From positions 992,001-1,056,000 of the forward strand of contig NZ_JAFBBR010000001.1 of the NCBI RefSeq assembly GCF_016907295.1: DNA of 64,000 bases, read 5' to 3'. The stretch's first letter is position 1. Every line of letters starts with the position of its first letter. This stretch comes from Microbacterium dextranolyticum. GTDB taxonomy: Bacteria > Actinomycetota > Actinomycetes > Actinomycetales > Microbacteriaceae. Below, one piece after another: positions 1-64,000 of this stretch. Under the pieces are notes generated by a model that saw only the letters and a program-made list of their open reading frames with translations, was not told the origin of the DNA and made no database searches. The translations under genes and the position numbers were made by a program.

Positions 1-1
1 G

Positions 2-2581
2 GTGCGGATGTGGCTCGCTGTCGCGCATGCGACCGGGGGTATGTTCCGTGCGTTCGGGCACGAGAGCCTCGAAAAGGACCAGCGTCGCGACGGATTCCCG
101 TTCCTGCTCGTGCTTCTCGCGATCGCCGGCGCGATCGTGGAATGGTTCCTCATCGGCACCGACGTCGGCACGACGATCAGCGCCTACACCGTGGGCCTGC
201 TGATCGGGCGCGTCGCGTTCATCATGCCGGTGCTCCTTCTGCTCCTCGCCGGCTGGCTGTTCCGGCATCCTCCGTCCGTGCACGACAACGGACGGATCGG
301 CATCGGGTTCGGTCTGTTCGTCCTCTCCGTCGCCGGCATCTGCCATGTGGCCGGCAACCGCCCCCAGCCGCGCGACGGTGCTCCGGGGCTGAGCCCCGCC
401 GGTGGTCTGTTCGGGTGGATGCTCGGCGAGCCCTTGAGCTTCCTCACCCCGATCGGCGCGTATGCCGTTCTCGGCATCCTCGCGTTTCTGAGCGTCCTCA
501 TCCTCACGAAGACCCCGCCGAACCGCATCGGACGGCGTCTCGGTGATCTGTACGCGTGGATGTTCGGTGCCGAGCGACCTGAGCCGGCACCGGCGACGGC
601 TGCCGCGGCGACGGGGCCGACGGTGGCCTTCGACGTTGACGACGCCGACGCCGACGAGAAGGATTCCGGCACGCCGTGGTGGCGCCGGAACAAGAGCGGC
701 CGCGAGGAGGACACGGACGGCGCGCTCGGCTCGACCGACCTGACGGCTCTCCTCGATCCGAGCTCCGACGGCGGCTTCGACCAGGCGATCGCCGCGCCGC
801 CGATGCCGCCTCTTCCCGACGCGGCCACGGAGATCATCGACCCGGTCGTGATCGAGAACGCCCGGACGGCGGCGAAGAAGGCCGACACGGGCATCCGCGA
901 AGACAGCGGCGAGATCATCCTCGACGACGGCATCCTGCCCGGCATCTCCGCACTCGGCGACGACCACGACGGCCGTCCGCCGCAGGCCCCCTACCGCCTT
1001 CCCGCCGTCACCGCCCTCGCGCAGGGCGACCCGCCCAAGGCGCGGTCCGAGGCCAACGACCGTGTCGTGGCCGCGATCACGGGCGTCTTCGAGCAGTTCT
1101 CGGTGGATGCCCGGGTCACCGGATTCTCCCGCGGCCCGACCGTCACACAGTACGAAATCTCGCTCGGGCCCGGAGTGAAGGTCGAGCGCATCACCGCGCT
1201 GACCAACAACATCGCGTACGCCGTGGCATCCAACGAGGTCCGCATCCTCGCGCCGATCCCCGGCAAGAGCGCGATCGGTGTCGAGATCCCCAACACCGAC
1301 CGCGAGATCGTGACGCTCGGCGACGTGCTGCGCTCGCAGGCGGCGACCTCGCAGACCCACCCCATGACGATCGGCGTTGGCAAGGATGTCGGCGGCGGCT
1401 ACGTCGTCGCGAACCTCGCCAAGATGCCTCACCTGCTGGTGGCCGGCTCCACCGGCTCGGGTAAGTCGAGCTTCGTGAACTCGATGATCACGAGCCTGCT
1501 GATGCGCGCGAAGCCGTCCGAGGTGCGGATGGTCCTCATCGACCCCAAGCGCGTCGAACTCACGAGCTACGCCGGCGTGCCGCACCTGATCACCCCCATT
1601 ATCACGAACCCCAAGAAGGCCGCCGAGGCGCTGCAGTGGGTCGTGAAGGAGATGGATATGCGCTACGACGACCTCGCGTCGTTCGGGTTCCGTCACATCG
1701 ACGACTTCAACCGCGCCGTCGTCGCGGGCGAGATCCAGCTGCCCGTCGGCAGCGAGCGCGTGCTCAAGCCGTACCCGTACCTGCTGGTCGTGGTCGACGA
1801 GCTCGCCGACCTCATGATGGTCGCCCCGCGCGACGTCGAGGACTCGATCGTCCGCATCACCCAGCTCGCCCGTGCCTCCGGCATCCACCTCGTCCTCGCG
1901 ACGCAGCGCCCCTCGGTGGACGTCGTGACGGGCCTCATCAAGGCCAACGTGCCCTCGCGCCTCGCCTTCGCCGTGACGAGCGTGACAGACTCGCGCGTCA
2001 TCCTCGACCAGCCCGGCGCCGACCGGCTCATCGGTCAGGGTGACGGCCTGTTCCTGCCGATGGGTGCCTCGAAGGCCCTTCGCGTGCAGGGTGCGTGGGT
2101 CGCCGAGAGCGAGATCGAGAAGGTCGTCCACCACGTCAAGAACCAGGCGCGGCCCGAGTACCGCAAGGACGTCGAAGCGGTCGCCGAGAAGAAGGAGATC
2201 GACGCCGACATCGGGGACGACCTCGACCTGCTGCTGGCCGCTGCCGAGCAGATCATCTCGACGCAGTTCGGATCGACCTCGATGCTGCAGCGAAAGCTCC
2301 GCGTGGGCTTCGCCAAGGCCGGACGCCTCATGGATCTGCTCGAGTCGCGCGAGATCGTCGGGCCGTCCGAGGGGTCGAAGGCGCGAGACGTCCTGGTGAC
2401 ACCCGACCAGCTGCCCGAAGTGCTCGCGCGGCTGCGCGGCGATTCTCCGCCCGCCGCTTCCGCGCCCGCGGCATCCGATGGCTACGGTCCCGACGCCGTC
2501 GGCGACCAGTTCGCCGGCTACGAGGTGGTCGATGGTGACTCCGGCTCGGAGGATGCCTGGGGGCTCACCGGTCGCGACTGA
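2..2581 (+). CDS. ftsK: FtsK/SpoIIIE DNA translocase, probably 5'-partial
   Basis: Septum-located, ATP-driven pump that moves chromosomal DNA during division. Four hydrophobic segments lie at about residues 33-53, 63-85, 98-115 and 148-170, followed by an acidic linker and the motor. Walker [10 protein letters not shown] is near residue 483 and Walker [13 protein letters not shown] near 594-605. The C-terminal 60-70 residues before the tail ([16 protein letters not shown]) match the winged-helix gamma domain that reads polar DNA sequences. A GTG at position 2 could start it, but relatives carry a basic N-terminal extension, so the true start probably lies upstream of the window. Confidence 0.93.
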
Positions 2582-2603
2582 GGACGTCCTCACGCACGGC
2601 GGA

Positions 2604-2609
2604 TAGGCT
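2604..2609 (+). promoter_or_regulatory. -10 box of pgsA, leaderless
   Basis: TAGGCT ends 6 nt before the GTG of pgsA. No Shine-Dalgarno sequence is present, so transcription should begin at the start codon. Confidence 0.5.
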
Positions 2610-2615
2610 CGGCAC

Positions 2616-3194
2616 GTGGCGATCCCGAGGCAACTCCCCAACGCGATCACGATCGTGCGCATCCTGTGCGCACCGATCTTCCTGTGGATGCTTCTCGCAG
2701 ACGGCGGCGCCGACGGCCCGCTGCGATGGTGGGCCGCGGCTCTGTTCATCGTCGCGATCGCGACCGATGGGATCGACGGTTATCTCGCGCGGCGTTACGA
2801 GGTCGTCACCGACCTCGGCAAGCTGCTCGATCCCATCGCCGACAAGGCGCTGACCGGGTGCGCGTTCGTGGGATTGTCGATCCTCGGCGAACTGCCCGTG
2901 TGGGTCACCGCTCTCGTGCTCGTCCGCGAGATCGGCATCACCGTGCACCGCCTCGTCGTGGCGAGCAGCCACGTCGTCGCCGCGGCGTGGATGGGCAAGC
3001 TCAAGACCGTGGCGCAGGCCGTCGCGCTGTCGCTCGCGCTCCTTCCACTGTGGACGATCGTCGGGGAGTGGATCCACGTGGTCAATGCGGCGATGATGTG
3101 GATCGCCGTGATCCTCACCGTCGCGAGCGGACTCGACTATGTCGTCACGGAGATCCGCGGCTCCCGACGCGGCGCACGGGGGGTGCGTTCATGA
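2616..3194 (+). CDS. pgsA: CDP-diacylglycerol-glycerol-3-phosphate 3-phosphatidyltransferase
   Basis: Membrane enzyme that makes phosphatidylglycerol phosphate from CDP-diacylglycerol and glycerol-3-phosphate. The CDP-alcohol phosphotransferase signature DGX2ARX8GX3DX3D is complete at residues 54-76, including all the metal-binding aspartates. The length of 192 residues and the multiple membrane segments are normal for the family. GTG start at 2616. Its stop overlaps the cinA start (ATGA), so the two are translationally coupled. PgsA paralogues (PgsA1, Pis) share the signature, so substrate assignment rests on length and on the cinA-clgR-recA neighbourhood. Confidence 0.88.
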   Translation: MAIPRQLPNAITIVRILCAPIFLWMLLADGGADGPLRWWAAALFIVAIATDGIDGYLARRYEVVTDLGKLLDPIADKALTGCAFVGLSILGELPVWVTALVLVREIGITVHRLVVASSHVVAAAWMGKLKTVAQAVALSLALLPLWTIVGEWIHVVNAAMMWIAVILTVASGLDYVVTEIRGSRRGARGVRS

Positions 3195-3736
3195 CTCCGT
3201 TCCGGCCGATGCCCGATCTTCCCGACGGACTCGAGGACACCGACGTCTCGCACGCGCGCCCCACGGAGGCGCAGCGCCTCGTCGCCCGCTTGGGCGAGCT
3301 CGGCTGGACCGTCGGCGTGGCGGAGTCTCTGACCGGGGGGCTCGTCGTGTCCTCGATCGTGGGGGTGCCCGGCGCCTCCGGCGTGCTGCGCGGGGGAGTG
3401 GTGGCGTACGCGACGGACCTGAAGACGACCCTTCTCGGTGTCGATGAGACCCTGCTCTCCGCGCACGGCCCCGTCCACCCGCGCGTCGCGCAGCAGATGG
3501 CGGAGGGTGTGCGCCGCACGGTTGCGAACGACGGCACGAGCGCCGACGTGGGTATCGCGACCACCGGCATCGCCGGACCCGTGTCGCCCGATGGGCAGCC
3601 GGTCGGCACGGTCCACATCGGCATCGCGACGCCGCTCGGTTCGCGAGTGCGCTCCGTCCAGCTGTCCGGCGATCGGGCCGACATCCGCCTGCAGGCGACG
3701 GTGCTGGCCGTCCGGTTCGCGCTCGAAGCGCTGTGA
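3191..3736 (+). CDS. cinA: CinA C-terminal domain family protein (NMN deamidase type)
   Basis: A 181-residue protein that corresponds to the C-terminal (PncC) domain of CinA, which deamidates nicotinamide mononucleotide in pyridine nucleotide salvage. Family motifs visible are VAESLTGGLV (about residues 43-52), the GVVAYATDLK stretch and TTGIAGPVSPDGQPVGTV (about 128-145). The N-terminal molybdopterin-binding-like domain of full CinA is absent, as is common in actinobacteria. The ATG at 3191 overlaps the pgsA stop. Enzyme activity is inferred from the family. Confidence 0.85.
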   Translation: MTPFRPMPDLPDGLEDTDVSHARPTEAQRLVARLGELGWTVGVAESLTGGLVVSSIVGVPGASGVLRGGVVAYATDLKTTLLGVDETLLSAHGPVHPRVAQQMAEGVRRTVANDGTSADVGIATTGIAGPVSPDGQPVGTVHIGIATPLGSRVRSVQLSGDRADIRLQATVLAVRFALEAL

Positions 3737-3751
3737 ACTCGCGGGGCGGGG

Positions 3752-3773
3752 ATTCCCGGGGTGGGGCGGGAAT
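3752..3773 (+). terminator. Hairpin after cinA, possible terminator
   Basis: ATTCCCG and CGGGAAT form a perfect 7-bp stem around an 8-nt loop, 15 nt after the cinA stop. There is no T-run. It may separate cinA from clgR. Confidence 0.35.
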
Positions 3774-3907
3774 AGGGCGTGTGACGGCCCTGTTACGACT
3801 CAGTGATTCCCACCCATTCCCCAGCACCCCGGGGTTAGGGTGACCAGCGAGTCCTGTACTGTTGTCCACCCGGGACGCGGTTCCACTGCCAGAGGAGGAG
3901 GCCCGAC

Positions 3908-4225
3908 ATGATCCTGGTACGTCAGGAGATCGGCGAAGTCCTGCGCGACTTCCGCCTGCAGAAGGGGCGCACCCTCCGTCAGGTCGCGGGGCGTGCGAGT
4001 GTGGCGTTGGGCTACCTCAGCGAAGTCGAGCGCGGGCAGAAGGAGGCGTCGAGCGAGATCCTCGCCTCGGTCGCCGAAGCGCTCGACGTGCCGATCTCGA
4101 CGATCATGCGCGAAGTCGGTGACCGCATCTCGGTGCTCGAGGGACTGCAGGTTTTCCCCGATGTCGTCCCGGATGACCTCGTCGCCCTCGATCGCGACAT
4201 CCAGCCGCAGCTGTCGCTGCGCTGA
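3908..4225 (+). CDS. clgR: XRE-type transcriptional activator ClgR
   Basis: A 105-residue DNA-binding protein with an XRE/Cro helix-turn-helix at about residues 6-65 (LRQVAGRASVALGYLSEVER is the helix-turn-helix core). ClgR activates clp protease and stress genes in corynebacteria and streptomycetes, and is itself degraded by Clp. The position between cinA and recA is the conserved ClgR locus. A strong SD, GAGGAGG, lies about 8 nt before the ATG. The regulon is inferred from relatives; no ClgR operator was identified here. Confidence 0.85.
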   Translation: MILVRQEIGEVLRDFRLQKGRTLRQVAGRASVALGYLSEVERGQKEASSEILASVAEALDVPISTIMREVGDRISVLEGLQVFPDVVPDDLVALDRDIQPQLSLR

Positions 4226-4226
4226 C

Positions 4227-4448
4227 GTGCGTCGGAGCGAGTTCCATCGCGCGGTCGACGACGAGTTCGGTGCGCGCGCGACGTCGGTCCTGACGGATCT
4301 GACGCTGGGTGGTGTGGGCTACCGGACGGCGGCTCAGGCGATCGCGGACGGGGTCGATCCCCGCATCGTGTGGCGTGCACTGTGCGACGAGACCGAAGTG
4401 CCCGAATCGCGCCGCCACGGCGTCGGGCTGCTGGACCCGCGCCGCTGA
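4227..4448 (+). CDS. DUF3046 family protein
   Basis: A 73-residue protein of unknown function. The pattern RxSEFxRAVDDEFG followed by LGGVGYRTAAQAIADG and a VWRALCDETEVP segment is typical of DUF3046, a small actinobacterial family normally encoded between clgR and recA, as here. GTG start at 4227, one base after the clgR stop, so it is probably translated by reinitiation. No catalytic residues can be named. Confidence 0.82.
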   Translation: MRRSEFHRAVDDEFGARATSVLTDLTLGGVGYRTAAQAIADGVDPRIVWRALCDETEVPESRRHGVGLLDPRR

Positions 4449-4483
4449 GCGCACGCGTGTTGCGAACGCCGGGCGGCGTGTCG

Positions 4484-4499
4484 TCGTACTTTTGTTCTA
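4484..4499 (+). promoter_or_regulatory. LexA box (SOS operator) of recA
   Basis: TCGTACTTTTGTTCTA matches the actinobacterial LexA consensus TCGAAC-N4-GTTCGA at 10 of 12 defined positions. It lies about 200 nt before the recA start in the only sizeable non-coding stretch of the locus. Confidence 0.7.
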
Positions 4500-4697
4500 T
4501 GGTTGCGTAGGCTCCTGCACACGAGGGATCGCCGCGAGGTTGTCCACCGCCGCGACCGATTCGCCGACCGATGTCGGAGGTCCTTCGTAGCGTTGTTCCC
4601 GTCACGACGACACCTCCGCCTTGTCGCAGACCCTCTCCGCACGTGAGCGGGCGCGACAGCCTACAGGCGACGGACACGCGAACAGAAGGAGCACGTC

Positions 4698-5749
<1,052 letters not shown>

Positions 5750-5750
<1 letters not shown>

Positions 5751-6610
5751 TGGACACGGCGAGCGACGGGGGCGAGCGCGACGCGCTCGCCCCCGTGATC
5801 CCGCTCTTCGGCGGGGATCGGCGGACGCCCTCCGCGACATCATCGACGCGGCCGCGTCCGAGCGACAGGACGTCGAGCTCGGACACGCCGAACGCGCTGC
5901 GCGCGGGCGCGGGCGCGGGCGTGTCGAGTCCAGGGAACGGTGCCCCGAGGCCATCGAACCCCGGGGCACCGAACCTCGGCGCGCGGAGCGCGTGGCCCTC
6001 GGGTGCGGGGCCGCGCGCCGACGACACACCGGACGGGAGCGGCACGTGGCACAACACGTGGACGGATGACCTCGTCGACGACGTCGGAACGGTCGACGAG
6101 GATGCCGTCGCTCGGGCAGAGGACGCCGAGGCCGCACTGCTGAAGCGGCTGCGCACGCGTTCCTTGTCGGAGCGCGAGGCATCCGCGTTCCTGCGGGATC
6201 GCGAGCTGGAAGACGATGCGGCCGCCCACATCGTCGACCGGATGCGCCGTCACGGCTACCTCGATGACGCGGCACTGGCCGAGCAGCTCGTCCACAGCGG
6301 CGTCGAACGCAAAGGCCAGGGCCGGGTCATGCTGATCCAGTCGCTCGGCTCGCGCGGAATCCCGCGCGAGGTCATCGATGCCGCTCTGGCAGAGCTTCCC
6401 GACGACGAAGCGGAGCGGGCACTCGAATTCGCCCGGCAGAAGGCGCGCACCATGCGCGACCTCGACCGCGACACCGCACTTCGACGCCTCTCCGGCCAGT
6501 TGGCGCGTCGCGGATACGGCGCGAATGCCCTGTCCGCGGCGCGTCTGGCGCTCGACGAGCTGAGCCGGCCGGCGCGGAGACCCCCCGCGGGCACCGTTCG
6601 CTTCGAGTGA
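5750..6610 (+). CDS. recX: Regulatory protein RecX with a long disordered N-terminus
   Basis: RecX binds and limits RecA filaments. The RecX three-helix repeats occupy about residues 120-275 (LLKRLRTRSLSEREASAFL, RHGYLDDAALAEQLV, GIPREVIDAALAEL). About 110 residues before them are rich in Pro, Ser, Arg and Gly and look unstructured, so this protein (286 residues) is longer than typical RecX (150-200). The TGATG overlap with recA gives stoichiometric coupling. A later start that removes the extension is possible, but the coupled ATG at 5750 is the best supported. Confidence 0.92.
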
Positions 6611-6696
6611 CCGCAGCGGCACGAAGTGTCGCGGGCGCACCCCGGCTCGCTCGAGCCACTCTGGAATCGGTGCGTCATCCGTGCGACCCTGAAGGC

Positions 6697-6891
6697 ATGG
6701 AGACACGGTGCGAGCAATGCCGCGCACGACTGCGGGGTGGCGGAAACCGGACCTCGACGCGCGTCCTGTGCGACGCCTGTTACGCCGAGTTCTCCGGGTT
6801 GGCCGCCGGGTATCTGGCGGGAGGGACGGTCGAAAGTGCGATCAGCACCGCCGGCTGGGCGAAGCGGCTGTTCTCGCGACCGAAGCGTTAG
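6697..6891 (+). CDS. Small zinc-ribbon-like protein
   Basis: A 64-residue protein that starts METRCEQC. It contains two CxxC pairs, CEQC at residues 5-8 and CDAC near 26-29, spaced as in a zinc ribbon, followed by a short Gly/Ala-rich segment and a basic tail ending KRLFSRPKR. The function is not recognised. An in-frame earlier start at 6607 exists but lacks family-like sequence. It stands alone between recX and a convergent ABC operon. Confidence 0.6.
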   Translation: METRCEQCRARLRGGGNRTSTRVLCDACYAEFSGLAAGYLAGGTVESAISTAGWAKRLFSRPKR

Positions 6892-6990
6892 GAGGACGTC
6901 GCGCGTGTGCTGCCCGGGCCTCGAGGGTGAGAACGCGTCACGTCGAGAGACGGACGCGGGCCGTGGGAGGAGTCGACGCTGCGCGACGCG

Positions 6991-7770
6991 TCACCCGCGC
7001 GTGCGGGATTCCCAGAGGTAGGTGATGGCGAGCCGACCCGTCTCCGGGTCGATCGTCGTCCGTGCATCGACCTCGTAGACGTCGGCGATCAGCTCCGGGG
7101 TCAACACCTGAGCCGGGGGACCGGCGGCGACGACCCGGCCCCGGCGCAGGACCACGACATCGTCGCAGAAGGTCGCCGCCAGGTTCAGGTCATGCAACGC
7201 CACGACGGTCGTGACGGGCAGGGTGGCGACGAGCGCCAAGAGGTCGAGCTGATGACGGATGTCGAGGTGGTTGGTCGGTTCGTCGAGCAGCAGTTCGCGG
7301 GGCTCTTGGGCGAGGGCGCGCGCGATCTGCGCGCGCTGACGCTCGCCGCCCGACAGCGTGTGCCAGCCATCGGATGCCTTCGCCGTCAGCTGCACCTGTG
7401 CGAGGGCATCGTCCACCGCCCGCTCGTCGCCGGCGGGGTCACCGCCCCACACCGATCGGTGCGGCGTGCGGCCGAGACGCACCACGTCGCGCACGGTGAG
7501 GTCGACTTCGGTCTCGGCATACTGTGACACCGTCGCGACCGCGCGGGCGATGTCGCGCCGGCGCAGCCCGCGCAGATCGTCCGCGTCGAGGCGCACGACT
7601 CCCGCATCGGGGCGAGCGACCCCCTGCAACAGCCGCAGCAACGAGGACTTCCCCGATCCGTTGGGGCCGAGCAGTCCGACAGTCGAGCCCGCTCGCGGGT
7701 GCAGGCTGACACCATCGACGACGAGAGCCCCGCCCCGTCGCCATGACACGTTCTCCGCGGACAGTGTCAT
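6991..7770 (-). CDS. ABC importer ATP-binding protein (FecE/BtuD type; possibly F420-0)
   Basis: Cytoplasmic ATPase of a vitamin B12/iron-chelate class importer, 259 residues. Walker A GPNGSGKSS at residues 35-43, signature LSGGERQRAQ, Walker B LLLDEPTNHLD and the H-loop VVALHDLNLA are all present. It is the last of three overlapping genes; its ATG overlaps the permease stop. The segment SQYAETEVDLTVRDVVRLGR resembles the actinobacterial group annotated as putative F420-0 transporters, an alternative to siderophore uptake. Confidence 0.88.
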   Translation of the reverse strand: MTLSAENVSWRRGGALVVDGVSLHPRAGSTVGLLGPNGSGKSSLLRLLQGVARPDAGVVRLDADDLRGLRRRDIARAVATVSQYAETEVDLTVRDVVRLGRTPHRSVWGGDPAGDERAVDDALAQVQLTAKASDGWHTLSGGERQRAQIARALAQEPRELLLDEPTNHLDIRHQLDLLALVATLPVTTVVALHDLNLAATFCDDVVVLRRGRVVAAGPPAQVLTPELIADVYEVDARTTIDPETGRLAITYLWESRTRG

Positions 7771-8813
7771 GAGCGCGCCGCCTTCCGGCGGACCAGCAGG
7801 GCCACGAACACGGGCACGCCCACCAACGCGGTGCCGACGCCCACGGGCAGGGGCGACGGCGCGAACGCTGTGCGCGATGCGGCATCCACCCACACCATGA
7901 ACAGTGCTCCGAGCACGATCGTCGCGGGGATCACCCGCGCGTGACGCGGCCCGACCAGAAGACGCGCGGCATGCGGCAGGACCAGACCCACGAATCCGAT
8001 GGCGCCGGCCACGCTGACCAGGGTGGCGGTCATGAGCGCGGTGAGCACGAACAGCAACAGACGTACTCGTCCGACGTGGATGCCGAGGGATGCCGCCACA
8101 TCGTCGCCGAAGGCGAAGGCATCCAGCGTCTGCGCGGATGCCCCGATGAGGACCGACCCGAGCGCGACCACCACGGCGGCGAGCACGACGTGGTTCCATC
8201 GCATCCCCTCCAGCGAACCGAGCAGCCAGAACATGACACCGCGTGTGGCATCCGAGTCGGCGAAGGCGAACACGACGAGCGAGGTCACCGCCGAGAAGAA
8301 GTGCGTCCCCGCGACGCCGGCCAGGATCACTCCCGAGGTGCCCGCGGACGCCGCCCGGGCGAGCAGCAGCACGAGAGCGAAGGCGACCAGCGCGCCCACG
8401 AACGCGCCCGCCGACAGCCCGAGCGTCCCGGCTCCGAGGCCGAGCACCGCGACGAGCACCGCTCCGGTGGAGGCGCCCGACGAGACGCCCAGGATGAACG
8501 GGTCGGCGAGGGGGTTGCGCAGAAGCGCCTGCATGACGACGCCGCACAGCCCGAGGCCGGCGCCGCAGGCGGCGGCGACGAGTGCCCGGGGAAGGCGGTC
8601 TTCCCAGACGATCGCGTTGGCCGCCGCGCGGACGGGGATGTCGGCGAGTCCCAGGTGGTTCAGCACGATGTCGCGCACGTTCACGAGCGAGACATCCGTC
8701 GGCCCGAGCGTCATGGCGACGGCGACCGACACGAGGAGGGCGACGGCGCCGCCCCCCACCACGAGCGCCGTGCGCAGACGTCCGGAACGGACGTGCGGGG
8801 TCGCTGCGGTCAT
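7767..8813 (-). CDS. FecCD-family ABC importer permease
   Basis: Integral membrane subunit, 348 residues with about ten hydrophobic segments, of the BtuC/FecCD fold. Family landmarks are GAGLGLCGVVMQALLRNPLA and the coupling-helix region GAIGFVGLVLPHAARLLVGP. The ATG at 8813 overlaps the binding-protein stop, and its own stop overlaps the ATPase start, so the three genes form one tight transcription unit. Substrate type (ferric siderophore, cobalamin, haem or F420-0) cannot be settled from the permease alone. Confidence 0.9.
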   Translation of the reverse strand: MTAATPHVRSGRLRTALVVGGGAVALLVSVAVAMTLGPTDVSLVNVRDIVLNHLGLADIPVRAAANAIVWEDRLPRALVAAACGAGLGLCGVVMQALLRNPLADPFILGVSSGASTGAVLVAVLGLGAGTLGLSAGAFVGALVAFALVLLLARAASAGTSGVILAGVAGTHFFSAVTSLVVFAFADSDATRGVMFWLLGSLEGMRWNHVVLAAVVVALGSVLIGASAQTLDAFAFGDDVAASLGIHVGRVRLLLFVLTALMTATLVSVAGAIGFVGLVLPHAARLLVGPRHARVIPATIVLGALFMVWVDAASRTAFAPSPLPVGVGTALVGVPVFVALLVRRKAARS

Positions 8814-9874
8814 CCCCGGCCCTGCTGCCGGTCCCACCAGGAACGGATCTTCTCGAGTCCGTCGACGAACCGGATCGACGGGTTCAGCTCGGCGCCGTGC
8901 AGGGCGACGATGGCGCCCGACTGGACCGCCGGGATCGTCCGGGTGAGGGGATCGCTCGTGAGGAAGGCCATCTTGTCGTCGAGACGGTCTCCGGGAAAGC
9001 GGTCACGCTGCAGGTCTCCCACGACGAGCACCGTCGGCTGCGCCGCAGCGAACGACTCCCAGCTGACGGCGGGCCAATCCTCGCTCCGGTCGGCGAAGAC
9101 GTTCGTCATCCCCGTCATCGAGGCGAGCAGCTGCGCCGATCCCCGCCCGCCCCCGATGTAGGGCGTCTTGGTGTCGGCGAACCAGAATGCCACGGTTCGT
9201 CCCGTCAGATCCATGCCGTCCGTGGCCGCGGCCGCCCGGCGCTGCAGGTCGGCGATCAGGGCATCGCCGCGGCTCTGGACGTCGAAGATCGTCGCCAGTT
9301 CCCGGATCTCCTGGTAGAGCACGTCGACGGTGAGCGGGGTCGTGCGGGCGCCGGTTCCCCCGTTGATGCTCTTGCCCTGATCGCAGTCGGTCGGAGAGAG
9401 GTATGACGGGATGCCGGTCGAGGTCAGCCGGTCGCGCGTCACCACCCCGCCGTCCTTGAAGTGGCGACCGAAGGATGCCGTGACGAAGTCGGGATCGGCG
9501 CCCATGAGCACCTCGTAGGTCGGCGCATTGTCGGCGAGACGCGGGACGGCAGCATTCGCGTCCGCGAGAGACGGCAGGACGGGGTCGGTCCACGACGCCG
9601 TCCCCGCCATCCGATCCTGAAGACCCAGAGAGAGGAGGATCTCGGTCGAGTCCTGATCCAGAGACACGGTGCGCTCCGGTGCGGCGTCGATCGTGACCGA
9701 AACGCCGCAGTTCTCAAGCGTCACGGGATAGACGGTGCGGCCTTCGCCGCCGGCGCCGGTCGTAGCGACGGGAACGGGCTCGGACGCGCCGCACCCGGCC
9801 AGAACGGTCAGCGCGACGACGGTCGCGGCGACGACGATGAGCGGGCGGAAAGCGCGCGCGGCGTGTGACCCCAT
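8810..9874 (-). CDS. Metal-chelate type substrate-binding lipoprotein
   Basis: Extracellular lipoprotein that delivers substrate to the FecCD/FecE pair. A signal peptide ends in the lipobox LAGC at about residues 29-32 of this 354-residue protein. The mature part has the two-lobed periplasmic-binding fold of the TroA/FhuD class, with VSLDQDSTEILLSLGLQDR early and a helical C-terminus. The ATG at 9874 is chosen because AAGGAG lies about 6 nt upstream and the signal peptide begins there; an upstream in-frame start lacks these. First gene of the operon. Confidence 0.87.
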   Translation of the reverse strand: MGSHAARAFRPLIVVAATVVALTVLAGCGASEPVPVATTGAGGEGRTVYPVTLENCGVSVTIDAAPERTVSLDQDSTEILLSLGLQDRMAGTASWTDPVLPSLADANAAVPRLADNAPTYEVLMGADPDFVTASFGRHFKDGGVVTRDRLTSTGIPSYLSPTDCDQGKSINGGTGARTTPLTVDVLYQEIRELATIFDVQSRGDALIADLQRRAAAATDGMDLTGRTVAFWFADTKTPYIGGGRGSAQLLASMTGMTNVFADRSEDWPAVSWESFAAAQPTVLVVGDLQRDRFPGDRLDDKMAFLTSDPLTRTIPAVQSGAIVALHGAELNPSIRFVDGLEKIRSWWDRQQGRG

Positions 9875-9923
9875 GGGACTCCTTCGGGTTTCCGAGCCCC
9901 GTGGATGCGGGGTGACGCAGAGG

Positions 9924-9938
9924 AAAGGGTACCCTAAG
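9924..9938 (-). promoter_or_regulatory. Palindrome before the ABC operon, DtxR/IdeR-like operator candidate
   Basis: AGGGTACCCT is a perfect 10-bp palindrome within CTTAGGGTACCCTTT (reverse strand), about 50 nt before the binding-protein start. The TTAGG half-site recalls iron boxes (TTAGGTTAG...), but the match is partial. Confidence 0.4.
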
Positions 9939-9978
9939 GTCGCTGGGCCGGAACTCCACGTTCCCGAGCGGAGGAGCA

Positions 9979-10461
9979 CTACCTCCGGGACGGCGCCGAC
10001 GCGACGCGCCAGCCGTCGAGGTCGGCATCGAGTCGTTCGGCATGCCCGAGCGACAGCCGGCCGATGCCGGCGTCATAACGCCGAGCGACGATCCATCGGC
10101 CGAGGCGCGTCTCCGTCGGTCCTCCGCCCGCGGATCGTGGCAGGTGTCCCCGGGAGCGGAGCCAGTCCGCACACTCGGCGAGCGCCGCCTCGAAGCCGGC
10201 ACGCGAATGAGTGGATTCGCGCCAGCGGGGAACGGCCCGATCGAGCAGCCTCACCCGATCGTCGGACAGAAGACCGCGGCCCGCCTCCCAGCGGCGTTTC
10301 GCGAGCCACCGCGCGAGGCGCACGTCGGCCGGATCGGGCGATCCGGCCGACGGCAGGGCGCCGTCTCGGCGGCGCACCGCAGCCGCGAGCTCACCCACGG
10401 TCTGCGCGAACCGCGACGCCGTCGCAGCACTGCGCGGGGTGTCCTTCCGGTGCGCCGTCAT
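9979..10461 (-). CDS. Protein with two helicase-associated (HA) domain repeats
   Basis: A 160-residue protein. Two repeats, roughly residues 45-85 (RLARWLAKRRWEAG ... LDRAVPRWRE) and 115-155 (RLGRWIVARRYDAG ... LDADLDGWRV), fit the HA domain pattern of W, Arg-rich helix, Gly, Leu and final GW. HA domains are thought to bind nucleic acid. No helicase or nuclease domain accompanies them. Start at ATG 10461; upstream in-frame sequence is low-complexity. The role is unknown. Confidence 0.62.
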   Translation of the reverse strand: MTAHRKDTPRSAATASRFAQTVGELAAAVRRRDGALPSAGSPDPADVRLARWLAKRRWEAGRGLLSDDRVRLLDRAVPRWRESTHSRAGFEAALAECADWLRSRGHLPRSAGGGPTETRLGRWIVARRYDAGIGRLSLGHAERLDADLDGWRVASAPSRR

Positions 10462-10742
10462 CCATCCGCCCCCGGGTCGCTGAGAGATTCGCGGGGGTAC
10501 GGGGCGCTGGGACGCCCCGCACCGACGGACGGTCGCTGCTTGGGGCCGCGGCATCGTCCGTGGCGGCACCTTCCGATGCCGCCTTCCCGCCGGCCGACGT
10601 CGGAACAACGGCCTCATCCATGAGAGTGATGTGTCCGCAGATCATGACGCGAAACCGTCGGATTCCGCGCTCTACGTCGAACGACGGCCGAGCTGGGTCT
10701 ACGGCGCCGCTGCCGGGGGGTGGACCGTAGAATGAAGGCATC
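10462..10742. other. Intergenic region between divergent genes
   Basis: 281 bp. It holds a -10 candidate TAGAAT at 10728-10733, 9 nt before the miaB ATG. No convincing coding sequence or operator was seen in the rest. Confidence 0.4.
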
Positions 10743-12293
10743 ATGACCTCGCCGTCCGCCACTCCCACGCTGATCGCGCCCTCGGACGCCGCCGTCGCCG
10801 CTGACGGTCGCGTGCGCACCTATGAGGTGCGCACCTTCGGCTGCCAGATGAACGTCCACGACTCCGAGCGCCTCTCCGGCTCGCTCGAGTCCGCCGGCTA
10901 CGTACGCGCCGCCGCCGGCGACGAAGCCGACGTGGTCGTCATCAACACCTGCGCCGTGCGCGACAACGCGGCCGGCAAGCTCTACGGCACGCTCGGGCAT
11001 CTGAAGAGCCGCAAGGACAAGCACGAGGGTATGCAGATCGCCGTGGGCGGCTGCATGGCGCAGATGGACAAGGATGCCGTGCAGGCGAAGGCGCCGTGGG
11101 TCGACGTCGTCTTCGGCACGCACAACATGGGATCGTTGCCGAGTCTGCTCGAGCGGGCCCGCCACAACGGCGACGCCGAGCTGGAGATTCTCGAATCCCT
11201 CGAGGTGTTCCCCTCGACGCTCCCGACCAAGCGCGACTCGGTCTACAGCGGATGGGTGTCGATCTCGGTCGGCTGCAACAACACCTGCACGTTCTGCATC
11301 GTCCCGCATCTGCGCGGCAAGGAGAAGGACCGCCGCCCCGGCGACATCCTGAACGAGATCCGCCTGCTCGTCGACGACGGGGCGATCGAGGTGACCCTGC
11401 TCGGCCAGAACGTCAACAGCTACGGGGTCGAATTCGGCGACCGCCAGGCCTTCGGCAAGCTGCTGCGCGCGGCGGGGGAGATCCCCGGGCTCGAGCGCAT
11501 CCGCTTCACCAGCCCGCATCCGGCCGCCTTCACCGACGACGTCATCGACGCGATGGCCGACACTGCGCAGGTCATGCCGCAGTTGCACATGCCACTGCAG
11601 TCGGGTTCGGACCGCATCCTCAAGGCGATGCGGCGCTCATATCGCGGCGACAGGTTCCTGGGCATCCTCGACCGGGTCCGCGATCGCATCCCGCACGCCG
11701 CGATCTCCACCGACATCATCGTCGGCTTCCCCGGTGAGACCGACGCCGACTTCGACGACACGATGCGCGTCGTGGAACAGGCCCGCTTCGCGAGCGCGTT
11801 CACCTTCCAGTACTCCATCCGCGAGGGCACACCTGCCTCGACCATGCCCGATCAGGTTCCCAAGGACGTCGTCCAGGAGCGTTACGAGCGCCTCGTCGCC
11901 CTCCAGGACCGCATCAGCCTGGAGGAGAACCAGAAGCTGGTCGGACGCGAGTTGCAGGTGCTCGTCTCGACCGGCGAGGGCAAGAAGGATGCCGAGACGC
12001 ACCGCCTCACCGGGCGCGCCGAAGACAACCGCCTGGTTCATTTCGAACTGCCCGCCGGCTCCGAGATGCCGCGCCCCGGCGACGTCGTGACGGTCTCCGT
12101 CACGCACGCTGCGCCTTTCCACCTGCTCGCCGACAGCGTCGACGGCGCTGCGCTGCGAGTGCGCCGCACGCGCGCCGGTGACGCGTGGGATCGCACGCAG
12201 GCCGAGTCGTGCGGCGTGCCGTCCGTACCCCCCGCCGACGGCGCGGCCCGCAGCGTCGGCCTCGGCATCCCCACCCTGCGTCTGAACGCCTGA
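10743..12293 (+). CDS. miaB: tRNA-2-methylthio-N6-dimethylallyladenosine synthase MiaB
   Basis: Radical-SAM methylthiotransferase that adds the ms2 group to i6A37 of tRNAs. The N-terminal UPF0004 domain has its three cluster cysteines (FGC at residue 34, NTC near 70, GGC near 104). The radical-SAM motif CxxxCxxC (CNNTCTFC) starts at Cys178. The TRAM RNA-binding domain follows near residues 390-460, then a short extra tail. It precedes miaA, which supplies its substrate modification. Confidence 0.97.
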
Positions 12294-12308
12294 GCGCGCC
12301 GCGCGCTC
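12292..12308 (+). terminator. Short GC hairpin after miaB
   Basis: GAGCGCG and CGCGCTC form a 7-bp stem with a 3-nt loop that starts within the miaB stop codon. There is no T-run, so it may only attenuate read-through into miaA. Confidence 0.3.
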
Positions 12309-12330
12309 CCGTCTCTCCGGCCCGCTCCGT

Positions 12331-13281
12331 ATGGCACCGTCGCAGGTCCGCGATCCGCGGCGGCCCGGCTCGGGACGCCTCTGGGCGGTCGTCGGCGCCA
12401 CCGGCACCGGCAAGACCGATCTTTCCTTGCGCCTCGCCGAGGCGGTGATCTCCCGTGGGCGCGGCGCCGAGATCGTCAACGCCGATGCCATGCAGCTGTA
12501 CCGGGGCATGGACATCGGCACGGCGAAGCTCCCCGAGGCCGAGCGCCGCGGCATCCCGCACCATCTCTTCGACGTCCTCGAGGTGACGGATGAGGCCGCC
12601 GTCGCGGCATACCAGGACGCCGCCCGTGCGGCGATCACGGATGTCTTCGACCGCGGCGCGGACGCCATCGTGGTCGGGGGGTCGGGGCTGTACGTATCGA
12701 GCATCGTCCACGATTTCCGCTTTCCACCGCGCGACGAGGCCTTGCGCGCCGACCTCGAAGCCGAGCTCGAACGCGACGGCGCAGCCGCCCTGTACGCCCG
12801 GCTGCGGTCGCTCGATCCGGCGACGGCGGAGCGGGTCGATCCCCGCAATGCCCGTCGCCTCATCCGGGCGCTCGAGGTGCTGGGCCAGGGGGCGCACACG
12901 CACGGCGCGGTGCTCCCCGCGGCACCGGCGCTGTGGCATGAGTCCACGACCCTTCTCGGCGTCGATGTGCCGCGCACGGACCTCGTCGAGCGTCTCGACC
13001 GCCGGGTCGAGGGGATGTGGACGGCGGGGCTCCTGGACGAGGTGGCGGGGCTGCGCGAGCGGGGCCTGGAGCGCGGAGCCACGGCATCCCGCGCGATCGG
13101 GTACGCCCAGGCGCTCGCACAGCTGACCGGGTCGCTCGACGAGGGTGAGGCGATCGCGCAGACGCAGGCACTCACGCGCCGTTACGCGCGCCGCCAGGTC
13201 TCGTGGTTCCGTCGCTACGACGACCTGCGCTGGGTCGCCCCCGACGTCGACGCCGGGGCACTGGTCGACGCGGCGGTGTGA
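12331..13281 (+). CDS. miaA: tRNA dimethylallyltransferase MiaA
   Basis: Transfers dimethylallyl from DMAPP to N6 of A37 in tRNAs that read UNN codons, the step before MiaB. P-loop GATGTGKT is at residues 22-29, followed by [18 protein letters not shown] and the GGSGLY motif near 115. The 316-residue length is normal. ATG 12331 is the only sensible start in frame, although no SD is evident. It lies 37 nt after miaB. Confidence 0.95.
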
Positions 13282-13326
13282 TCCGCGCGTGTTCGATGCG
13301 GCAGGCACCGCGAGAGGGCGCGACCG

Positions 13327-13332
13327 TAGACT
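13327..13332 (+). promoter_or_regulatory. -10 box of dapF, leaderless
   Basis: TAGACT ends 6 nt before the dapF ATG, with no SD between. Confidence 0.55.
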
Positions 13333-13338
13333 GAGCGC

Positions 13339-14205
13339 ATGGCACAGACGGTCGCGTTCACGAAGGGGCACGGTACGGGCAACGACTTCGTGATCGTCGC
13401 CGACCCCGAGGGGTCCCTCGCCCTGTCCGACGATCAGGTCGCGGCGCTGTGCGATCGCAGATTCGGCATCGGCGCCGACGGCATCCTGCGCGTCGTGCGC
13501 TCCGCGGCGATCGCGGAGGGGGCCGCGACGAGCGACGCGGAGTGGTTCATGGACTACCGCAATGCCGACGGCTCCGCCGCCGAGATGTGCGGCAACGGCA
13601 CCCGCGTGTTCGCGAAGTACCTCGTCGACACGGGCCTCGCGACGATCGACGACGCGCCGCTGCGCATCGGCACCCGCGCCGGCGTCAAGACGCTCACCCG
13701 CAGCGAACTCGGGTTCGAAGTCGACCTCGGGCCGTTCACGATCGACGAATCGGATGTGGTGATCCGTGCGCGCGGACTGGACGTGCCCCGGCCCGGTGTC
13801 GGCATCGACGTCGGAAACCCGCACGTCGTCGTGGCGCTCGGATCCACCGCAGAGCTCGACGAGCTCGACCTCACGGCGCAGCCGGTGCTGACCCCGGCGC
13901 CCCCGCACGGGGCGAACGTCGAGTTCGTCGTGCCCGCCGACCCGCTCGTGCGCGGCGGCGTCGGCGCGATCCGGATGCGTGTGTTCGAGCGGGGCGTCGG
14001 CGAGACCCTGTCGTGCGGCACCGGTGTGGCGGCTTCCGCACTCGCGGTGCGCCACTGGGCGGGGCCGGCGGCTCCGGACGCCTGGACCGTCGATGTGCCC
14101 GGCGGCACCCTCGGCGTCCGCGTGGTCCCGCATGCGGACGGACCGCACGTGCTGCTCTCGGGGCCGGCCGCCCTCGTGTTCTCGGGCGAGGTCGCGCTGG
14201 CCTGA
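13339..14205 (+). CDS. dapF: Diaminopimelate epimerase
   Basis: Interconverts LL- and meso-diaminopimelate for lysine and peptidoglycan synthesis. The two catalytic cysteines are Cys84 (in [10 protein letters not shown]) and Cys226 (in [10 protein letters not shown]), acting as the thiol/thiolate pair. [10 protein letters not shown] at residues 9-18 is the N-terminal substrate loop. 288 residues, normal length. The gene has its own promoter and faces the convergent dyp gene. Confidence 0.97.
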
Positions 14206-14236
14206 CGCGGCATCCGGGGCCTGCCGCCGCGGCGAC

Positions 14237-15202
14237 TCAGTCTCCGAGGCCGGCCAGCAGCTCCGCGGGCGGAACGAAGTAGACGCCGCCGGTGAGCGCC
14301 GTCGAGGCATCCAGCAGCCGATCGTGCTTTCCGGGCGGATCGCCGATGAACATGCGCTCGAGCATCTTCTCGATGACCCACAGCCGTCGCGTGTAGCCGA
14401 TGAAGTACGTGCCGAACTCTCCGCGTCCGGGTGAACCGAACGGCATGTTGTCGCGCAGGATGTCGTGCTCGACCCCGTCGTCGTCGACGATCGTGGCGAG
14501 CGTCTTGTGCGCCTTCTGGTCGGGCGCGGCCGCGTCGTCGAGTTCGACATTGTCGCTCTTGGTGCGCCCGATCACCGCTTCCTGCTGCTCGGCGGTGAGC
14601 GCCGTCCAGGCATCCATCCGATGCACGTACTTCTGCACGACCAGGTAGCTGCCGCCTTCTGCGGCGGGGTCTTCCGTGCCGACGATGGTGGATGCCGGGA
14701 GCGCGGCACCCACCGGGTTCGCCGTTCCGTCGACGAAGCCCAGGAGGTCGCGGGCGTCGAAGTAGCGGAAGCCGATCGTCTCGTCGACGACGCGCACGCT
14801 GTCGCCGAAGCGGTCGAGGAGTTGGCGCTCCAACTCGAAGCACAGGTCTCGCCGATTCGCGCGGAGGTGGAGCTGCACGTCGCCCTCGGTCGCCGGCGCC
14901 GTGTGCACCGCGCCGCGCACGTCGCGGAAGGGGTGCAGCTCGGCGGGGCGAGGAGCGCCGGTGACGGCATCCCACATGTCGCTTCCGATCCCCACGGTGC
15001 ACGCGAGGGCGGCGGACAGGTCGCGGAAGGCGACGTTCTTCGTGATGTCCTCGACGCTGGAGAGCACGTCTCGGACGGTCGCGACGGCGTTTTGGGCGTC
15101 GGTCAGGGCGAGAGTGAGGAGCACAGCCGACGACGTCAGCGGGGCATCCACACGCTGCGGTTCGATCGGCACGCGGCGCTGGGCCGACCCGGCGTCACTC
15201 AC
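14237..15202 (-). CDS. DyP-type haem peroxidase, class B
   Basis: Haem peroxidase of the dye-decolourising family. GFVDG at residues 155-159 holds the catalytic Asp158. His232 (AHKTL) is the predicted proximal haem ligand and Arg250 (ILRDNMPFG) the distal arginine, with spacings that match class B enzymes. No Tat or Sec signal is visible, and the C-terminus lacks a recognisable encapsulin-targeting peptide, so a cytoplasmic location is inferred. GTG 15202 overlaps the upstream methyltransferase stop by 8 bp. Confidence 0.92.
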   Translation of the reverse strand: MSDAGSAQRRVPIEPQRVDAPLTSSAVLLTLALTDAQNAVATVRDVLSSVEDITKNVAFRDLSAALACTVGIGSDMWDAVTGAPRPAELHPFRDVRGAVHTAPATEGDVQLHLRANRRDLCFELERQLLDRFGDSVRVVDETIGFRYFDARDLLGFVDGTANPVGAALPASTIVGTEDPAAEGGSYLVVQKYVHRMDAWTALTAEQQEAVIGRTKSDNVELDDAAAPDQKAHKTLATIVDDDGVEHDILRDNMPFGSPGRGEFGTYFIGYTRRLWVIEKMLERMFIGDPPGKHDRLLDASTALTGGVYFVPPAELLAGLGD

Positions 15203-15842
15203 CGATGATCTCGATGGGGCTCGTCGCGGGGCTGCCGTGGCGACGCACCTTGAGCACGCGGAACCCGCGGCCGGTCGCGGCCCGGGTCACGGTGTAGCCC
15301 GGGTGGAACGTCGCCGCCAGCCACCGCTGCAGCGAATCCGAACCGAGGTTGCGCTGGACGACGAGCCACGCATCGCTGCGCTCGTCGAGCCGCGGCAGCC
15401 ACCGCTCCAGCAGGCCGTGCAGTTCGTTCTTGCCCACACGGATGGGTGGATTCGACCGGATCGATCGGAACGTCACGTCGCCCGGCACCTCATCCGGCAG
15501 GACCGCGGTGATGTTGTCGAGCCCCCATTCGGCGGCGTTGCGGCGCACCAGGTCGAGGGCGCGTTCGTTGACGTCCACCGCCCAGATCTGCGCGTGCGGC
15601 GCGGCGACGGCGAGGCTCAGCGCGATCGGACCCCAGCCGCACCCGAGATCGAGCAGGTGCCCTCCGGGTGGGGGAGGCGGGGTGCTGGCGAGGAGCACTC
15701 CGGTGCCACCGTCGACGTGATCGGGACTGAAGACCCCGCCAGCGGTGGTGACTTCGCCGGTGCGGCCCGAGAGGGTGACGCGGATGCGGCGGAGGTGCTC
15801 GGCGCTGGACGGAGACGCACTGAAGTAGTGGTCGCTCCCCAT
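15195..15842 (-). CDS. Class I SAM methyltransferase, RsmC/RlmG-like
   Basis: A 215-residue SAM-dependent methyltransferase of the small-domain RsmC type. Motif I LLDLGCGWGPIAL is near residue 70, acidic motif II WAVDVNERALDL follows, and the catalytic NPPI is in the SNPPIRVGK segment. NPPI-type enzymes methylate exocyclic amines, and RsmC relatives modify guanine in rRNA; the exact target is not shown. ATG 15842 is chosen over an upstream start because a -10 box lies 6 nt ahead of it. Confidence 0.85.
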   Translation of the reverse strand: MGSDHYFSASPSSAEHLRRIRVTLSGRTGEVTTAGGVFSPDHVDGGTGVLLASTPPPPPGGHLLDLGCGWGPIALSLAVAAPHAQIWAVDVNERALDLVRRNAAEWGLDNITAVLPDEVPGDVTFRSIRSNPPIRVGKNELHGLLERWLPRLDERSDAWLVVQRNLGSDSLQRWLAATFHPGYTVTRAATGRGFRVLKVRRHGSPATSPIEIIGE

Positions 15843-15848
15843 CCTGCG

Positions 15849-15854
15849 AGCGTA
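15849..15854 (-). promoter_or_regulatory. -10 box of the RsmC-like gene, leaderless
   Basis: TACGCT on the reverse strand ends 6 nt before the ATG at 15842. Confidence 0.45.
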
Positions 15855-15881
15855 CCCGAGCCGCACCCGCTCTCGTGCCGC

Positions 15882-15887
15882 TAAACT
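15882..15887 (+). promoter_or_regulatory. -10 box of hflX
   Basis: TAAACT lies 26 nt before the hflX ATG, leaving room for a short leader with SD AGAAGGAA. It diverges from the methyltransferase promoter. Confidence 0.4.
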
Positions 15888-15913
15888 ACAAGGCTCAGCA
15901 CGAGAAGGAACGA

Positions 15914-17473
15914 ATGACAGACACCACCGGCCTCACCGGCAGCAACGGCCCCGTGGACACCGACGTCCCCGAGCACACGGCGCTCGGCGCCGACCCGATC
16001 GATCCGGTCGACCGGGTTCTCGCCCGCGCCGAATCCCGGTCGGGGGTGCGGGTGTTCGGCGCCGCACAGGCGCTGCAGGATGCCGACACCGTCTCGTACG
16101 GCGACACCGACGGAGATCAGTGGGATCGAGAGGAGCGCGCGGCGTTGCGCCGTGTGCCGGGGCTTTCCACCGAACTCGAGGACGTCACCGAGGTCGAGTA
16201 CCGGCAGCTGCGCCTCGAGAACGTCGTCCTCGTCGGCGTCTATCCGCAGGGCTCGCACGAGGATGCCGAGAATTCGCTGCGCGAACTCGCCGCGCTCGCC
16301 GAGACGGCCGGAGCGGTCGTTCTCGACGGTGTCCTCCAGCGCCGCCCGCATCCCGATCCCGCCACCTACATCGGCCGGGGCAAGGCCGCCGAGCTGCGGG
16401 ACCTCGTCGCCGCGGTCGGAGCCGACACCGTGATCGCCGACACCGAGCTCGCGCCGAGCCAGCGGCGTGCGCTGGAGGACGTCGTGAAGGTCAAGGTCAT
16501 CGACCGGACGACCGTCATCCTCGACATCTTCAGCCAGCACGCCAAGAGCCGCGAGGGCAAGGCGCAGGTCGAGCTCGCCCAACTCGAGTACCTGTTGCCG
16601 CGTCTGCGTGGCTGGGGTGACTCGATGAGCCGTCAGGCCGGTGGGCAGGTCGGCGCGGGAGGAGCGGGCATGGGCTCGCGCGGACCGGGTGAGACGAAGA
16701 TCGAGCTCGACCGTCGTCGCATCCGCACGAAGATGGCGCAGCTGCGTCGTCAGCTGCGCGACTTCGCTCCCGCGCGCGAGGCCAAGCGCGCCGAGCGTCG
16801 CCGCCACACGATCCCCGCCGTCGCGATCGCCGGGTACACGAATGCCGGCAAGTCGAGCCTGCTGAATCGCCTGACCCGCGCCGGTGTGCTCGTCGAGAAC
16901 GCCCTGTTCGCCACGCTCGACACCTCGGTGCGGCGCTCCGAGACATCCGACGGCCGCATCTACACGCTCACCGACACGGTCGGCTTCGTGCGGAACCTCC
17001 CGCACCAGCTGGTCGAGGCGTTCCGCTCGACCCTCGAAGAGGTCGGCGATGCGGATGTCATCGTGCACGTCGTCGACGGGTCGCACCCCGACCCGGCGGC
17101 GCAGCTCGCGACGGTCCGCGACGTCATCGGGGACGTCGGGGCGCGGGACCTCCCCGAGATCGTCGTGTTCAACAAGGCCGACCTCCTCGACGACGACACG
17201 CGCCTCGTGCTCCGGGGGCTCGCGCCGAACGCGCAGTTCGTCTCGTCGCGCACCGGAGAGGGCATCGACGAGCTCCGCGAGACGATCGAGCGGACCCTTC
17301 CGCTGCCCGCGGTCGAGATCCGCGCCGTCGTGCCGTACGACCGTGGCGACCTCGTCTCCGCGGTGCACGAGCACGGGATCATCCTCAGCCAGGAGCACGG
17401 AGCCGACGGAACGGTGCTCCACGCCCACGTCCCCGCCATCCTCGGCGGACGCCTCGCGCCGTACGCCGTCTGA
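15914..17473 (+). CDS. hflX: GTPase HflX
   Basis: Ribosome-associated GTPase that splits or rescues stalled 70S ribosomes under stress. The N-terminal HflX domain (GKAAELRDLV, TELAPSQRRALED) is followed by a glycine-rich GGAGMGSRGPGETKIE linker. The GTPase domain has G1 GYTNAGKSSLLN, G3 DTVGF and G4 NKAD. ATG 15914 is preferred over an upstream frame start because AGAAGGAA precedes it. 519 residues; the first 70 are actinobacterial extension. Confidence 0.96.
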   Translation: MTDTTGLTGSNGPVDTDVPEHTALGADPIDPVDRVLARAESRSGVRVFGAAQALQDADTVSYGDTDGDQWDREERAALRRVPGLSTELEDVTEVEYRQLRLENVVLVGVYPQGSHEDAENSLRELAALAETAGAVVLDGVLQRRPHPDPATYIGRGKAAELRDLVAAVGADTVIADTELAPSQRRALEDVVKVKVIDRTTVILDIFSQHAKSREGKAQVELAQLEYLLPRLRGWGDSMSRQAGGQVGAGGAGMGSRGPGETKIELDRRRIRTKMAQLRRQLRDFAPAREAKRAERRRHTIPAVAIAGYTNAGKSSLLNRLTRAGVLVENALFATLDTSVRRSETSDGRIYTLTDTVGFVRNLPHQLVEAFRSTLEEVGDADVIVHVVDGSHPDPAAQLATVRDVIGDVGARDLPEIVVFNKADLLDDDTRLVLRGLAPNAQFVSSRTGEGIDELRETIERTLPLPAVEIRAVVPYDRGDLVSAVHEHGIILSQEHGADGTVLHAHVPAILGGRLAPYAV

Positions 17474-17505
17474 CGGGGCGGGCGGCGGTCGGCCCTCGCC
17501 GTGGC

Positions 17506-18447
17506 TCAGCCCAGCAGGGCGACGCCGAATCCGGCGACGACGGTGCGTACCTCGGCGAGGTACCGCTGGGCCTGATCGGTGAGGGGGATCGACGCGTGGT
17601 CGATCCATCCGATCTCGATGCGCTCGTCGACCTCGAGCGGGATCGCGACGATCTCGGGGTCGAGCTGGTCGCTGATGATGCCGGTCGAGATCGTGTAGCC
17701 GTTCAGACCGATCATGAGGTTGAAGATCGTCGCTCGGTCCGAGACGCGGATCTCCTGATCGCTCGACGAGGTGGAGAGGATCTCCTCGGCGAAGTAGAAC
17801 GCGTTGTTGGCACCCTGATCGAAGGTGAGTCGGGGCAGTCCCTCGAGGTCGGCGAGGGTCGCACGCTCGCGGGCGGCCAGGGGGTTTTTCCGTGAGACGA
17901 AGATGTGCGGTTCGGCGACGAAGAGCGGATGGAAGGACAGGGCGTTGTCGCGGAGCAGTCGGTCGATGACCTTGCGGTTGAAGTCGTTGCGGTAGAGGAT
18001 GCCGAGTTCGCTGCGGAGCGTGCGGACATCGTCGATGATGTCCCACGTGCGCGTCTCCCGCAGGGCGAACTCGTACTGCGCGGCGCCGCTGGCGCGGACC
18101 ATCCGCACGAACGCATCGACCGCGAACGAGTAGTGCTGCGTGGAGATCCCGAGCAGGCGCCGCGACGGCGGTCGGCCCAGATACCGCTGCTCGAGCAGCT
18201 CGACCTGCTCGAGCACCTGCCGTGCATACCCGAGGAACTCCGCCCCGTCGGCGGTCAGACCGACGCCCCGCGCGGAGCGGGTGAGCAGAGTCCGGCCCAC
18301 GCGCGACTCGAGCTCTTTCATCGCGGCCGACATGGTGGGCTGCGCGACGTACCGCAGATCGGCCGCGGCCGATATCGACCCCTCGGCGGCGACGTCGATG
18401 AAGTATCGCAGGTGCTGGAGCGTGAGTCCGCCGGATCCCTGAGCCAT
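17506..18447 (-). CDS. LysR-family transcriptional regulator, divergent from mesXD
   Basis: A 313-residue LTTR. The winged helix-turn-helix spans about residues 9-68 (LQHLRYFIDVAAEGSISAAA, then AQPTMSAAMKELESRVGRTL), followed by the co-inducer domain. The divergent arrangement with mesX and overlapping LTTR-like boxes in between suggest that it controls the methionine synthase genes and itself. The ligand is unknown; an intermediate of sulfur or methionine metabolism is a guess. TATAGT lies 8 nt before its ATG. Confidence 0.88.
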   Translation of the reverse strand: MAQGSGGLTLQHLRYFIDVAAEGSISAAADLRYVAQPTMSAAMKELESRVGRTLLTRSARGVGLTADGAEFLGYARQVLEQVELLEQRYLGRPPSRRLLGISTQHYSFAVDAFVRMVRASGAAQYEFALRETRTWDIIDDVRTLRSELGILYRNDFNRKVIDRLLRDNALSFHPLFVAEPHIFVSRKNPLAARERATLADLEGLPRLTFDQGANNAFYFAEEILSTSSSDQEIRVSDRATIFNLMIGLNGYTISTGIISDQLDPEIVAIPLEVDERIEIGWIDHASIPLTDQAQRYLAEVRTVVAGFGVALLG

Positions 18448-18472
18448 AGGCAGACACTATATGACGCCATAG
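18446..18472. promoter_or_regulatory. LysR-type operator cluster between lysR and mesX
   Basis: Three tetranucleotides form two overlapping inverted repeats: ATAG-N7-CTAT (18446-18460) and CTAT-N8-ATAG (18457-18472). They cover the lysR start codon and its -10 box TATAGT (18456-18461, reverse strand), as expected for autoregulated LTTRs. Confidence 0.5.
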
Positions 18473-18533
18473 TCCCGGCTGGTTACCCGATATCTCGATG
18501 GGGCCTGCACGATGGAAGAGGACTTTTTTGACC

Positions 18534-18551
18534 GAGGCCGCGCACGGCCTC
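18534..18551 (+). other. Hairpin in the mesX leader
   Basis: GAGGCCG and CGGCCTC pair around CGCA, 22 nt before the mesX ATG. It could affect translation of mesX. No riboswitch family is recognised. Confidence 0.3.
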
Positions 18552-18573
18552 CTGTTCACAGGACTGACCTCTC

Positions 18574-19575
18574 ATGACGGACGACTTCTCGTTCAGCATC
18601 GCCACCACCCGCTTCGACGAGGACTACACGCCTGCCGAGAGCTCGCGGATCACGACGAACTTCGCCAACCTCGCCCGGGGCGAGCATCGCCAGCAGAACC
18701 TCCGGAACGCCCTGACGATGATCGACCGCAGGTTCAACGATCTCGCGCAATGGGACAACCCCGCGGGCGATCGCTACACGCTCGAGCTCGACATCGTCTC
18801 GGTGCAGTTGCAGTTCGCCGCGGACGGCGCTGATCAGCGGTTCCCCCTGCTCGAAGTTCTCGACGTCCACATCCTGGACCGAGAGACCGGAGCACGGACC
18901 CACGGGATCGTCGGGAACAACTTCTCGTCCTACGTGCGCGACTACGACTTCAGCGTGCTGCTGCCCGAGGCGGCGGCCCGCGCGAAGGAGAGCGGCGGGC
19001 CCGCCGTTCCAGAGGACTTCGGTGAGCTGCACGGGCGGCTCTTCCGAGGCTTCCTCGATTCGGACGCCTACCGCGAGCGGTTCGGGCAGCCGCCCGTGAT
19101 CTGCATCAGCGTCTCGACGAGCAAGACGTATCGGCGCACCGACAACCACCACCCGATCCTCGGTGTCGAGTATCGCCAGGAGGCCTCGTCGTTGACCGAC
19201 GAGTACTTCGGCAGGATGGGCCTGCAGGTGCGCTACTTCATGCCGCGCGGAAGTGTCGCCCCGCTCGCGTTCTACTTCTCGGGCGATCTGCTCACCGACT
19301 ACACCGATCTGCAGCTCGCGGGCACGATCAGCGCGATGGAGAGCTTCCAGAAGATCTACCGACCCGAGATCTACAACGCCAACTCCGCAGCTCCGGCCGT
19401 GTACCGGCCGAGCCTGGAGGCGCAGGATTTCTCGCGCACGCAGATCGACTACGACCGCGTCGAGCGCAGCCAGCTCGCCCTGACACAGGGCCGGTACACC
19501 CAGGAGCACTTCATCGAGCCGCACCGCGACGTGCTCGAGCAGTGGGCCTTCGGCGTCGCGGCATCCGTCGCATGA
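18574..19575 (+). CDS. mesX: MesX, DUF1852 partner of methionine synthase MesD
   Basis: A 333-residue DUF1852 protein. Conserved stretches recognised are RITTNFANLARGEHRQQNLR near residue 26, VGNNFSSYVRDYDFSVLLPE near 110 and LQVRYFMPRGSVAPLAFYF near 213. In published work, DUF1852 proteins (MesX) are required together with MesD for folate-independent methionine synthesis that also needs oxygen. The stop overlaps the mesD ATG, so the two are co-translated. Its biochemical role, perhaps generating or delivering the methyl donor, is not established. Confidence 0.88.
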   Translation: MTDDFSFSIATTRFDEDYTPAESSRITTNFANLARGEHRQQNLRNALTMIDRRFNDLAQWDNPAGDRYTLELDIVSVQLQFAADGADQRFPLLEVLDVHILDRETGARTHGIVGNNFSSYVRDYDFSVLLPEAAARAKESGGPAVPEDFGELHGRLFRGFLDSDAYRERFGQPPVICISVSTSKTYRRTDNHHPILGVEYRQEASSLTDEYFGRMGLQVRYFMPRGSVAPLAFYFSGDLLTDYTDLQLAGTISAMESFQKIYRPEIYNANSAAPAVYRPSLEAQDFSRTQIDYDRVERSQLALTQGRYTQEHFIEPHRDVLEQWAFGVAASVA

Positions 19576-20621
19576 GCGCCGAAGGATCGTCCCCGGTGCA
19601 CGCCCTGCTGCCGACCACGACCGTCGGCAGCCTGCCGAAGCCGTCGTGGCTCGCGCAGCCCGAAGTGCTCTGGTCGCCGTGGAGCCTGCAGGGCGACACC
19701 CTGATCGAGGGAAAGCAGGACGCCCTTCGTATCGCCGTGCACGAGCAGACCCGCCGCGGCATCGACATCCTCAGCGACGGCGAGCAGACCCGCCAGCACT
19801 TCGTCACGACGTTCATCGAGAACCTGAGCGGCGTCGACTTCGACAAGCGCGAGACCGTCCGCATCCGCAACCGTTACGACGCGAGCGTGCCGACGGTCGT
19901 CGGCGAGGTGCGCCGGGAGCGTCCGGTGTTCGTCGACGACGCGACCTTCCTGCGTGCGAGCACGGATCGTCCGATCAAATGGGCCCTTCCCGGCCCGATG
20001 ACGATGGTCGACACGCTCTACGATTCGCACTACAAGAGCCGCGAGAAGCTCGCGTGGGAGTTCGCGGGCATCCTCAACGAAGAGGCGAAGGCCCTCGAGG
20101 CCGCGGGCGTCGACATCATCCAGTTCGACGAGCCCTCGTTCAACGTCTTCTTCGACGAGGTCAAGGACTGGGGTGTCGCGGCCCTCGAGCGGGCTGCGGA
20201 GGGCCTGCGTGCCCAGACCGCCGTGCACATCTGCTACGGCTACGGAATCACCGCGAACACCGACTGGAAGGCGACACTCGGGTCGCAGTGGCGACAGTAC
20301 GAGGAGTCGTTCCCGCTCCTGCAGCGCTCGTCCGTCGACATCGTGTCGTTGGAGTGCCAGAACTCGCACGTCCCGATGGACCTCATCGAGCTCATCCGCG
20401 GCAAGAAGGTCATGCTCGGGGCCATCGATGTGGCCAACGAGACGGTCGAGACGCCGGAGGAGGTCGCCGACACCTTGCGCCGCGCGCTCGCCTTCGTCGA
20501 CGCCGACAAGCTCATCCCGAGCACCAACTGCGGCATGGCGCCGTTCCCTCGCGGCGTCGCTCTGCAGAAGCTGAGCGCGTTGAGCGCGGGGGCGGCGATC
20601 CTCCGCGACGAGCTCGGCTGA
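19572..20621 (+). CDS. mesD: MesD, folate-independent core methionine synthase
   Basis: A 349-residue MetE C-terminal-like barrel that methylates homocysteine. The zinc ligands are visible as His219 and Cys221 (VHICYGYG) and Cys320 (STNCGMAPFPR). The long N-terminal folate-binding half of canonical MetE (total about 750 residues) is missing, and the DUF1852 gene just upstream marks it as the MesD family. ATG 19572 overlaps the mesX stop. The natural methyl donor of MesD is, to my knowledge, unknown. Confidence 0.88.
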   Translation: MSAEGSSPVHALLPTTTVGSLPKPSWLAQPEVLWSPWSLQGDTLIEGKQDALRIAVHEQTRRGIDILSDGEQTRQHFVTTFIENLSGVDFDKRETVRIRNRYDASVPTVVGEVRRERPVFVDDATFLRASTDRPIKWALPGPMTMVDTLYDSHYKSREKLAWEFAGILNEEAKALEAAGVDIIQFDEPSFNVFFDEVKDWGVAALERAAEGLRAQTAVHICYGYGITANTDWKATLGSQWRQYEESFPLLQRSSVDIVSLECQNSHVPMDLIELIRGKKVMLGAIDVANETVETPEEVADTLRRALAFVDADKLIPSTNCGMAPFPRGVALQKLSALSAGAAILRDELG

Positions 20622-20633
20622 TCGCCACACACA

Positions 20634-20677
20634 CGGCGCGCCCTCGTCCCGACGAGCAGATCGGGGAGGGCGCGCCG
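20634..20677. terminator. Bidirectional terminator between mesD and the S9 peptidase
   Basis: CGGCGCGCCCTC and GAGGGCGCGCCG form a perfect 12-bp stem with a 20-nt loop in the 60-bp gap between convergent genes. Confidence 0.75.
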
Positions 20678-20681
20678 TCGT

Positions 20682-22592
20682 TCAGTCCAGGGGCAGCGGC
20701 GGGATGCCCGGAGTGTCGAAACCGAACACGGCGCCGAGGAAGGCGACCTCTTTCTCGAGTGCGTCGACGATCGACTCGGCGCGGCGGAATCCGTGCCCTT
20801 CGCCGTCGTACAGCACGTAGGCGTGGGGCACGTGCCGCGTGGCGAGGGCATCGCGGATCGCTTCGGCCTGCGCGGGCGGCACGACGGCGTCGTCACTGCC
20901 CTGCAGGATGAGCATCGGGGCGCGCAGGCGGTCCGGATGGCTGAGCGGCGAGCGTTCGACGTAGAGCGCCTCGGCATCGGGCAGGGGCCCGATGAGCCCG
21001 TCGAGGTAGTGGGCCTCGAAATCGTGCGTGTCCTCCGCCAGCGCGCGTGCGTCACCGACGCCGTAGCGTGAGATGCCCGCGCGGAAGACGTCGGTGCGCA
21101 CGAGCGCACCGAGCACCGTCCAGCCCCCGGCCGAGCCGCCTTCGATCGCCAGACGGTCCTCATCGGCTCGTCCGGCGGAGGCGAGACCCGATGCGGCAGC
21201 GGCGACGTCGTCGACGTCCACGATGCCCCACTGCCCGTCGAGGCGCTCGCGGTAGGCGCGCCCGTATCCGGTGGATCCGCCGTAGTTCACATCGAGGACT
21301 CCGATTCCGCGGCTCGTGAAGAACGCCGTCTTCGCATCGGCGATGCCGCCGACGTGCGCCGTGGGCCCGCCGTGGACGAAGACGACGTAGGGCGGCAGCT
21401 CGCCCTCGGGCGCGCGGACGTCGGGATGGGTCGGAGCGAAGTCATAGGCGTGCACCTCGCCGTGCGGTCCCGCGAAGGTCACCGGCCTTCCCACGGGCAT
21501 CCAGTCGGCCTCCGGGGAGTCCGCACCGGCGACCCGGGCGACCTCGCCGTCGGCGGTCACGAGCCAGATGCCGGTGCCCTGCCGTCCCGCGCCGGAGACG
21601 AGGACGGCGCCGGGGCGGGCGTCGTCGATCGCGAGGCGCGACGACGCCGGCAGAGCGACCTGCGTGACCGTGCCGTCGGAGTCGACGATCACGAGAGCGT
21701 CGGTGCCGTTCGTGCGAATCGCGGCGAGGCGTCCTTCTCCGAGCAGGCCGTACCAGCGCTGCCCGAGCACCCACAGCCCGCCACCGGTGTCGGCGTCCGC
21801 CGGCGCGAGCGGGTGCAGCGTCGCCGATGGCCCGTCGTCGGCGCCGACCTCGACCGACCAGAGGTTCCATCGGCCTGTCGGCTCATCGATGACGACGAGC
21901 TCATCGTCCGTGCGCCACGTCGGCTGCAGGGCCGATGTCTCGCCGGAGGTGACGGCACGCGCGTCCGCGACGCGTCCGTTCTCGATCACGCCGACCCGGA
22001 CCTCGGTGCGCTCCCACGGCATGTGCGGATGGTCCCACGCGACCCACGCGAGCCGCGTGCCGTCCGGGGAGAGGTCCGGCTGGGCGACGAAGTCGCTCCC
22101 CGAGACCAGTTCGGTCACCCGTGGCTCGGGGCCCTCGATCGCGATGCGCACGATCGCGCGATGGGGGATGCCGTCGGTGCCCCGCTCGAGGACGGCGAGC
22201 AGGGCACCGTGCCGCCGGCGCAGGCCGCCGTAGCGCGCCGCCGGATCCTCGGGCGTGAGTGCGCGGGGGACTCCGTCGGGGCCGAGGGCCCACACCCGCT
22301 GATCGGTCTTCTCGACGAACAGCAGGATGCCCGTCTCGGTCGCCGTCCACGCGCCGCCGCCGTACTCGTGCACCCGCGACCGTGCGCTCCACGGCGACGG
22401 CAGCACGGTGTCGACGGTGCCCGCGGCGGTGCGGCGGCGAACCGTCGTGCGGCCGCCCTCGGCGGGCAACGACTCGCCCCACCAGATCTCGTCGCCCACG
22501 AATGCCGCGCCCTCGAATCGGGGGGCGGCGGACGAGGCCCACTGCGCCGACAGCGGGGACGGCCAAGAACCGAAGGGATGCACCGAGACCAT
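20682..22592 (-). CDS. S9-family (prolyl oligopeptidase type) serine peptidase
   Basis: A 636-residue dipeptidyl-peptidase/acylaminoacyl-peptidase-like enzyme. About 370 residues of beta-propeller repeats precede an alpha/beta hydrolase domain. The nucleophile is Ser487 in GGSAGG, His600 lies in GEGHGFR, and the acid is in the GSDDAVVPP segment near 570. No signal peptide is seen, so it is probably cytoplasmic. ATG 22592 is preferred over the adjacent GTG because TAGCGT lies 6 nt upstream of it. Confidence 0.92.
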   Translation of the reverse strand: MVSVHPFGSWPSPLSAQWASSAAPRFEGAAFVGDEIWWGESLPAEGGRTTVRRRTAAGTVDTVLPSPWSARSRVHEYGGGAWTATETGILLFVEKTDQRVWALGPDGVPRALTPEDPAARYGGLRRRHGALLAVLERGTDGIPHRAIVRIAIEGPEPRVTELVSGSDFVAQPDLSPDGTRLAWVAWDHPHMPWERTEVRVGVIENGRVADARAVTSGETSALQPTWRTDDELVVIDEPTGRWNLWSVEVGADDGPSATLHPLAPADADTGGGLWVLGQRWYGLLGEGRLAAIRTNGTDALVIVDSDGTVTQVALPASSRLAIDDARPGAVLVSGAGRQGTGIWLVTADGEVARVAGADSPEADWMPVGRPVTFAGPHGEVHAYDFAPTHPDVRAPEGELPPYVVFVHGGPTAHVGGIADAKTAFFTSRGIGVLDVNYGGSTGYGRAYRERLDGQWGIVDVDDVAAAASGLASAGRADEDRLAIEGGSAGGWTVLGALVRTDVFRAGISRYGVGDARALAEDTHDFEAHYLDGLIGPLPDAEALYVERSPLSHPDRLRAPMLILQGSDDAVVPPAQAEAIRDALATRHVPHAYVLYDGEGHGFRRAESIVDALEKEVAFLGAVFGFDTPGIPPLPLD

Positions 22593-22598
22593 CACTCC

Positions 22599-22604
22599 AC
22601 GCTA
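22599..22604 (-). promoter_or_regulatory. -10 box of the S9 peptidase gene, leaderless
   Basis: TAGCGT on the reverse strand ends 6 nt before the ATG at 22592. Confidence 0.45.
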
Positions 22605-22694
22605 TCCGTCGACGGCGCGTGTTCATCGCCTTTCGTGTCTGTCGCCATCCGATGCCCCGATCTCTCGGGTGCCCGGATGCCCCCTGCCTGGCCC

Positions 22695-24002
22695 TCAGCC
22701 CCGCTCGGTCGCGGAGTCGTCGCCGCGCTCGTCGGGGCGACGCTGCAAAAGTGCACTGAGCCACCAGGTGATCAGGAGCACGGCGAAGACCCCCGCCGCG
22801 TCGCCGAGGGTGAGCGGGCGCAGCAGAGCGAGCCAGACGATGGCGAGCACGAGAAGCATCACGCCGATCGCCGTCGGATGCCGGAAAAGCCAGGCGCCGA
22901 ACGCTCCGGTGTCCAGACCCCGCAGCGCGAGTGCGCGCCGAGCCTCCGCGTTCAGCGCACCGAGGCTCATCCGCAATCGTGACGGTGTGCGCCCGCCGCT
23001 GCGCGACCACGCCAGCGCGGCCACGACGGCGCCGACGAACGCCGTGACGACGGCGGTGCGCGAGAGCGCCTCGGAGAGCAGCCCGTAGACGGCGCCGAGG
23101 CCGGCGGGGGAGAGGCCGGATCCGGACGCGGCGGTCGAGACGGCGGCCGAGCCGATCGCGATGCCGGCGACGAGCACGATTCCGCCCACCAGAAGCGCGA
23201 CGCCGGCTCCGAGCAGCGCGGTCGTGCGCCGTCGTGCGAGCAGCACGCCGAGGACGAAGAGGCCGATCGTCGGGAACGGCAGCCACCACCCCGCGGCGAC
23301 GACGAGGCCGTACCCCGAGCGCAGCAGCTGCAGGGACTGGCCGTCGCCGAGGACGATGACGTGATCGACCTGGGGGATGAGTCGCGCCACGCGGGCATCC
23401 CGGGCCTGCAGGCCCTGCCGCACCTGCGAGACGATCTCGCCCATCTGGATGCCGACACCGTCTTCGGTGCGGACGACGAGGCCGCCGCCATCGGAGGTCG
23501 CCGCCGTGACCAGCGCGCGATGGGTCGTGCGAAGCGTCGTCGCCCAGATCTCCGAGAACCGATCCGAGTCCACGACATCGGTGATCCCGCGCCGGACGAT
23601 CCCCTCGAGCCCCGCGGCGGCGGGCTCTTTCAGAAGGTCGAGCGCCGACACGGCGCTCGCCGGCAGCCCGAGCGACGCCACCGCGTCGATGACGTCCGAT
23701 GTGAGCGCGCCGAAGTCGGTCTGGGTGGTGATCGCGCGCATGGTCTCGTCGACGATCATCTGCCGAACGTCCGCGTCGGACGACAGGGGCGCGAGGGTCG
23801 CCACGAAGGCATCCTCATCGACCAGCTGCGCTCGCGCCCAGGCGCCGACGATCGACACCGGGACCAGGATCGCCGCGACGATCAGGCAGATCGCCGAAAG
23901 CCACGCGCGCCATGCGCCCACTCGCCGACGTACGGAAGGCGCGTCGCGTGGATCGGGCGCCGCGCGGTGTGCGTGCGGGCGACGCGGAGTGCGGGCAGTC
24001 AC
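22695..24002 (-). CDS. Multipass membrane protein of unknown function
   Basis: A 435-residue protein with a basic, Pro-rich N-terminus, one membrane segment at about residues 33-55, then about 160 mostly hydrophilic residues that should lie outside the membrane, then a cluster of four to five segments (about 240-330 and 380-425). No family motif was recognised. It follows lexA on the same strand with a 33-bp gap but has its own -10 candidate, CACAAT at 24009-24014, 6 nt before the GTG start. Confidence 0.7.
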   Translation of the reverse strand: MTARTPRRPHAHRAAPDPRDAPSVRRRVGAWRAWLSAICLIVAAILVPVSIVGAWARAQLVDEDAFVATLAPLSSDADVRQMIVDETMRAITTQTDFGALTSDVIDAVASLGLPASAVSALDLLKEPAAAGLEGIVRRGITDVVDSDRFSEIWATTLRTTHRALVTAATSDGGGLVVRTEDGVGIQMGEIVSQVRQGLQARDARVARLIPQVDHVIVLGDGQSLQLLRSGYGLVVAAGWWLPFPTIGLFVLGVLLARRRTTALLGAGVALLVGGIVLVAGIAIGSAAVSTAASGSGLSPAGLGAVYGLLSEALSRTAVVTAFVGAVVAALAWSRSGGRTPSRLRMSLGALNAEARRALALRGLDTGAFGAWLFRHPTAIGVMLLVLAIVWLALLRPLTLGDAAGVFAVLLITWWLSALLQRRPDERGDDSATERG

Positions 24003-24035
24003 ACCGACATTGTGTCGGACGGGCGCGGACAGCGC

Positions 24036-24698
24036 TCAGACGGCGCGCAGCACCGCCACCACCTTGCCCAGAACGACCGCCTCGTCGCCGAGGATCGGCT
24101 CGAACGCGCTGTTGCGCGGCAGCAGCCAGGTGTGGCCGTCGCGCTGACGGAACGTCTTCACCGTCGCCTCCCCGTCGAGCATCGCGGCGACGATCTCACC
24201 GTTGTCGGCGGTCGCCTGCGAGCGCACGACCACCCAGTCGCCGTCGCAGATGGCGGCGTCGATCATCGATTCCCCGCTCACCTTGAGCATGAACAGGTCT
24301 CCCTTGCCCACGAGCTGGCGGGGGAGCGGGAAGATCTCCTCGACCTGCTGGTCGGCGGTGATGGGAACGCCCGCCGCGATACGGCCGACCAGCGGCACGA
24401 GTGCCGCATCGCCGAGGGCCGGCGACAGGTCGGCCGGGTTCTCGGTCGCCGCGCCGGGCAGATCGATCAGGACCTCCATGGCGCGCGTCTTGCCGGCGTC
24501 GCGTCGCAGGTAGCCGCTCAGCTCGAGCTGGTTCAGCTGGTGCGTGACGCTGGAGAGCGACTTCAGCCCCACCGCGTCGCCGATCTCGCGCATGCTCGGC
24601 GGGTAGCCGTGCCGTGAGATCGACTGCTGGATCACGTCGAGGATCGCCAGCTGCTTCTCGCTCAGGCTCTTGCGCCGGCGTGTCTGCGGCTTCTCCAT
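24036..24698 (-). CDS. lexA: SOS repressor LexA
   Basis: Represses SOS genes until RecA-stimulated self-cleavage. The N-terminal winged helix-turn-helix ([19 protein letters not shown], about residues 27-46) binds the SOS box. The cleavage site Ala109-Gly110 lies in IAAGVP. The catalytic dyad is Ser144 (SGESM) and Lys181 (TVKTF). 220 residues. ATG 24698 has the SD GAGGAGA upstream. It diverges from a LysM gene whose promoter carries a LexA-box-like palindrome. Confidence 0.97.
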
Positions 24699-24729
24699 GG
24701 CGTTCTCCTCACGGATCGTCCGCCTCCGA

Positions 24730-24745
24730 TGGATCTCTTCTTCGA
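24730..24745 (-). promoter_or_regulatory. Weak LexA-box candidate in the lexA leader
   Basis: TCGAAGAAGAGATCCA (reverse strand) matches the LexA consensus at 9 of 12 positions and lies 32 nt before lexA. It could serve autoregulation but is less symmetric than the box at 24874. Confidence 0.35.
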
Positions 24746-24857
24746 ATGTCGGAGGTCGGTGATGTGCTGTCGTCATCGAAACCGTATCCGGTCGGAACGG
24801 CGTCGGATGCCAGGCGTCCGCGTGTCGCTTTCGATTCGCCTCCGAGTTCGAGATCGC

Positions 24858-24889
24858 TTGACAGTCCGATACATCGAAGATATCTTCGG
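24858..24889 (+). promoter_or_regulatory. Promoter of the LysM gene with overlapping LexA box
   Basis: TTGACA (24858-24863), a 17-nt spacer and TATCTT (24881-24886) form a near-ideal promoter. The nearly perfect palindrome TCGAAGATATCTTCGG (24874-24889, 9 of 12 consensus positions) covers the -10 box, which predicts direct repression by LexA. Confidence 0.68.
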
Positions 24890-24973
24890 AACAGAACTTC
24901 TGACCTGATCCTCGCGTCGCGAGGTTCGGGCACGAAGATCCCGACATCCGAGGCACCGCCCTGAGGAGGGACC

Positions 24974-25348
24974 ATGACCACCATCGACATGTCCGCACAC
25001 CCCGCTCTGGCCACCCGCGTGCCCGCCACGCGGCTGCGTCTCACGACGCGCGGTCGTCGTGTCGTGGCGATGCTCGTCTCGGTCCCCGCCGCGATCGCTC
25101 TGAGCGTCGTGATCCTCTCCAGTGGCGGGGCGCTCGCGTCGAACGAGAACGGCGCACCTGCCGGTACGTTCTCCCACGTGACGGTCATGCCCGGCGACAC
25201 GCTGTGGTCGATCGCGCAGGACGTCGCGCCGGGCGTCGACCCGCGCGACGTCGTGGACGAGATCGTGCGTCTGAACGCGTTGCCGTCCGGAGCCATCGAG
25301 GCCGGCGAGAGCATCGCCATCCCGCAGCAGTACGCTCCGGCGCGCTGA
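24974..25348 (+). CDS. SOS-linked LysM membrane protein, division suppressor type
   Basis: A 124-residue protein with a basic N-terminal tail, one membrane segment at about residues 29-52 and an extracytoplasmic LysM domain at about 66-118 ([14 protein letters not shown] ... [15 protein letters not shown]), which binds peptidoglycan. Its position and layout equal Rv2719c of M. tuberculosis, DivS of Corynebacterium and, functionally, YneA of Bacillus, all encoded beside lexA and slowing division after DNA damage. Strong SD GAGGAGGGA. The exact activity (inhibitor or wall hydrolase) is inferred. Confidence 0.82.
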
Positions 25349-25401
25349 CGCGGCGGTACGCCGGCGTGTCACCCGAAGCATCCGGCCCGCCGACACCGCT
25401 C

Positions 25402-25407
25402 TACGAT
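25402..25407 (+). promoter_or_regulatory. -10 box of hisC, leaderless
   Basis: TACGAT ends 6 nt before the GTG at 25414, which fixes the start well downstream of the longer open frame. Confidence 0.5.
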
Positions 25408-25413
25408 GGGGCT

Positions 25414-26508
25414 GTGAGTGCGAGTCTGGATGACCTCCCCCTGAGACCCGATCTGCGCGGCCTGAAGCCCTACGGCGCACCCCAGGCCCCGCTGCCGGTG
25501 GCCCTCAACGTCAACGAGAACACCCACCCCGTCCCCGAAGACGTCGCAGACGACATCGTGGATGCGATCGCACGGGCCGTGCGCGAGGTGAACCGCTATC
25601 CCGACCGTGAGTTCACCGTGTTGCGCGAGGGATTCGCGGACTACCTGGGGCACGGGCTCGCCGCTGACCAGATCTGGGCGGCCAACGGCTCGAACGAAGT
25701 CCTGCAGCACCTGCTGCAGGCCTTCGGAGGGCCGGGGCGGACCGCTTTCGGCTTCGCGCCGACCTATTCGATGTACCCTCTGCTGACCCGGGCGACGGGG
25801 GCGGAGTACATCGCCGGCACGCGCGGCGTCGACTACACGCTCGACGCCGACGACGCGCGCCGTCAGATCGAGCAGGCGGATCCCGATCTCGTCTTCCTCT
25901 GCGCGCCGAACAATCCCACCGGCACGCCCTTGGGCCTCGACGTGATCGAGGCCGTGTACGAGGCGACCGATGGCATCGTGATCGTCGACGAGGCCTACCA
26001 GGAATTCGCGCCCCACGACTCCCGGTCCGCCCTGACCCTGCTCCCCGGTCGCGAGCGGCTCGTCGTGTCACGCACCATGAGCAAGGCGTTCGCGTTCGCG
26101 GGCGCCCGCGTCGGCTACCTCGCCGCCGATCCCGCCGTGATCGACGCGCTGCATCTCGTGCGGCTCCCGTATCACCTCAGCGGTCTCACGCAGGCGGCGG
26201 CGATCGCCGCCCTGCGGCATGCGCCGGCGATGCTCGCGACGGTCGACGAGATCGTCGCCCAGCGCGACCGCATCTCCGTCACGCTCGACGCGCTCGGCTA
26301 CGAGCCGTTCGAGAGCTGGACGAACTTCGTGCTGTTCGCCGGGGTGGATGACCCCGCAGCGACGTGGCAGGCGCTCTACGACCAAGGTGTGCTGATCCGC
26401 GACGTCGGGCTGCCGCGTAGTCTGCGCGTCACGGCGGGCACCGAGGCCGAGTCGACCGCGTTCCTCGACGCGCTCGCCTCACTCGGGCCGGGCGGTGCGC
26501 ACACCTGA
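25414..26508 (+). CDS. hisC: Histidinol-phosphate aminotransferase
   Basis: PLP enzyme that makes histidinol phosphate from imidazole acetol-phosphate. The cofactor lysine is Lys224 in TMSKAFAFAGAR. NENTHPVPEDV near residue 30 and CAPNNPTGTP near 155 are class I/II aminotransferase hallmarks. 364 residues from the GTG at 25414. The his genes here are not in one overlapping unit: 86 bp separate hisC from hisB, which has its own -10 box. Confidence 0.93.
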   Translation: MSASLDDLPLRPDLRGLKPYGAPQAPLPVALNVNENTHPVPEDVADDIVDAIARAVREVNRYPDREFTVLREGFADYLGHGLAADQIWAANGSNEVLQHLLQAFGGPGRTAFGFAPTYSMYPLLTRATGAEYIAGTRGVDYTLDADDARRQIEQADPDLVFLCAPNNPTGTPLGLDVIEAVYEATDGIVIVDEAYQEFAPHDSRSALTLLPGRERLVVSRTMSKAFAFAGARVGYLAADPAVIDALHLVRLPYHLSGLTQAAAIAALRHAPAMLATVDEIVAQRDRISVTLDALGYEPFESWTNFVLFAGVDDPAATWQALYDQGVLIRDVGLPRSLRVTAGTEAESTAFLDALASLGPGGAHT

Positions 26509-26582
26509 CCGCGGCCGATTCGCGCGCGCGTCGGCGGTGGGAGCAGCCCCGCGCGACACCACGGGGCATCCGTTCGCCTCGC

Positions 26583-26588
26583 TAGACT
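26583..26588 (+). promoter_or_regulatory. -10 box of hisB, leaderless
   Basis: TAGACT ends 6 nt before the hisB ATG; no SD. Confidence 0.55.
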
Positions 26589-26594
26589 CAGGGC

Positions 26595-27206
26595 ATGACC
26601 GACACCGCCCCCCGCACGGCCTCGATCCGCCGTGCGACGAGTGAGTCGACGGTCGAGCTCGAGCTCGACCTCGATGGCACCGGCCAGAGCCGCATCGACA
26701 CGTCAGTGCCCTTCTTCGACCACCTGCTGACCGCGTTCGCGAAGCACTCGCTGACCGATCTCACGGTGCGTGCGTCAGGCGACACGCCGATCGACGCCCA
26801 CCACACCGTGGAGGACGTCGCGATCGTCCTGGGCCAGGCGATCCGTCAGGCCCTCGGCGACAAGTCCGGGATCTCGCGCTACGGCGATGCCCTGGTGCCC
26901 CTCGACGAGGCGCTCGCTCAGGCCGTCGTCGACATCAGCGGCCGGCCGTACCTCGTGCACTCCGGCGAGCCGGCAGGCTACGAGTTCCACCTCATCGGTG
27001 GTCATTTCACGGGGTCGCTCGTGCGCCACACCTTCGAGGCGATCGCCTTCAACGCGGGGCTGACGGTGCACGTGACCGTTCTCGGCGGACGTGATCCTCA
27101 CCACATCGCCGAGGCGGAGTACAAGGCGTTCGCCCGCGCGTTCCGCCAAGCGAAGGCGCTCGATCCGCTCGTCACGGGGATCCCCAGCACGAAGGGTGCT
27201 CTGTGA
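26595..27206 (+). CDS. hisB: Imidazoleglycerol-phosphate dehydratase
   Basis: Manganese enzyme of histidine synthesis. The metal-binding motifs are present: [12 protein letters not shown] near residue 37, [10 protein letters not shown] near 66, HLIGGHF near 134 and [16 protein letters not shown] near 164. 203 residues, the monofunctional form without a phosphatase domain. Its stop overlaps the hisH GTG by 4 bases. Confidence 0.97.
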
Positions 27207-27847
27207 CGGCGCCGCTGGTCGCGGTGCTCGACTACGGTTCGGGCAACGTGCACTCGGCGGTGAAGGCCCTGATCGCCGCCGGCGCCGACGCGCGCCTCAC
27301 CGACGACCGTGGTCTCATCCAGGATGCGGCCGGTCTGCTGGTCCCGGGCGTCGGTGCGTTCAGCGCCGTCATGGACGCGCTGCGGGCCAGTCGCGGCGAC
27401 GAGATGATCGAGCGGCGTCTGTCCGGTGGGCTGCCCGTCCTCGGCATCTGCGTGGGCATGCAGGTCATGTTCGAGCTGGGCGTGGAGCGCGGCATCGACA
27501 CCCCGGGGCTCGGCGAGTGGCCTGGCGCCGTGACCGAACTCGACGCGCCCGTCCTGCCGCACATGGGCTGGAACACCGTTCGCCCGGGCGAAGGGTCGGT
27601 GCTCTTCGACGGGATCGCCGATGAGCGTTTCTACTTCGTGCACTCCTACGGCGCCCAGCACTGGACGCTGGAGCCCATGAAGCCGTTCCGTGCGCCGGTG
27701 GTCACGTGGTGCGACTACGGGGCCCCCTTCCTCGCCGCGGTCGAGAACGGCCCGCTGTCGGCGACGCAGTTCCACCCCGAGAAGAGCGGCGCTGCGGGCA
27801 TTCGTCTGCTGCGCAACTGGATCTCGTCGCTGCCGCAGTCCCGGTAG
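27203..27847 (+). CDS. hisH: Imidazole glycerol phosphate synthase, glutaminase subunit
   Basis: Class I glutamine amidotransferase that feeds ammonia to HisF. The nucleophile is Cys83 in GICVGMQ, with the His/Glu pair in the FHPEKSG segment near residue 190. [12 protein letters not shown] forms the oxyanion side. 214 residues. GTG start within the hisB stop. The HisF partner is not in this window, because priA is followed by sseB. Confidence 0.96.
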
Positions 27848-27920
27848 TCTCTTCACGGCTCTCACCGAGCCCCGACACGCCGCGCGCCGCTCGGCCGCGC
27901 CCCACCCCTTCTCTGGAGCC

Positions 27921-28667
27921 ATGAACGATTTCGCGTCGACCCCTGAACTGATCCTGCTTCCCGCTGTCGATGTCGCCGGCGGGAAGGCCGTGCGCCTCAC
28001 GCAGGGCGAAGCCGGCTCGGAGACGAACTACGGCGACCCCGTCGACGCGGCGCTCGCGTGGGCCGAGGACGGCGCCCAGTGGATCCACCTCGTCGACCTC
28101 GACGCGGCCTTCGGCCGTGGCAACAACACGGCGATCATGCGCAAGGTCATCAAGCAGATGCGCGGCGTGCAGGTGGAACTCTCCGGCGGCATCCGCGACG
28201 ACGCGACGCTCGAGGCCGCACTCGATTCGGGGGCTGCCCGCATCAATCTCGGCACGGCGGCGCTGGAGAATCCGGAATGGGCCGCCGACGTCATCGGGCG
28301 CTACGGCGACGCGATCGCCGTCGGCCTCGACGTGCGCGGGACGACGCTGGCTGCCCGCGGCTGGACGCGTGACGGCGGCGACCTGTGGCAGGTGCTCGAC
28401 CGCCTCGAAGACGCCGGCTGCAGCCGGTACGTCGTCACCGACGTCACGAAGGACGGCACGCTGAAGGGCCCGAACATCGAGCTGCTGCGCGAGGTCACGA
28501 CCCGCACGACCCGCCCGGTGGTCGCCTCCGGCGGGATCTCGAACCTCGACGACATCGCGGCGCTGCGCGAGCTGGTGCCGCTCGGCGTCGAGGGTGCCAT
28601 CGTCGGCAAGGCTCTCTATGCGGGCGCGTTCACGCTCGCCGAGGCGCTGGATGTCGCCGCGGGCTGA
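27921..28667 (+). CDS. priA: PriA, bifunctional HisA/TrpF isomerase
   Basis: Beta/alpha-barrel isomerase that in actinobacteria serves both histidine (ProFAR) and tryptophan (PRA) synthesis. Acid/base residues are Asp17 ([10 protein letters not shown]) and Asp174 ([14 protein letters not shown]). Phosphate-binding loops are ELSGGIRDD and [11 protein letters not shown]. 248 residues from ATG 27921 (SD GGAG). Dual function is inferred from phylum and PriA-like loop sequence; the sequence alone cannot exclude plain HisA. Confidence 0.9.
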
Positions 28668-29460
28668 CGATCCGGCCGAGACGCCCGGCTCCGGCGAGGC
28701 GCACGCCTGTGCGCCCGCCGACTCGGCGGGCGTCCCCTGGGGGGGGCGCAGCTTCGAGCCGAATCCCCACGCCGGTGATGACGGCACCGCCGACCCCGGA
28801 CTGCTGGCTGCGCTCTCGGCGTTCCACGCGGGGAGCGGCGACGCCGCGGCGATCGTCGAGGCGTACCGGTCGGCGCGCCTGCTGATCCCGCTGGTCGCCG
28901 AGGCGGGGGACGTGGGCGTCGCTCCGTCCGGTCATCTCGTCGACAAGACGCAGGAGCTGTCGATCGTGACCCTCGCGGCGCCCGATGGCCGCCGCGTCCT
29001 TCCGGTGTTCACCTCGGTGTCGGCGATGGCCGCGTGGGATCCGAAAGCGCGTCCCGTGCCGGCGGACGGCGTCCGCACGGCTTTGTCGGCAGCGGCCGAC
29101 GACACCGAACTCATCGTCGTGGACCCGGGCTCGGAGACCGAGTTCGTTCTGCGACGGCCTGCGGTGTGGGCGCTCGCGCAAGGGCAGCGCTGGGAGAGCG
29201 CGCACCTGTCGCCGGAGGTCTATGCGGGATTGCAGGAGAGCATCGCCGCCGAACTCGGGGTGATCGATCTCTCCGTCGCCGACGGCGACCCGACCGGACG
29301 GCTGCGTGGCCCCGAGCTCGTCGTCCGTCTGCACCTCGTGGACGGACTCGAACAGAGCGCCCTCGACGCGATCCTGCAGCGCCTCGCCGCGCGGTGGGCG
29401 GCCGATGACCGCATCGCGGTGCTGGTCGACTCGCTGACCGTCAAGCTGCTGCGCGCCTGA
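28651..29460 (+). CDS. SseB-family protein
   Basis: A 269-residue protein. After a Pro/Ala-rich N-terminus of about 45 residues, the SseB N-terminal domain spans about residues 50-170 ([20 protein letters not shown]). A second segment with [13 protein letters not shown] and [20 protein letters not shown] completes it. SseB-type proteins have no settled biochemical role. The ATG at 28651 lies within priA (17-bp overlap). The gene usually lies between hisA and infC in this family, as here. Confidence 0.82.
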
Positions 29461-29486
29461 CCCCCGCGCGCTCGCCGTGGCATCCG

Positions 29487-29557
29487 AGCCCCGCGAAACC
29501 TCGCTTATGTCACGCAACACGCCGCAAATGCGTACACAAGGGAGGTTTCGCGGGGCT
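29487..29557. repeat. 71-bp imperfect hairpin element between convergent genes
   Basis: Outer arms AGCCCCGCGAAACCTC (29487-29502) and its exact complement (29542-29557) pair over 16 bp. An inner imperfect pairing of CTTATGTCACGC with GCGTACACAAG extends the stem toward a loop of about 14 nt. The AT-rich inner part differs in composition from the surroundings. It could be a bidirectional terminator for sseB and the DUF1844 gene or a REP-like repeat. Confidence 0.65.
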
Positions 29558-29627
29558 TCGAGCGCGCCGTGGGCGGCACGGGGCGGGGCGGGCTCTCGTG
29601 CGGGGGAGCGGGGGAGCGCGGGGCGGG

Positions 29628-30035
29628 TCAGGTGACGGGACCGGTCCACTTCTCGCCGGGGCCCTGGCCGATCGCATCGGGAATGACGGATGCCTCGCGG
29701 AACGCGAGCTGCACCGAGCGCAGCCCGTCGCGCAGCGACCGCGCGTGCATGTCGCTGATCTCCGGTGCACCCGCCGTGATGAGCCCCGCGAGGGCGTTGA
29801 TCAGCTTGCGCGCCTCGTCGAGGTCGGTCTGAGCTGCGGGGTCGTCGGCGAGGCCGACTTTGACGGCGGCGGCGCTCATCAGATGCACGGCCGCGGTCGT
29901 GATGACCTCGACGGCGGGCACGTCGGCGATGTCGCGCGTGGCGGATGCTGCGGCGCGTTCCTGCTCCTCCCAGCGGGCGAGGCGCTGCGCCTCCGCGTGG
30001 TCGTGGGGATCGGGGGAGGAGGCAGTGGTGTCCAC
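29628..30035 (-). CDS. DUF1844 family protein
   Basis: A 135-residue alpha-helical cytoplasmic protein. The DUF1844 core is ADVPAVEVITTAAVHLMSAA, followed by LDEARKLINALAGLI and LRDGLRSVQLAFREAS. Function unknown; the family is widespread next to infC. GTG 30035 is chosen because AGAAAG lies about 7 nt upstream; a GTG at 30065 would add ten residues. It diverges from the infC leader. Confidence 0.8.
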   Translation of the reverse strand: MDTTASSPDPHDHAEAQRLARWEEQERAAASATRDIADVPAVEVITTAAVHLMSAAAVKVGLADDPAAQTDLDEARKLINALAGLITAGAPEISDMHARSLRDGLRSVQLAFREASVIPDAIGQGPGEKWTGPVT

Positions 30036-30337
30036 GGTTCGCTTTCTGATAGACTTCACGGGCACCGGAGTGTTCTGCTCCGGATCGAAAGTGGATCACA
30101 TCCCACCCGCGCTTGCCGCTCCAGGCTACCGGGTCCCGCACTCCGCCTCGCTCGCGCGAGGTCGCCACTCGCGTGGTGCAGGGTGCAGAACGTCCAGCCG
30201 ACGTCCGCGTCGTGCGGGGTGGATGTGTGAACCTTCCGCCCGTGGCACTCCGTGAGTCCCGAAGCCCCGCTTCGAGCCGCACGGCCTCCGAGGAGGCAGC
30301 CCGGTGGCATCCGACCGCACGACACAAGGAGTTCCGC
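30036..30337 (+). promoter_or_regulatory. Structured leader of infC-rpmI-rplT
   Basis: 302 bp without a gene. A -10 candidate TAGACT lies at 30050-30055. Downstream are compact hairpins: CCTCGC/GCGAGG (30146-30161), GAAGC/GCTTC (30261-30273) and GCCTCC/GGAGGC (30284-30297). infC-L35-L20 operons are often controlled in their leader by L20 or IF3; no known Rfam leader could be recognised by eye. Confidence 0.42.
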
Positions 30338-30340
30338 ATC
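30326..30340 (+). promoter_or_regulatory. SD and rare ATC start codon of infC
   Basis: AAGGAG (30326-30331), a 6-nt spacer and ATC (30338-30340) open the reading frame exactly where IF3 homology begins ([10 protein letters not shown]). No ATG, GTG or TTG is suitably placed. Confidence 0.75.
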
Positions 30341-30970
30341 AGCGATCCCCGCACCAATGACCGCATCCGCGTCCCCGAGGTCCGCCTCGTCGGCCCCGCG
30401 GGTGAGCAGGTCGGCGTCGTCCGCATCGAGGTCGCACTGCGCCTCGCACAGGAAGCAGATCTCGACCTGGTCGAGGTCGCCCCGAACTCGAAGCCTCCCG
30501 TGGTGAAGATCATGGACTTCGGCAAGTTCAAGTACGAGACGGCGCAGAAGGCCAAGGAAGCGCGTCGCAACCAGGCCAACACCGTGCTCAAAGAGGTGCG
30601 TTTCCGCCTGAAGATCGAGGCTCACGACTACACGACCAAGCTCAAGCGCGCCGAGGGCTTCCTGCAGGCCGGCGACAAGGTCAAGGCCATGATCCTCTTC
30701 CGCGGTCGTGAGCAGTCGCGACCCGAGCAGGGCGTGCGCCTCCTCCGCAAGTTCGCGGAGGACGTCGCCGAGTTCGGCACGGTGGAGTCCAACCCCACGA
30801 TCGACGGACGCAACATGGTCATGGTGGTCGCGCCCCACAAGAACAAGTCCGAGGTCAAGACCGAGCAGAACGCCCAGCGGGCTGCCAACAAGGAGGCGGC
30901 GCGCCAGGCGCGCACCGGCTCCGGCGAGACCCCCGCGGACGAGCCCGCCGCAGCCGCGACGGCCGAGTAA
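30338..30970 (+). CDS. infC: Translation initiation factor IF-3
   Basis: Binds the 30S subunit and proofreads start-codon choice. The N domain starts [16 protein letters not shown]; the linker and C domain include [20 protein letters not shown] and [13 protein letters not shown]. 210 residues with an acidic, Ala-rich tail. The ATC start would allow IF3 to discriminate against its own message, as with the AUU of E. coli infC. First gene of infC-rpmI-rplT. Confidence 0.95.
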
Positions 30971-31033
30971 CCCGGCCGGGCCCGCGGCCCCACAGACTCC
31001 CGCACGTCGGGAACCACAACGAAGGATAGAGAC

Positions 31034-31228
31034 ATGCCGAAGCAGAAGACCCACTCGGGTGCCAAGAAGCGCTTCAAGGTCACCGGAAGCGGAAAGATCA
31101 AGAAGCAGCAGGCGAACCTCCGCCACAACCTCGAGGGCAAGCCCACCAAGCGCACGCGCCGTCTGACGGCTGACAAGATCCTGGCTCCCGGCGACGCGAA
31201 GGTCGCCAAGAAGCTCCTCGGCATCTGA
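31034..31228 (+). CDS. rpmI: 50S ribosomal protein L35
   Basis: A 64-residue basic ribosomal protein that opens [20 protein letters not shown], the family signature. SD AAGGA lies before the ATG. It is followed 30 nt later by rplT. Confidence 0.98.
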
Positions 31229-31258
31229 GCGCCGACGCAGATTAGGAAGTAAGAAGAA

Positions 31259-31639
31259 ATGGCTAGAGTCAAGCGGGCTGTCAACGCCCACAAGAAGCGT
31301 CGCGTCATCCTCGAGCGCGCCTCCGGTTACCGCGGGCAGCGCTCGCGTCTGTACCGCAAGGCGAAGGAGCAGGTCACCCACTCGCTCGTCTACGCGTACC
31401 GCGACCGTCGCAAGCGCAAGGGCGACTTCCGCCGCCTGTGGATCCAGCGCATCAACGCCGCGAGCCGCCAGAACGGCATGACGTACAACCGCTTCATCCA
31501 GGGCCTCGGCCTCGCGGGTGTGCAGGTCGACCGTCGCATGCTCGCCGAGCTCGCGGTGAACGAGCCGAAGACCTTCGCCTCGCTCATCGAGACCGCCAAG
31601 AAGGCGCTGCCGGCCGACGTCAACGCCCCCAAGGCGTAA
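31259..31639 (+). CDS. rplT: 50S ribosomal protein L20
   Basis: A 126-residue assembly protein of the large subunit. The N-terminus [15 protein letters not shown] and core [19 protein letters not shown] are diagnostic. L20 represses its operon in several bacteria through the leader. The transcription unit ends with a strong hairpin 24 nt after the stop. Confidence 0.98.
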
Positions 31640-31662
31640 TCGCACCGCACACGGTATTCCGG

Positions 31663-31696
31663 CAAAGGGTGTCCTCCATTCGGGGGACACCCTTTG
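31663..31696 (+). terminator. Terminator of infC-rpmI-rplT
   Basis: CAAAGGGTGTCC and GGACACCCTTTG form a perfect 12-bp stem with a 10-nt loop, followed by a short T-containing stretch. Confidence 0.8.
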
Positions 31697-31700
31697 TTCG

Positions 31701-31706
31701 TAGGAT
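31701..31706 (+). promoter_or_regulatory. -10 box of the SpoU methyltransferase gene, leaderless
   Basis: TAGGAT ends 6 nt before the GTG at 31713, immediately after the rplT terminator. Confidence 0.5.
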
Positions 31707-31712
31707 GGGAGC

Positions 31713-32513
31713 GTGCTCGAGAACCCCCGGTCTCCGCGTGTGCGCGCGGTCGCGAAACTGACCAAACGCAGCGCCCGTCAAGAGACCGGGCTGTTCCTCC
31801 TCGAAGGTCCGCAGGCGGCTCGTGAGGCGCTGGCCTTCCGGCCCGACACCGTGGTTGAGGTGTTCGCGACGCCGGCCGCGATGGAGCGTCATCAGGATGT
31901 GCGCGATGCCGCGCAGGCGGCGGGGCTCGACATCGTCTTCACGACCGAGTCGGTGCTGGACGCCATGGCCGACACCGTCACGCCGCAGGGCATCGTCGCC
32001 GTCGCGCGGCAGTCACCGACCTCACTGCGCGACGTATTCGACGGCGCGCCGCGACTCGTGGCGATCTGCGAGGAGGTGCGCGATCCCGGGAACCTCGGCA
32101 CCATCATCCGCGCGGCCGACGCCGCCGGAGCCGACGCCGTGGTCTTGACCGGGCGGACCGTCGACCCCTACAACCCGAAGGTCGTCCGTGCGACCACCGG
32201 CTCGCTGTTCCACCTGCCGGTCGTCGTCGACGTCGAGCTCGATGTCGCGGTGGCCCGCGCCCACGACGCGGGGCTACGGGTCATCGCGGCCGACGTCGGG
32301 GGAGACGATTTCCTCGCCCAGCGACGGGTTCTGGCGGAGCCCACGGCGTGGCTGTTCGGCAACGAGGCCCGGGGCCTCGAACAGTCCGCTCGCGACCTCG
32401 CCGACCTGGCGCTGCGCCTGCCGATCTACGGCCGCGCCGAGTCGCTGAACCTCGCCACGGCGGCCAGCGTGTGCCTCTACGAGACGGCTTTCGCGCAGCG
32501 CGCCGCAGGCTGA
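31713..32513 (+). CDS. SpoU (TrmH) family RNA 2'-O-methyltransferase
   Basis: A 266-residue SPOUT enzyme with an N-terminal L30e-like substrate-binding domain. The knotted C-terminal domain shows motif 1 ([19 protein letters not shown], Arg in motif 1), motif 2 ([11 protein letters not shown]) and motif 3 ([14 protein letters not shown]). These methylate ribose 2'-OH of rRNA or tRNA; the RlmB/TsnR/TrmH target cannot be fixed. The place after rplT is conserved in actinobacteria. Confidence 0.88.
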
Positions 32514-32587
32514 TACGCCCGTTACGGCCTCATTACGATGCGGTCAAGATCCTGTGGAGAACCTCGGCGATCGCTGTGCCGTCTGTC

Positions 32588-32593
32588 TAGGGT
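32588..32593 (+). promoter_or_regulatory. -10 box of gluA, leaderless
   Basis: TAGGGT ends 6 nt before the gluA ATG. Confidence 0.45.
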
Positions 32594-32599
32594 GGGCGA

Positions 32600-33391
<792 letters not shown>

Positions 33392-33455
33392 GAAAGATGT
33401 CCGCGCCCTGCACCGGCGCGGTCGACGAGAGATGAATACGAATCCGGAGGATCAC

Positions 33456-34367
33456 ATGCAGAAGAAGAATCGTGTCGTCGGCGCTTTCGCCGGCCTGGCC
33501 TTGGCCGCCCTCGCTCTGACCGCGTGCAACAGCGGAACCCCGGGCGCCGACCCCGGCGCCTCGGGCGGTGCGACCGACGCCGCCAACCCGTGGACGGTCG
33601 CCACCGATGTCACCCTTACGGGAAGCCCGACGTTCGACCGGATCAAGAGCGCGGGCGTCGTCAAGGTCGGGGTGAAGGAGGACCAGCCCGGGCTCGGATA
33701 CCTCGACCCCGTGACCAACACGCGCAGCGGTTTCGACGTCGACGTGGCGCGGTGGATCGCGGCATCCCTCGGATTCGACGCGGACAAGATCACGTTCCAG
33801 CCGATCGCCTCGGCCAACCGCGAGCAGGCGATCGTGAACGGCGATATCGACTACTACGTCGGAACGTACTCGATCACCGACAAGCGCAAGCAGCAGATCT
33901 CCTTCGCCGGTCCGTACTTCATCACCGGCCAGGGACTGCTGGTGGCGGCGAACAACGACAAGATCACCGGTAAGGACTCGCTCACCGCCGATGAGACCGT
34001 CTGCTCGGCGACCGGCTCGACCTCGATCCAGCGGATCAAGGAGCAGACGCCCGCCAAGACGAAGGAGTACGACACCTACTCCGCGTGCGTCGAGGACCTG
34101 AAGAACGGTCAGGTCGATGCGGTCACGACCGACGAGGCGATCCTCATCGGGTACGCGGCGCAGGCGCCCGACCAGCTCAAGGTCGTCGGCGAGCCCTTCA
34201 GCGAGGAGCGCTACGGCGTCGGCATCGCCAAGGGCGACGCCGCCTTCCAGACGTTCATCAACACGATGTTCACCGACGGCGGATCGACCTGGCAGGCGAT
34301 CTTCGACAAGAACCTCGGTGCGTCGGGCGTGAAGGCCACGCAGCCGAAGGTCGACGCGGCGGAGTGA
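33456..34367 (+). CDS. gluB: Amino acid ABC importer substrate-binding lipoprotein
   Basis: A 303-residue lipoprotein with signal peptide and lipobox LTAC at about residues 20-23. The mature part has the family-3 solute-binding fold (SGFDVDVARWIAASLGF; QAIVNGDIDYYVGTYSIT; AVTTDEAILIGYAAQ). The ATG at 33456 is chosen over one 24 nt upstream because GGAGG lies 6 nt before it and the signal peptide starts there. Confidence 0.92.
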   Translation: MQKKNRVVGAFAGLALAALALTACNSGTPGADPGASGGATDAANPWTVATDVTLTGSPTFDRIKSAGVVKVGVKEDQPGLGYLDPVTNTRSGFDVDVARWIAASLGFDADKITFQPIASANREQAIVNGDIDYYVGTYSITDKRKQQISFAGPYFITGQGLLVAANNDKITGKDSLTADETVCSATGSTSIQRIKEQTPAKTKEYDTYSACVEDLKNGQVDAVTTDEAILIGYAAQAPDQLKVVGEPFSEERYGVGIAKGDAAFQTFINTMFTDGGSTWQAIFDKNLGASGVKATQPKVDAAE

Positions 34368-34372
34368 TCCGC

Positions 34373-34406
34373 CCGGTGGCGGCGCCGATCCGGGCGTCGC
34401 CACCGG
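34373..34406 (+). other. Intercistronic hairpin gluB-gluC
   Basis: CCGGTGGCG and CGCCACCGG form a perfect 9-bp stem 6 nt after gluB. It is likely to protect the upstream message or reduce read-through, so that binding protein exceeds permease. Confidence 0.5.
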
Positions 34407-34446
34407 CACGCGTCGAAAGACGACGACAACGATGGAAGGCGGAGCA

Positions 34447-35094
34447 GTGGGCGTCATCACCGACAATCTCGACCTCTGGGGACAAGCGCTCCGAGGCACG
34501 CTGGTGCTGTTCTTCGGCGGCGGGATCCTCGCTCTGGTGCTCGGATTCATCGTGGGGGCGATGCGGGTCTCGCCGATCCCCGCCGCACGCGCGGTCGGTG
34601 CGGTGTACGTCAACTGGATCCGCAACACCCCGCTGACGCTCGTCATGTTCTTCTTCGCTTTCTGTCTGCCGATCCTGCTGCGGGAGCGCGTCGACGCCAC
34701 TCTGCTGGCGACGCTCGCGCTCGGCGTCTACACGGCGACCTACGTCGCCGAAACGCTGCGCTCGGGTATCAACACGGTTCCGGTCGGTCAGGCCGAGGCC
34801 GCGCGGGCGCTCGGTCTCACGTTCGGTCAGGTGATGGCTCTCGTCGTGCTGCCGCAGGCGACGCGCTCGGTCATCCCCCCGATGATGAGCGTGCTGATCG
34901 CGCTCCTGAAGAACACCACGGTCGCCGCCGGGTTCTCGGTGCTGAACCTCGGCTCGATCCGCAGCAACCTCAGCGAGCGCGGCGAGAACCAGCTCCTCAC
35001 GCTGCTCTGGGTCATGGTCATCTTCGTCGTCCTCGTGTTGCTGCTCGCGTGGCTGCAGAGGGCGATGGAGCGCAAGTGGAAGGTCGCCCGATGA
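34447..35094 (+). CDS. gluC: Amino acid ABC importer permease
   Basis: A 215-residue HisMQ-type permease with about five membrane segments. The coupling-loop signature EAARALGLTFGQVMALVVLPQA is near residue 118. GTG 34447 is preferred because AAGG lies 7 nt upstream; an ATG at 34432 would add five residues. Its stop overlaps the gluD ATG. Confidence 0.9.
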   Translation: MGVITDNLDLWGQALRGTLVLFFGGGILALVLGFIVGAMRVSPIPAARAVGAVYVNWIRNTPLTLVMFFFAFCLPILLRERVDATLLATLALGVYTATYVAETLRSGINTVPVGQAEAARALGLTFGQVMALVVLPQATRSVIPPMMSVLIALLKNTTVAAGFSVLNLGSIRSNLSERGENQLLTLLWVMVIFVVLVLLLAWLQRAMERKWKVAR

Positions 35095-36020
35095 GCTCGG
35101 TCCTGTACGACGTCCCCGGCCCCCGCGCCGTCGCACGCAACCGCATCCTCGGTGTGGTGACGATCCTCGTCGTGCTCGCCCTTGCGGGATGGGTCGTCTG
35201 GCGGTTCGCCGTGACCGGGCAGTTCTCCGCCGACAAGTGGGAGATCTTCGGGTACGCCACGATCTGGCAGCGGCTGCTCGATGGTGCGCTCGCGACGCTC
35301 GCCGCGTTCGCATCGGCGGCCGTCGGCGCCCTCGTGCTCGGGTTCGTCCTCGCGATCGGCCGTCTGTCCGAGCATGCGTGGATCCGGGTTCCCGTGGGGT
35401 GGATCACCGAGCTGCTGCGCGCCGTCCCCGTGCTGGTGTTCATGATGCTCCTCTACTACGGACTGCCGGTGATCGGCGTGCGCATGGAGCCGTACTGGGC
35501 CGTCGTGATCGCGCTCGTCGCGTACAACGGGTCGGTGCTGGCCGAGGTCATCCGCGCCGGCGTCGAGTCGTTGCCGCGCGGCCAGAGCGAGGCCGGATAC
35601 GCGATCGGTCTGCGCAAGGCGGGGGTGCTCCGCCTCATCCTGCTGCCGCAGGCCATCCGGGCCATGATGCCGGTGATCGTCGCCCAGCTCGTGGTCACCC
35701 TCAAGGACACGGCGCTCGGGTTCATCATCACCTACCCCGAACTGCTCTACGTCATCAAGCTCCTCGGCTCGAATGCGGTGTACGGATCGCCCCTGATCCA
35801 GACGGCGATCGTGGGCGGCGCGATCTACGTGGCGCTGTGCCTCGCGCTCAGCTACATCGCGTACCGCATCGAGCAGCGTACGAAGCGTCGCCAGCAGCAG
35901 CAGGCGGCTGAAGGCGGAGCGCCGCACCACCCCGTCGGCCAGGGCGGCACCGACACCGAGCTGATCGCCCTGCAATCGCGCGCCGGGAAGATCGACCCCG
36001 GCAACACCGCACAGCTCTGA
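35091..36020 (+). CDS. gluD: Amino acid ABC importer permease
   Basis: A 309-residue second HisMQ-type permease. Segments run from residue 15; the EAA-like loop SEAGYAIGLRKAGVLRLILL is near residue 166. A hydrophilic C-terminal tail of about 45 residues follows the last membrane segment (Gln-rich, then GGTDTELIALQSRAGK), longer than in many relatives. It pairs with GluC as a heterodimeric pore. Confidence 0.9.
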   Translation: MSSVLYDVPGPRAVARNRILGVVTILVVLALAGWVVWRFAVTGQFSADKWEIFGYATIWQRLLDGALATLAAFASAAVGALVLGFVLAIGRLSEHAWIRVPVGWITELLRAVPVLVFMMLLYYGLPVIGVRMEPYWAVVIALVAYNGSVLAEVIRAGVESLPRGQSEAGYAIGLRKAGVLRLILLPQAIRAMMPVIVAQLVVTLKDTALGFIITYPELLYVIKLLGSNAVYGSPLIQTAIVGGAIYVALCLALSYIAYRIEQRTKRRQQQQAAEGGAPHHPVGQGGTDTELIALQSRAGKIDPGNTAQL

Positions 36021-36060
36021 GCGTCACGCGGTGCGTCCGGGCGCCCCGCCGCGCCGCCGG

Positions 36061-36066
36061 TAGACT
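36061..36066 (+). promoter_or_regulatory. -10 box of pheST
   Basis: TAGACT ends 8 nt before the pheS GTG; no SD, so an essentially leaderless transcript. Confidence 0.5.
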
Positions 36067-36074
36067 CGGCTCTT

Positions 36075-37115
36075 GTGTCTGACGCACCCGAGATCACCCA
36101 GGACGCCGTGGATGCCGCTGTCGCCGATGCCCTCGAGGCGATCGCCGCGGCCGGGTCCACCGCCGAACTCAAAGCCGCCCGCGCGGCGCACAGCGGCGAG
36201 GCGTCGCCCCTCGCGCAGCTGAACGCCCAGCTGAGGAACGTGCCGAACGAGCAGAAGGCGGCGTTCGGCAAGCTCGTCGGCCAGGCGCGCGGCCGCGTGA
36301 CCCAGGCGCTCGTCGCTCGTGAGGAAGAGCTCGCCGCAGCGGAGGACGCCGCCCGTCTCGAGGCGGAACGAGTCGACATCACGGCGATCGCGCCGCGGGG
36401 TCGCGTCGGCGCCCGGCATCCCGTCTCGCTCCTGCAAGAGGAGATCGCGGACCTCTTCGTCGGCATGGGGTGGGAGATCGCCGAAGGCCCCGAGCTCGAG
36501 CACGAGTGGTTCAACTTCGATGCCTTGAACTTCGATGTCGACCACCCGGCGCGCCAGATGCAGGACACGTTCTTCGTCGACCCGGTCGACCGACACCTGC
36601 TGCTGCGCACGCACACGAGCCCGGTGCAGGTGCGGTCGATGATCGAGCGCGAGGTGCCGATCTACGTGCTCTGCCCGGGTCGCGTCTATCGCACCGACGA
36701 GTTCGATGCGACGCATCTGCCGGCCTTCGTGCAGTTCGAGGGCCTCGTCGTCGACAAGGGCATCTCGATGGCGAACCTCAAGGGCACGCTCGACCATGTC
36801 GCGCGCCAGCTGTTCGGTCCCGAGGCGAAGACCCGGTTCCGCACCAACTTCTTCCCCTTCACCGAGCCGTCGGCCGAGCTCGACCTGTGGCATCCGACCT
36901 TCAAGGGCGGCGCGCGCTGGATCGAGTGGGGCGGCTGCGGCATGGTCAATCCGAACGTGCTGAGCGCCGCGGGGATCGATCCCGAGGTGTACTCGGGCTT
37001 CGCGTTCGGGATGGGTGTCGAGCGGGCGCTGATGTTCCGCTCGGATGTGCAGGACATGCGCGACATGGCCGAGGGCGATGTCCGCTTCAGCGAGCAGTTC
37101 GGAATGGTGGTCTGA
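36075..37115 (+). CDS. pheS: Phenylalanyl-tRNA synthetase alpha subunit
   Basis: Class II synthetase catalytic chain, 346 residues. The N-terminal coiled-coil tRNA arm is about residues 10-100. Motif 2 lies around PGRVYRTDEFDATHLPAFVQFEGL, and motif 3 is GFAFGMGVERALMFR near residue 312. GTG start at 36075. The stop shares one base with the pheT ATG (TGATG). Confidence 0.97.
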   Translation: MSDAPEITQDAVDAAVADALEAIAAAGSTAELKAARAAHSGEASPLAQLNAQLRNVPNEQKAAFGKLVGQARGRVTQALVAREEELAAAEDAARLEAERVDITAIAPRGRVGARHPVSLLQEEIADLFVGMGWEIAEGPELEHEWFNFDALNFDVDHPARQMQDTFFVDPVDRHLLLRTHTSPVQVRSMIEREVPIYVLCPGRVYRTDEFDATHLPAFVQFEGLVVDKGISMANLKGTLDHVARQLFGPEAKTRFRTNFFPFTEPSAELDLWHPTFKGGARWIEWGGCGMVNPNVLSAAGIDPEVYSGFAFGMGVERALMFRSDVQDMRDMAEGDVRFSEQFGMVV

Positions 37116-39631
37116 TGCGCGTCCCTCTGTCGTGGTTGCGTGAGTACGTCGAGCTTCCCGAGGGCGCGACGACCGACGACGTCTTCGCGGCGCTCGTCTC
37201 GGTCGGGTTCGAAGAGGAAGAAGTGATCGGCTTCGAGCTGACCGGCCCGGTCGTCGTCGGACAGGTGGTCTCGTTCGAGGCCGAACCGCAGTCCAACGGA
37301 AAGACGATCCGCTGGTGCCAGGTCGACGTCGGCGAGGACAACGGCGGCGTGCGCGGCATCGTCTGCGGCGCCTCGAACTTCTTCGCCGGCGACAAGGTCG
37401 TCGTGTCGCTGCCCGGCGCGGTCCTTCCCGGCCCGTTCCCGATCTCGGCGCGAAAGACCTACGGCCACGTCTCCGACGGCATGATCGCCTCGGCGCGCGA
37501 GCTCGGTCTCGGTGACGAGCACAACGGCATCCTCCGCCTCGTCGAGCTCGGCCTCGATCCCGAGGTCGGCGTCGATGCGATCGCTCTGCTCGGTCTCGAC
37601 GATGTCGCGGTCGACGTGAACGTCACGCCCGACCGCGGTTACGCGCTGTCGATGCGCGGCATCGCGCGCGAGTATGCGCACGCGACCGGCGCGGTGTTCC
37701 GCGATCCCGCCGCGCACGAGTGGGACGACGTGCGCCCCGGTGCCGGGTTCCCGATCGTCGTCGACGACGCCGCGCCTCTGCGCGGACGCGTCGGCGCGAG
37801 CGAGTTCGTCGTCCGTGTCGTGCGAGGCGTCGACCCGACCCGTCCGACGCCTCCGTGGATGGTGTCGCGGCTGACGCTCGCGGGCATCCGTTCTCTCGGC
37901 GTCCTCATCGACATCACGAACTACGTCATGCTCGAGCTCGGCAACCCGATCCACGGCTACGACCTCGATCTGCTCCAGGGCGGGATCACCGTGCGCCGCG
38001 CGAGCGCGGGCGAGAAGCTCACGACCCTCGACGGCAAGGAGCGCTCGCTCAGCGCCGAGGACCTGCTCATCACCGACGAGTCGGGTCCGATCGGACTCGC
38101 GGGCGTCATGGGAGGTGGCACGACCGAGATGACGGATGCCACCCGCAACGTCCTCATCGAGGCCGCGACCTTCGACCCGATCACGATCGCCCGCACCGCG
38201 CGGCGTCACAAGCTGCCCTCCGAGGCCTCGCGCCGGTTCGAGCGCGGCGTCGACCCGCTGCTGCCGTTCGTCGCCGCGCGTCGGGTCGCCGAGCTCATGG
38301 TCGCCCTGGCCGGCGGCACGCTCGACGAGGAGCTCGGTGGCGCGCTCTACGGCGAGGTGTTCCTCGCCTCGATCGAGCTTCCGCGCGGTTTCGTGTCGCA
38401 GCTCATCGGCGTCGACTACACCGATGCCGAGATCACCGGAGCGCTCGAGACGATCGGGTGCGAGGTCTCGGACGCCGAGGACGGCTGGGAGGTCATCCCG
38501 CCGTCGTGGCGCCCCGACCTCACCGACCGGTGGACGCTCGCCGAAGAGGTGGCCCGGATCCACGGCCTCGACCGGATTCCGTCGGTTCTGCCGACCCCGC
38601 CCGCCGGGAGCGGAGGCCGGGGGCTCACCGCGCTGCAGAAGGGGCGTCGCCGCGTCGCGAACGCGCTCGCCGCGGCCGGCTTCGTGGAGACGCCGTCGTT
38701 CCCGTTCTCGACCGCCGCGGCGAACGATCTGCATGGGTCGGCCTCGGGCGATCCGCTGCCGTCGGTGAAGCTCGCCAACCCGCTCGACGGCCAGACGCCG
38801 TACCTGCGACGCTCGCTCGTCCCGGGCCTGATGCAGGTGGCGCACCGGAACCTCGCGCGTGGGTTCAGCGACCTCGCGCTGTTCGAGACCGGACTCGTCT
38901 TCGCGCCGGAAGCAGGCGTCGCCTACGGCACCACGGAGGTCCCGCCCCTCGGCCTCCGTCCGAGTGACGAGACCCTCGCAGCCCTGAACGCCGCGATCCC
39001 GCCGCAGCCCCGTCGCGTCGCGGTGCTCCTCACCGGCAACCTCAGCACGAAGGCGCCGGCACGTCCGGCCGTCGCGTTCGAGCTCGCCGATGCACTCGGC
39101 GCGGTGCAGACGATCGCCGCCGCGGCCGGCGTGCGGGTCGATGTCGCCCAGGGCGAGCGCGCGGCACTCCACCCCGGCCGCACCGGCATCGTCTCCGTGC
39201 GCGGCGTCGAGGTCGGCTACGTCGGCGAGGTCCTCCCCGGTGTGTCCGCCGAGGCCGACCTTCCCGGACGCGTGTACGTCGCCGAGCTCGACCTCGACGC
39301 CGTGCTCGCCCTCGCGGGCGACCTCGACGTCGCGGCGTCGCTGTCGGGATACCCGGCGGCCACACAGGACGTGTCGCTCCTCGTGGGCGACGACGTCGTG
39401 GCCGGCGATGTCGAAGACGCGCTCGCGGCGGGCGCCGGGGAGCTTCTCGAGTCGTTGCGACTCGTCGACGACTACCGCGGCGACGGCATCCCCGCCGGTA
39501 CCAGGAGCCTGACCTTCGCGCTCCGCTTCCGGGCGTCCGATCGCACCCTGACGGCGGCCGAGGCGACCGACGCGAAGCTCGCCGGCGTGGCCGTGGCATC
39601 CGAGCGCTTCGGCGCGACGATCCGCGAGTAG
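37115..39631 (+). CDS. pheT: Phenylalanyl-tRNA synthetase beta subunit
   Basis: An 838-residue beta chain. An N-terminal EMAP-type tRNA-binding domain (about residues 40-150) is followed by the B3/B4 editing domain (about 210-400, including DITNYVMLELGNPIHGYD), the B5 domain, a catalytic-like core and a C-terminal ferredoxin-fold anticodon-binding domain (DVSLLVGDDV to the end). Length and domain order are standard. Confidence 0.97.
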   Translation: MRVPLSWLREYVELPEGATTDDVFAALVSVGFEEEEVIGFELTGPVVVGQVVSFEAEPQSNGKTIRWCQVDVGEDNGGVRGIVCGASNFFAGDKVVVSLPGAVLPGPFPISARKTYGHVSDGMIASARELGLGDEHNGILRLVELGLDPEVGVDAIALLGLDDVAVDVNVTPDRGYALSMRGIAREYAHATGAVFRDPAAHEWDDVRPGAGFPIVVDDAAPLRGRVGASEFVVRVVRGVDPTRPTPPWMVSRLTLAGIRSLGVLIDITNYVMLELGNPIHGYDLDLLQGGITVRRASAGEKLTTLDGKERSLSAEDLLITDESGPIGLAGVMGGGTTEMTDATRNVLIEAATFDPITIARTARRHKLPSEASRRFERGVDPLLPFVAARRVAELMVALAGGTLDEELGGALYGEVFLASIELPRGFVSQLIGVDYTDAEITGALETIGCEVSDAEDGWEVIPPSWRPDLTDRWTLAEEVARIHGLDRIPSVLPTPPAGSGGRGLTALQKGRRRVANALAAAGFVETPSFPFSTAAANDLHGSASGDPLPSVKLANPLDGQTPYLRRSLVPGLMQVAHRNLARGFSDLALFETGLVFAPEAGVAYGTTEVPPLGLRPSDETLAALNAAIPPQPRRVAVLLTGNLSTKAPARPAVAFELADALGAVQTIAAAAGVRVDVAQGERAALHPGRTGIVSVRGVEVGYVGEVLPGVSAEADLPGRVYVAELDLDAVLALAGDLDVAASLSGYPAATQDVSLLVGDDVVAGDVEDALAAGAGELLESLRLVDDYRGDGIPAGTRSLTFALRFRASDRTLTAAEATDAKLAGVAVASERFGATIRE

Positions 39632-39666
39632 TCGGCGAGGTCGCGGACGGCGGTGGGGGTGCGGAG

Positions 39667-39672
39667 TAGGCT
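39667..39672 (+). promoter_or_regulatory. -10 box of the ABC exporter genes
   Basis: TAGGCT ends 8 nt before the ATG at 39681. Confidence 0.42.
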
Positions 39673-39680
39673 CGGACAGG

Positions 39681-40451
39681 ATGAGCGAGTCACCGCACAC
39701 CCCCGCCCTCCATCTCTCCGGTCTCGTCAAGCGATTCGGCGAGAAGACCGCCGTCGCCGGGATCGATCTGGTCGTCCCGTCCGGCTCTTTCTACGGGCTC
39801 GTCGGGCCCAACGGCGCCGGCAAGACGACCACCCTGTCGATGGCCACCGGCCTGTTGCGGCCCGATGCGGGCACCGCGCGGGTGCACGGTATCGACGTCT
39901 GGGCCGACCCGGCCGGCGCGAAGGCGATCATCGGCAATCTCGCGGACGGCGTGCGACTGTTCGACCGCCTGACTGGTGAACAGCTCATCACCTACACCGC
40001 GATGATGTTCTCGCTGCCGCGCACCGAGATCGCTCCGCGCGTGCACGACCTGCTCGAGCTGATGGACCTGACGGCGGCCGCGGGCACGATCGTCGCCGAC
40101 TACTCCGCCGGCATGACGAAGAAGGTCGCCCTCGCGTGCGCCCTCGTCCATGCGCCACGGCTGCTGGTCCTCGACGAGCCGTTCGAATCGGTCGACCCGG
40201 TGTCGGCGGCCAACATCGAAGACGTGCTGCGCTCGTACACCTCGTCGGGAGGCTCGGTCATCGTCTCGAGCCATTCGATGGATCTCGTCCAGCGCATGTG
40301 CGACCATGTCGCCGTCATCGCCGGCGGGCGGGTGCTCGCCGCCGGGACGGTGAATGAGGTGCGGGCGGGGGAGTCGTTGCAGGACCGCTTCGTCTCGCTC
40401 GTCGGCGGGCGTCACACCTCGGAGGGGCCGCAGTGGTTGCGACAGTCCTGA
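39681..40451 (+). CDS. ABC-2 type exporter ATPase
   Basis: A 256-residue ATPase with Walker A GPNGAGKTTT near residue 43 and Walker B LLVLDEPFESVDP near 158. The signature is YSAGMTKKVAL, a variant of LSGGQ in which the second Gly is Met. The H-loop lies in VIVSSHSMDLV. The partner permease starts 18 bp before its stop. Substrate unknown; such pairs export drugs, lipids or peptides, or confer tolerance. Confidence 0.85.
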   Translation: MSESPHTPALHLSGLVKRFGEKTAVAGIDLVVPSGSFYGLVGPNGAGKTTTLSMATGLLRPDAGTARVHGIDVWADPAGAKAIIGNLADGVRLFDRLTGEQLITYTAMMFSLPRTEIAPRVHDLLELMDLTAAAGTIVADYSAGMTKKVALACALVHAPRLLVLDEPFESVDPVSAANIEDVLRSYTSSGGSVIVSSHSMDLVQRMCDHVAVIAGGRVLAAGTVNEVRAGESLQDRFVSLVGGRHTSEGPQWLRQS

Positions 40452-42016
40452 GGCTGCGCTATCGGGTGCTCGGCAACACGCTCGCGCGGCGACCGTGGCA
40501 GCTGGTCGGATTCTGCTTCGGCTTCCTCTGGGCGCTGTCGATCCTGGCGATGGTGACGGCCGCGCTGATCGCGGTCGGGGTCTCCGGCGACCTCTCGGTC
40601 TCGCGGACCGTGATCACCCTCGCGGGAGCGGCGCTCGTGCTCGGCTGGGTGGTGGGTCCCCTCGTCGTGGCGGGCATCGACACGACGGTGGATGCCACGA
40701 AGCTGGCACCCTTCCCGTTGACGACCCGCCAGGTGATGACGATCCTGGCGGCGACGGGGGCGACCGGCATCCCGGGGATCGTGACCTCGATCGCGGCGCT
40801 GGTGAGCGTCGCGGTTTGGGTGGCCTGGCCCACGGCGGCGATCGCCGCCGTGCCGTCCGCCGTGATCGGGGTAGCCACCTGCGTGCTGGCGACCCGTTTC
40901 GCGGCGGCGCTGGCCGTCGGCCTCGGCAGCGGGCGGCGCGGACGCGAGGTCATCGGGACCCTCGTCCTCGTGCTCGTCATCTTCGCGGGGCCCATCACCA
41001 CCGGCATCCTCGCGACGCTCTCCGGGGCGGGGTCCATCGGTGGGCAGCTCGGCCAGGCGGCGGCGGTGCTCGGATGGACGCCTCTCGGGGCGACGTGGTC
41101 GCTGCCGGGCGAGATCGCCGCAGGCGCGTGGGGCATCGCTGCGATCAAGCTGCTGATCGCGCTGGTGACCCCGGTCGCCCTGTGGTTCGGCTGGCGCTGG
41201 TCGCTCGAGCAGTCACTGGTGTCTCCGCCGCGGCAGGCCTCCCGCACGGTCAAGCCGGGCGCGCTGGGACTGTTCGGGGTCATGCCCACCGGCGGCGTCG
41301 GGGCGACGTGGGCGCGATCGCTGACCGGCTGGCTGCGCGACCCGCGGTATCTCCGACAGCTGATCATCGCCCCGCTGTTCCCCGTGCTGTTCGCATTCAC
41401 GAGCGGCACCGAGGGGGTCATGTTCGCCGCCTCGCCCGTGCTCGTCGCCTTCGTCCTGTGCGTCTCGGGCTACACCGACGTGTCCTACGACGGCACCGCG
41501 TTCGCCTCGGTCCTCTCCAGCGGCATCCGCGGGAGGGCCGACCGCTGGGGTCGGATGCTCGGCGCGGCATCCATCGGTGTGCCGCTCATGCTGATGACCG
41601 CGATCGTCACCGCGGTCATCGGAGGACATCTGGATGCCCTTCCGGCGGTCCTCGGGGCCTCCTTCGGTCTGCTGCTGGGTGGCTACGGCGTGAACGCCGT
41701 GTCGTCTGCCCTCATCGTCACGCCCGTCGCCGCGCCGGGGGACAACCCGTTCAAGAGCGTCCCCGGGCAGACGTTCGTCAGCGGGCTTCTCGTCTTCGTC
41801 GTCCTCGCCGCGTGCGGCGTCGTCGCGCTGCCCGCGGTGATCGTCGCCGGCATCTCGGTCATCAGCGGCAATGCGGCACTCGGCTGGGTCGCTCTCGCGG
41901 TCGGTCTCGGCGTCGGCGCGGGCGTCGCGGCGGGCGGCGTCGCCCTCGGCGGACGCACCCTCGAGCGCACCGGCCCGGATCTGCTGCTGCAGATCAAGGC
42001 CTTCCCCACGACGTGA
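40433..42016 (+). CDS. ABC exporter membrane subunit
   Basis: A 527-residue protein with about twelve hydrophobic segments, arranged as two halves separated by a hydrophilic stretch around residues 265-300. Start at GTG 40433 with GGAGG 8 nt upstream, inside the ATPase gene, so it is translated with that partner. No substrate signature was recognised. Confidence 0.78.
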   Translation: MVATVLRLRYRVLGNTLARRPWQLVGFCFGFLWALSILAMVTAALIAVGVSGDLSVSRTVITLAGAALVLGWVVGPLVVAGIDTTVDATKLAPFPLTTRQVMTILAATGATGIPGIVTSIAALVSVAVWVAWPTAAIAAVPSAVIGVATCVLATRFAAALAVGLGSGRRGREVIGTLVLVLVIFAGPITTGILATLSGAGSIGGQLGQAAAVLGWTPLGATWSLPGEIAAGAWGIAAIKLLIALVTPVALWFGWRWSLEQSLVSPPRQASRTVKPGALGLFGVMPTGGVGATWARSLTGWLRDPRYLRQLIIAPLFPVLFAFTSGTEGVMFAASPVLVAFVLCVSGYTDVSYDGTAFASVLSSGIRGRADRWGRMLGAASIGVPLMLMTAIVTAVIGGHLDALPAVLGASFGLLLGGYGVNAVSSALIVTPVAAPGDNPFKSVPGQTFVSGLLVFVVLAACGVVALPAVIVAGISVISGNAALGWVALAVGLGVGAGVAAGGVALGGRTLERTGPDLLLQIKAFPTT

Positions 42017-42054
42017 GCGCAGATTCCGCCCCGTCGCGCAGCCACCGCGTGGAT

Positions 42055-42084
42055 TTGCCGCGAAGGGGCAACCCGCGCTATCGT
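42055..42084 (+). promoter_or_regulatory. Promoter of the arg leader peptide and arg operon
   Basis: TTGCCG (42055-42060), an 18-nt spacer and TATCGT (42079-42084). The -10 box ends 6 nt before the leader ATG, so the leader itself would be leaderless. Confidence 0.55.
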
Positions 42085-42090
42085 CACGGC

Positions 42091-42171
42091 ATGCTCTCGG
42101 CCCTGCACACCGCCTCTGCGGCGTTCCGTGCGCGCCGTCGCCCCGCCCGTCTGGGCGACCGCCGACTGTAG
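42091..42171 (+). CDS. Arg-rich leader peptide candidate upstream of argC
   Basis: A 26-codon frame with 7 arginines, including RARRR at residues 13-17 and RR at 24-25, ending 112 nt before argC. It has its own promoter with the leaderless spacing seen at other genes here, and third-position GC of about 81 percent. High density of codons for the pathway's end product is the mark of attenuator peptides. Against it: arginine codons are common in chance frames at this GC, and no attenuator of this kind is known to me in actinobacteria. Confidence 0.5.
   Translation: MLSALHTASAAFRARRRPARLGDRRL
42137..42159 (+). promoter_or_regulatory. Leader hairpin within the Arg codon run
   Basis: GTCGCCC and GGGCGAC pair around a 9-nt loop. 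The 5' arm spans the Arg codons at 42136-42141, so a ribosome waiting for Arg-tRNA would block it. Confidence 0.4.
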
Positions 42172-42232
42172 GCGACCTCGCGTGCTCCCCGTGGTCCGGG
42201 TCGAGCCGTGGGAGTCGCCGTCGCCGGTCCCG

Positions 42233-42256
42233 GCCGCCTGCTTCGTGCGGGGCGGC
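42233..42256 (+). promoter_or_regulatory. GC-rich hairpin before argC, possible attenuator
   Basis: GCCGCC and GGCGGC pair around a 12-nt loop, followed by TTCCCTCCC, 27 nt before argC. There is no long T-run, so it is only a candidate terminator. Confidence 0.33.
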
Positions 42257-42283
42257 TTCCCTCCCAGACAATAAGGTTGAACA

Positions 42284-43333
42284 ATGACCTACTCGGTCGC
42301 CGTCTCCGGCGCCTCCGGCTACGCCGGGGGCGAGATCCTGCGCCTGCTCGCCGCGCACCCCGACATCGAGATCCGCACCGTCACGGCGCACTCGAATGCC
42401 GGGCAGCCCCTCATCGACCACCAGCCGCATCTGCGGTCGCTGGCCCACCTCACCCTCGAGGACACGACGCCCGAGATCCTCGCCGGGCACGACATCGTGT
42501 TCCTCGCGCTGCCGCACGGGCAGTCGGCGCAGTACACGGATGCCCTCGCCGACGTGCCGCTCGTCATCGACGCCGGCGCCGATCACCGGTTGACCTCGGC
42601 GGATGCCTGGGCGCAGTTCTACGGGGGGGCGTTCAGTGAGCCGTGGTCGTACGGCGTTCCCGAACTGCCGCTCGCGGGGGGCGCGACGCAGCGGTCGGCG
42701 CTCGCCGGCGCGACGCGCATCGCCGCGCCGGGATGCAACGCCTCGACCGTGGCACTGAGCCTCGCACCCGGTGTCGCCGCAGGAGTGATCGACGCATCCG
42801 ACATCGTCACCGTCCTCGCGGTCGGCCCGTCGGGCGCCGGCAAGAGCCTGAAGACGAACCTGCTGGCATCCGAGATCCTCGGCTCCGCGAACCCGTATGC
42901 CGTCGGCGGCACGCACCGGCACATCCCCGAGATCCGGCAGTCGCTCGTCGCAGCCGGGGCGGCGGGCGAGGTGAAGATCTCGTTCACGCCCGTCCTCGTG
43001 CCGATGGCGCGGGGCATCCTCGCGACCTCGACGGCGCCCCTCGCCCCGGGCGTCACCGATGCGCAGATCCGGGATGCCTGGCAGGCGGCCTACGGCGACG
43101 AGACCTTCGTACAGCTGCTTCCCGAAGGACAGTTCCCGCGGACGGCCGACGTCCTCGGGGCGAACACGGCTCTCCTCGGGCTCGCGATCGACCGTGCGGC
43201 GAACCGCGTCGTCGTGGTCGCGGCCGTCGACAACCTCGTCAAGGGCACCGCGGGTGCCGCCATCCAGTCGATGAATATCGCCCTCGGCCTTCCCGAGGCC
43301 ACGGGCCTGACCGTGAACGGAGTGGCACCGTGA
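42284..43333 (+). CDS. argC: N-acetyl-gamma-glutamyl-phosphate reductase
   Basis: NADPH-dependent third step of arginine synthesis. The Rossmann motif [15 protein letters not shown] is at residues 7-21 and the catalytic cysteine is Cys151 in APGCNAST. 349 residues. SD AAGG lies before the ATG. First structural gene of the overlapping arg unit; its stop overlaps the argJ GTG. Confidence 0.97.
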
Positions 43334-44487
43334 GCGTCACCGCACCCGAAGGATTCCTCGCCGACGGCGTGGCGGTGGGCCTGAAGTCCACCGGCAAGCC
43401 CGACGTGGCCGTCGTCGTCAACCAGGGGCCTCTCAAGGTCGGCGCCGCCGTCTTCACGAGCAACCGCGCGAAGGCGAACCCGATCCTCTGGTCGACGCAG
43501 GTCATCCAGGACGGCGTCGTCGAGGCGATCGTGCTGAACTCGGGTGGGGCGAACTGCTTCACCGGCAGCTTCGGCTTCCAGACCACGCACCAGACGGCGG
43601 AGAAAGCGGCGGAGCTGCTCGGCGTGAGCCCGGGCGATGTGCTCGTCTGCTCGACGGGGCTCATCGGCACCGGCGACGAGACCTTCCGTGCGAAGGTGCT
43701 CGAGGGCACCGAGCAGGCGATCGCCGGGGCGACGTCCGACGGCGGCGAGGACGCGGCCCGGGCCATCATGACGACCGACACGGTGCCGAAGACGAGCACG
43801 TTCCGCGGCGACGGCTGGGTGATCGGCGCCATGGCGAAGGGCGCGGGCATGCTCGCGCCGGGCCTCGCCACGATGCTCGTCGTCATCACGACCGATGCCG
43901 TGCTCACGGCGGAGGAGGCCGACGCGCACCTGCGTGCCGCCACCCGCGTGAGCTTCGACCGGCTGGATTCCGATGGGTGCATGTCCACGAACGACCAGGT
44001 CACCCTCATGGTCAGCGGGGCGAGCGGCGTGACCCCCGAGCCCGAGGCGTTCGCCGCGGCGCTCGCCGACGTCTGCCTCGACCTCGCCGGTCAGTTGCAG
44101 GCGGATGCCGAAGGCGCGAGCCACGACATCTCGATCCGCGTCGTCGGTGCCGCCAGTGAGGACGACGCCGTCGAGGTCGGCCGCTCCGTGGCCCGCAACA
44201 ACCTCTTCAAGGCCGCGATCTTCGGCAACGACCCGAACTGGGGCCGGGTGCTCGCCGCGATCGGGACCACCGAGGCATCCTTCGACCCGTACGCGGTCGA
44301 CGTGAGCTTCAACGGCGTGCGGCTGTGCAGCGCGGGAGCCCCCGACCGTCCGCGCGAAGAGGTCGACCTCACGCCGCGGGCCACCGACGTGCTCATCGAC
44401 CTCAAAGCGGGTGCGGCTGCGGCGACGATCCTGACCAACGACCTGACGCACGATTACGTGCACGAGAACAGCGCGTACAGCTCATGA
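43330..44487 (+). CDS. argJ: Bifunctional ornithine acetyltransferase/N-acetylglutamate synthase
   Basis: Recycles the acetyl group from N-acetylornithine to glutamate. The self-cleavage site lies before Thr181 in GLATMLV, giving the alpha and beta chains and the Thr nucleophile. KGAGMLAPG precedes it. The C-terminus [16 protein letters not shown] is family-typical. 385 residues. Whether it also performs the first step from acetyl-CoA cannot be judged from sequence. Confidence 0.97.
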
Positions 44488-45392
44488 CCGGCACCGACAA
44501 CGTCCAGCACACGACGCCCGAGGAGGCTGCCGAGAAGGCCGCCGTCCTCATCGAGTCGCTGCCGTGGCTGCAGCGCTTCCGCGACCAGATCGTCGTCGTG
44601 AAGTACGGCGGCAACGCGATGGTCTCCGAAGAGCTGCAGGACGCCTTCGCCGAGGACATCGCCTACCTCCGCTTCGTGGGGGTCAAGCCCGTCGTCGTCC
44701 ACGGCGGCGGACCGCAGATCTCGCAGATGCTCGACCGCCTCGCGATCCCGAGCGAGTTCAAGGGCGGCTACCGGGTCACCTCCACCGAGGCGATCAGCGT
44801 CGTGCGGATGGTGCTCACCGGACAGGTGAACCCGCAGCTGGTCGCGCGCATCAACGCTTTCGGGTCGCTCGCGGTCGGCGTCTCGGGCGAGGACGCGGGT
44901 CTGTTCCGCGGGCGCCGTCGCGGTGTCGTCATCGACGGCACCGAGCACGACCTCGGTGCCGTGGGCGATGTCGTCGGGGTGGACCCGCAGCCGGTGCTCG
45001 ACCAGCTCGCGGCCGGGCGCATCCCCGTCGTCTCCTCGATCGCCCCCGACGGCGATCGCCCGGGTCGCTCGCTGAACGTCAACGCGGATGCCGCGGCATC
45101 CGCCCTCGCCGTCGCGCTCGGCGCCTCGAAGCTCGTCGTCCTCACCGACGTGCCGGGGCTCTACGCCGACTGGCCCCATCGCGACTCGCTCGTCTCGCAT
45201 CTGACGGCCGACGAGCTGCGCGCGATGCTGCCGCGCCTGGAATCGGGGATGATCCCCAAGATGCAGGCATGCCTCGACGCGGTCGACCAGGGCGTCGACA
45301 CCGCGGCGATCATCGACGGACGCCAGCCCCACTCGGTGCTGGTGGAGATCTTCACGGAACACGGAATCGGAACAGAGGTGGTGGCGAAGTGA
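44484..45392 (+). CDS. argB: Acetylglutamate kinase
   Basis: Phosphorylates N-acetylglutamate, the usual arginine feedback point. VVKYGGNAM near residue 36 is the nucleotide loop and [13 protein letters not shown] near 72 the acetylglutamate loop. The N-terminal helix (residues about 10-25) is of the kind used by arginine-sensitive hexameric enzymes, so feedback inhibition is likely but inferred. 302 residues. ATGA overlap with argJ. Confidence 0.97.
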
Positions 45393-46654
45393 CCGCGCCA
45401 GAAGAACAGCAGACCGGCACGACGATCTGGCAGGACGACGCAGCACGCGACCTGGTGCGCAACTCCGCGGACCGTATGGCCCTGTTCGTCCGCGGCGAGG
45501 GATCGTCGCTGTGGGATGCCGACGGGCGCCGCTACCTCGACTTCCTCGGCGGCATCGCCGTCACCTCCCTCGGACACGCGCACCCCGTCTTCGTCGACGC
45601 CGTCGCGCGTCAGGCGGCGACGCTGTCGCACGTGTCGAACTTCTTCGCGACGCCGCCGCAGCTGGCCCTCGCCGCCACGCTGAAGCGTCTCGCCGGCACC
45701 GGAGACGCGGGCCGCGTCTACTTCGGCAACTCCGGCGCAGAGGCCAACGAGGCCGCCTTCAAGCTCGCGCGTCTGCACGGCGCAGCACGCGACGGCGGCG
45801 CCGGCAAGCCTCGCATCCTCGCTCTCGAGAACGCGTTCCACGGGCGCACGATGGGTACGCTCGCCCTCACCGGCAAGCCGTACATGCAGGCCCCGTTCCT
45901 GCCGATGGTGCCGGGCGTCGAGTTCATCGACTCGACCGTCGAGGCGCTCGAAGCAGCGATCGACGACCGCGTCGCCGCGTTGTTCGTCGAGCCCATCAAG
46001 GGCGAGGCGGGCGTCGTGGACCTTCCCGAGGGCTTCCTCGTCGCCGCGCGCGAGCTGACCCGCCGCCACGGTGCGCTGCTGATCATCGACGAGATCCAGA
46101 CCGGCGCGGGGCGCACGGGCGAGTGGTTCGCCTTCCAGCACGAGGGCATCGTCCCCGACGCCATCACCGTGGCCAAGGGAATCGGCGGCGGCTTCCCCAT
46201 CGGCGCGCTCATCACCTTCGGAGCCGCGAGCGAGCTCTTCTACCCGGGCACCCACGGCTCGACCTTCGGTGGCAACGCCCTCGCCACGGCCACCGCCGGC
46301 GCGGTGCTCGGCGAGATCGAGCAGGCCGGTCTGGTGGAGAACGCCCGCGTCCGCGGGGCGCAGCTGCGCACCGCGATCGAGGCGATCGACTCGCCGCTGG
46401 TCGCCGGATGCCGCGGTCGCGGCCTGCTGCTGGGCATCGCCCTGAGCTCCCCGGTCGCGGGCGCCGTCGTCGCCGCCGCGCAGCAGCACGGCCTGATCGT
46501 CAACGCGGCGAACGACGCGACGATCCGCATCGCCCCTGCCCTCACGATCGGCGACGTCGAGATCGACGAGTTCGCCGACCTGTTCACCCGCGCCCTGCAC
46601 ACCGTCCAGGACGCACTGCTGCTCGCCGAGACCCCCACGGAGGTTCCCGCATGA
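45389..46654 (+). CDS. argD: Acetylornithine aminotransferase
   Basis: PLP class III aminotransferase, 421 residues. Cofactor Lys263 is in [27 protein letters not shown] holds the PLP-ring Asp. [17 protein letters not shown] binds phosphate. GTG start overlaps the argB stop, and the stop overlaps argF, showing a single coupled unit. Confidence 0.96.
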
Positions 46655-47574
46655 CCCGCCATCTGCTGCGCGACGACGACCTGACCCCCGCGGAGCAGGC
46701 CGAGATCATCGACCTCGCGATCGCCCTGAAGAAGGACCGCTGGAAGCTGAAGCCGCTCGAGGGGCCCCAGACGGTCGCGGTCATCTTCGACAAGAGCTCG
46801 ACCCGCACCCGAGTGTCGTTCGCTGTGGGTATCGCCGACCTCGGCGGATCGCCGCTCATCATCTCGACCGCCAACAGCCAGCTCGGCGGCAAGGAGACGC
46901 CGTCCGACACCGCGCGGGTGCTCGAGCGTCAGGTCGCCGCGATCGTGTGGCGCACGTACGCGCAGGCGGGCCTCGAGGAAATGGCGCGCGGCACGACGGT
47001 GCCCGTCGTCAACGCGCTCAGCGACGACTTCCACCCCTGCCAGCTGCTCGCCGACCTGCTGACGATCCGTGAGCACAAGGGCGAGTTGAAGGGCCTCACG
47101 CTGACCTTCTTCGGCGACGGCACCTCCAACATGGGCCACTCGTACGTGCTCGCCGGCGTCACCGCCGGGATGCATGTGCGGATCGCGTCGCCCGTCGCGT
47201 ACGCGCCGCGCGCCGACGTCGTCGCCGATGCGGAGCGGATCGCCGAGAGCACCGGCGGATCGGTGACCCTGTTCACCGATCCGGACGAGGCCGCCGTCGG
47301 CTCCGACGTCGTCGTCACCGACACGTGGGTGTCGATGGGCAAGGAGGAGGAGAAGGCGCAGCGGTTGAGCGACCTCGGCCGCTACAAGGTGACGACCGAG
47401 ACGATGGCGCTCGCGGCATCCGACGCGATCTTCATCCACTGCCTGCCGGCCGACCGCGGGTATGAGGTCGACGCGGACGTCATCGACGGACCGCAGAGCG
47501 TCGTGTGGGACGAGGCGGAGAACCGCCTGCACGCCCAGAAGGCCCTGCTGGTGTGGCTGCTGCGTCAGCAGTAG
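46651..47574 (+). CDS. argF: Ornithine carbamoyltransferase
   Basis: Makes citrulline from ornithine and carbamoyl phosphate. The carbamoyl-phosphate motif SSTRTRVSF is near residue 50, FHPCQLLADL near 128 and HCLPADRG near 266 with the catalytic Cys. 307 residues. Unlike many actinobacteria, no argR follows; the next gene encodes a membrane protein that starts inside argF. Confidence 0.97.
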   Translation: MTRHLLRDDDLTPAEQAEIIDLAIALKKDRWKLKPLEGPQTVAVIFDKSSTRTRVSFAVGIADLGGSPLIISTANSQLGGKETPSDTARVLERQVAAIVWRTYAQAGLEEMARGTTVPVVNALSDDFHPCQLLADLLTIREHKGELKGLTLTFFGDGTSNMGHSYVLAGVTAGMHVRIASPVAYAPRADVVADAERIAESTGGSVTLFTDPDEAAVGSDVVVTDTWVSMGKEEEKAQRLSDLGRYKVTTETMALAASDAIFIHCLPADRGYEVDADVIDGPQSVVWDEAENRLHAQKALLVWLLRQQ

Positions 47575-48641
47575 ACCGACCCCTCTTCAGCCCTGCACGA
47601 TTGCAGGGTATCGATCTCGCGCGCGGAATCGCCGTGATCGGCATGCTCGCCGCGCACCTGGTGTACCTCGCGGAGTGGGATTGGCGAGACCCCGGCACCT
47701 GGACCGACGTCGCCAATGGGCGCTCGTCGATCCTCTTCGCGACCCTCGCCGGGGTCTCGATCGCGCTCGTGACCGGGGGAGCGTCTCGCCCCGCGCCGGG
47801 GCGAGAGCTGGGCCGCGCGCGGCGCGCGCTCGCCCTGCGTGCGCTGCTGCTGTGGCTCATCGGCCTCGTGCTGATCGCGACGCAGGTGCCGGCTTTCATC
47901 ATCCTGCCCACGTACGCGGTGCTGTTCCTGCTCGCCCTCCCGCTCCTGCGCCTGCGGGCACGGACGCTGTGGATCGTCGCCGCCGGTCTCGCCGCCACGA
48001 TGCCCTGGATCGAGCCGCTGCTCGACGGCCTGCCCGTGTGGCGCGGAGAGCAGGGGGCGATGCTGATGCTCGTCGCGGGATGGCACTACCCGTTCCCCGT
48101 GTGGGCGGTGTTCGTCGTCGCAGGGCTCGCCGCGGGGCGCTCCGGGCTCGGGCGGCCCCGGACGGCGTGGACGCTGCTGGCGGCGGGTGCCGCGCTCGCG
48201 GCCCTAGCCTACGGAGCGGATGCCCTCCGCACGGCCCTGCACCCGGCAGGAGGGCGGTCGTATCTCGACGCGGCGCTCGCCGCCCGCCCCCACTCCGGAG
48301 GACTCCTCGAAGTGTTCGGCGGCGGAGGCCTCGCTCTGGCCGCGATCGGTCTCTGCCTGCTCCTCTGCCGGGTCCGGCCCGTCGGGGCGGTGCTGCTGCC
48401 GCTGCGCGCGGTCGGGTCGATGCCACTCACCGCGTACGTCGGCCAGATCATCGCGTGGGTTCTCGTCGCCGCTCTCGTTCTCGGAGACGTCCGTGATCTG
48501 CAGGGGATGCGCAACCTGCAGCCGTTCTGGCCCTTCGCCGGGGCGACGATCATGTTCTGCACAGCCTGGGGTCTGCGGTGGGGGAGAGGCCCTGTGGAAC
48601 GCCTGCTGGCATGGGTGACCCGATGGGTGCTGCCGCGCTGA
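47553..48641 (+). CDS. Heparan-alpha-glucosaminide N-acetyltransferase-like membrane protein
   Basis: A 362-residue multipass protein with about ten hydrophobic segments. The N-terminal GIDLARGIAVIGMLAAHLV is the hallmark of the HGSNAT/DUF1624-DUF418 group of predicted membrane acyltransferases, and MPLTAYVGQII near residue 290 recurs in that group. Start GTG 47553 (SD AAGG 8 nt upstream) overlaps argF by 22 bp; GTG 47505 is an alternative. Its place between argF and argH is odd; a role in arginine metabolism is not supported by its family. Confidence 0.75.
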   Translation: MAAASAVDRPLFSPARLQGIDLARGIAVIGMLAAHLVYLAEWDWRDPGTWTDVANGRSSILFATLAGVSIALVTGGASRPAPGRELGRARRALALRALLLWLIGLVLIATQVPAFIILPTYAVLFLLALPLLRLRARTLWIVAAGLAATMPWIEPLLDGLPVWRGEQGAMLMLVAGWHYPFPVWAVFVVAGLAAGRSGLGRPRTAWTLLAAGAALAALAYGADALRTALHPAGGRSYLDAALAARPHSGGLLEVFGGGGLALAAIGLCLLLCRVRPVGAVLLPLRAVGSMPLTAYVGQIIAWVLVAALVLGDVRDLQGMRNLQPFWPFAGATIMFCTAWGLRWGRGPVERLLAWVTRWVLPR

Positions 48642-48682
48642 ACGCGGCGGCCGCCTCGCCGCGCGGGGCGGCGAGGGCTGGG

Positions 48683-50125
<1,443 letters not shown>

Positions 50126-50139
50126 TCTCGCGAAAAGAT

Positions 50140-50183
50140 AAGTCAAAGACTTCTACCGACGGATATATCAGTGTTATACTGAT
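50140..50183 (+). promoter_or_regulatory. satD promoter with two palindromes
   Basis: AAGTC-AAA-GACTT (50140-50152) and ATCAGT-GTTAT-ACTGAT (50167-50183) are perfect inverted repeats in an AT-rich stretch. The second overlaps the -10 box TATACT (50175-50180), which ends 6 nt before the ATG at 50187. Confidence 0.55.
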
Positions 50184-50186
50184 GTG

Positions 50187-50840
50187 ATGACCGTCGCCGT
50201 GATCGCCGACATCGTCGGTTCGCGCGACCTGCCCGACCGGCGGGCGGCTCAGCGTGATCTCGAGGCCGCTCTCGATCGCGCGGACGACGTGATGCCGGCG
50301 TCGATCGGTCGCATCGACCCGCTGCGCGCCGTCGTCGGCGACGAACTGCAGGGCACGTTCGTCGATCTGCGCAGCGCGCTCGCCGCCACCCTGCTCCAAC
50401 GGCTGTCGCTCCCGAGCGGCATCGACCTGCGATTCGGTATCGGGATCGGCGACGTCGAGTCGATCCCCTCGACCGCGGGAGTGCTCTCGGAGGGGCCCGC
50501 GTGGTGGTCCGCGCGGGCCGCGATCGAGCACGTCGAGATGCTCGCCCGACGCGAGCTTCCGCATGCGCGCACCTGGGTGCAGGCGGCGACGGGCCCGTCC
50601 GAGGTGTCTGACCTCGTGCACATCGCCAACGCCGGGTCGCTGACGCGAGAGCGTCTCATGGGGCGATGGAGCGACCGCGTGCGAAGGCTCGTCTACGGTC
50701 GCCTCACCGGAGCCACGCAGGACGACCTGGCCACGCGTGAGGGCATCAGCCAGTCGGCGGTCTCGCAGAGCCTCGCCACGGCGGGTGCGGCGACGATCAT
50801 GGCGGCCTACAGTGAGCTGGTGACGGCGCCCGGCGGCTGA
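50187..50840 (+). CDS. SatD-family protein with C-terminal helix-turn-helix
   Basis: A 217-residue protein that starts MTVAVIADIVGSRDL, the SatD family opening. A cyclase-like N-terminal domain (residues 1-130) is followed by a C-terminal helix-turn-helix (about 170-205, LATREGISQSAVSQSLATAG). SatD proteins are poorly characterised; the helix-turn-helix suggests DNA binding and perhaps autoregulation at the palindromes in its promoter. It does not belong to the arg unit. Confidence 0.75.
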   Translation: MTVAVIADIVGSRDLPDRRAAQRDLEAALDRADDVMPASIGRIDPLRAVVGDELQGTFVDLRSALAATLLQRLSLPSGIDLRFGIGIGDVESIPSTAGVLSEGPAWWSARAAIEHVEMLARRELPHARTWVQAATGPSEVSDLVHIANAGSLTRERLMGRWSDRVRRLVYGRLTGATQDDLATREGISQSAVSQSLATAGAATIMAAYSELVTAPGG

Positions 50841-50888
50841 CGACCCGTCCGCGCGGCCACGACCACCTCGTGTGGCCGTGGCGCGACG

Positions 50889-51485
50889 TCACACGATGAG
50901 GAGTGCGACGCTTCCCGCGACGGCACTGGCCCACAGCAGGCTCGCCAACGTGCCGACGATGAAACGTTCGCGCGCCGCCGGCGTGGCGAGCTCGGTGAAC
51001 CGTCCCACGCCCTTGAGTGCGACGACGACGGCGATCGCCGCCGGGAATCCGGCGATGATCGCAAGGGCCGTCGCGATCCGCTCGAGGTACCCGATCGTCG
51101 TCCCTCCGCGGAGGATCTCCTCCTGACGTGGGGCATCCGCAGGAGTCTCGCTCATGAGCTCGACGAGGATGCCGCCCCGTGGCCCGTCGGGGGTGCGTCC
51201 GCCGTCGGCGGCGCGCAGGACCCACCGCGCGATCGGGTCGCCGCCCACCGCCGCGAGGGCGACTCCGAGCAGGGCGAGAGCCGCACCCGCGAGCGGCGGG
51301 ACGCGCCAGGGCAGCACCGCCGCACCGACCAGGCACACCACGATCGGCGCCGTGGCGGTGAGGATGAGCCCGGTGCGCAGGCGCCGGCGCGCCACGAGGA
51401 GGAGGACGAGCGACGTGAGCAGCGCGAGGAGCACGACACCGGCCACGACGACCGGGATGAGCATATCGGCGTCGGCGGCGTTCAC
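50889..51485 (-). CDS. Small multipass membrane protein, unknown
   Basis: A 198-residue protein with four to five hydrophobic segments (about 8-30, 36-52, 60-78, 128-148, 172-195) and a hydrophilic loop near 80-120 containing GGRTPDGPRGG and ETPADAPRQEE. No family recognised. GTG 51485 is chosen because CAGACT (51492-51497, reverse strand) ends 6 nt upstream; ATG 51464 is the alternative. Confidence 0.62.
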   Translation of the reverse strand: MNAADADMLIPVVVAGVVLLALLTSLVLLLVARRRLRTGLILTATAPIVVCLVGAAVLPWRVPPLAGAALALLGVALAAVGGDPIARWVLRAADGGRTPDGPRGGILVELMSETPADAPRQEEILRGGTTIGYLERIATALAIIAGFPAAIAVVVALKGVGRFTELATPAARERFIVGTLASLLWASAVAGSVALLIV

Positions 51486-51545
51486 ATCGCCAGTCTGGCA
51501 TGCGTCGCCGACACCGCAGCCGGGGGTGCTCGGGGATCGCGCTGA

Positions 51546-51551
51546 TAGCCT
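51546..51551 (+). promoter_or_regulatory. -10 box of tyrS, leaderless
   Basis: TAGCCT ends 7 nt before the GTG at 51559; it fixes the start far inside a longer open frame. Confidence 0.5.
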
Positions 51552-51558
51552 GAGGGGC

Positions 51559-52893
51559 GTGTCTGACTCTGCCGTTCCTGCTGCCGACAGCGCCGCCGTC
51601 CGCGCGCTGAACCCCGCGAACGACCCGACGTTCGAGAACGTCTGGGACGAGATCGTCTGGCGTGGCCTCGTCCATGTCTCGACCGATCGCGATGCCCTCC
51701 GCGAGCTGCTGGCCGCAGGCCCGATCACGTACTACTGCGGTTTCGACCCGACCGCGCCGAGCCTGCACCTGGGTCATCTCGTCCAGCTCCTGATGCTGCG
51801 ACGTCTCCAGCTGGCCGGTCACTCACCGCTCGGCCTCGTGGGCGGGTCGACCGGACTCATCGGCGATCCCCGTCCGACCGCCGAGCGCACCCTGAACACC
51901 CGCGAGACCGTCGCGAACTGGGTGGACCGTCTGCGCGGACAGGTGGAGCGGTACCTGAGCTTCGACGGGGCCAACGCCGCCCGCATGGTCAACAACCTCG
52001 ACTGGACCGCTCCGCTCAGCGCGATCGACTTCCTCCGCGAGATCGGCAAGCACTACCGCGTCGGCACGATGCTCAAGAAGGATGCCGTGGCGGCGCGACT
52101 GAACTCCGACGCCGGCATCAGTTACACCGAGTTCAGCTACCAGCTGTTGCAGGGCCTGGACTTCCTCGAGCTCTACCGTCAGTACGGCTGCGTTCTGCAG
52201 ACCGGCGGGTCCGATCAGTGGGGCAACCTCACCAGCGGCACCGACCTCATCCATCGCGTCGAGGGGGTCAGCGTCCACGCGATCGGAACGCCCCTGATCA
52301 CGAACAGCGACGGCACCAAGTTCGGCAAGAGCGAGGGCAACGCGATCTGGATCGACGCCGAGCTCACCAGCCCGTTCGCCTTCTACCAGTTCTGGCTCAA
52401 CACCGACGACGCGGACGTCCTCGAGCGGCTCAAGGTCTTCACCTTCCTCACCCGCGACGAGATCGCGCACTACGGCGAGCTCGTGGAATCCGAGCCGTTC
52501 CGCCGCGCGGCGCAGAAGCGACTCGCCCTCGAGGTGTGCACGCTCGTGCACGGCGCGGCGGCGACCGAGGCTGTCGTGGCGGCATCCGATGCGCTCTTCG
52601 GCCAGGGCGACCTCGCCGCCCTCGATGCGGCGACTCTGCGCAGCGCGCTGGCGGAACTGCCGCACGCGGACGTCGAGGCCGGTTCGACCGTGCTGCAGGC
52701 GCTCGTCGACACGGGACTGGTCGCAAGCCTGTCCGAGGGACGGCGGGCGATCGCGCAGGGCGGGGTATCGCTCGACGGGGCGAAGATCGACGACGAGTCC
52801 GCGACGGTCACGGGCGCACTCCCGGGCGGCGTCTCGGTGCTCCGCCGGGGCAAGAAGACCCTCGCCGGCCTGTTCGTCGCCTCGGCACGATGA
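51559..52893 (+). CDS. tyrS: Tyrosyl-tRNA synthetase
   Basis: Class I synthetase, 444 residues. The HIGH-like motif HLGHL is near residue 73 and the KMSKS counterpart is KFGKS near 254. YCGFDPTAPSLH and GGSDQWGN bind substrate. The C-terminal S4 RNA-binding domain covers about residues 375-440 (SEGRRAIAQGGVSLDGAK). Bacterial TyrS type 1. Confidence 0.97.
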   Translation: MSDSAVPAADSAAVRALNPANDPTFENVWDEIVWRGLVHVSTDRDALRELLAAGPITYYCGFDPTAPSLHLGHLVQLLMLRRLQLAGHSPLGLVGGSTGLIGDPRPTAERTLNTRETVANWVDRLRGQVERYLSFDGANAARMVNNLDWTAPLSAIDFLREIGKHYRVGTMLKKDAVAARLNSDAGISYTEFSYQLLQGLDFLELYRQYGCVLQTGGSDQWGNLTSGTDLIHRVEGVSVHAIGTPLITNSDGTKFGKSEGNAIWIDAELTSPFAFYQFWLNTDDADVLERLKVFTFLTRDEIAHYGELVESEPFRRAAQKRLALEVCTLVHGAAATEAVVAASDALFGQGDLAALDAATLRSALAELPHADVEAGSTVLQALVDTGLVASLSEGRRAIAQGGVSLDGAKIDDESATVTGALPGGVSVLRRGKKTLAGLFVASAR

Positions 52894-52901
52894 TCGCCTG
52901 A

Positions 52902-52937
52902 CCCCGAGCCCCCGCGCACCGGCCGGATGCCTCGGGG
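52902..52937 (+). terminator. Hairpin after tyrS
   Basis: CCCCGAG and CTCGGGG pair over 7 bp with a 22-nt loop, 8 nt after the tyrS stop. No T-run; weak. Confidence 0.3.
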
Positions 52938-52960
52938 CTGAGCCGACCCGGAGGCCTGCT

Positions 52961-53788
52961 GTGCCGTTCACTCCCTCACATGCCGTGGTCGCCCTGCCGT
53001 TCATGCGCACGCCGCTCCTTCCGGCGGCGATCGCGGTGGGGGCGATGACTCCCGACCTGCCGCTGTTCCTGCGCGGAGGGCCGATCACCTACCAGAGCAC
53101 GCACACGAACGTGCTGCTCTCGACCGTGATCGCGCTCATCCTCCTCGCCTGCTGGTACGTCCTGCTGCGGCCCGCCGTCCGCGAGCTCGCACCCGCCTGG
53201 CTGGGGCGACGCCTTCCTCCGGAGTGGGATCGTGGGGGCGTCGCGGCGTGGCGTGCGATCGGAGCGCCTCGTCGCGGGGCCCGGTCGCCCGTGTGGCGTC
53301 GTCCGCTCGTCGGGGTCGCCGTGATCACGGTCTCTCTCGCGCTGGGCGTTCTTTCCCACATCGCCTGGGATGCCTTCACGCACGAGGGTCGCTGGGGGAC
53401 CGCGCTCGTCCCCGCCCTCGTGGAACCGTGGGGCCCGCTGCTCGGCATCACATGGGTGCAGCACGGGTCGAGCGCCGCGGGTCTCGTCCTCCTCGCGGTG
53501 TCCGGATCCCTCTGGCTGCGTGGTCGCCGCGCGGGGGAGCTCGACCGCATCCTGCCGTCGTGGGTGCGCATCGCATGGTGGCTCTCGCTTCCGGCGTCGC
53601 TCGTGCTCGCCTGGGGCATCGGCCTGATCGCGTACGGGCCGCTCACGCCCGCCTGGACCGTGCAGCATCTGGCCTATCGCGTCCTGCCGCCTGCCTGCGG
53701 GATCTGGGGGGCCCTGACCCTCATGCTGTGTCTGATCGTCCTCGCTCGACGCCGAGCGCTGCCGGCGCCGGCGCCCGCGACCCCCTAG
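52961..53788 (+). CDS. DUF4184 family membrane protein
   Basis: A 275-residue protein. The N-terminus PFTPSHAVVALPF and MTPDLPLF are the DUF4184 landmarks, and HIAWDAFTHEGRWG near residue 130 supplies conserved His and Asp residues that recall membrane-bound metal-dependent hydrolases (YdjM type). Six or so membrane segments. Function unknown. GTG 52961 has the SD GGAGG. Confidence 0.78.
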   Translation: MPFTPSHAVVALPFMRTPLLPAAIAVGAMTPDLPLFLRGGPITYQSTHTNVLLSTVIALILLACWYVLLRPAVRELAPAWLGRRLPPEWDRGGVAAWRAIGAPRRGARSPVWRRPLVGVAVITVSLALGVLSHIAWDAFTHEGRWGTALVPALVEPWGPLLGITWVQHGSSAAGLVLLAVSGSLWLRGRRAGELDRILPSWVRIAWWLSLPASLVLAWGIGLIAYGPLTPAWTVQHLAYRVLPPACGIWGALTLMLCLIVLARRRALPAPAPATP

Positions 53789-53791
53789 GAT
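53786..53791 (+). promoter_or_regulatory. -10 box of the 43-residue membrane protein gene
   Basis: TAGGAT begins inside the DUF4184 stop codon and ends 6 nt before the ATG at 53798. Confidence 0.45.
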
Positions 53792-53797
53792 CGCACC

Positions 53798-53929
53798 ATG
53801 GCTGAACATGAGCCCGCACCGAAGCGGCCCATCACCCAGACGCGCATCGTGATCTGGGTCGTGGCGGGTGGCGTCGGGCTCTACATGCTGGTGTCGGGCC
53901 TCGTCGGCGCGCTCTCCGGCGGCGCCTGA
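53798..53929 (+). CDS. 43-residue single-span membrane protein
   Basis: A short gene that encodes a charged N-terminus (MAEHEPAPKRPITQTR) and one strongly hydrophobic segment at residues 17-40 ending in Gly/Ser. Third-position GC is high, and a -10 box sits at the leaderless distance. Its last 49 bp overlap a convergent gene on the other strand. It probably inserts in the membrane with the N-terminus inside; function unknown. Confidence 0.6.
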   Translation: MAEHEPAPKRPITQTRIVIWVVAGGVGLYMLVSGLVGALSGGA

Positions 53930-54456
53930 ACGCTCCCTGGCGCCGACACGCGCGGCGGCACGTCGCTGAGGCCGAGCACGAATCGCACGATGTCGCGCTG
54001 CGGGGCGCGCAGCACGGGTCCCCGGCCGAAGCTCCACTCCGCGTCGGATGCGGCGACCGTGTTCCCGCGCAGGGCGGCGCGGCGCGCGAAGTCCGCGCGT
54101 GTCGCACCGTAGAGCGCCACCCGCCCCCAGACGGCGTCGGGGAGATCCGGTGACGTGCCGGCAGCGTCCGCCAGCACGAGCAGTGCGCGCACGGCGGCGG
54201 TGAGTTCGCGGATGCGCGGTGGTCGCGAGGAGCCGGTCTCGCCGGTGCGCGCGAGGTCGGCGGCGGATGCCGCATCGGATGCCAGGTGCGCGGCCTGCAC
54301 GAACGCCCGGACGAGTGGCCCTTCGTTCGCGTTTGCTGCGGCGATGCGTGCGGCCTCGGCGATCACGAGAGCGACGGCCGCGGCGGCGTCGGGGCCGATG
54401 CCGGCCTCGTCGCGGGCCGGAGCGGCGCTCAAGGGCAGGTATCGGGCGAAGTCCAC
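53881..54456 (-). CDS. Uncharacterised protein
   Basis: A 191-residue, Ala/Arg-rich, mostly helical soluble protein that starts at GTG 54456, where TACACT (54463-54468, reverse strand) ends 6 nt upstream. Aromatic-containing stretches DAVWGRVALYGATRADFARR and DAEWSFGRGPVLRAPQRDIV look conserved-like, but no family was recognised. The Pro/Ser-rich tail overlaps the convergent 43-residue gene. Confidence 0.55.
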   Translation of the reverse strand: MDFARYLPLSAAPARDEAGIGPDAAAAVALVIAEAARIAAANANEGPLVRAFVQAAHLASDAASAADLARTGETGSSRPPRIRELTAAVRALLVLADAAGTSPDLPDAVWGRVALYGATRADFARRAALRGNTVAASDAEWSFGRGPVLRAPQRDIVRFVLGLSDVPPRVSAPGSVQAPPESAPTRPDTSM

Positions 54457-54589
54457 GGGGTCAGTGTAGGGCGGATGTGATCGTCGCATGCAGTACGCTC
54501 GGCGCAACCCGGCGGGTGCGCGACAGTGCGCGAGCGGTCGATGAGGAGCACCGGGCGCGGACCCGCGGCCGATGCGGAGTGACGGTGCG

Positions 54590-55591
54590 ATGAACGACGA
54601 CGGACAGACGCGTCCCGCGAGCATTCGCGACGTCGCCCGTGCGGCGGGAGTTTCGCACCAGACGGTCTCGCGTGTGCTGAACGACCATCCCAGCATCCGC
54701 CCGGAGACGCGCGACCGGGTCCGCGCCGCGATGGCCGACCTGTCCTACAGTCGCAATTGGGCCGCGCGCGCACTGGTGACCAGTCGCACGCGGACGATCG
54801 GGATCCTGGTCGCGGCCTCGCGACAGTACGGCCCGGCGTCGGCGGTCGCCGGCATCGGCGAGGCAGCGCGCGCACGGGGCTACTGGGTGTCCACGGCCAC
54901 GCTCGAGTCATCCGATCCCGCGTCGATCACCGCGGCCCTCTCGCACCTGCTCGCACAGTCGATCGAAGGCCTCGTCGTCATCGCGCCGCAGGCGCGAGTG
55001 CTGCGCGTGCTCACCGAACAGGCCATCAGCGTGCCGTACATCACGCTGCACTCCACCGACGTGCAGCCGGCCCAGGTCGTCGTGGTCGACCAGAGCGGTG
55101 GCGCACGGCTGGCGACCCGGCATCTCCTCGAGCGGGGACACCGGATGATCTACCACCTGGCGGGGCCCCAGGACTGGATCGAGGCGGAGTCGCGCATGCA
55201 CGGCTTCCTCGAAGAGATGCGCGCCTGGGATGCGCCCACGACGGCCCCGATCCTGGGCGACTGGACGGCGCGGTCCGGCTACGAGATCGGACGCCGCCTA
55301 GTGCGTCGCGAGCTGACGGCGGTGTTCTCGGCCAACGACCAGATGGCACTCGGCCTGCTGCACGCGATCCGCGAGGCGGGCCTGGAATGTCCGCGCGACA
55401 TCAGCATCGTCGGGTTCGACGACACGCCCGAAGCAGCGCACTTCTGGCCGCCCCTGACGACGGTCCGGTAGGACTTCGCGGAGCTCGGGCGACGGGGCGT
55501 CGAGGTCTTGCTGGGCGGACTCGAGGAGCGCGCCGCCGCGCCGATCGCTCCGGAGCTGGTGGTGCGGGACTCGACCGCCGCGGTTCTCTGA
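54590..55591 (+). pseudogene. LacI-family regulator interrupted by an in-frame TAG
   Basis: The frame encodes a LacI/GalR regulator: helix-turn-helix at about residues 11-30 (ASIRDVARAAGVSHQTVSRV), then the sugar-binding domain through GFDDTPEAAHFWPPLTTVR. TAG at 55469-55471 stands where the family has Gln (TVRQDFAELG), and the same frame continues for 39 codons (DFAELGRRGVEVLLGG ... DSTAAVL) to TGA at 55589-55591. One C-to-T change of CAG explains it. The truncated product would lack the last helices of the core. A sequencing error or read-through remains possible. ATG 54572 is an alternative start. Confidence 0.85.
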
Positions 55592-55629
55592 GACTTCCCC
55601 CGCCGTTACCGACTCGCAACACCGCGTTG

Positions 55630-55659
55630 TTGACACGATGCCGTCCCGGGGTTCATAGT
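55630..55659 (+). promoter_or_regulatory. Promoter of the first sugar ABC operon
   Basis: TTGACA (55630-55635), an 18-nt spacer and CATAGT (55654-55659). Confidence 0.6.
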
Positions 55660-55662
55660 GGT

Positions 55663-55686
55663 CCCGATGTGAACGATCACATCGGG
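55663..55686 (+). promoter_or_regulatory. LacI-type operator at the transcription start
   Basis: CCCGATGTGA-ACGA-TCACATCGGG is a perfect palindrome apart from its 4-nt centre. Its core TGTGAACGATCACA has the central A-CG-T of LacI/GalR-family sites. It begins 4 nt after the -10 box, so binding would block initiation or early elongation. Confidence 0.72.
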
Positions 55687-55917
55687 GTAGCCACCGGCCT
55701 CGGCGAACGACAGAGGAGTCACGAGTCATGAGACCAATCCGGAGTGTGAGCGGTAACGCTCCGATGCTCCGTCGCGGGCGCACGACGGCCTCGACGTCGC
55801 CGGCGCAGGGGTCGCCGCGCCGTGATCGTGCAGAGAACGTCCGGCAGCAGGGTGCCGGTCGACCAGAGGATACGTACATCGTTTCCTGACGACGATGTCA
55901 CCAAGAAAGGAAACACA

Positions 55918-57045
55918 GTGAAAGCGAAGAAGATGCTCGTCGCGGTCGTCGCCGCGGGCGCACTGCTGCTGGCCGGGTGCTCCGGCACGTCCAACGGAGA
56001 TGCCACGGGCGGGGCAAGCGGGGGAGACGGCGGCCTGATCGGCGTCGCGATGCCGACGAAGAGCTCGGAGCGGTGGATCAACGACGGCAACGCCGTCAAG
56101 GAGCAGCTCGAGAAGGCGGGCTACACCGTCGACCTGCAGTACGCGGAAGACAAGATCCCCACGCAGGTCTCGCAGATCGAGAACATGATCACCAAGGGCG
56201 CGAAGGCCCTGATCATCGCATCCATCGACGGCACCACGCTCACGAGCGTGCTGCAGGAGGCGGCCGACAACAACATTCCCGTCATCGCCTACGACCGCCT
56301 CATCCGCGACAGCCAGAACGTCAACTACTACGCGTCCTTCGACAACTACAAGGTCGGCGTCCAGCAGGCCACGTCGGTGCTGAACGGTCTCGGACTGGTC
56401 GACCTCGAGGGCAAGAAGAAGTCGGATGCCCCGAAGGGCCCCTTCAACATCGAGCTGTTCGCCGGTTCACCCGACGACAACAACGCGACCTTCTTCTGGA
56501 AGGGTGCGGTCGACACCCTCGACCCCTACATGAAGGACGGAACGCTCGTCGTGAAGTCGGGTCAGAAGGAGTTCCAGCAGGCGGCGACGCTGCGCTGGGA
56601 CGGTGAGGCCGCTCAGAGCCGCATGGAGGACATCCTCACGGCGAATTACTCGGACGGCTCGAAGGTCAACGCGGTGCTCTCGCCTTACGACGGCATCTCG
56701 CGCGGCATCATCTCGGCGCTGACGGACGCGGGCTACACCGTGGGTGCCGGCTGGCCGATCATCTCCGGGCAGGACGCTGAGCTCGACTCCGTCAAGGCGA
56801 TCAACCGCGGCGAGCAGTTCGCCACGATCTTCAAGGACACGCGCAAGCTGGCCGAGGTCGCCGTCGACATGGCCACGGCGATCCTCCAGGGCAAGGAGCC
56901 CGAGGTGAACAACACGACCGACTACAACAACGGCGTGAAGGTCGTGCCGTCCTACCTGCTCGAGTCGCAGATCGTCGTGAAGGACAACATCAAGGACACG
57001 CTGGTCTCCAGCGGGTACTACACCGAAGCCGAGATCACGGGCTGA
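55918..57045 (+). CDS. chvE: Multiple-monosaccharide ABC importer binding lipoprotein (first copy)
   Basis: A 375-residue sugar-binding lipoprotein with lipobox LAGC near residues 17-20 and a ChvE/XylF-like family-4 solute-binding fold. Landmarks are [23 protein letters not shown] and [16 protein letters not shown] start with AAAGGAA upstream. First gene of a binding protein-ATPase-permease unit. Relatives bind galactose, arabinose or xylose; the sugar here is unknown. Confidence 0.92.
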
Positions 57046-57053
57046 TGAGACGT

Positions 57054-57092
57054 GTGTGCCGGTCGGGCGGGGGAGACGCCCGGCCGGCACAC
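57054..57092 (+). other. Intercistronic hairpin after the first binding protein gene
   Basis: Two 16-nt arms (57054-57069 and 57077-57092) pair with one G-U and a 7-nt loop, 8 nt after the stop. It should stabilise the upstream message or terminate part of transcription. Confidence 0.62.
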
Positions 57093-57125
57093 CGATGAGT
57101 GCGCGCAGGCGGACAAGGAGGGGCG

Positions 57126-58655
<1,530 letters not shown>

Positions 58656-58679
58656 GGCGGGTCGACACAGGAGCCCGAC

Positions 58680-59924
58680 ATGTCACAGAATCCCACCCCC
58701 GTCACCTCCGCAGGAGAGGAAGCCGTCGGCGCGGTGATCCAGCCCGCCGACAATCGCGCGACGCGATGGCTGAGCCGCGTGCTCTCCGACCTGGGAAGCA
58801 ACGGCATCTTCATCGCGCTGATCGCGGTGATCGTCCTTTTCACCATCCTCACCAACGGGGTGCTCCTGCGGCCGCAGAACATCTCCAACCTGGTGGTGCA
58901 GAACGGGTACATCCTGGTTCTCGCCATCGGCATGGTGATGGTCATCATCGCCGGACACATCGACCTCTCCGTCGGCTCGGTCGCCGCCTTCATTGGCGCT
59001 GTGTCGGGAGTGTTCGCCGTCAACTGGGGCCTGCCCTGGTGGCTGGCGATCCTTCTCTCGCTCGTGATCGGCGCACTGGTCGGCGCCTGGCAGGGCTTCT
59101 GGATCGCCTTCGTCGGCATTCCCGCCTTCATCGTAACGCTGGCGGGCATGCTCATCTTCCGCGGCCTCGCCCTGGTGGTGCTCGGCAACGCGAACATCGG
59201 CTCGTTCCCCGGCGAATACCGCGCCCTCGGCAACGGATTCGTCTCCGGGGTGCTCGGCGCGACCAACCCCGACCTGTTCACACTGCTCATCGGCGCCGCC
59301 GCCGTCGTGCTGCTGGTGGTCCAGCAGGTGCGCGTGCGTGCCGGACGCCTGAAGTACGCGCAGGACGTCGACCCGCTCGCGTGGTTCGTCGTGAAGCTCG
59401 TGCTGATCGCGGCGGGCATCGGACTGTTCACGTACGCGCTGGCGTCGTACAAGGGGATCCCGGTCACCCTCATCGTGCTCGCGGTGCTCGTCCTCGTCTA
59501 CGGCATCGTGATGAACCGGTCGGTCTTCGGCCGTCACATCTACGCGATCGGCGGCAACAGGCACGCCGCCGAGCTTTCCGGTATCAAGACGCGTCGGGTC
59601 GACTTCTGGCTGTTCGTCAACATGGGGCTCCTCGCCGCGCTCGCCGGCCTCATCTTCACCGCGCGCCTCAACCTCGCCGGCCCCAAGGCCGGTGACGGCT
59701 TCGAGCTCGAGGCGATCTCCGCGGCCTTCATCGGCGGCGCGGCGGTGCAGGGAGGCGTCGGCACGATCGGCGGCGCGATCATCGGTGGTCTCATCATCGG
59801 CGTCCTGAACAACGGCATGTCGATCATGGGTATCGGCATCGAGTGGCAGCAGGCGGTCAAGGGCCTCGTGCTGCTGCTGGCCGTCGCCTTCGACGTCTAC
59901 AACAAGCGCCGCTCCGGCAACTGA
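58680..59924 (+). CDS. mmsB: Multiple-monosaccharide ABC importer permease (first copy)
   Basis: A 414-residue permease of the AraH/RbsC/XylH class with about ten or more hydrophobic segments. AIGMVMVIIAGHIDLSVGSV near residue 80 and AIGGNRHAAELSGIK near 290 are family signatures; an inserted hydrophilic loop near 215-235 is typical of MmsB. It ends at a strong terminator. Confidence 0.95.
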   Translation: MSQNPTPVTSAGEEAVGAVIQPADNRATRWLSRVLSDLGSNGIFIALIAVIVLFTILTNGVLLRPQNISNLVVQNGYILVLAIGMVMVIIAGHIDLSVGSVAAFIGAVSGVFAVNWGLPWWLAILLSLVIGALVGAWQGFWIAFVGIPAFIVTLAGMLIFRGLALVVLGNANIGSFPGEYRALGNGFVSGVLGATNPDLFTLLIGAAAVVLLVVQQVRVRAGRLKYAQDVDPLAWFVVKLVLIAAGIGLFTYALASYKGIPVTLIVLAVLVLVYGIVMNRSVFGRHIYAIGGNRHAAELSGIKTRRVDFWLFVNMGLLAALAGLIFTARLNLAGPKAGDGFELEAISAAFIGGAAVQGGVGTIGGAIIGGLIIGVLNNGMSIMGIGIEWQQAVKGLVLLLAVAFDVYNKRRSGN

Positions 59925-59930
59925 GCGTCA

Positions 59931-59972
59931 CGCACGAGGACCCCGGGCCGATCGGTCCGGGGTCCTCGTGCG
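59931..59972 (+). terminator. Terminator of the first sugar ABC operon
   Basis: Two perfect 16-nt arms, CGCACGAGGACCCCGG and its complement, pair around 10 nt, 6 nt after mmsB. Confidence 0.8.
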
Positions 59973-60023
59973 TGCGGGGGCGGTGAGCGATACCGAAACG
60001 TGATCTTCGGGTCGCATTTGTTG

Positions 60024-60052
60024 TGGACAGCGGCGTATTCGAGGGATAAAGT
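60024..60052 (+). promoter_or_regulatory. Promoter of the second sugar ABC operon
   Basis: TGGACA (60024-60029), a 17-nt spacer and TAAAGT (60047-60052), in an AT-richer stretch. Confidence 0.58.
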
Positions 60053-60058
60053 TACGGA

Positions 60059-60077
60059 GCCGTCATAATTAGACGGC
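60059..60077 (+). promoter_or_regulatory. Operator candidate of the second sugar ABC operon
   Basis: GCCGTC-ATAATTA-GACGGC is an inverted repeat placed at the expected transcription start. It lacks the central CG of the LacI-type site at the first operon, so a different regulator is likely. Confidence 0.5.
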
Positions 60078-60177
60078 ACGACACAGCCGGGACGAAGAAG
60101 ACCCTGGGGTCGGCGACCAGAGCAGGTCGCCGGGACCTCGCCTGTCCCTGCGCTTTCAGAGAGGAACGCAGATCACC

Positions 60178-61293
60178 ATGCTGAAGAAGATCATGACGGG
60201 AGCGGTGGTCGCCGCTGTCGCCGTCAGCCTCGTCGCGTGTTCGTCGACGAAGTCGGGTGGGGCCGGTTCGACCGATGCCGCCGCCACCGACTGCAACGTC
60301 GGCATCGCGATGCCCACCCGCAGCCTCGAGCGATGGATCAACGACGGCGAGCAGCTCCAGAAGAAGCTCACGGATGCCGGGTGCAAGGTCGACCTGCAGT
60401 ACGCGGACAACAAGACCGACCAGCAGATCAGCCAGATCCAGAACCAGCTCGCCGGCGGCGCGAAGATCCTCGTGATCGCCGCGATCGACGGGTCGACGCT
60501 CGGACCGGTGCTGGACGAGGCCAAGAAGCAGAACGCCAAGGTGATCGCGTACGACCGCCTCATCAACGGCAGCGAGAACGTGGACTACTACGCCACGTTC
60601 GACAACTACAAGGTCGGTCAGCTGCAGGGCAAGTTCCTGGAGGACAAGCTGGGTCTCGCCTCGGGTAAGGGGCCGTACAACCTCGAGCCGTTCGCCGGCA
60701 GCCCCGACGACAACAACGCGAAGTTCTTCTTCTCGGGCGCGTGGGACGTGCTGAAGCCGTACATCGACAAGGGTCAGCTCGTGGTGCCCAGCGGCAAGGC
60801 TCCCGCCAGCGACGATGCGTGGGCGAGCATCGGCATCCAGGGATGGGCTTCCGACAAGGCTCAGGCCGAGATGGACAACCGTCTGTCCTCGTTCTACGGC
60901 GGCGGCAAGAAGGTCGACGCGGTTCTGTCTCCCAACGACAGCCTCGCCATCGGCATCGAAGCCTCGCTCAAGTCCGCCGGCTACACCGCCGGTGCGGGGT
61001 ACCCGATCATCACCGGACAGGACGCCGACAAGGCCAACGTCAAGGCGATCCTCGACGGGCTGCAGGCGATGACGGTCTGGAAGGACACGCGCACTCTCGG
61101 CGACCGCGTCTTCACGATGATCCAGCAGATCACCAAGGGTGAGACGGTCGAGGTCAACGACGAGAAGACGTACAACAACGGCGTCAAGGTCGTGCCCGCC
61201 TACCTGCTGACCCCCGAGGTGGTCACCAAGGACGACGTGCAGACGAAGCTCATCGACTCGGGCTTCATCAAGGCATCCGACGTCGGACTCTGA
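60178..61293 (+). CDS. chvE: Multiple-monosaccharide ABC importer binding lipoprotein (second copy)
   Basis: A 371-residue paralogue of the protein at 55918. Signal peptide with lipobox LVAC near residues 17-20, [33 protein letters not shown] and [13 protein letters not shown]. It differs by an insertion near residues 205-225 (PSGKAPASDDAWAS), so sugar preference may differ. ATG 60178 preceded by GAGGAA. Confidence 0.92.
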   Translation: MLKKIMTGAVVAAVAVSLVACSSTKSGGAGSTDAAATDCNVGIAMPTRSLERWINDGEQLQKKLTDAGCKVDLQYADNKTDQQISQIQNQLAGGAKILVIAAIDGSTLGPVLDEAKKQNAKVIAYDRLINGSENVDYYATFDNYKVGQLQGKFLEDKLGLASGKGPYNLEPFAGSPDDNNAKFFFSGAWDVLKPYIDKGQLVVPSGKAPASDDAWASIGIQGWASDKAQAEMDNRLSSFYGGGKKVDAVLSPNDSLAIGIEASLKSAGYTAGAGYPIITGQDADKANVKAILDGLQAMTVWKDTRTLGDRVFTMIQQITKGETVEVNDEKTYNNGVKVVPAYLLTPEVVTKDDVQTKLIDSGFIKASDVGL

Positions 61294-61300
61294 TCCACTC

Positions 61301-61335
61301 GCGATGGGTGGGCGCGCACGGCGCCCACCCATCGC
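61301..61335 (+). other. Intercistronic hairpin after the second binding protein gene
   Basis: GCGATGGGTGGGCGC and its complement form a perfect 15-bp stem with a 5-nt loop, 7 nt after the stop. Confidence 0.65.
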
Positions 61336-61377
61336 TCGATCGCGTCGCCTCGGAGCGGGCGACGGGAAGAGGCAAAA

Positions 61378-62907
61378 ATGACCGAACCGATCCTTCGGAT
61401 GTCCCACATCTCGAAGTCGTTCAACGGCATCCCCGCCCTCTCCGACGTGTCGATCGACGTGCAGCCCGGTGAGGTGCACGCGATCTGCGGCGAGAACGGC
61501 GCGGGTAAGTCGACGCTGATGAAGATCCTCTCCGGCGTCTACCCGACGGGGAGCTTCTCGGGCACGATCACGCTGGAGGGGCAGCCGGTCGCGTTCCGCT
61601 CGATCAACGACAGCGAAGCGGCCGGCGTCGTGATCATCCATCAGGAGCTCGCGCTCAGTCCATACCTCTCCATCGCCGAGAACATCTTCCTCGGCAACGA
61701 GATGGCCCGGCGCGGCGTGATCGACTGGAACCGCACGAACACCGCGGCGGCGGAGCTACTCGATCGCGTCGGCCTGCACGAGAACCCCGCGACCAAGGTC
61801 TACGAGTTGGGTGTCGGCAAGCAGCAGCTCGTCGAGATCGCGAAGGCGCTCGCCAAAGAGGTGAAGCTGCTCATCCTCGACGAGCCCACGGCCGCCCTGA
61901 ACGACGACGATTCCGATCACCTGCTGAACCTCATCGATCAGCTGCGGATGCAGGGCATCACGTGCATCATCATCTCGCACAAGCTCAAAGAGGTGCTGCG
62001 CATCGCGGACAGCATCACGGTGATCCGCGACGGGCGCACGATCGAGACGATGCGCGGAACCGACGCCGACACCGACGAGGGGCACATCATCCGCGCGATG
62101 GTGGGCCGCGACCTCAACAGCCTGTTCCCGCCGCGAGAGCCTGACATCGGCGGCGAGCTGTTCCGCGTCGAGGACTGGACCGTGCACCACCCGGTGGACT
62201 CCGAGCGGGTCGTCATCGCGAACGCGAGCTTCCACGTCCGCGCCGGCGAGATCGTCGGATTCGCCGGTCTCATGGGCGCCGGACGCACCGAACTGGCCAT
62301 GAGCATCTTCGGGCGGATGTACGGGACGAACATCTCCGGACGCGTCTACAAGAACGGCGAGGAGATCGACGTGAAAACGGTGGATGCCGCGATCTCCCAT
62401 GGCATCGCGTACGCCACCGAGGACCGCAAGCGGTACGGGCTGAACCTCATCGGCGACATCCAGGTCAACGTCTCGGCGGCGGCGTTGTCCCGGCTCGCCC
62501 GCCTGGGGGTCGTCGACCGCTTCCGCGAGTACAAGGTGGCCGATTCGTACCGCTACAAGATGAACATCAAAGCGCCCAGCGTCGCCGCGGTGACGGGGCG
62601 CCTGTCGGGCGGCAACCAGCAGAAGGTCGTCCTGTCGAAGTGGATGTTCACCGGGCCGGATGTGCTCATCCTCGACGAGCCCACGCGCGGCATCGACGTC
62701 AGGGCGAAGTACGAGATCTACGGCATCATCAACGAGCTCGCCGCTCAGGGGAAGGCCGTCATCATCATCTCCTCGGAGCTGCCCGAGGTCATCGGACTCT
62801 CCGACCGCATCTACACCATCTCCGAAGGACGCATCACCGCCGAGGTCGAGCGGGCCGATGCCACCCAGGAAACACTCATGCGGCACATGACCGCCGGAAG
62901 GAACTGA
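61378..62907 (+). CDS. mmsA: Multiple-monosaccharide ABC importer ATPase (second copy)
   Basis: A 509-residue tandem ATPase, equal in length to the first copy and collinear with it. Walker [10 protein letters not shown], Walker [16 protein letters not shown], degenerate second P-loop [23 protein letters not shown] and [15 protein letters not shown] preceded by GAGGCAAAA. Three bases separate it from the permease gene. Confidence 0.95.
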
Positions 62908-62910
62908 CTC

Positions 62911-64000
62911 ATGACCACCGTGTCCACCTCGACGACCGAGCCGCCGGTGAAGCGCCGCAGCATCCTGTCGCGGATCAATTTCCGGCAGTACGGCATCCTG
63001 GCCGCGCTCGTCATCATCATCGTCCTGTTCCAGGCGCTCACCGGCGGACGTCTGCTCATGCCGGGCAACGTCAACAACCTCATCCAGCAGAACGCCTATG
63101 TGCTGATCCTCGCCATCGGCATGGTGATGGTCATCATCGCCGGCCATATCGACCTGTCGGTCGGATCCGTCGTCGCGATGGTCGGAGCCATCGCCGCGAT
63201 CGCCATGAAGGACTGGGGTCTGCCGTGGTGGCTGGCGGTCGTCCTGGCGCTCGTGGTCGGCGCCGTCGTGGGAGCGTGGCAGGGACTGTGGATCGCGTTC
63301 GTCGGGATCCCCGCCTTCATCGTCACGCTGGCGGGCATGCTGCTCTTCCGCGGCCTGACCCTGGTGCTCCTCACCGGCGGCACGATCAGTGCGCTGCCCG
63401 ACGAGTTCACCGCGATCGGTGCCGGGTGGCTGCCGCCGGTGTTCGGCTACCTCAACGACCTGGACGCGTTCACCCTGGGACTCGGCGCGGTCGCCAGCGT
63501 GGCGCTGGTCGCCCAGCAGCTGCGTACCCGTGCCACATTGCGGCGACTCGAGCTGCCCCGCGAAGTGGCCTGGTCGTTCTGGCTGAAGAACGGCGTGGCG
63601 GTCCTCGCGATCATGGCCACCTCGGTCATCCTCGCCGCCTACAACGGCACGCCGATCGTGCTCGTCATCCTCGCGGTGCTGGTGCTCGCCTACACGTTCG
63701 TCCTCGACCGCACCGTGTTCGGCCGGCACGTCTACGCGATGGGCGGCAACCATTTTGCCGCGATCATGAGCGGCGTGAAGACGAAGTGGGTGACCTTCTT
63801 CGTGTTCGTCAACATGGGAGTGCTCGCGGGGCTCGCCGGCGTCGTCAGCACGGCGCGCGCGGGCAGCGCGGTCGCCTCGGCGGGCCAGAACTACGAGCTC
63901 GACGCGATCGCGGCCGTCTTCATCGGCGGCGCCGCGGTGCAGGGCGGCATCGGCACGGTCGTGGGCGCGGTCATCGGTGGTCTCGTCATGGGCGTGCTGA
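62911..64000 (+). CDS. mmsB: Multiple-monosaccharide ABC importer permease (second copy), 3'-partial
   Basis: The open frame runs off the window after 363 codons. AIGMVMVIIAGHIDLSVGSV near residue 70, WIAFVGIPAFIVTLAGMLLF near 130 and GRHVYAMGGNHFAAIMSGVK near 271 match the first-copy permease. AIAAVFIGGAAVQGGIGTVV shows that little of the C-terminus is missing. SD GGAAGGAA lies before ATG 62911. Confidence 0.93.
   Translation, partial: MTTVSTSTTEPPVKRRSILSRINFRQYGILAALVIIIVLFQALTGGRLLMPGNVNNLIQQNAYVLILAIGMVMVIIAGHIDLSVGSVVAMVGAIAAIAMKDWGLPWWLAVVLALVVGAVVGAWQGLWIAFVGIPAFIVTLAGMLLFRGLTLVLLTGGTISALPDEFTAIGAGWLPPVFGYLNDLDAFTLGLGAVASVALVAQQLRTRATLRRLELPREVAWSFWLKNGVAVLAIMATSVILAAYNGTPIVLVILAVLVLAYTFVLDRTVFGRHVYAMGGNHFAAIMSGVKTKWVTFFVFVNMGVLAGLAGVVSTARAGSAVASAGQNYELDAIAAVFIGGAAVQGGIGTVVGAVIGGLVMGVL

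Follow-up and report, generated by a model that had tools for sequence, protein, structure and literature searches.

Attenuation by leader peptides is well established as such, and a leader that senses arginine is already known in Salmonella. The arginine attenuator peptide of fungi, compared here by description only, shares with the locus discussed below the outline of an arginine-responsive upstream ORF; it is eukaryotic and works through a peptide-arrest mechanism. For the Salmonella speF leader orf34, the available parts of the report (PMC6386406) propose that a ribosome waiting at Arg codons allows a hairpin downstream from the stop to form (ON), and that a ribosome waiting at the stop opens this hairpin (OFF). 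There, the OFF state at high arginine is ascribed to RNase G decay, with Rho acting when orf34 is untranslated (PMC6386406, same excerpts). In actinobacteria, the survey of Seliverstov 2005 (PMC1262725), whose genomes included Leifsonia xyli, records in the portions available no conserved RNA structure before arginine operons and offers Rho at mycobacterial cys leaders as a weak prediction. Among the open-licence PMC matches listed, there is no report of an arginine leader peptide, be it at argC, in Microbacterium, or in other Microbacteriaceae, and the words arginine, argC, and Microbacterium are absent from PMC4833913 on leader genes. Within that literature, the word "undescribed," which the original prediction had applied to a candidate arginine attenuator upstream of argC in Microbacterium dextranolyticum, stands. 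The window (the whole stretch of 64,000 nt of that genome that was analyzed) contains this locus, a short Arg-rich ORF with a conserved hairpin at its stop codon.

Layout of the locus

The promoter TTGCCG-N18-TATCGT, the 6 nt from there to the ATG, the frame of 26 codons with 7 Arg codons, and the stop 112 nt before argC (42284) had all been named beforehand, and all these coordinates agree with the window (Table 1). The frame translates into MLSALHTASAAFRARRRPARLGDRRL followed by the stop, with Arg at 7 of the 26 residues. From argC on, the gene order is argC, argJ, argB, argD, argF, an ORF without NCBIfam match, and argH. The 5′ side of the leader holds pheT, then an ABC-transporter ATPase-like gene, then another ORF without NCBIfam match.

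TABLE 1. Features of the argC leader and of neighboring ORFs in the window
Feature	Position	Strand	Remarks
ORF without NCBIfam match	40433-42016		Interval between the ABC ATPase gene and the leader
Leader −35 element TTGCCG	42055-42060	+	Direct read of the window
Leader −10 element TATCGT	42079-42084	+	18-nt spacer from −35; ATG 6 nt on
Leader-peptide ORF	42091-42171	+	26 codons and TAG (42169-42171); probably leaderless
First Arg run, codons 15-17, CGC CGT CGC	42133-42141	+	Displaced compared with relatives
Last Arg pair CGC CGA	42160-42165	+	One codon between pair and stop
Conserved hairpin	42171-42219	+	5′ foot GGCGAC from the G of TAG; 3′ foot GTCGCC at 42214-42219
C-rich, G-poor tract	42220-42270	+	In the window holds an extra, nonconserved GC hairpin (42233-42256)
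TAAGGT, SD-like site of argC, also −10-like	42272-42277	+	SD-like in 111/114 leader-bearing regions
argC	42284-43333	+	TIGR01850, 338 bits (cut-off 233.6); first gene of argCJBDF...argH
ORF without NCBIfam match	47505-48641		Interval between argF and argH

No Rfam family matched in the whole window at the gathering cut-off, nor in 42000-42320 at E values up to 5; neither a T-box nor another known Rfam leader was found there. A promoter and terminator scan of the window region, with a promoter consensus stricter than the leader promoter, gave no site. Six leader peptides, very short as queries, gave no Pfam match at E values up to 10, PF10940 (DUF2618) included.

Distribution of the leader

The original prediction had put forward, as a check, a comparison across Microbacteriaceae; an Arg-rich leader with a hairpin at its stop was detected in most of the family regions examined. 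A 461-base query covering the leader and the start of argC matched 196 of 198 genus genomes, in many cases through its argC portion alone. Regions upstream of argC were taken from 203 of 205 loci of the genus, the family, and the order (two without a recognizable argC start were dropped), and the removal of four duplicates left 199 distinct regions. A detector that looks for Arg-rich ORFs preceded by a −10 box is positive in 59 of 61 distinct Microbacterium regions and in 54 of 86 regions from other genera of Microbacteriaceae, with 113/147 in the family in total. It is positive in none of the 52 regions from other families of the order (one of them, L189, only 90 nt long and too short for the detector, was scored as a miss). 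The two misses within the genus are L146 (52 nt at a contig end, again too short) and L117 (with a replaced upstream region); the leader of the genome of L146 was found by the RNA model on another contig. L117 is the same as L296, a Microbacterium MAG with a divergent argC upstream region lacking the leader although TTAAGGTGGAACC is kept. One region (L091), positive by hand with a 9-nt gap, brings the leader-bearing regions to 114 and the genera to 41/69, and L261 represents one more leader-bearing genus beyond these. In 28 of the 69 genera examined, no leader was detected.

Because the detector was written after the first 60 loci had been viewed, the 62 new regions of a second set, from the same genus, form a cleaner test. 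In that set of 80 loci (74 titled Microbacterium), 79 are positive, with all 62/62 new regions among them. The background of the detector amounts to 6/800 shuffled upstream regions, 8/80 reverse complements, and 0/80 argC-internal stretches.

A covariance model built from the conserved core and the hairpin (see below) is less sensitive than the ORF detector. In the host genome, at E 0.01 or better under strict filters, this RNA model gives one match, at argC, and no second copy. The core pattern also has a single exact match in the genome, at the window locus; with two mismatches it is not selective (289 matches vs. 224 for the backward control). The RNA model matches 90 of 199 family genomes (85/179 of the good ones, 48/85 genera), and in at least 11 of these 90 the only match lies away from argC. 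Such non-argC places number at least 18 in the family, and the five inspected are long open frames without a leaderless ORF. In the class sample, RNA-model matches outside Microbacteriaceae (24 of the 33 genomes with a match, best E 2.4e-4) are presumed to be GC background.

Reading frame, promoter, and Arg codons

The −10 box TANNNT, which is built into the detector, is placed 6 nt upstream from the start codon in most leaders (98 of 113; the gap is 7 nt in 13 and 8 nt in 2), and the start codon looks leaderless. A TTG −35 element occurs at the same 18-nt spacing in 58/59 genus leaders and at 16-19 nt in 24/54 leaders of other genera (82/113 overall). The nearest TANNNT-6-(A/G)TG before the core, chosen regardless of frame, is in frame with the core in 90 of 90 leaders, which come in 13 lengths of 20 to 37 codons and hold no in-frame stop before the core; left out of this test were the 35/147 regions that lack the core and 22 more in which no start stands precisely 6 nt from the box.

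The conserved core reads CGA NNN T(A/C)G GCG AC, with CGA invariant in the 68 leaders aligned (long or redundant leaders excluded). The frequency of Arg is 0.79 at the codon directly before the core CGA, 0.75-0.78 at codons five to seven before it, and 0.03-0.24 from eight codons on. In the window, three extra codons (PAR) place the Arg run farther out, at codons eight to ten ahead of the core CGA. Within the genus, RRR is encoded by ten different codon combinations. The peptide starts with M.SA in 44/59 genus leaders versus 4/54 elsewhere and is otherwise variable in sequence and length outside clusters. The caution, voiced at the outset, that Arg codons are frequent in chance frames was fair: Outside the core, Arg triplets make up 23.6% in frame versus 21.7% and 14.4% in the other frames. 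By the position of its Arg codons, its frame, and its distribution, the leader is more than chance.

The leaders use a restricted set of Arg codons, CGC, CGU, and CGA accounting for 94.8% of 784. The share of CGA is 26.7% versus 5.3% of the 208 Arg codons in eight window ORFs, an excess due in part to the invariant core CGA codon, and that of CGG is 5.2% versus 21.2% in the same ORFs. This codon bias suggests the sensing of the one tRNAArg that reads CGU, CGC, and CGA.

The conserved hairpin and the tract that follows

Two hairpins, at 42137-42159 and 42233-42256, had been proposed in the window. Both can be drawn, but neither is conserved, and the conserved hairpin sits between them. As seen by eye, the first is built on the PAR codons, which are not found at that place in the other leaders compared, and relatives such as L006 and L008 show a tract of 24-25 nt without the second. 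The stability of the conserved hairpin in the window is −33.7 kcal/mol (z −4.1, with 1 of 200 dinucleotide shuffles as stable). All 109 of the 109 core-bearing leaders allow a hairpin closed on the GGCGAC foot, a count that holds partly by construction because the hairpin ends were picked by energy. The median z of these 109 hairpins is −3.1 against single-nucleotide shuffles; the 4/113 leaders without the core pattern were excluded from the hairpin work. The length is 41-65 nt in 106/109, and the three hairpins longer than 70 nt were left out of the tract count.

The stop lies at −2 relative to the hairpin in 88/106 leaders and 10-25 nt inside it in 18/106, and never upstream. In most leaders with the stop inside, TAG is replaced by TCG and the frame continues to a TGA within the hairpin. 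With such a placement, a ribosome that terminates at the stop would in every case sit over the 5′ arm, whereas a ribosome at the upstream Arg run would not.

In the basal stem, covariation is not above that of shuffles (97/500 reach the score), and the share of paired cells is above it (reached by 2/500). The hairpin feet are nearly invariant, pair 5 is unpaired in 13/107, and two leaders (L033 and L071) present changes on both sides that preserve the pair. When hairpins of the same length exchange their 3′ halves, the predicted stability drops by a mean of 4.7 kcal/mol (from −30.8 to −26.1), although 23% of the exchanged hairpins reach the native mean; this is a weak indication that the two arms fit each other. 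The idea that the last Arg codons generally pair with the foot of the hairpin was considered and rejected: Such pairing is seen by eye in the CGCCGA class and is absent in the GAGCGACGATAGGCGACG class.

In the tract after the hairpin, C exceeds G in 106/106 leaders (mean 45.5% C and 20.5% G); at −55 to −13, the same holds for 22/52 outgroup and 9/34 leader-less family regions. The distance from the stop to argC is 60-183 nt (median 89), and the tract after the closed hairpin is 22-73 nt (median 26; 22-26 nt in short leaders). A conserved U-tract was not found in the 106 tracts (5 T in 8 nt in three of them; the longest T run, in one sequence, is four). A second hairpin is not conserved either, since the 3′ foot pairs downstream at 0.57 versus 0.54 in shuffles (53 sequences), and with pairing at this level a conserved downstream terminator hairpin was rejected.

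Other elements upstream of argC

In many genera, pheT adjoins argC. In genera g5 and g32 (L080, L114, and L257-L260), the element is at the 3′ end of pheT itself and there is no Arg leader: The pheT tail CGATTCGGGGCGAC...TGA occurs together with a C-rich tract and a 3′ arm that resembles GTCGCCG or GCCGCCG. The tails of the TGA-class leaders (e.g., L054, L067, L078, and L261), R(L/I/F)(S/W)AT(P/S).R and stop, resemble the C-terminus of PheT, RFGATLRE and stop. The mean nucleotide identity between these tails and the pheT end is 47% over 27 nt versus 31% for codon-shuffled tails. On such sequence likeness, the leader may have descended from the 3′ end of pheT; a chance likeness between leader tail and PheT is conceivable as well.

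In genera g15 and g48 (L036, L044, L056, and L060), where the leader was undetected, a common stretch GTGCCAGAAT(A/G)G precedes argC, palindromic in L056; it is perhaps the site of another regulator. In other genera without the leader (e.g., L064, L068, L105, and L109), TAGATT stands 6 nt before argC with no SD-like site, and argC appears leaderless. TANNNT without an SD-like site occurs in 17/33 leader-less family regions and in 32/52 outgroup regions.

Absence of ArgR

That no argR gene is present at the locus, as noted in the original prediction, extends to the whole genome, where PF01316 (ArgR) is absent, and PF01316 was found in 0/199 Microbacteriaceae genomes. In the order sample, 224/248 genomes have it, and all 18 Microbacteriaceae there are without; when these are set aside, the count is 224/230, with six negatives. 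With 9/14 well-known genomes positive in a control, the search works. Given this family-wide absence and order-wide presence, the loss of ArgR and the occurrence of the leader fall in the same family, and, since ArgR is not found in the family, the peptide gene probably senses arginine instead. The genera lacking the leader are also without ArgR; a cell that has no ArgR can thus do without the leader, and the leader is not the sole answer to the loss of ArgR.

Proposed mechanism and alternatives

Arginine-responsive attenuation is indicated by the amino acid and the operon concerned, by the loss of ArgR, and by the geometry of stop and hairpin. Our main reading, to which we give a probability of about 0.75, is that an Arg-sensing leader-peptide attenuator controls argCJBDF...argH and stands in for the lost ArgR; that the leader peptide is arginine-responsive seems highly likely on the sequence evidence. 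Of the original prediction, the Arg-rich leader is strongly supported as a conserved feature in a family without detectable ArgR; the hairpins it named are not conserved, and a conserved terminator was not found.

When charged tRNAArg is plentiful, the ribosome would get to the stop and hold the hairpin open; the hairpin interior, the 3′ arm, and the C-rich tract would then be exposed, and transcription would end before or in argC, likeliest via Rho. When charged tRNAArg is scarce, the ribosome would stall at the upstream Arg run and the hairpin would form, which would reduce the free RNA to a short tract and let RNA polymerase continue into argC. We lean toward an ON role for the hairpin, since a ribosome waiting at the first Arg run it meets would leave the hairpin free, as proposed for Salmonella orf34. 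A ribosome at the last CGC CGA pair, which is near the hairpin, would partly cover the foot, and this blurs the ON/OFF logic. Rho as the effector is a tentative choice, with a chance somewhat short of even. The median distances (89 vs. 26 nt) and the C-rich tract suggest Rho by inference, and, with neither a second hairpin nor a U-tract conserved, the terminator is assumed to be Rho-dependent or otherwise. Since the OFF state at high arginine in Salmonella is ascribed to RNase G, not Rho, the analog itself gives no support for Rho here. In a fuller account, which we consider doubtful, Microbacteriaceae would have lost ArgR, and many genera would have put arginine synthesis under the control of a leaderless poly-Arg leader, which would sense the charging of one tRNAArg isoacceptor via slow CGA codons; the stop-codon hairpin would gate Rho loading without an intrinsic terminator, and the tail would perhaps be a remnant of the pheT 3′ end.

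With the opposite polarity, which is unlikely, the hairpin would be the OFF structure: Under arginine shortage, a ribosome at the last CGC CGA would open the foot, and fast termination would let the hairpin stop or pause the polymerase. Of the Arg features, the CGC CGA pair beside the hairpin varies least, but the upstream run, which precedes it by 15-21 nt, varies hardly more (0.75-0.78 vs. 0.79), and a ribosome stalled at that run would leave the hairpin free, which is the wrong sign. Moreover, no conserved U-tract follows the hairpin, and mycobacterial polymerase needs a U-tract for termination. We see a small chance for translational attenuation as in the mycobacterial poly-Cys leaders, in which translation of the leader would gate the ribosome site of argC. 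The apparently leaderless sORF design is like that of the poly-Cys leaders, as far as the available excerpts describe them, and the SD-like site of argC is present in 111/114 leader-bearing regions versus 16/33 leader-less family and 1/52 outgroup regions. However, the argC SD and AUG are predicted to be equally open whether the hairpin can form or its 5′ arm is covered (0.53/0.51 and 0.60/0.62 unpaired, 109 sequences), and masking of the argC ribosome site is rejected by this unchanged access.

The upstream ORF would be of little effect if argC had its own leaderless promoter, TAAGGT-6 nt-ATG, an alternative with a slim chance. TANNNT occurs before argC in 102/114 leader-bearing, 24/33 leader-less family, and 32/52 outgroup regions, and in three leader-bearing regions it does so without an SD-like site; conversely, 12/114 retain the SD-like site without TANNNT. 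A TTG −35 is found at 0/102 leader-bearing sites versus 82/113 leader promoters, an absence that is not decisive because TTG is also rare at the sites of leader-less family (0/24) and outgroup (5/32) regions. TAAGGT is a possible second, leaderless promoter. It is very unlikely that the conserved DNA serves some other repressor as its operator and that the ORF results only from the GC-rich sequence. The core CGANNNT(A/C)GGCGAC varies less at the nucleotide level than the peptide does, but the frame is kept in 90/90 leaders over 13 lengths, RRR is written with ten codon combinations, and the stop shifts only in such a way that the ribosome stays over the hairpin. As to an Arg-rich frame that arose by chance in DNA of high GC content, every frame is rich in Arg triplets and 8/80 reverse complements are positive; against it stand the counts for shuffles (6/800), outgroups (0/52), the family (113/147), and the second set (79/80). 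Conservation, the frame in 90/90, and the second set lead us to reject this alternative, the probability of which is negligible.

Comparison with known systems

If the Arg-sensing leader-peptide attenuator is real, leader-peptide control would extend to an arginine-biosynthesis operon, a case not found in the actinobacterial survey of 2005, and a DNA-binding repressor would have been swapped family-wide for an RNA device. With one hairpin and no U-tract, the system is compact and lends itself to direct tests of the coupling between ribosome position and transcription in actinobacteria. ArgR/ARG-box control has the same target operon, but ArgR is absent from the 199 family genomes.

The locus resembles the trp/his type of attenuator in having a short ORF with clustered end-product codons directly before the matching operon; it differs from that type in that only one hairpin is conserved, with no mutually exclusive antiterminator and terminator hairpins and no intrinsic terminator with a U-tract. 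The actinobacterial trp, ilv, and leu leaders, in the parts of the survey available (PMC1262725), likewise present a leader peptide with end-product codons before the operon. The trp and ilv candidates there have terminators followed by U-tracts, and none is conserved at the argC leader. The mycobacterial poly-Cys sORFs (Canestrari 2020; see also PMC4633059), as the available excerpts describe them, are leaderless, have a run of the sensed residue near the stop, and precede genes for their own amino acid. They differ in the amino acid, cysteine, and are cited as translational attenuation, which the prediction of SD access does not support at argC; a structure of the poly-Cys type that masks the downstream SD was not found in the prediction on 109 sequences.

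The Salmonella speF leader orf34 (PMC6386406), in the portions of the report available, shares with the Microbacterium leader a short ORF with consecutive Arg codons and a stop adjoining a hairpin, and the order known from orf34, an Arg pair and then a stop codon at the foot of the hairpin that comes next, is found again in Microbacterium. By the same excerpts, orf34 differs in that it controls ornithine decarboxylase and not arginine synthesis, in that its ORF begins from +32 and is thus not leaderless, and in that the leader is 516 nt long with the speF ribosome site masked. Judged from the sequences compared here, what would be new for actinobacteria is the amino acid and the operon, together with an apparently leaderless ORF that has no terminator and carries a single hairpin at its stop.
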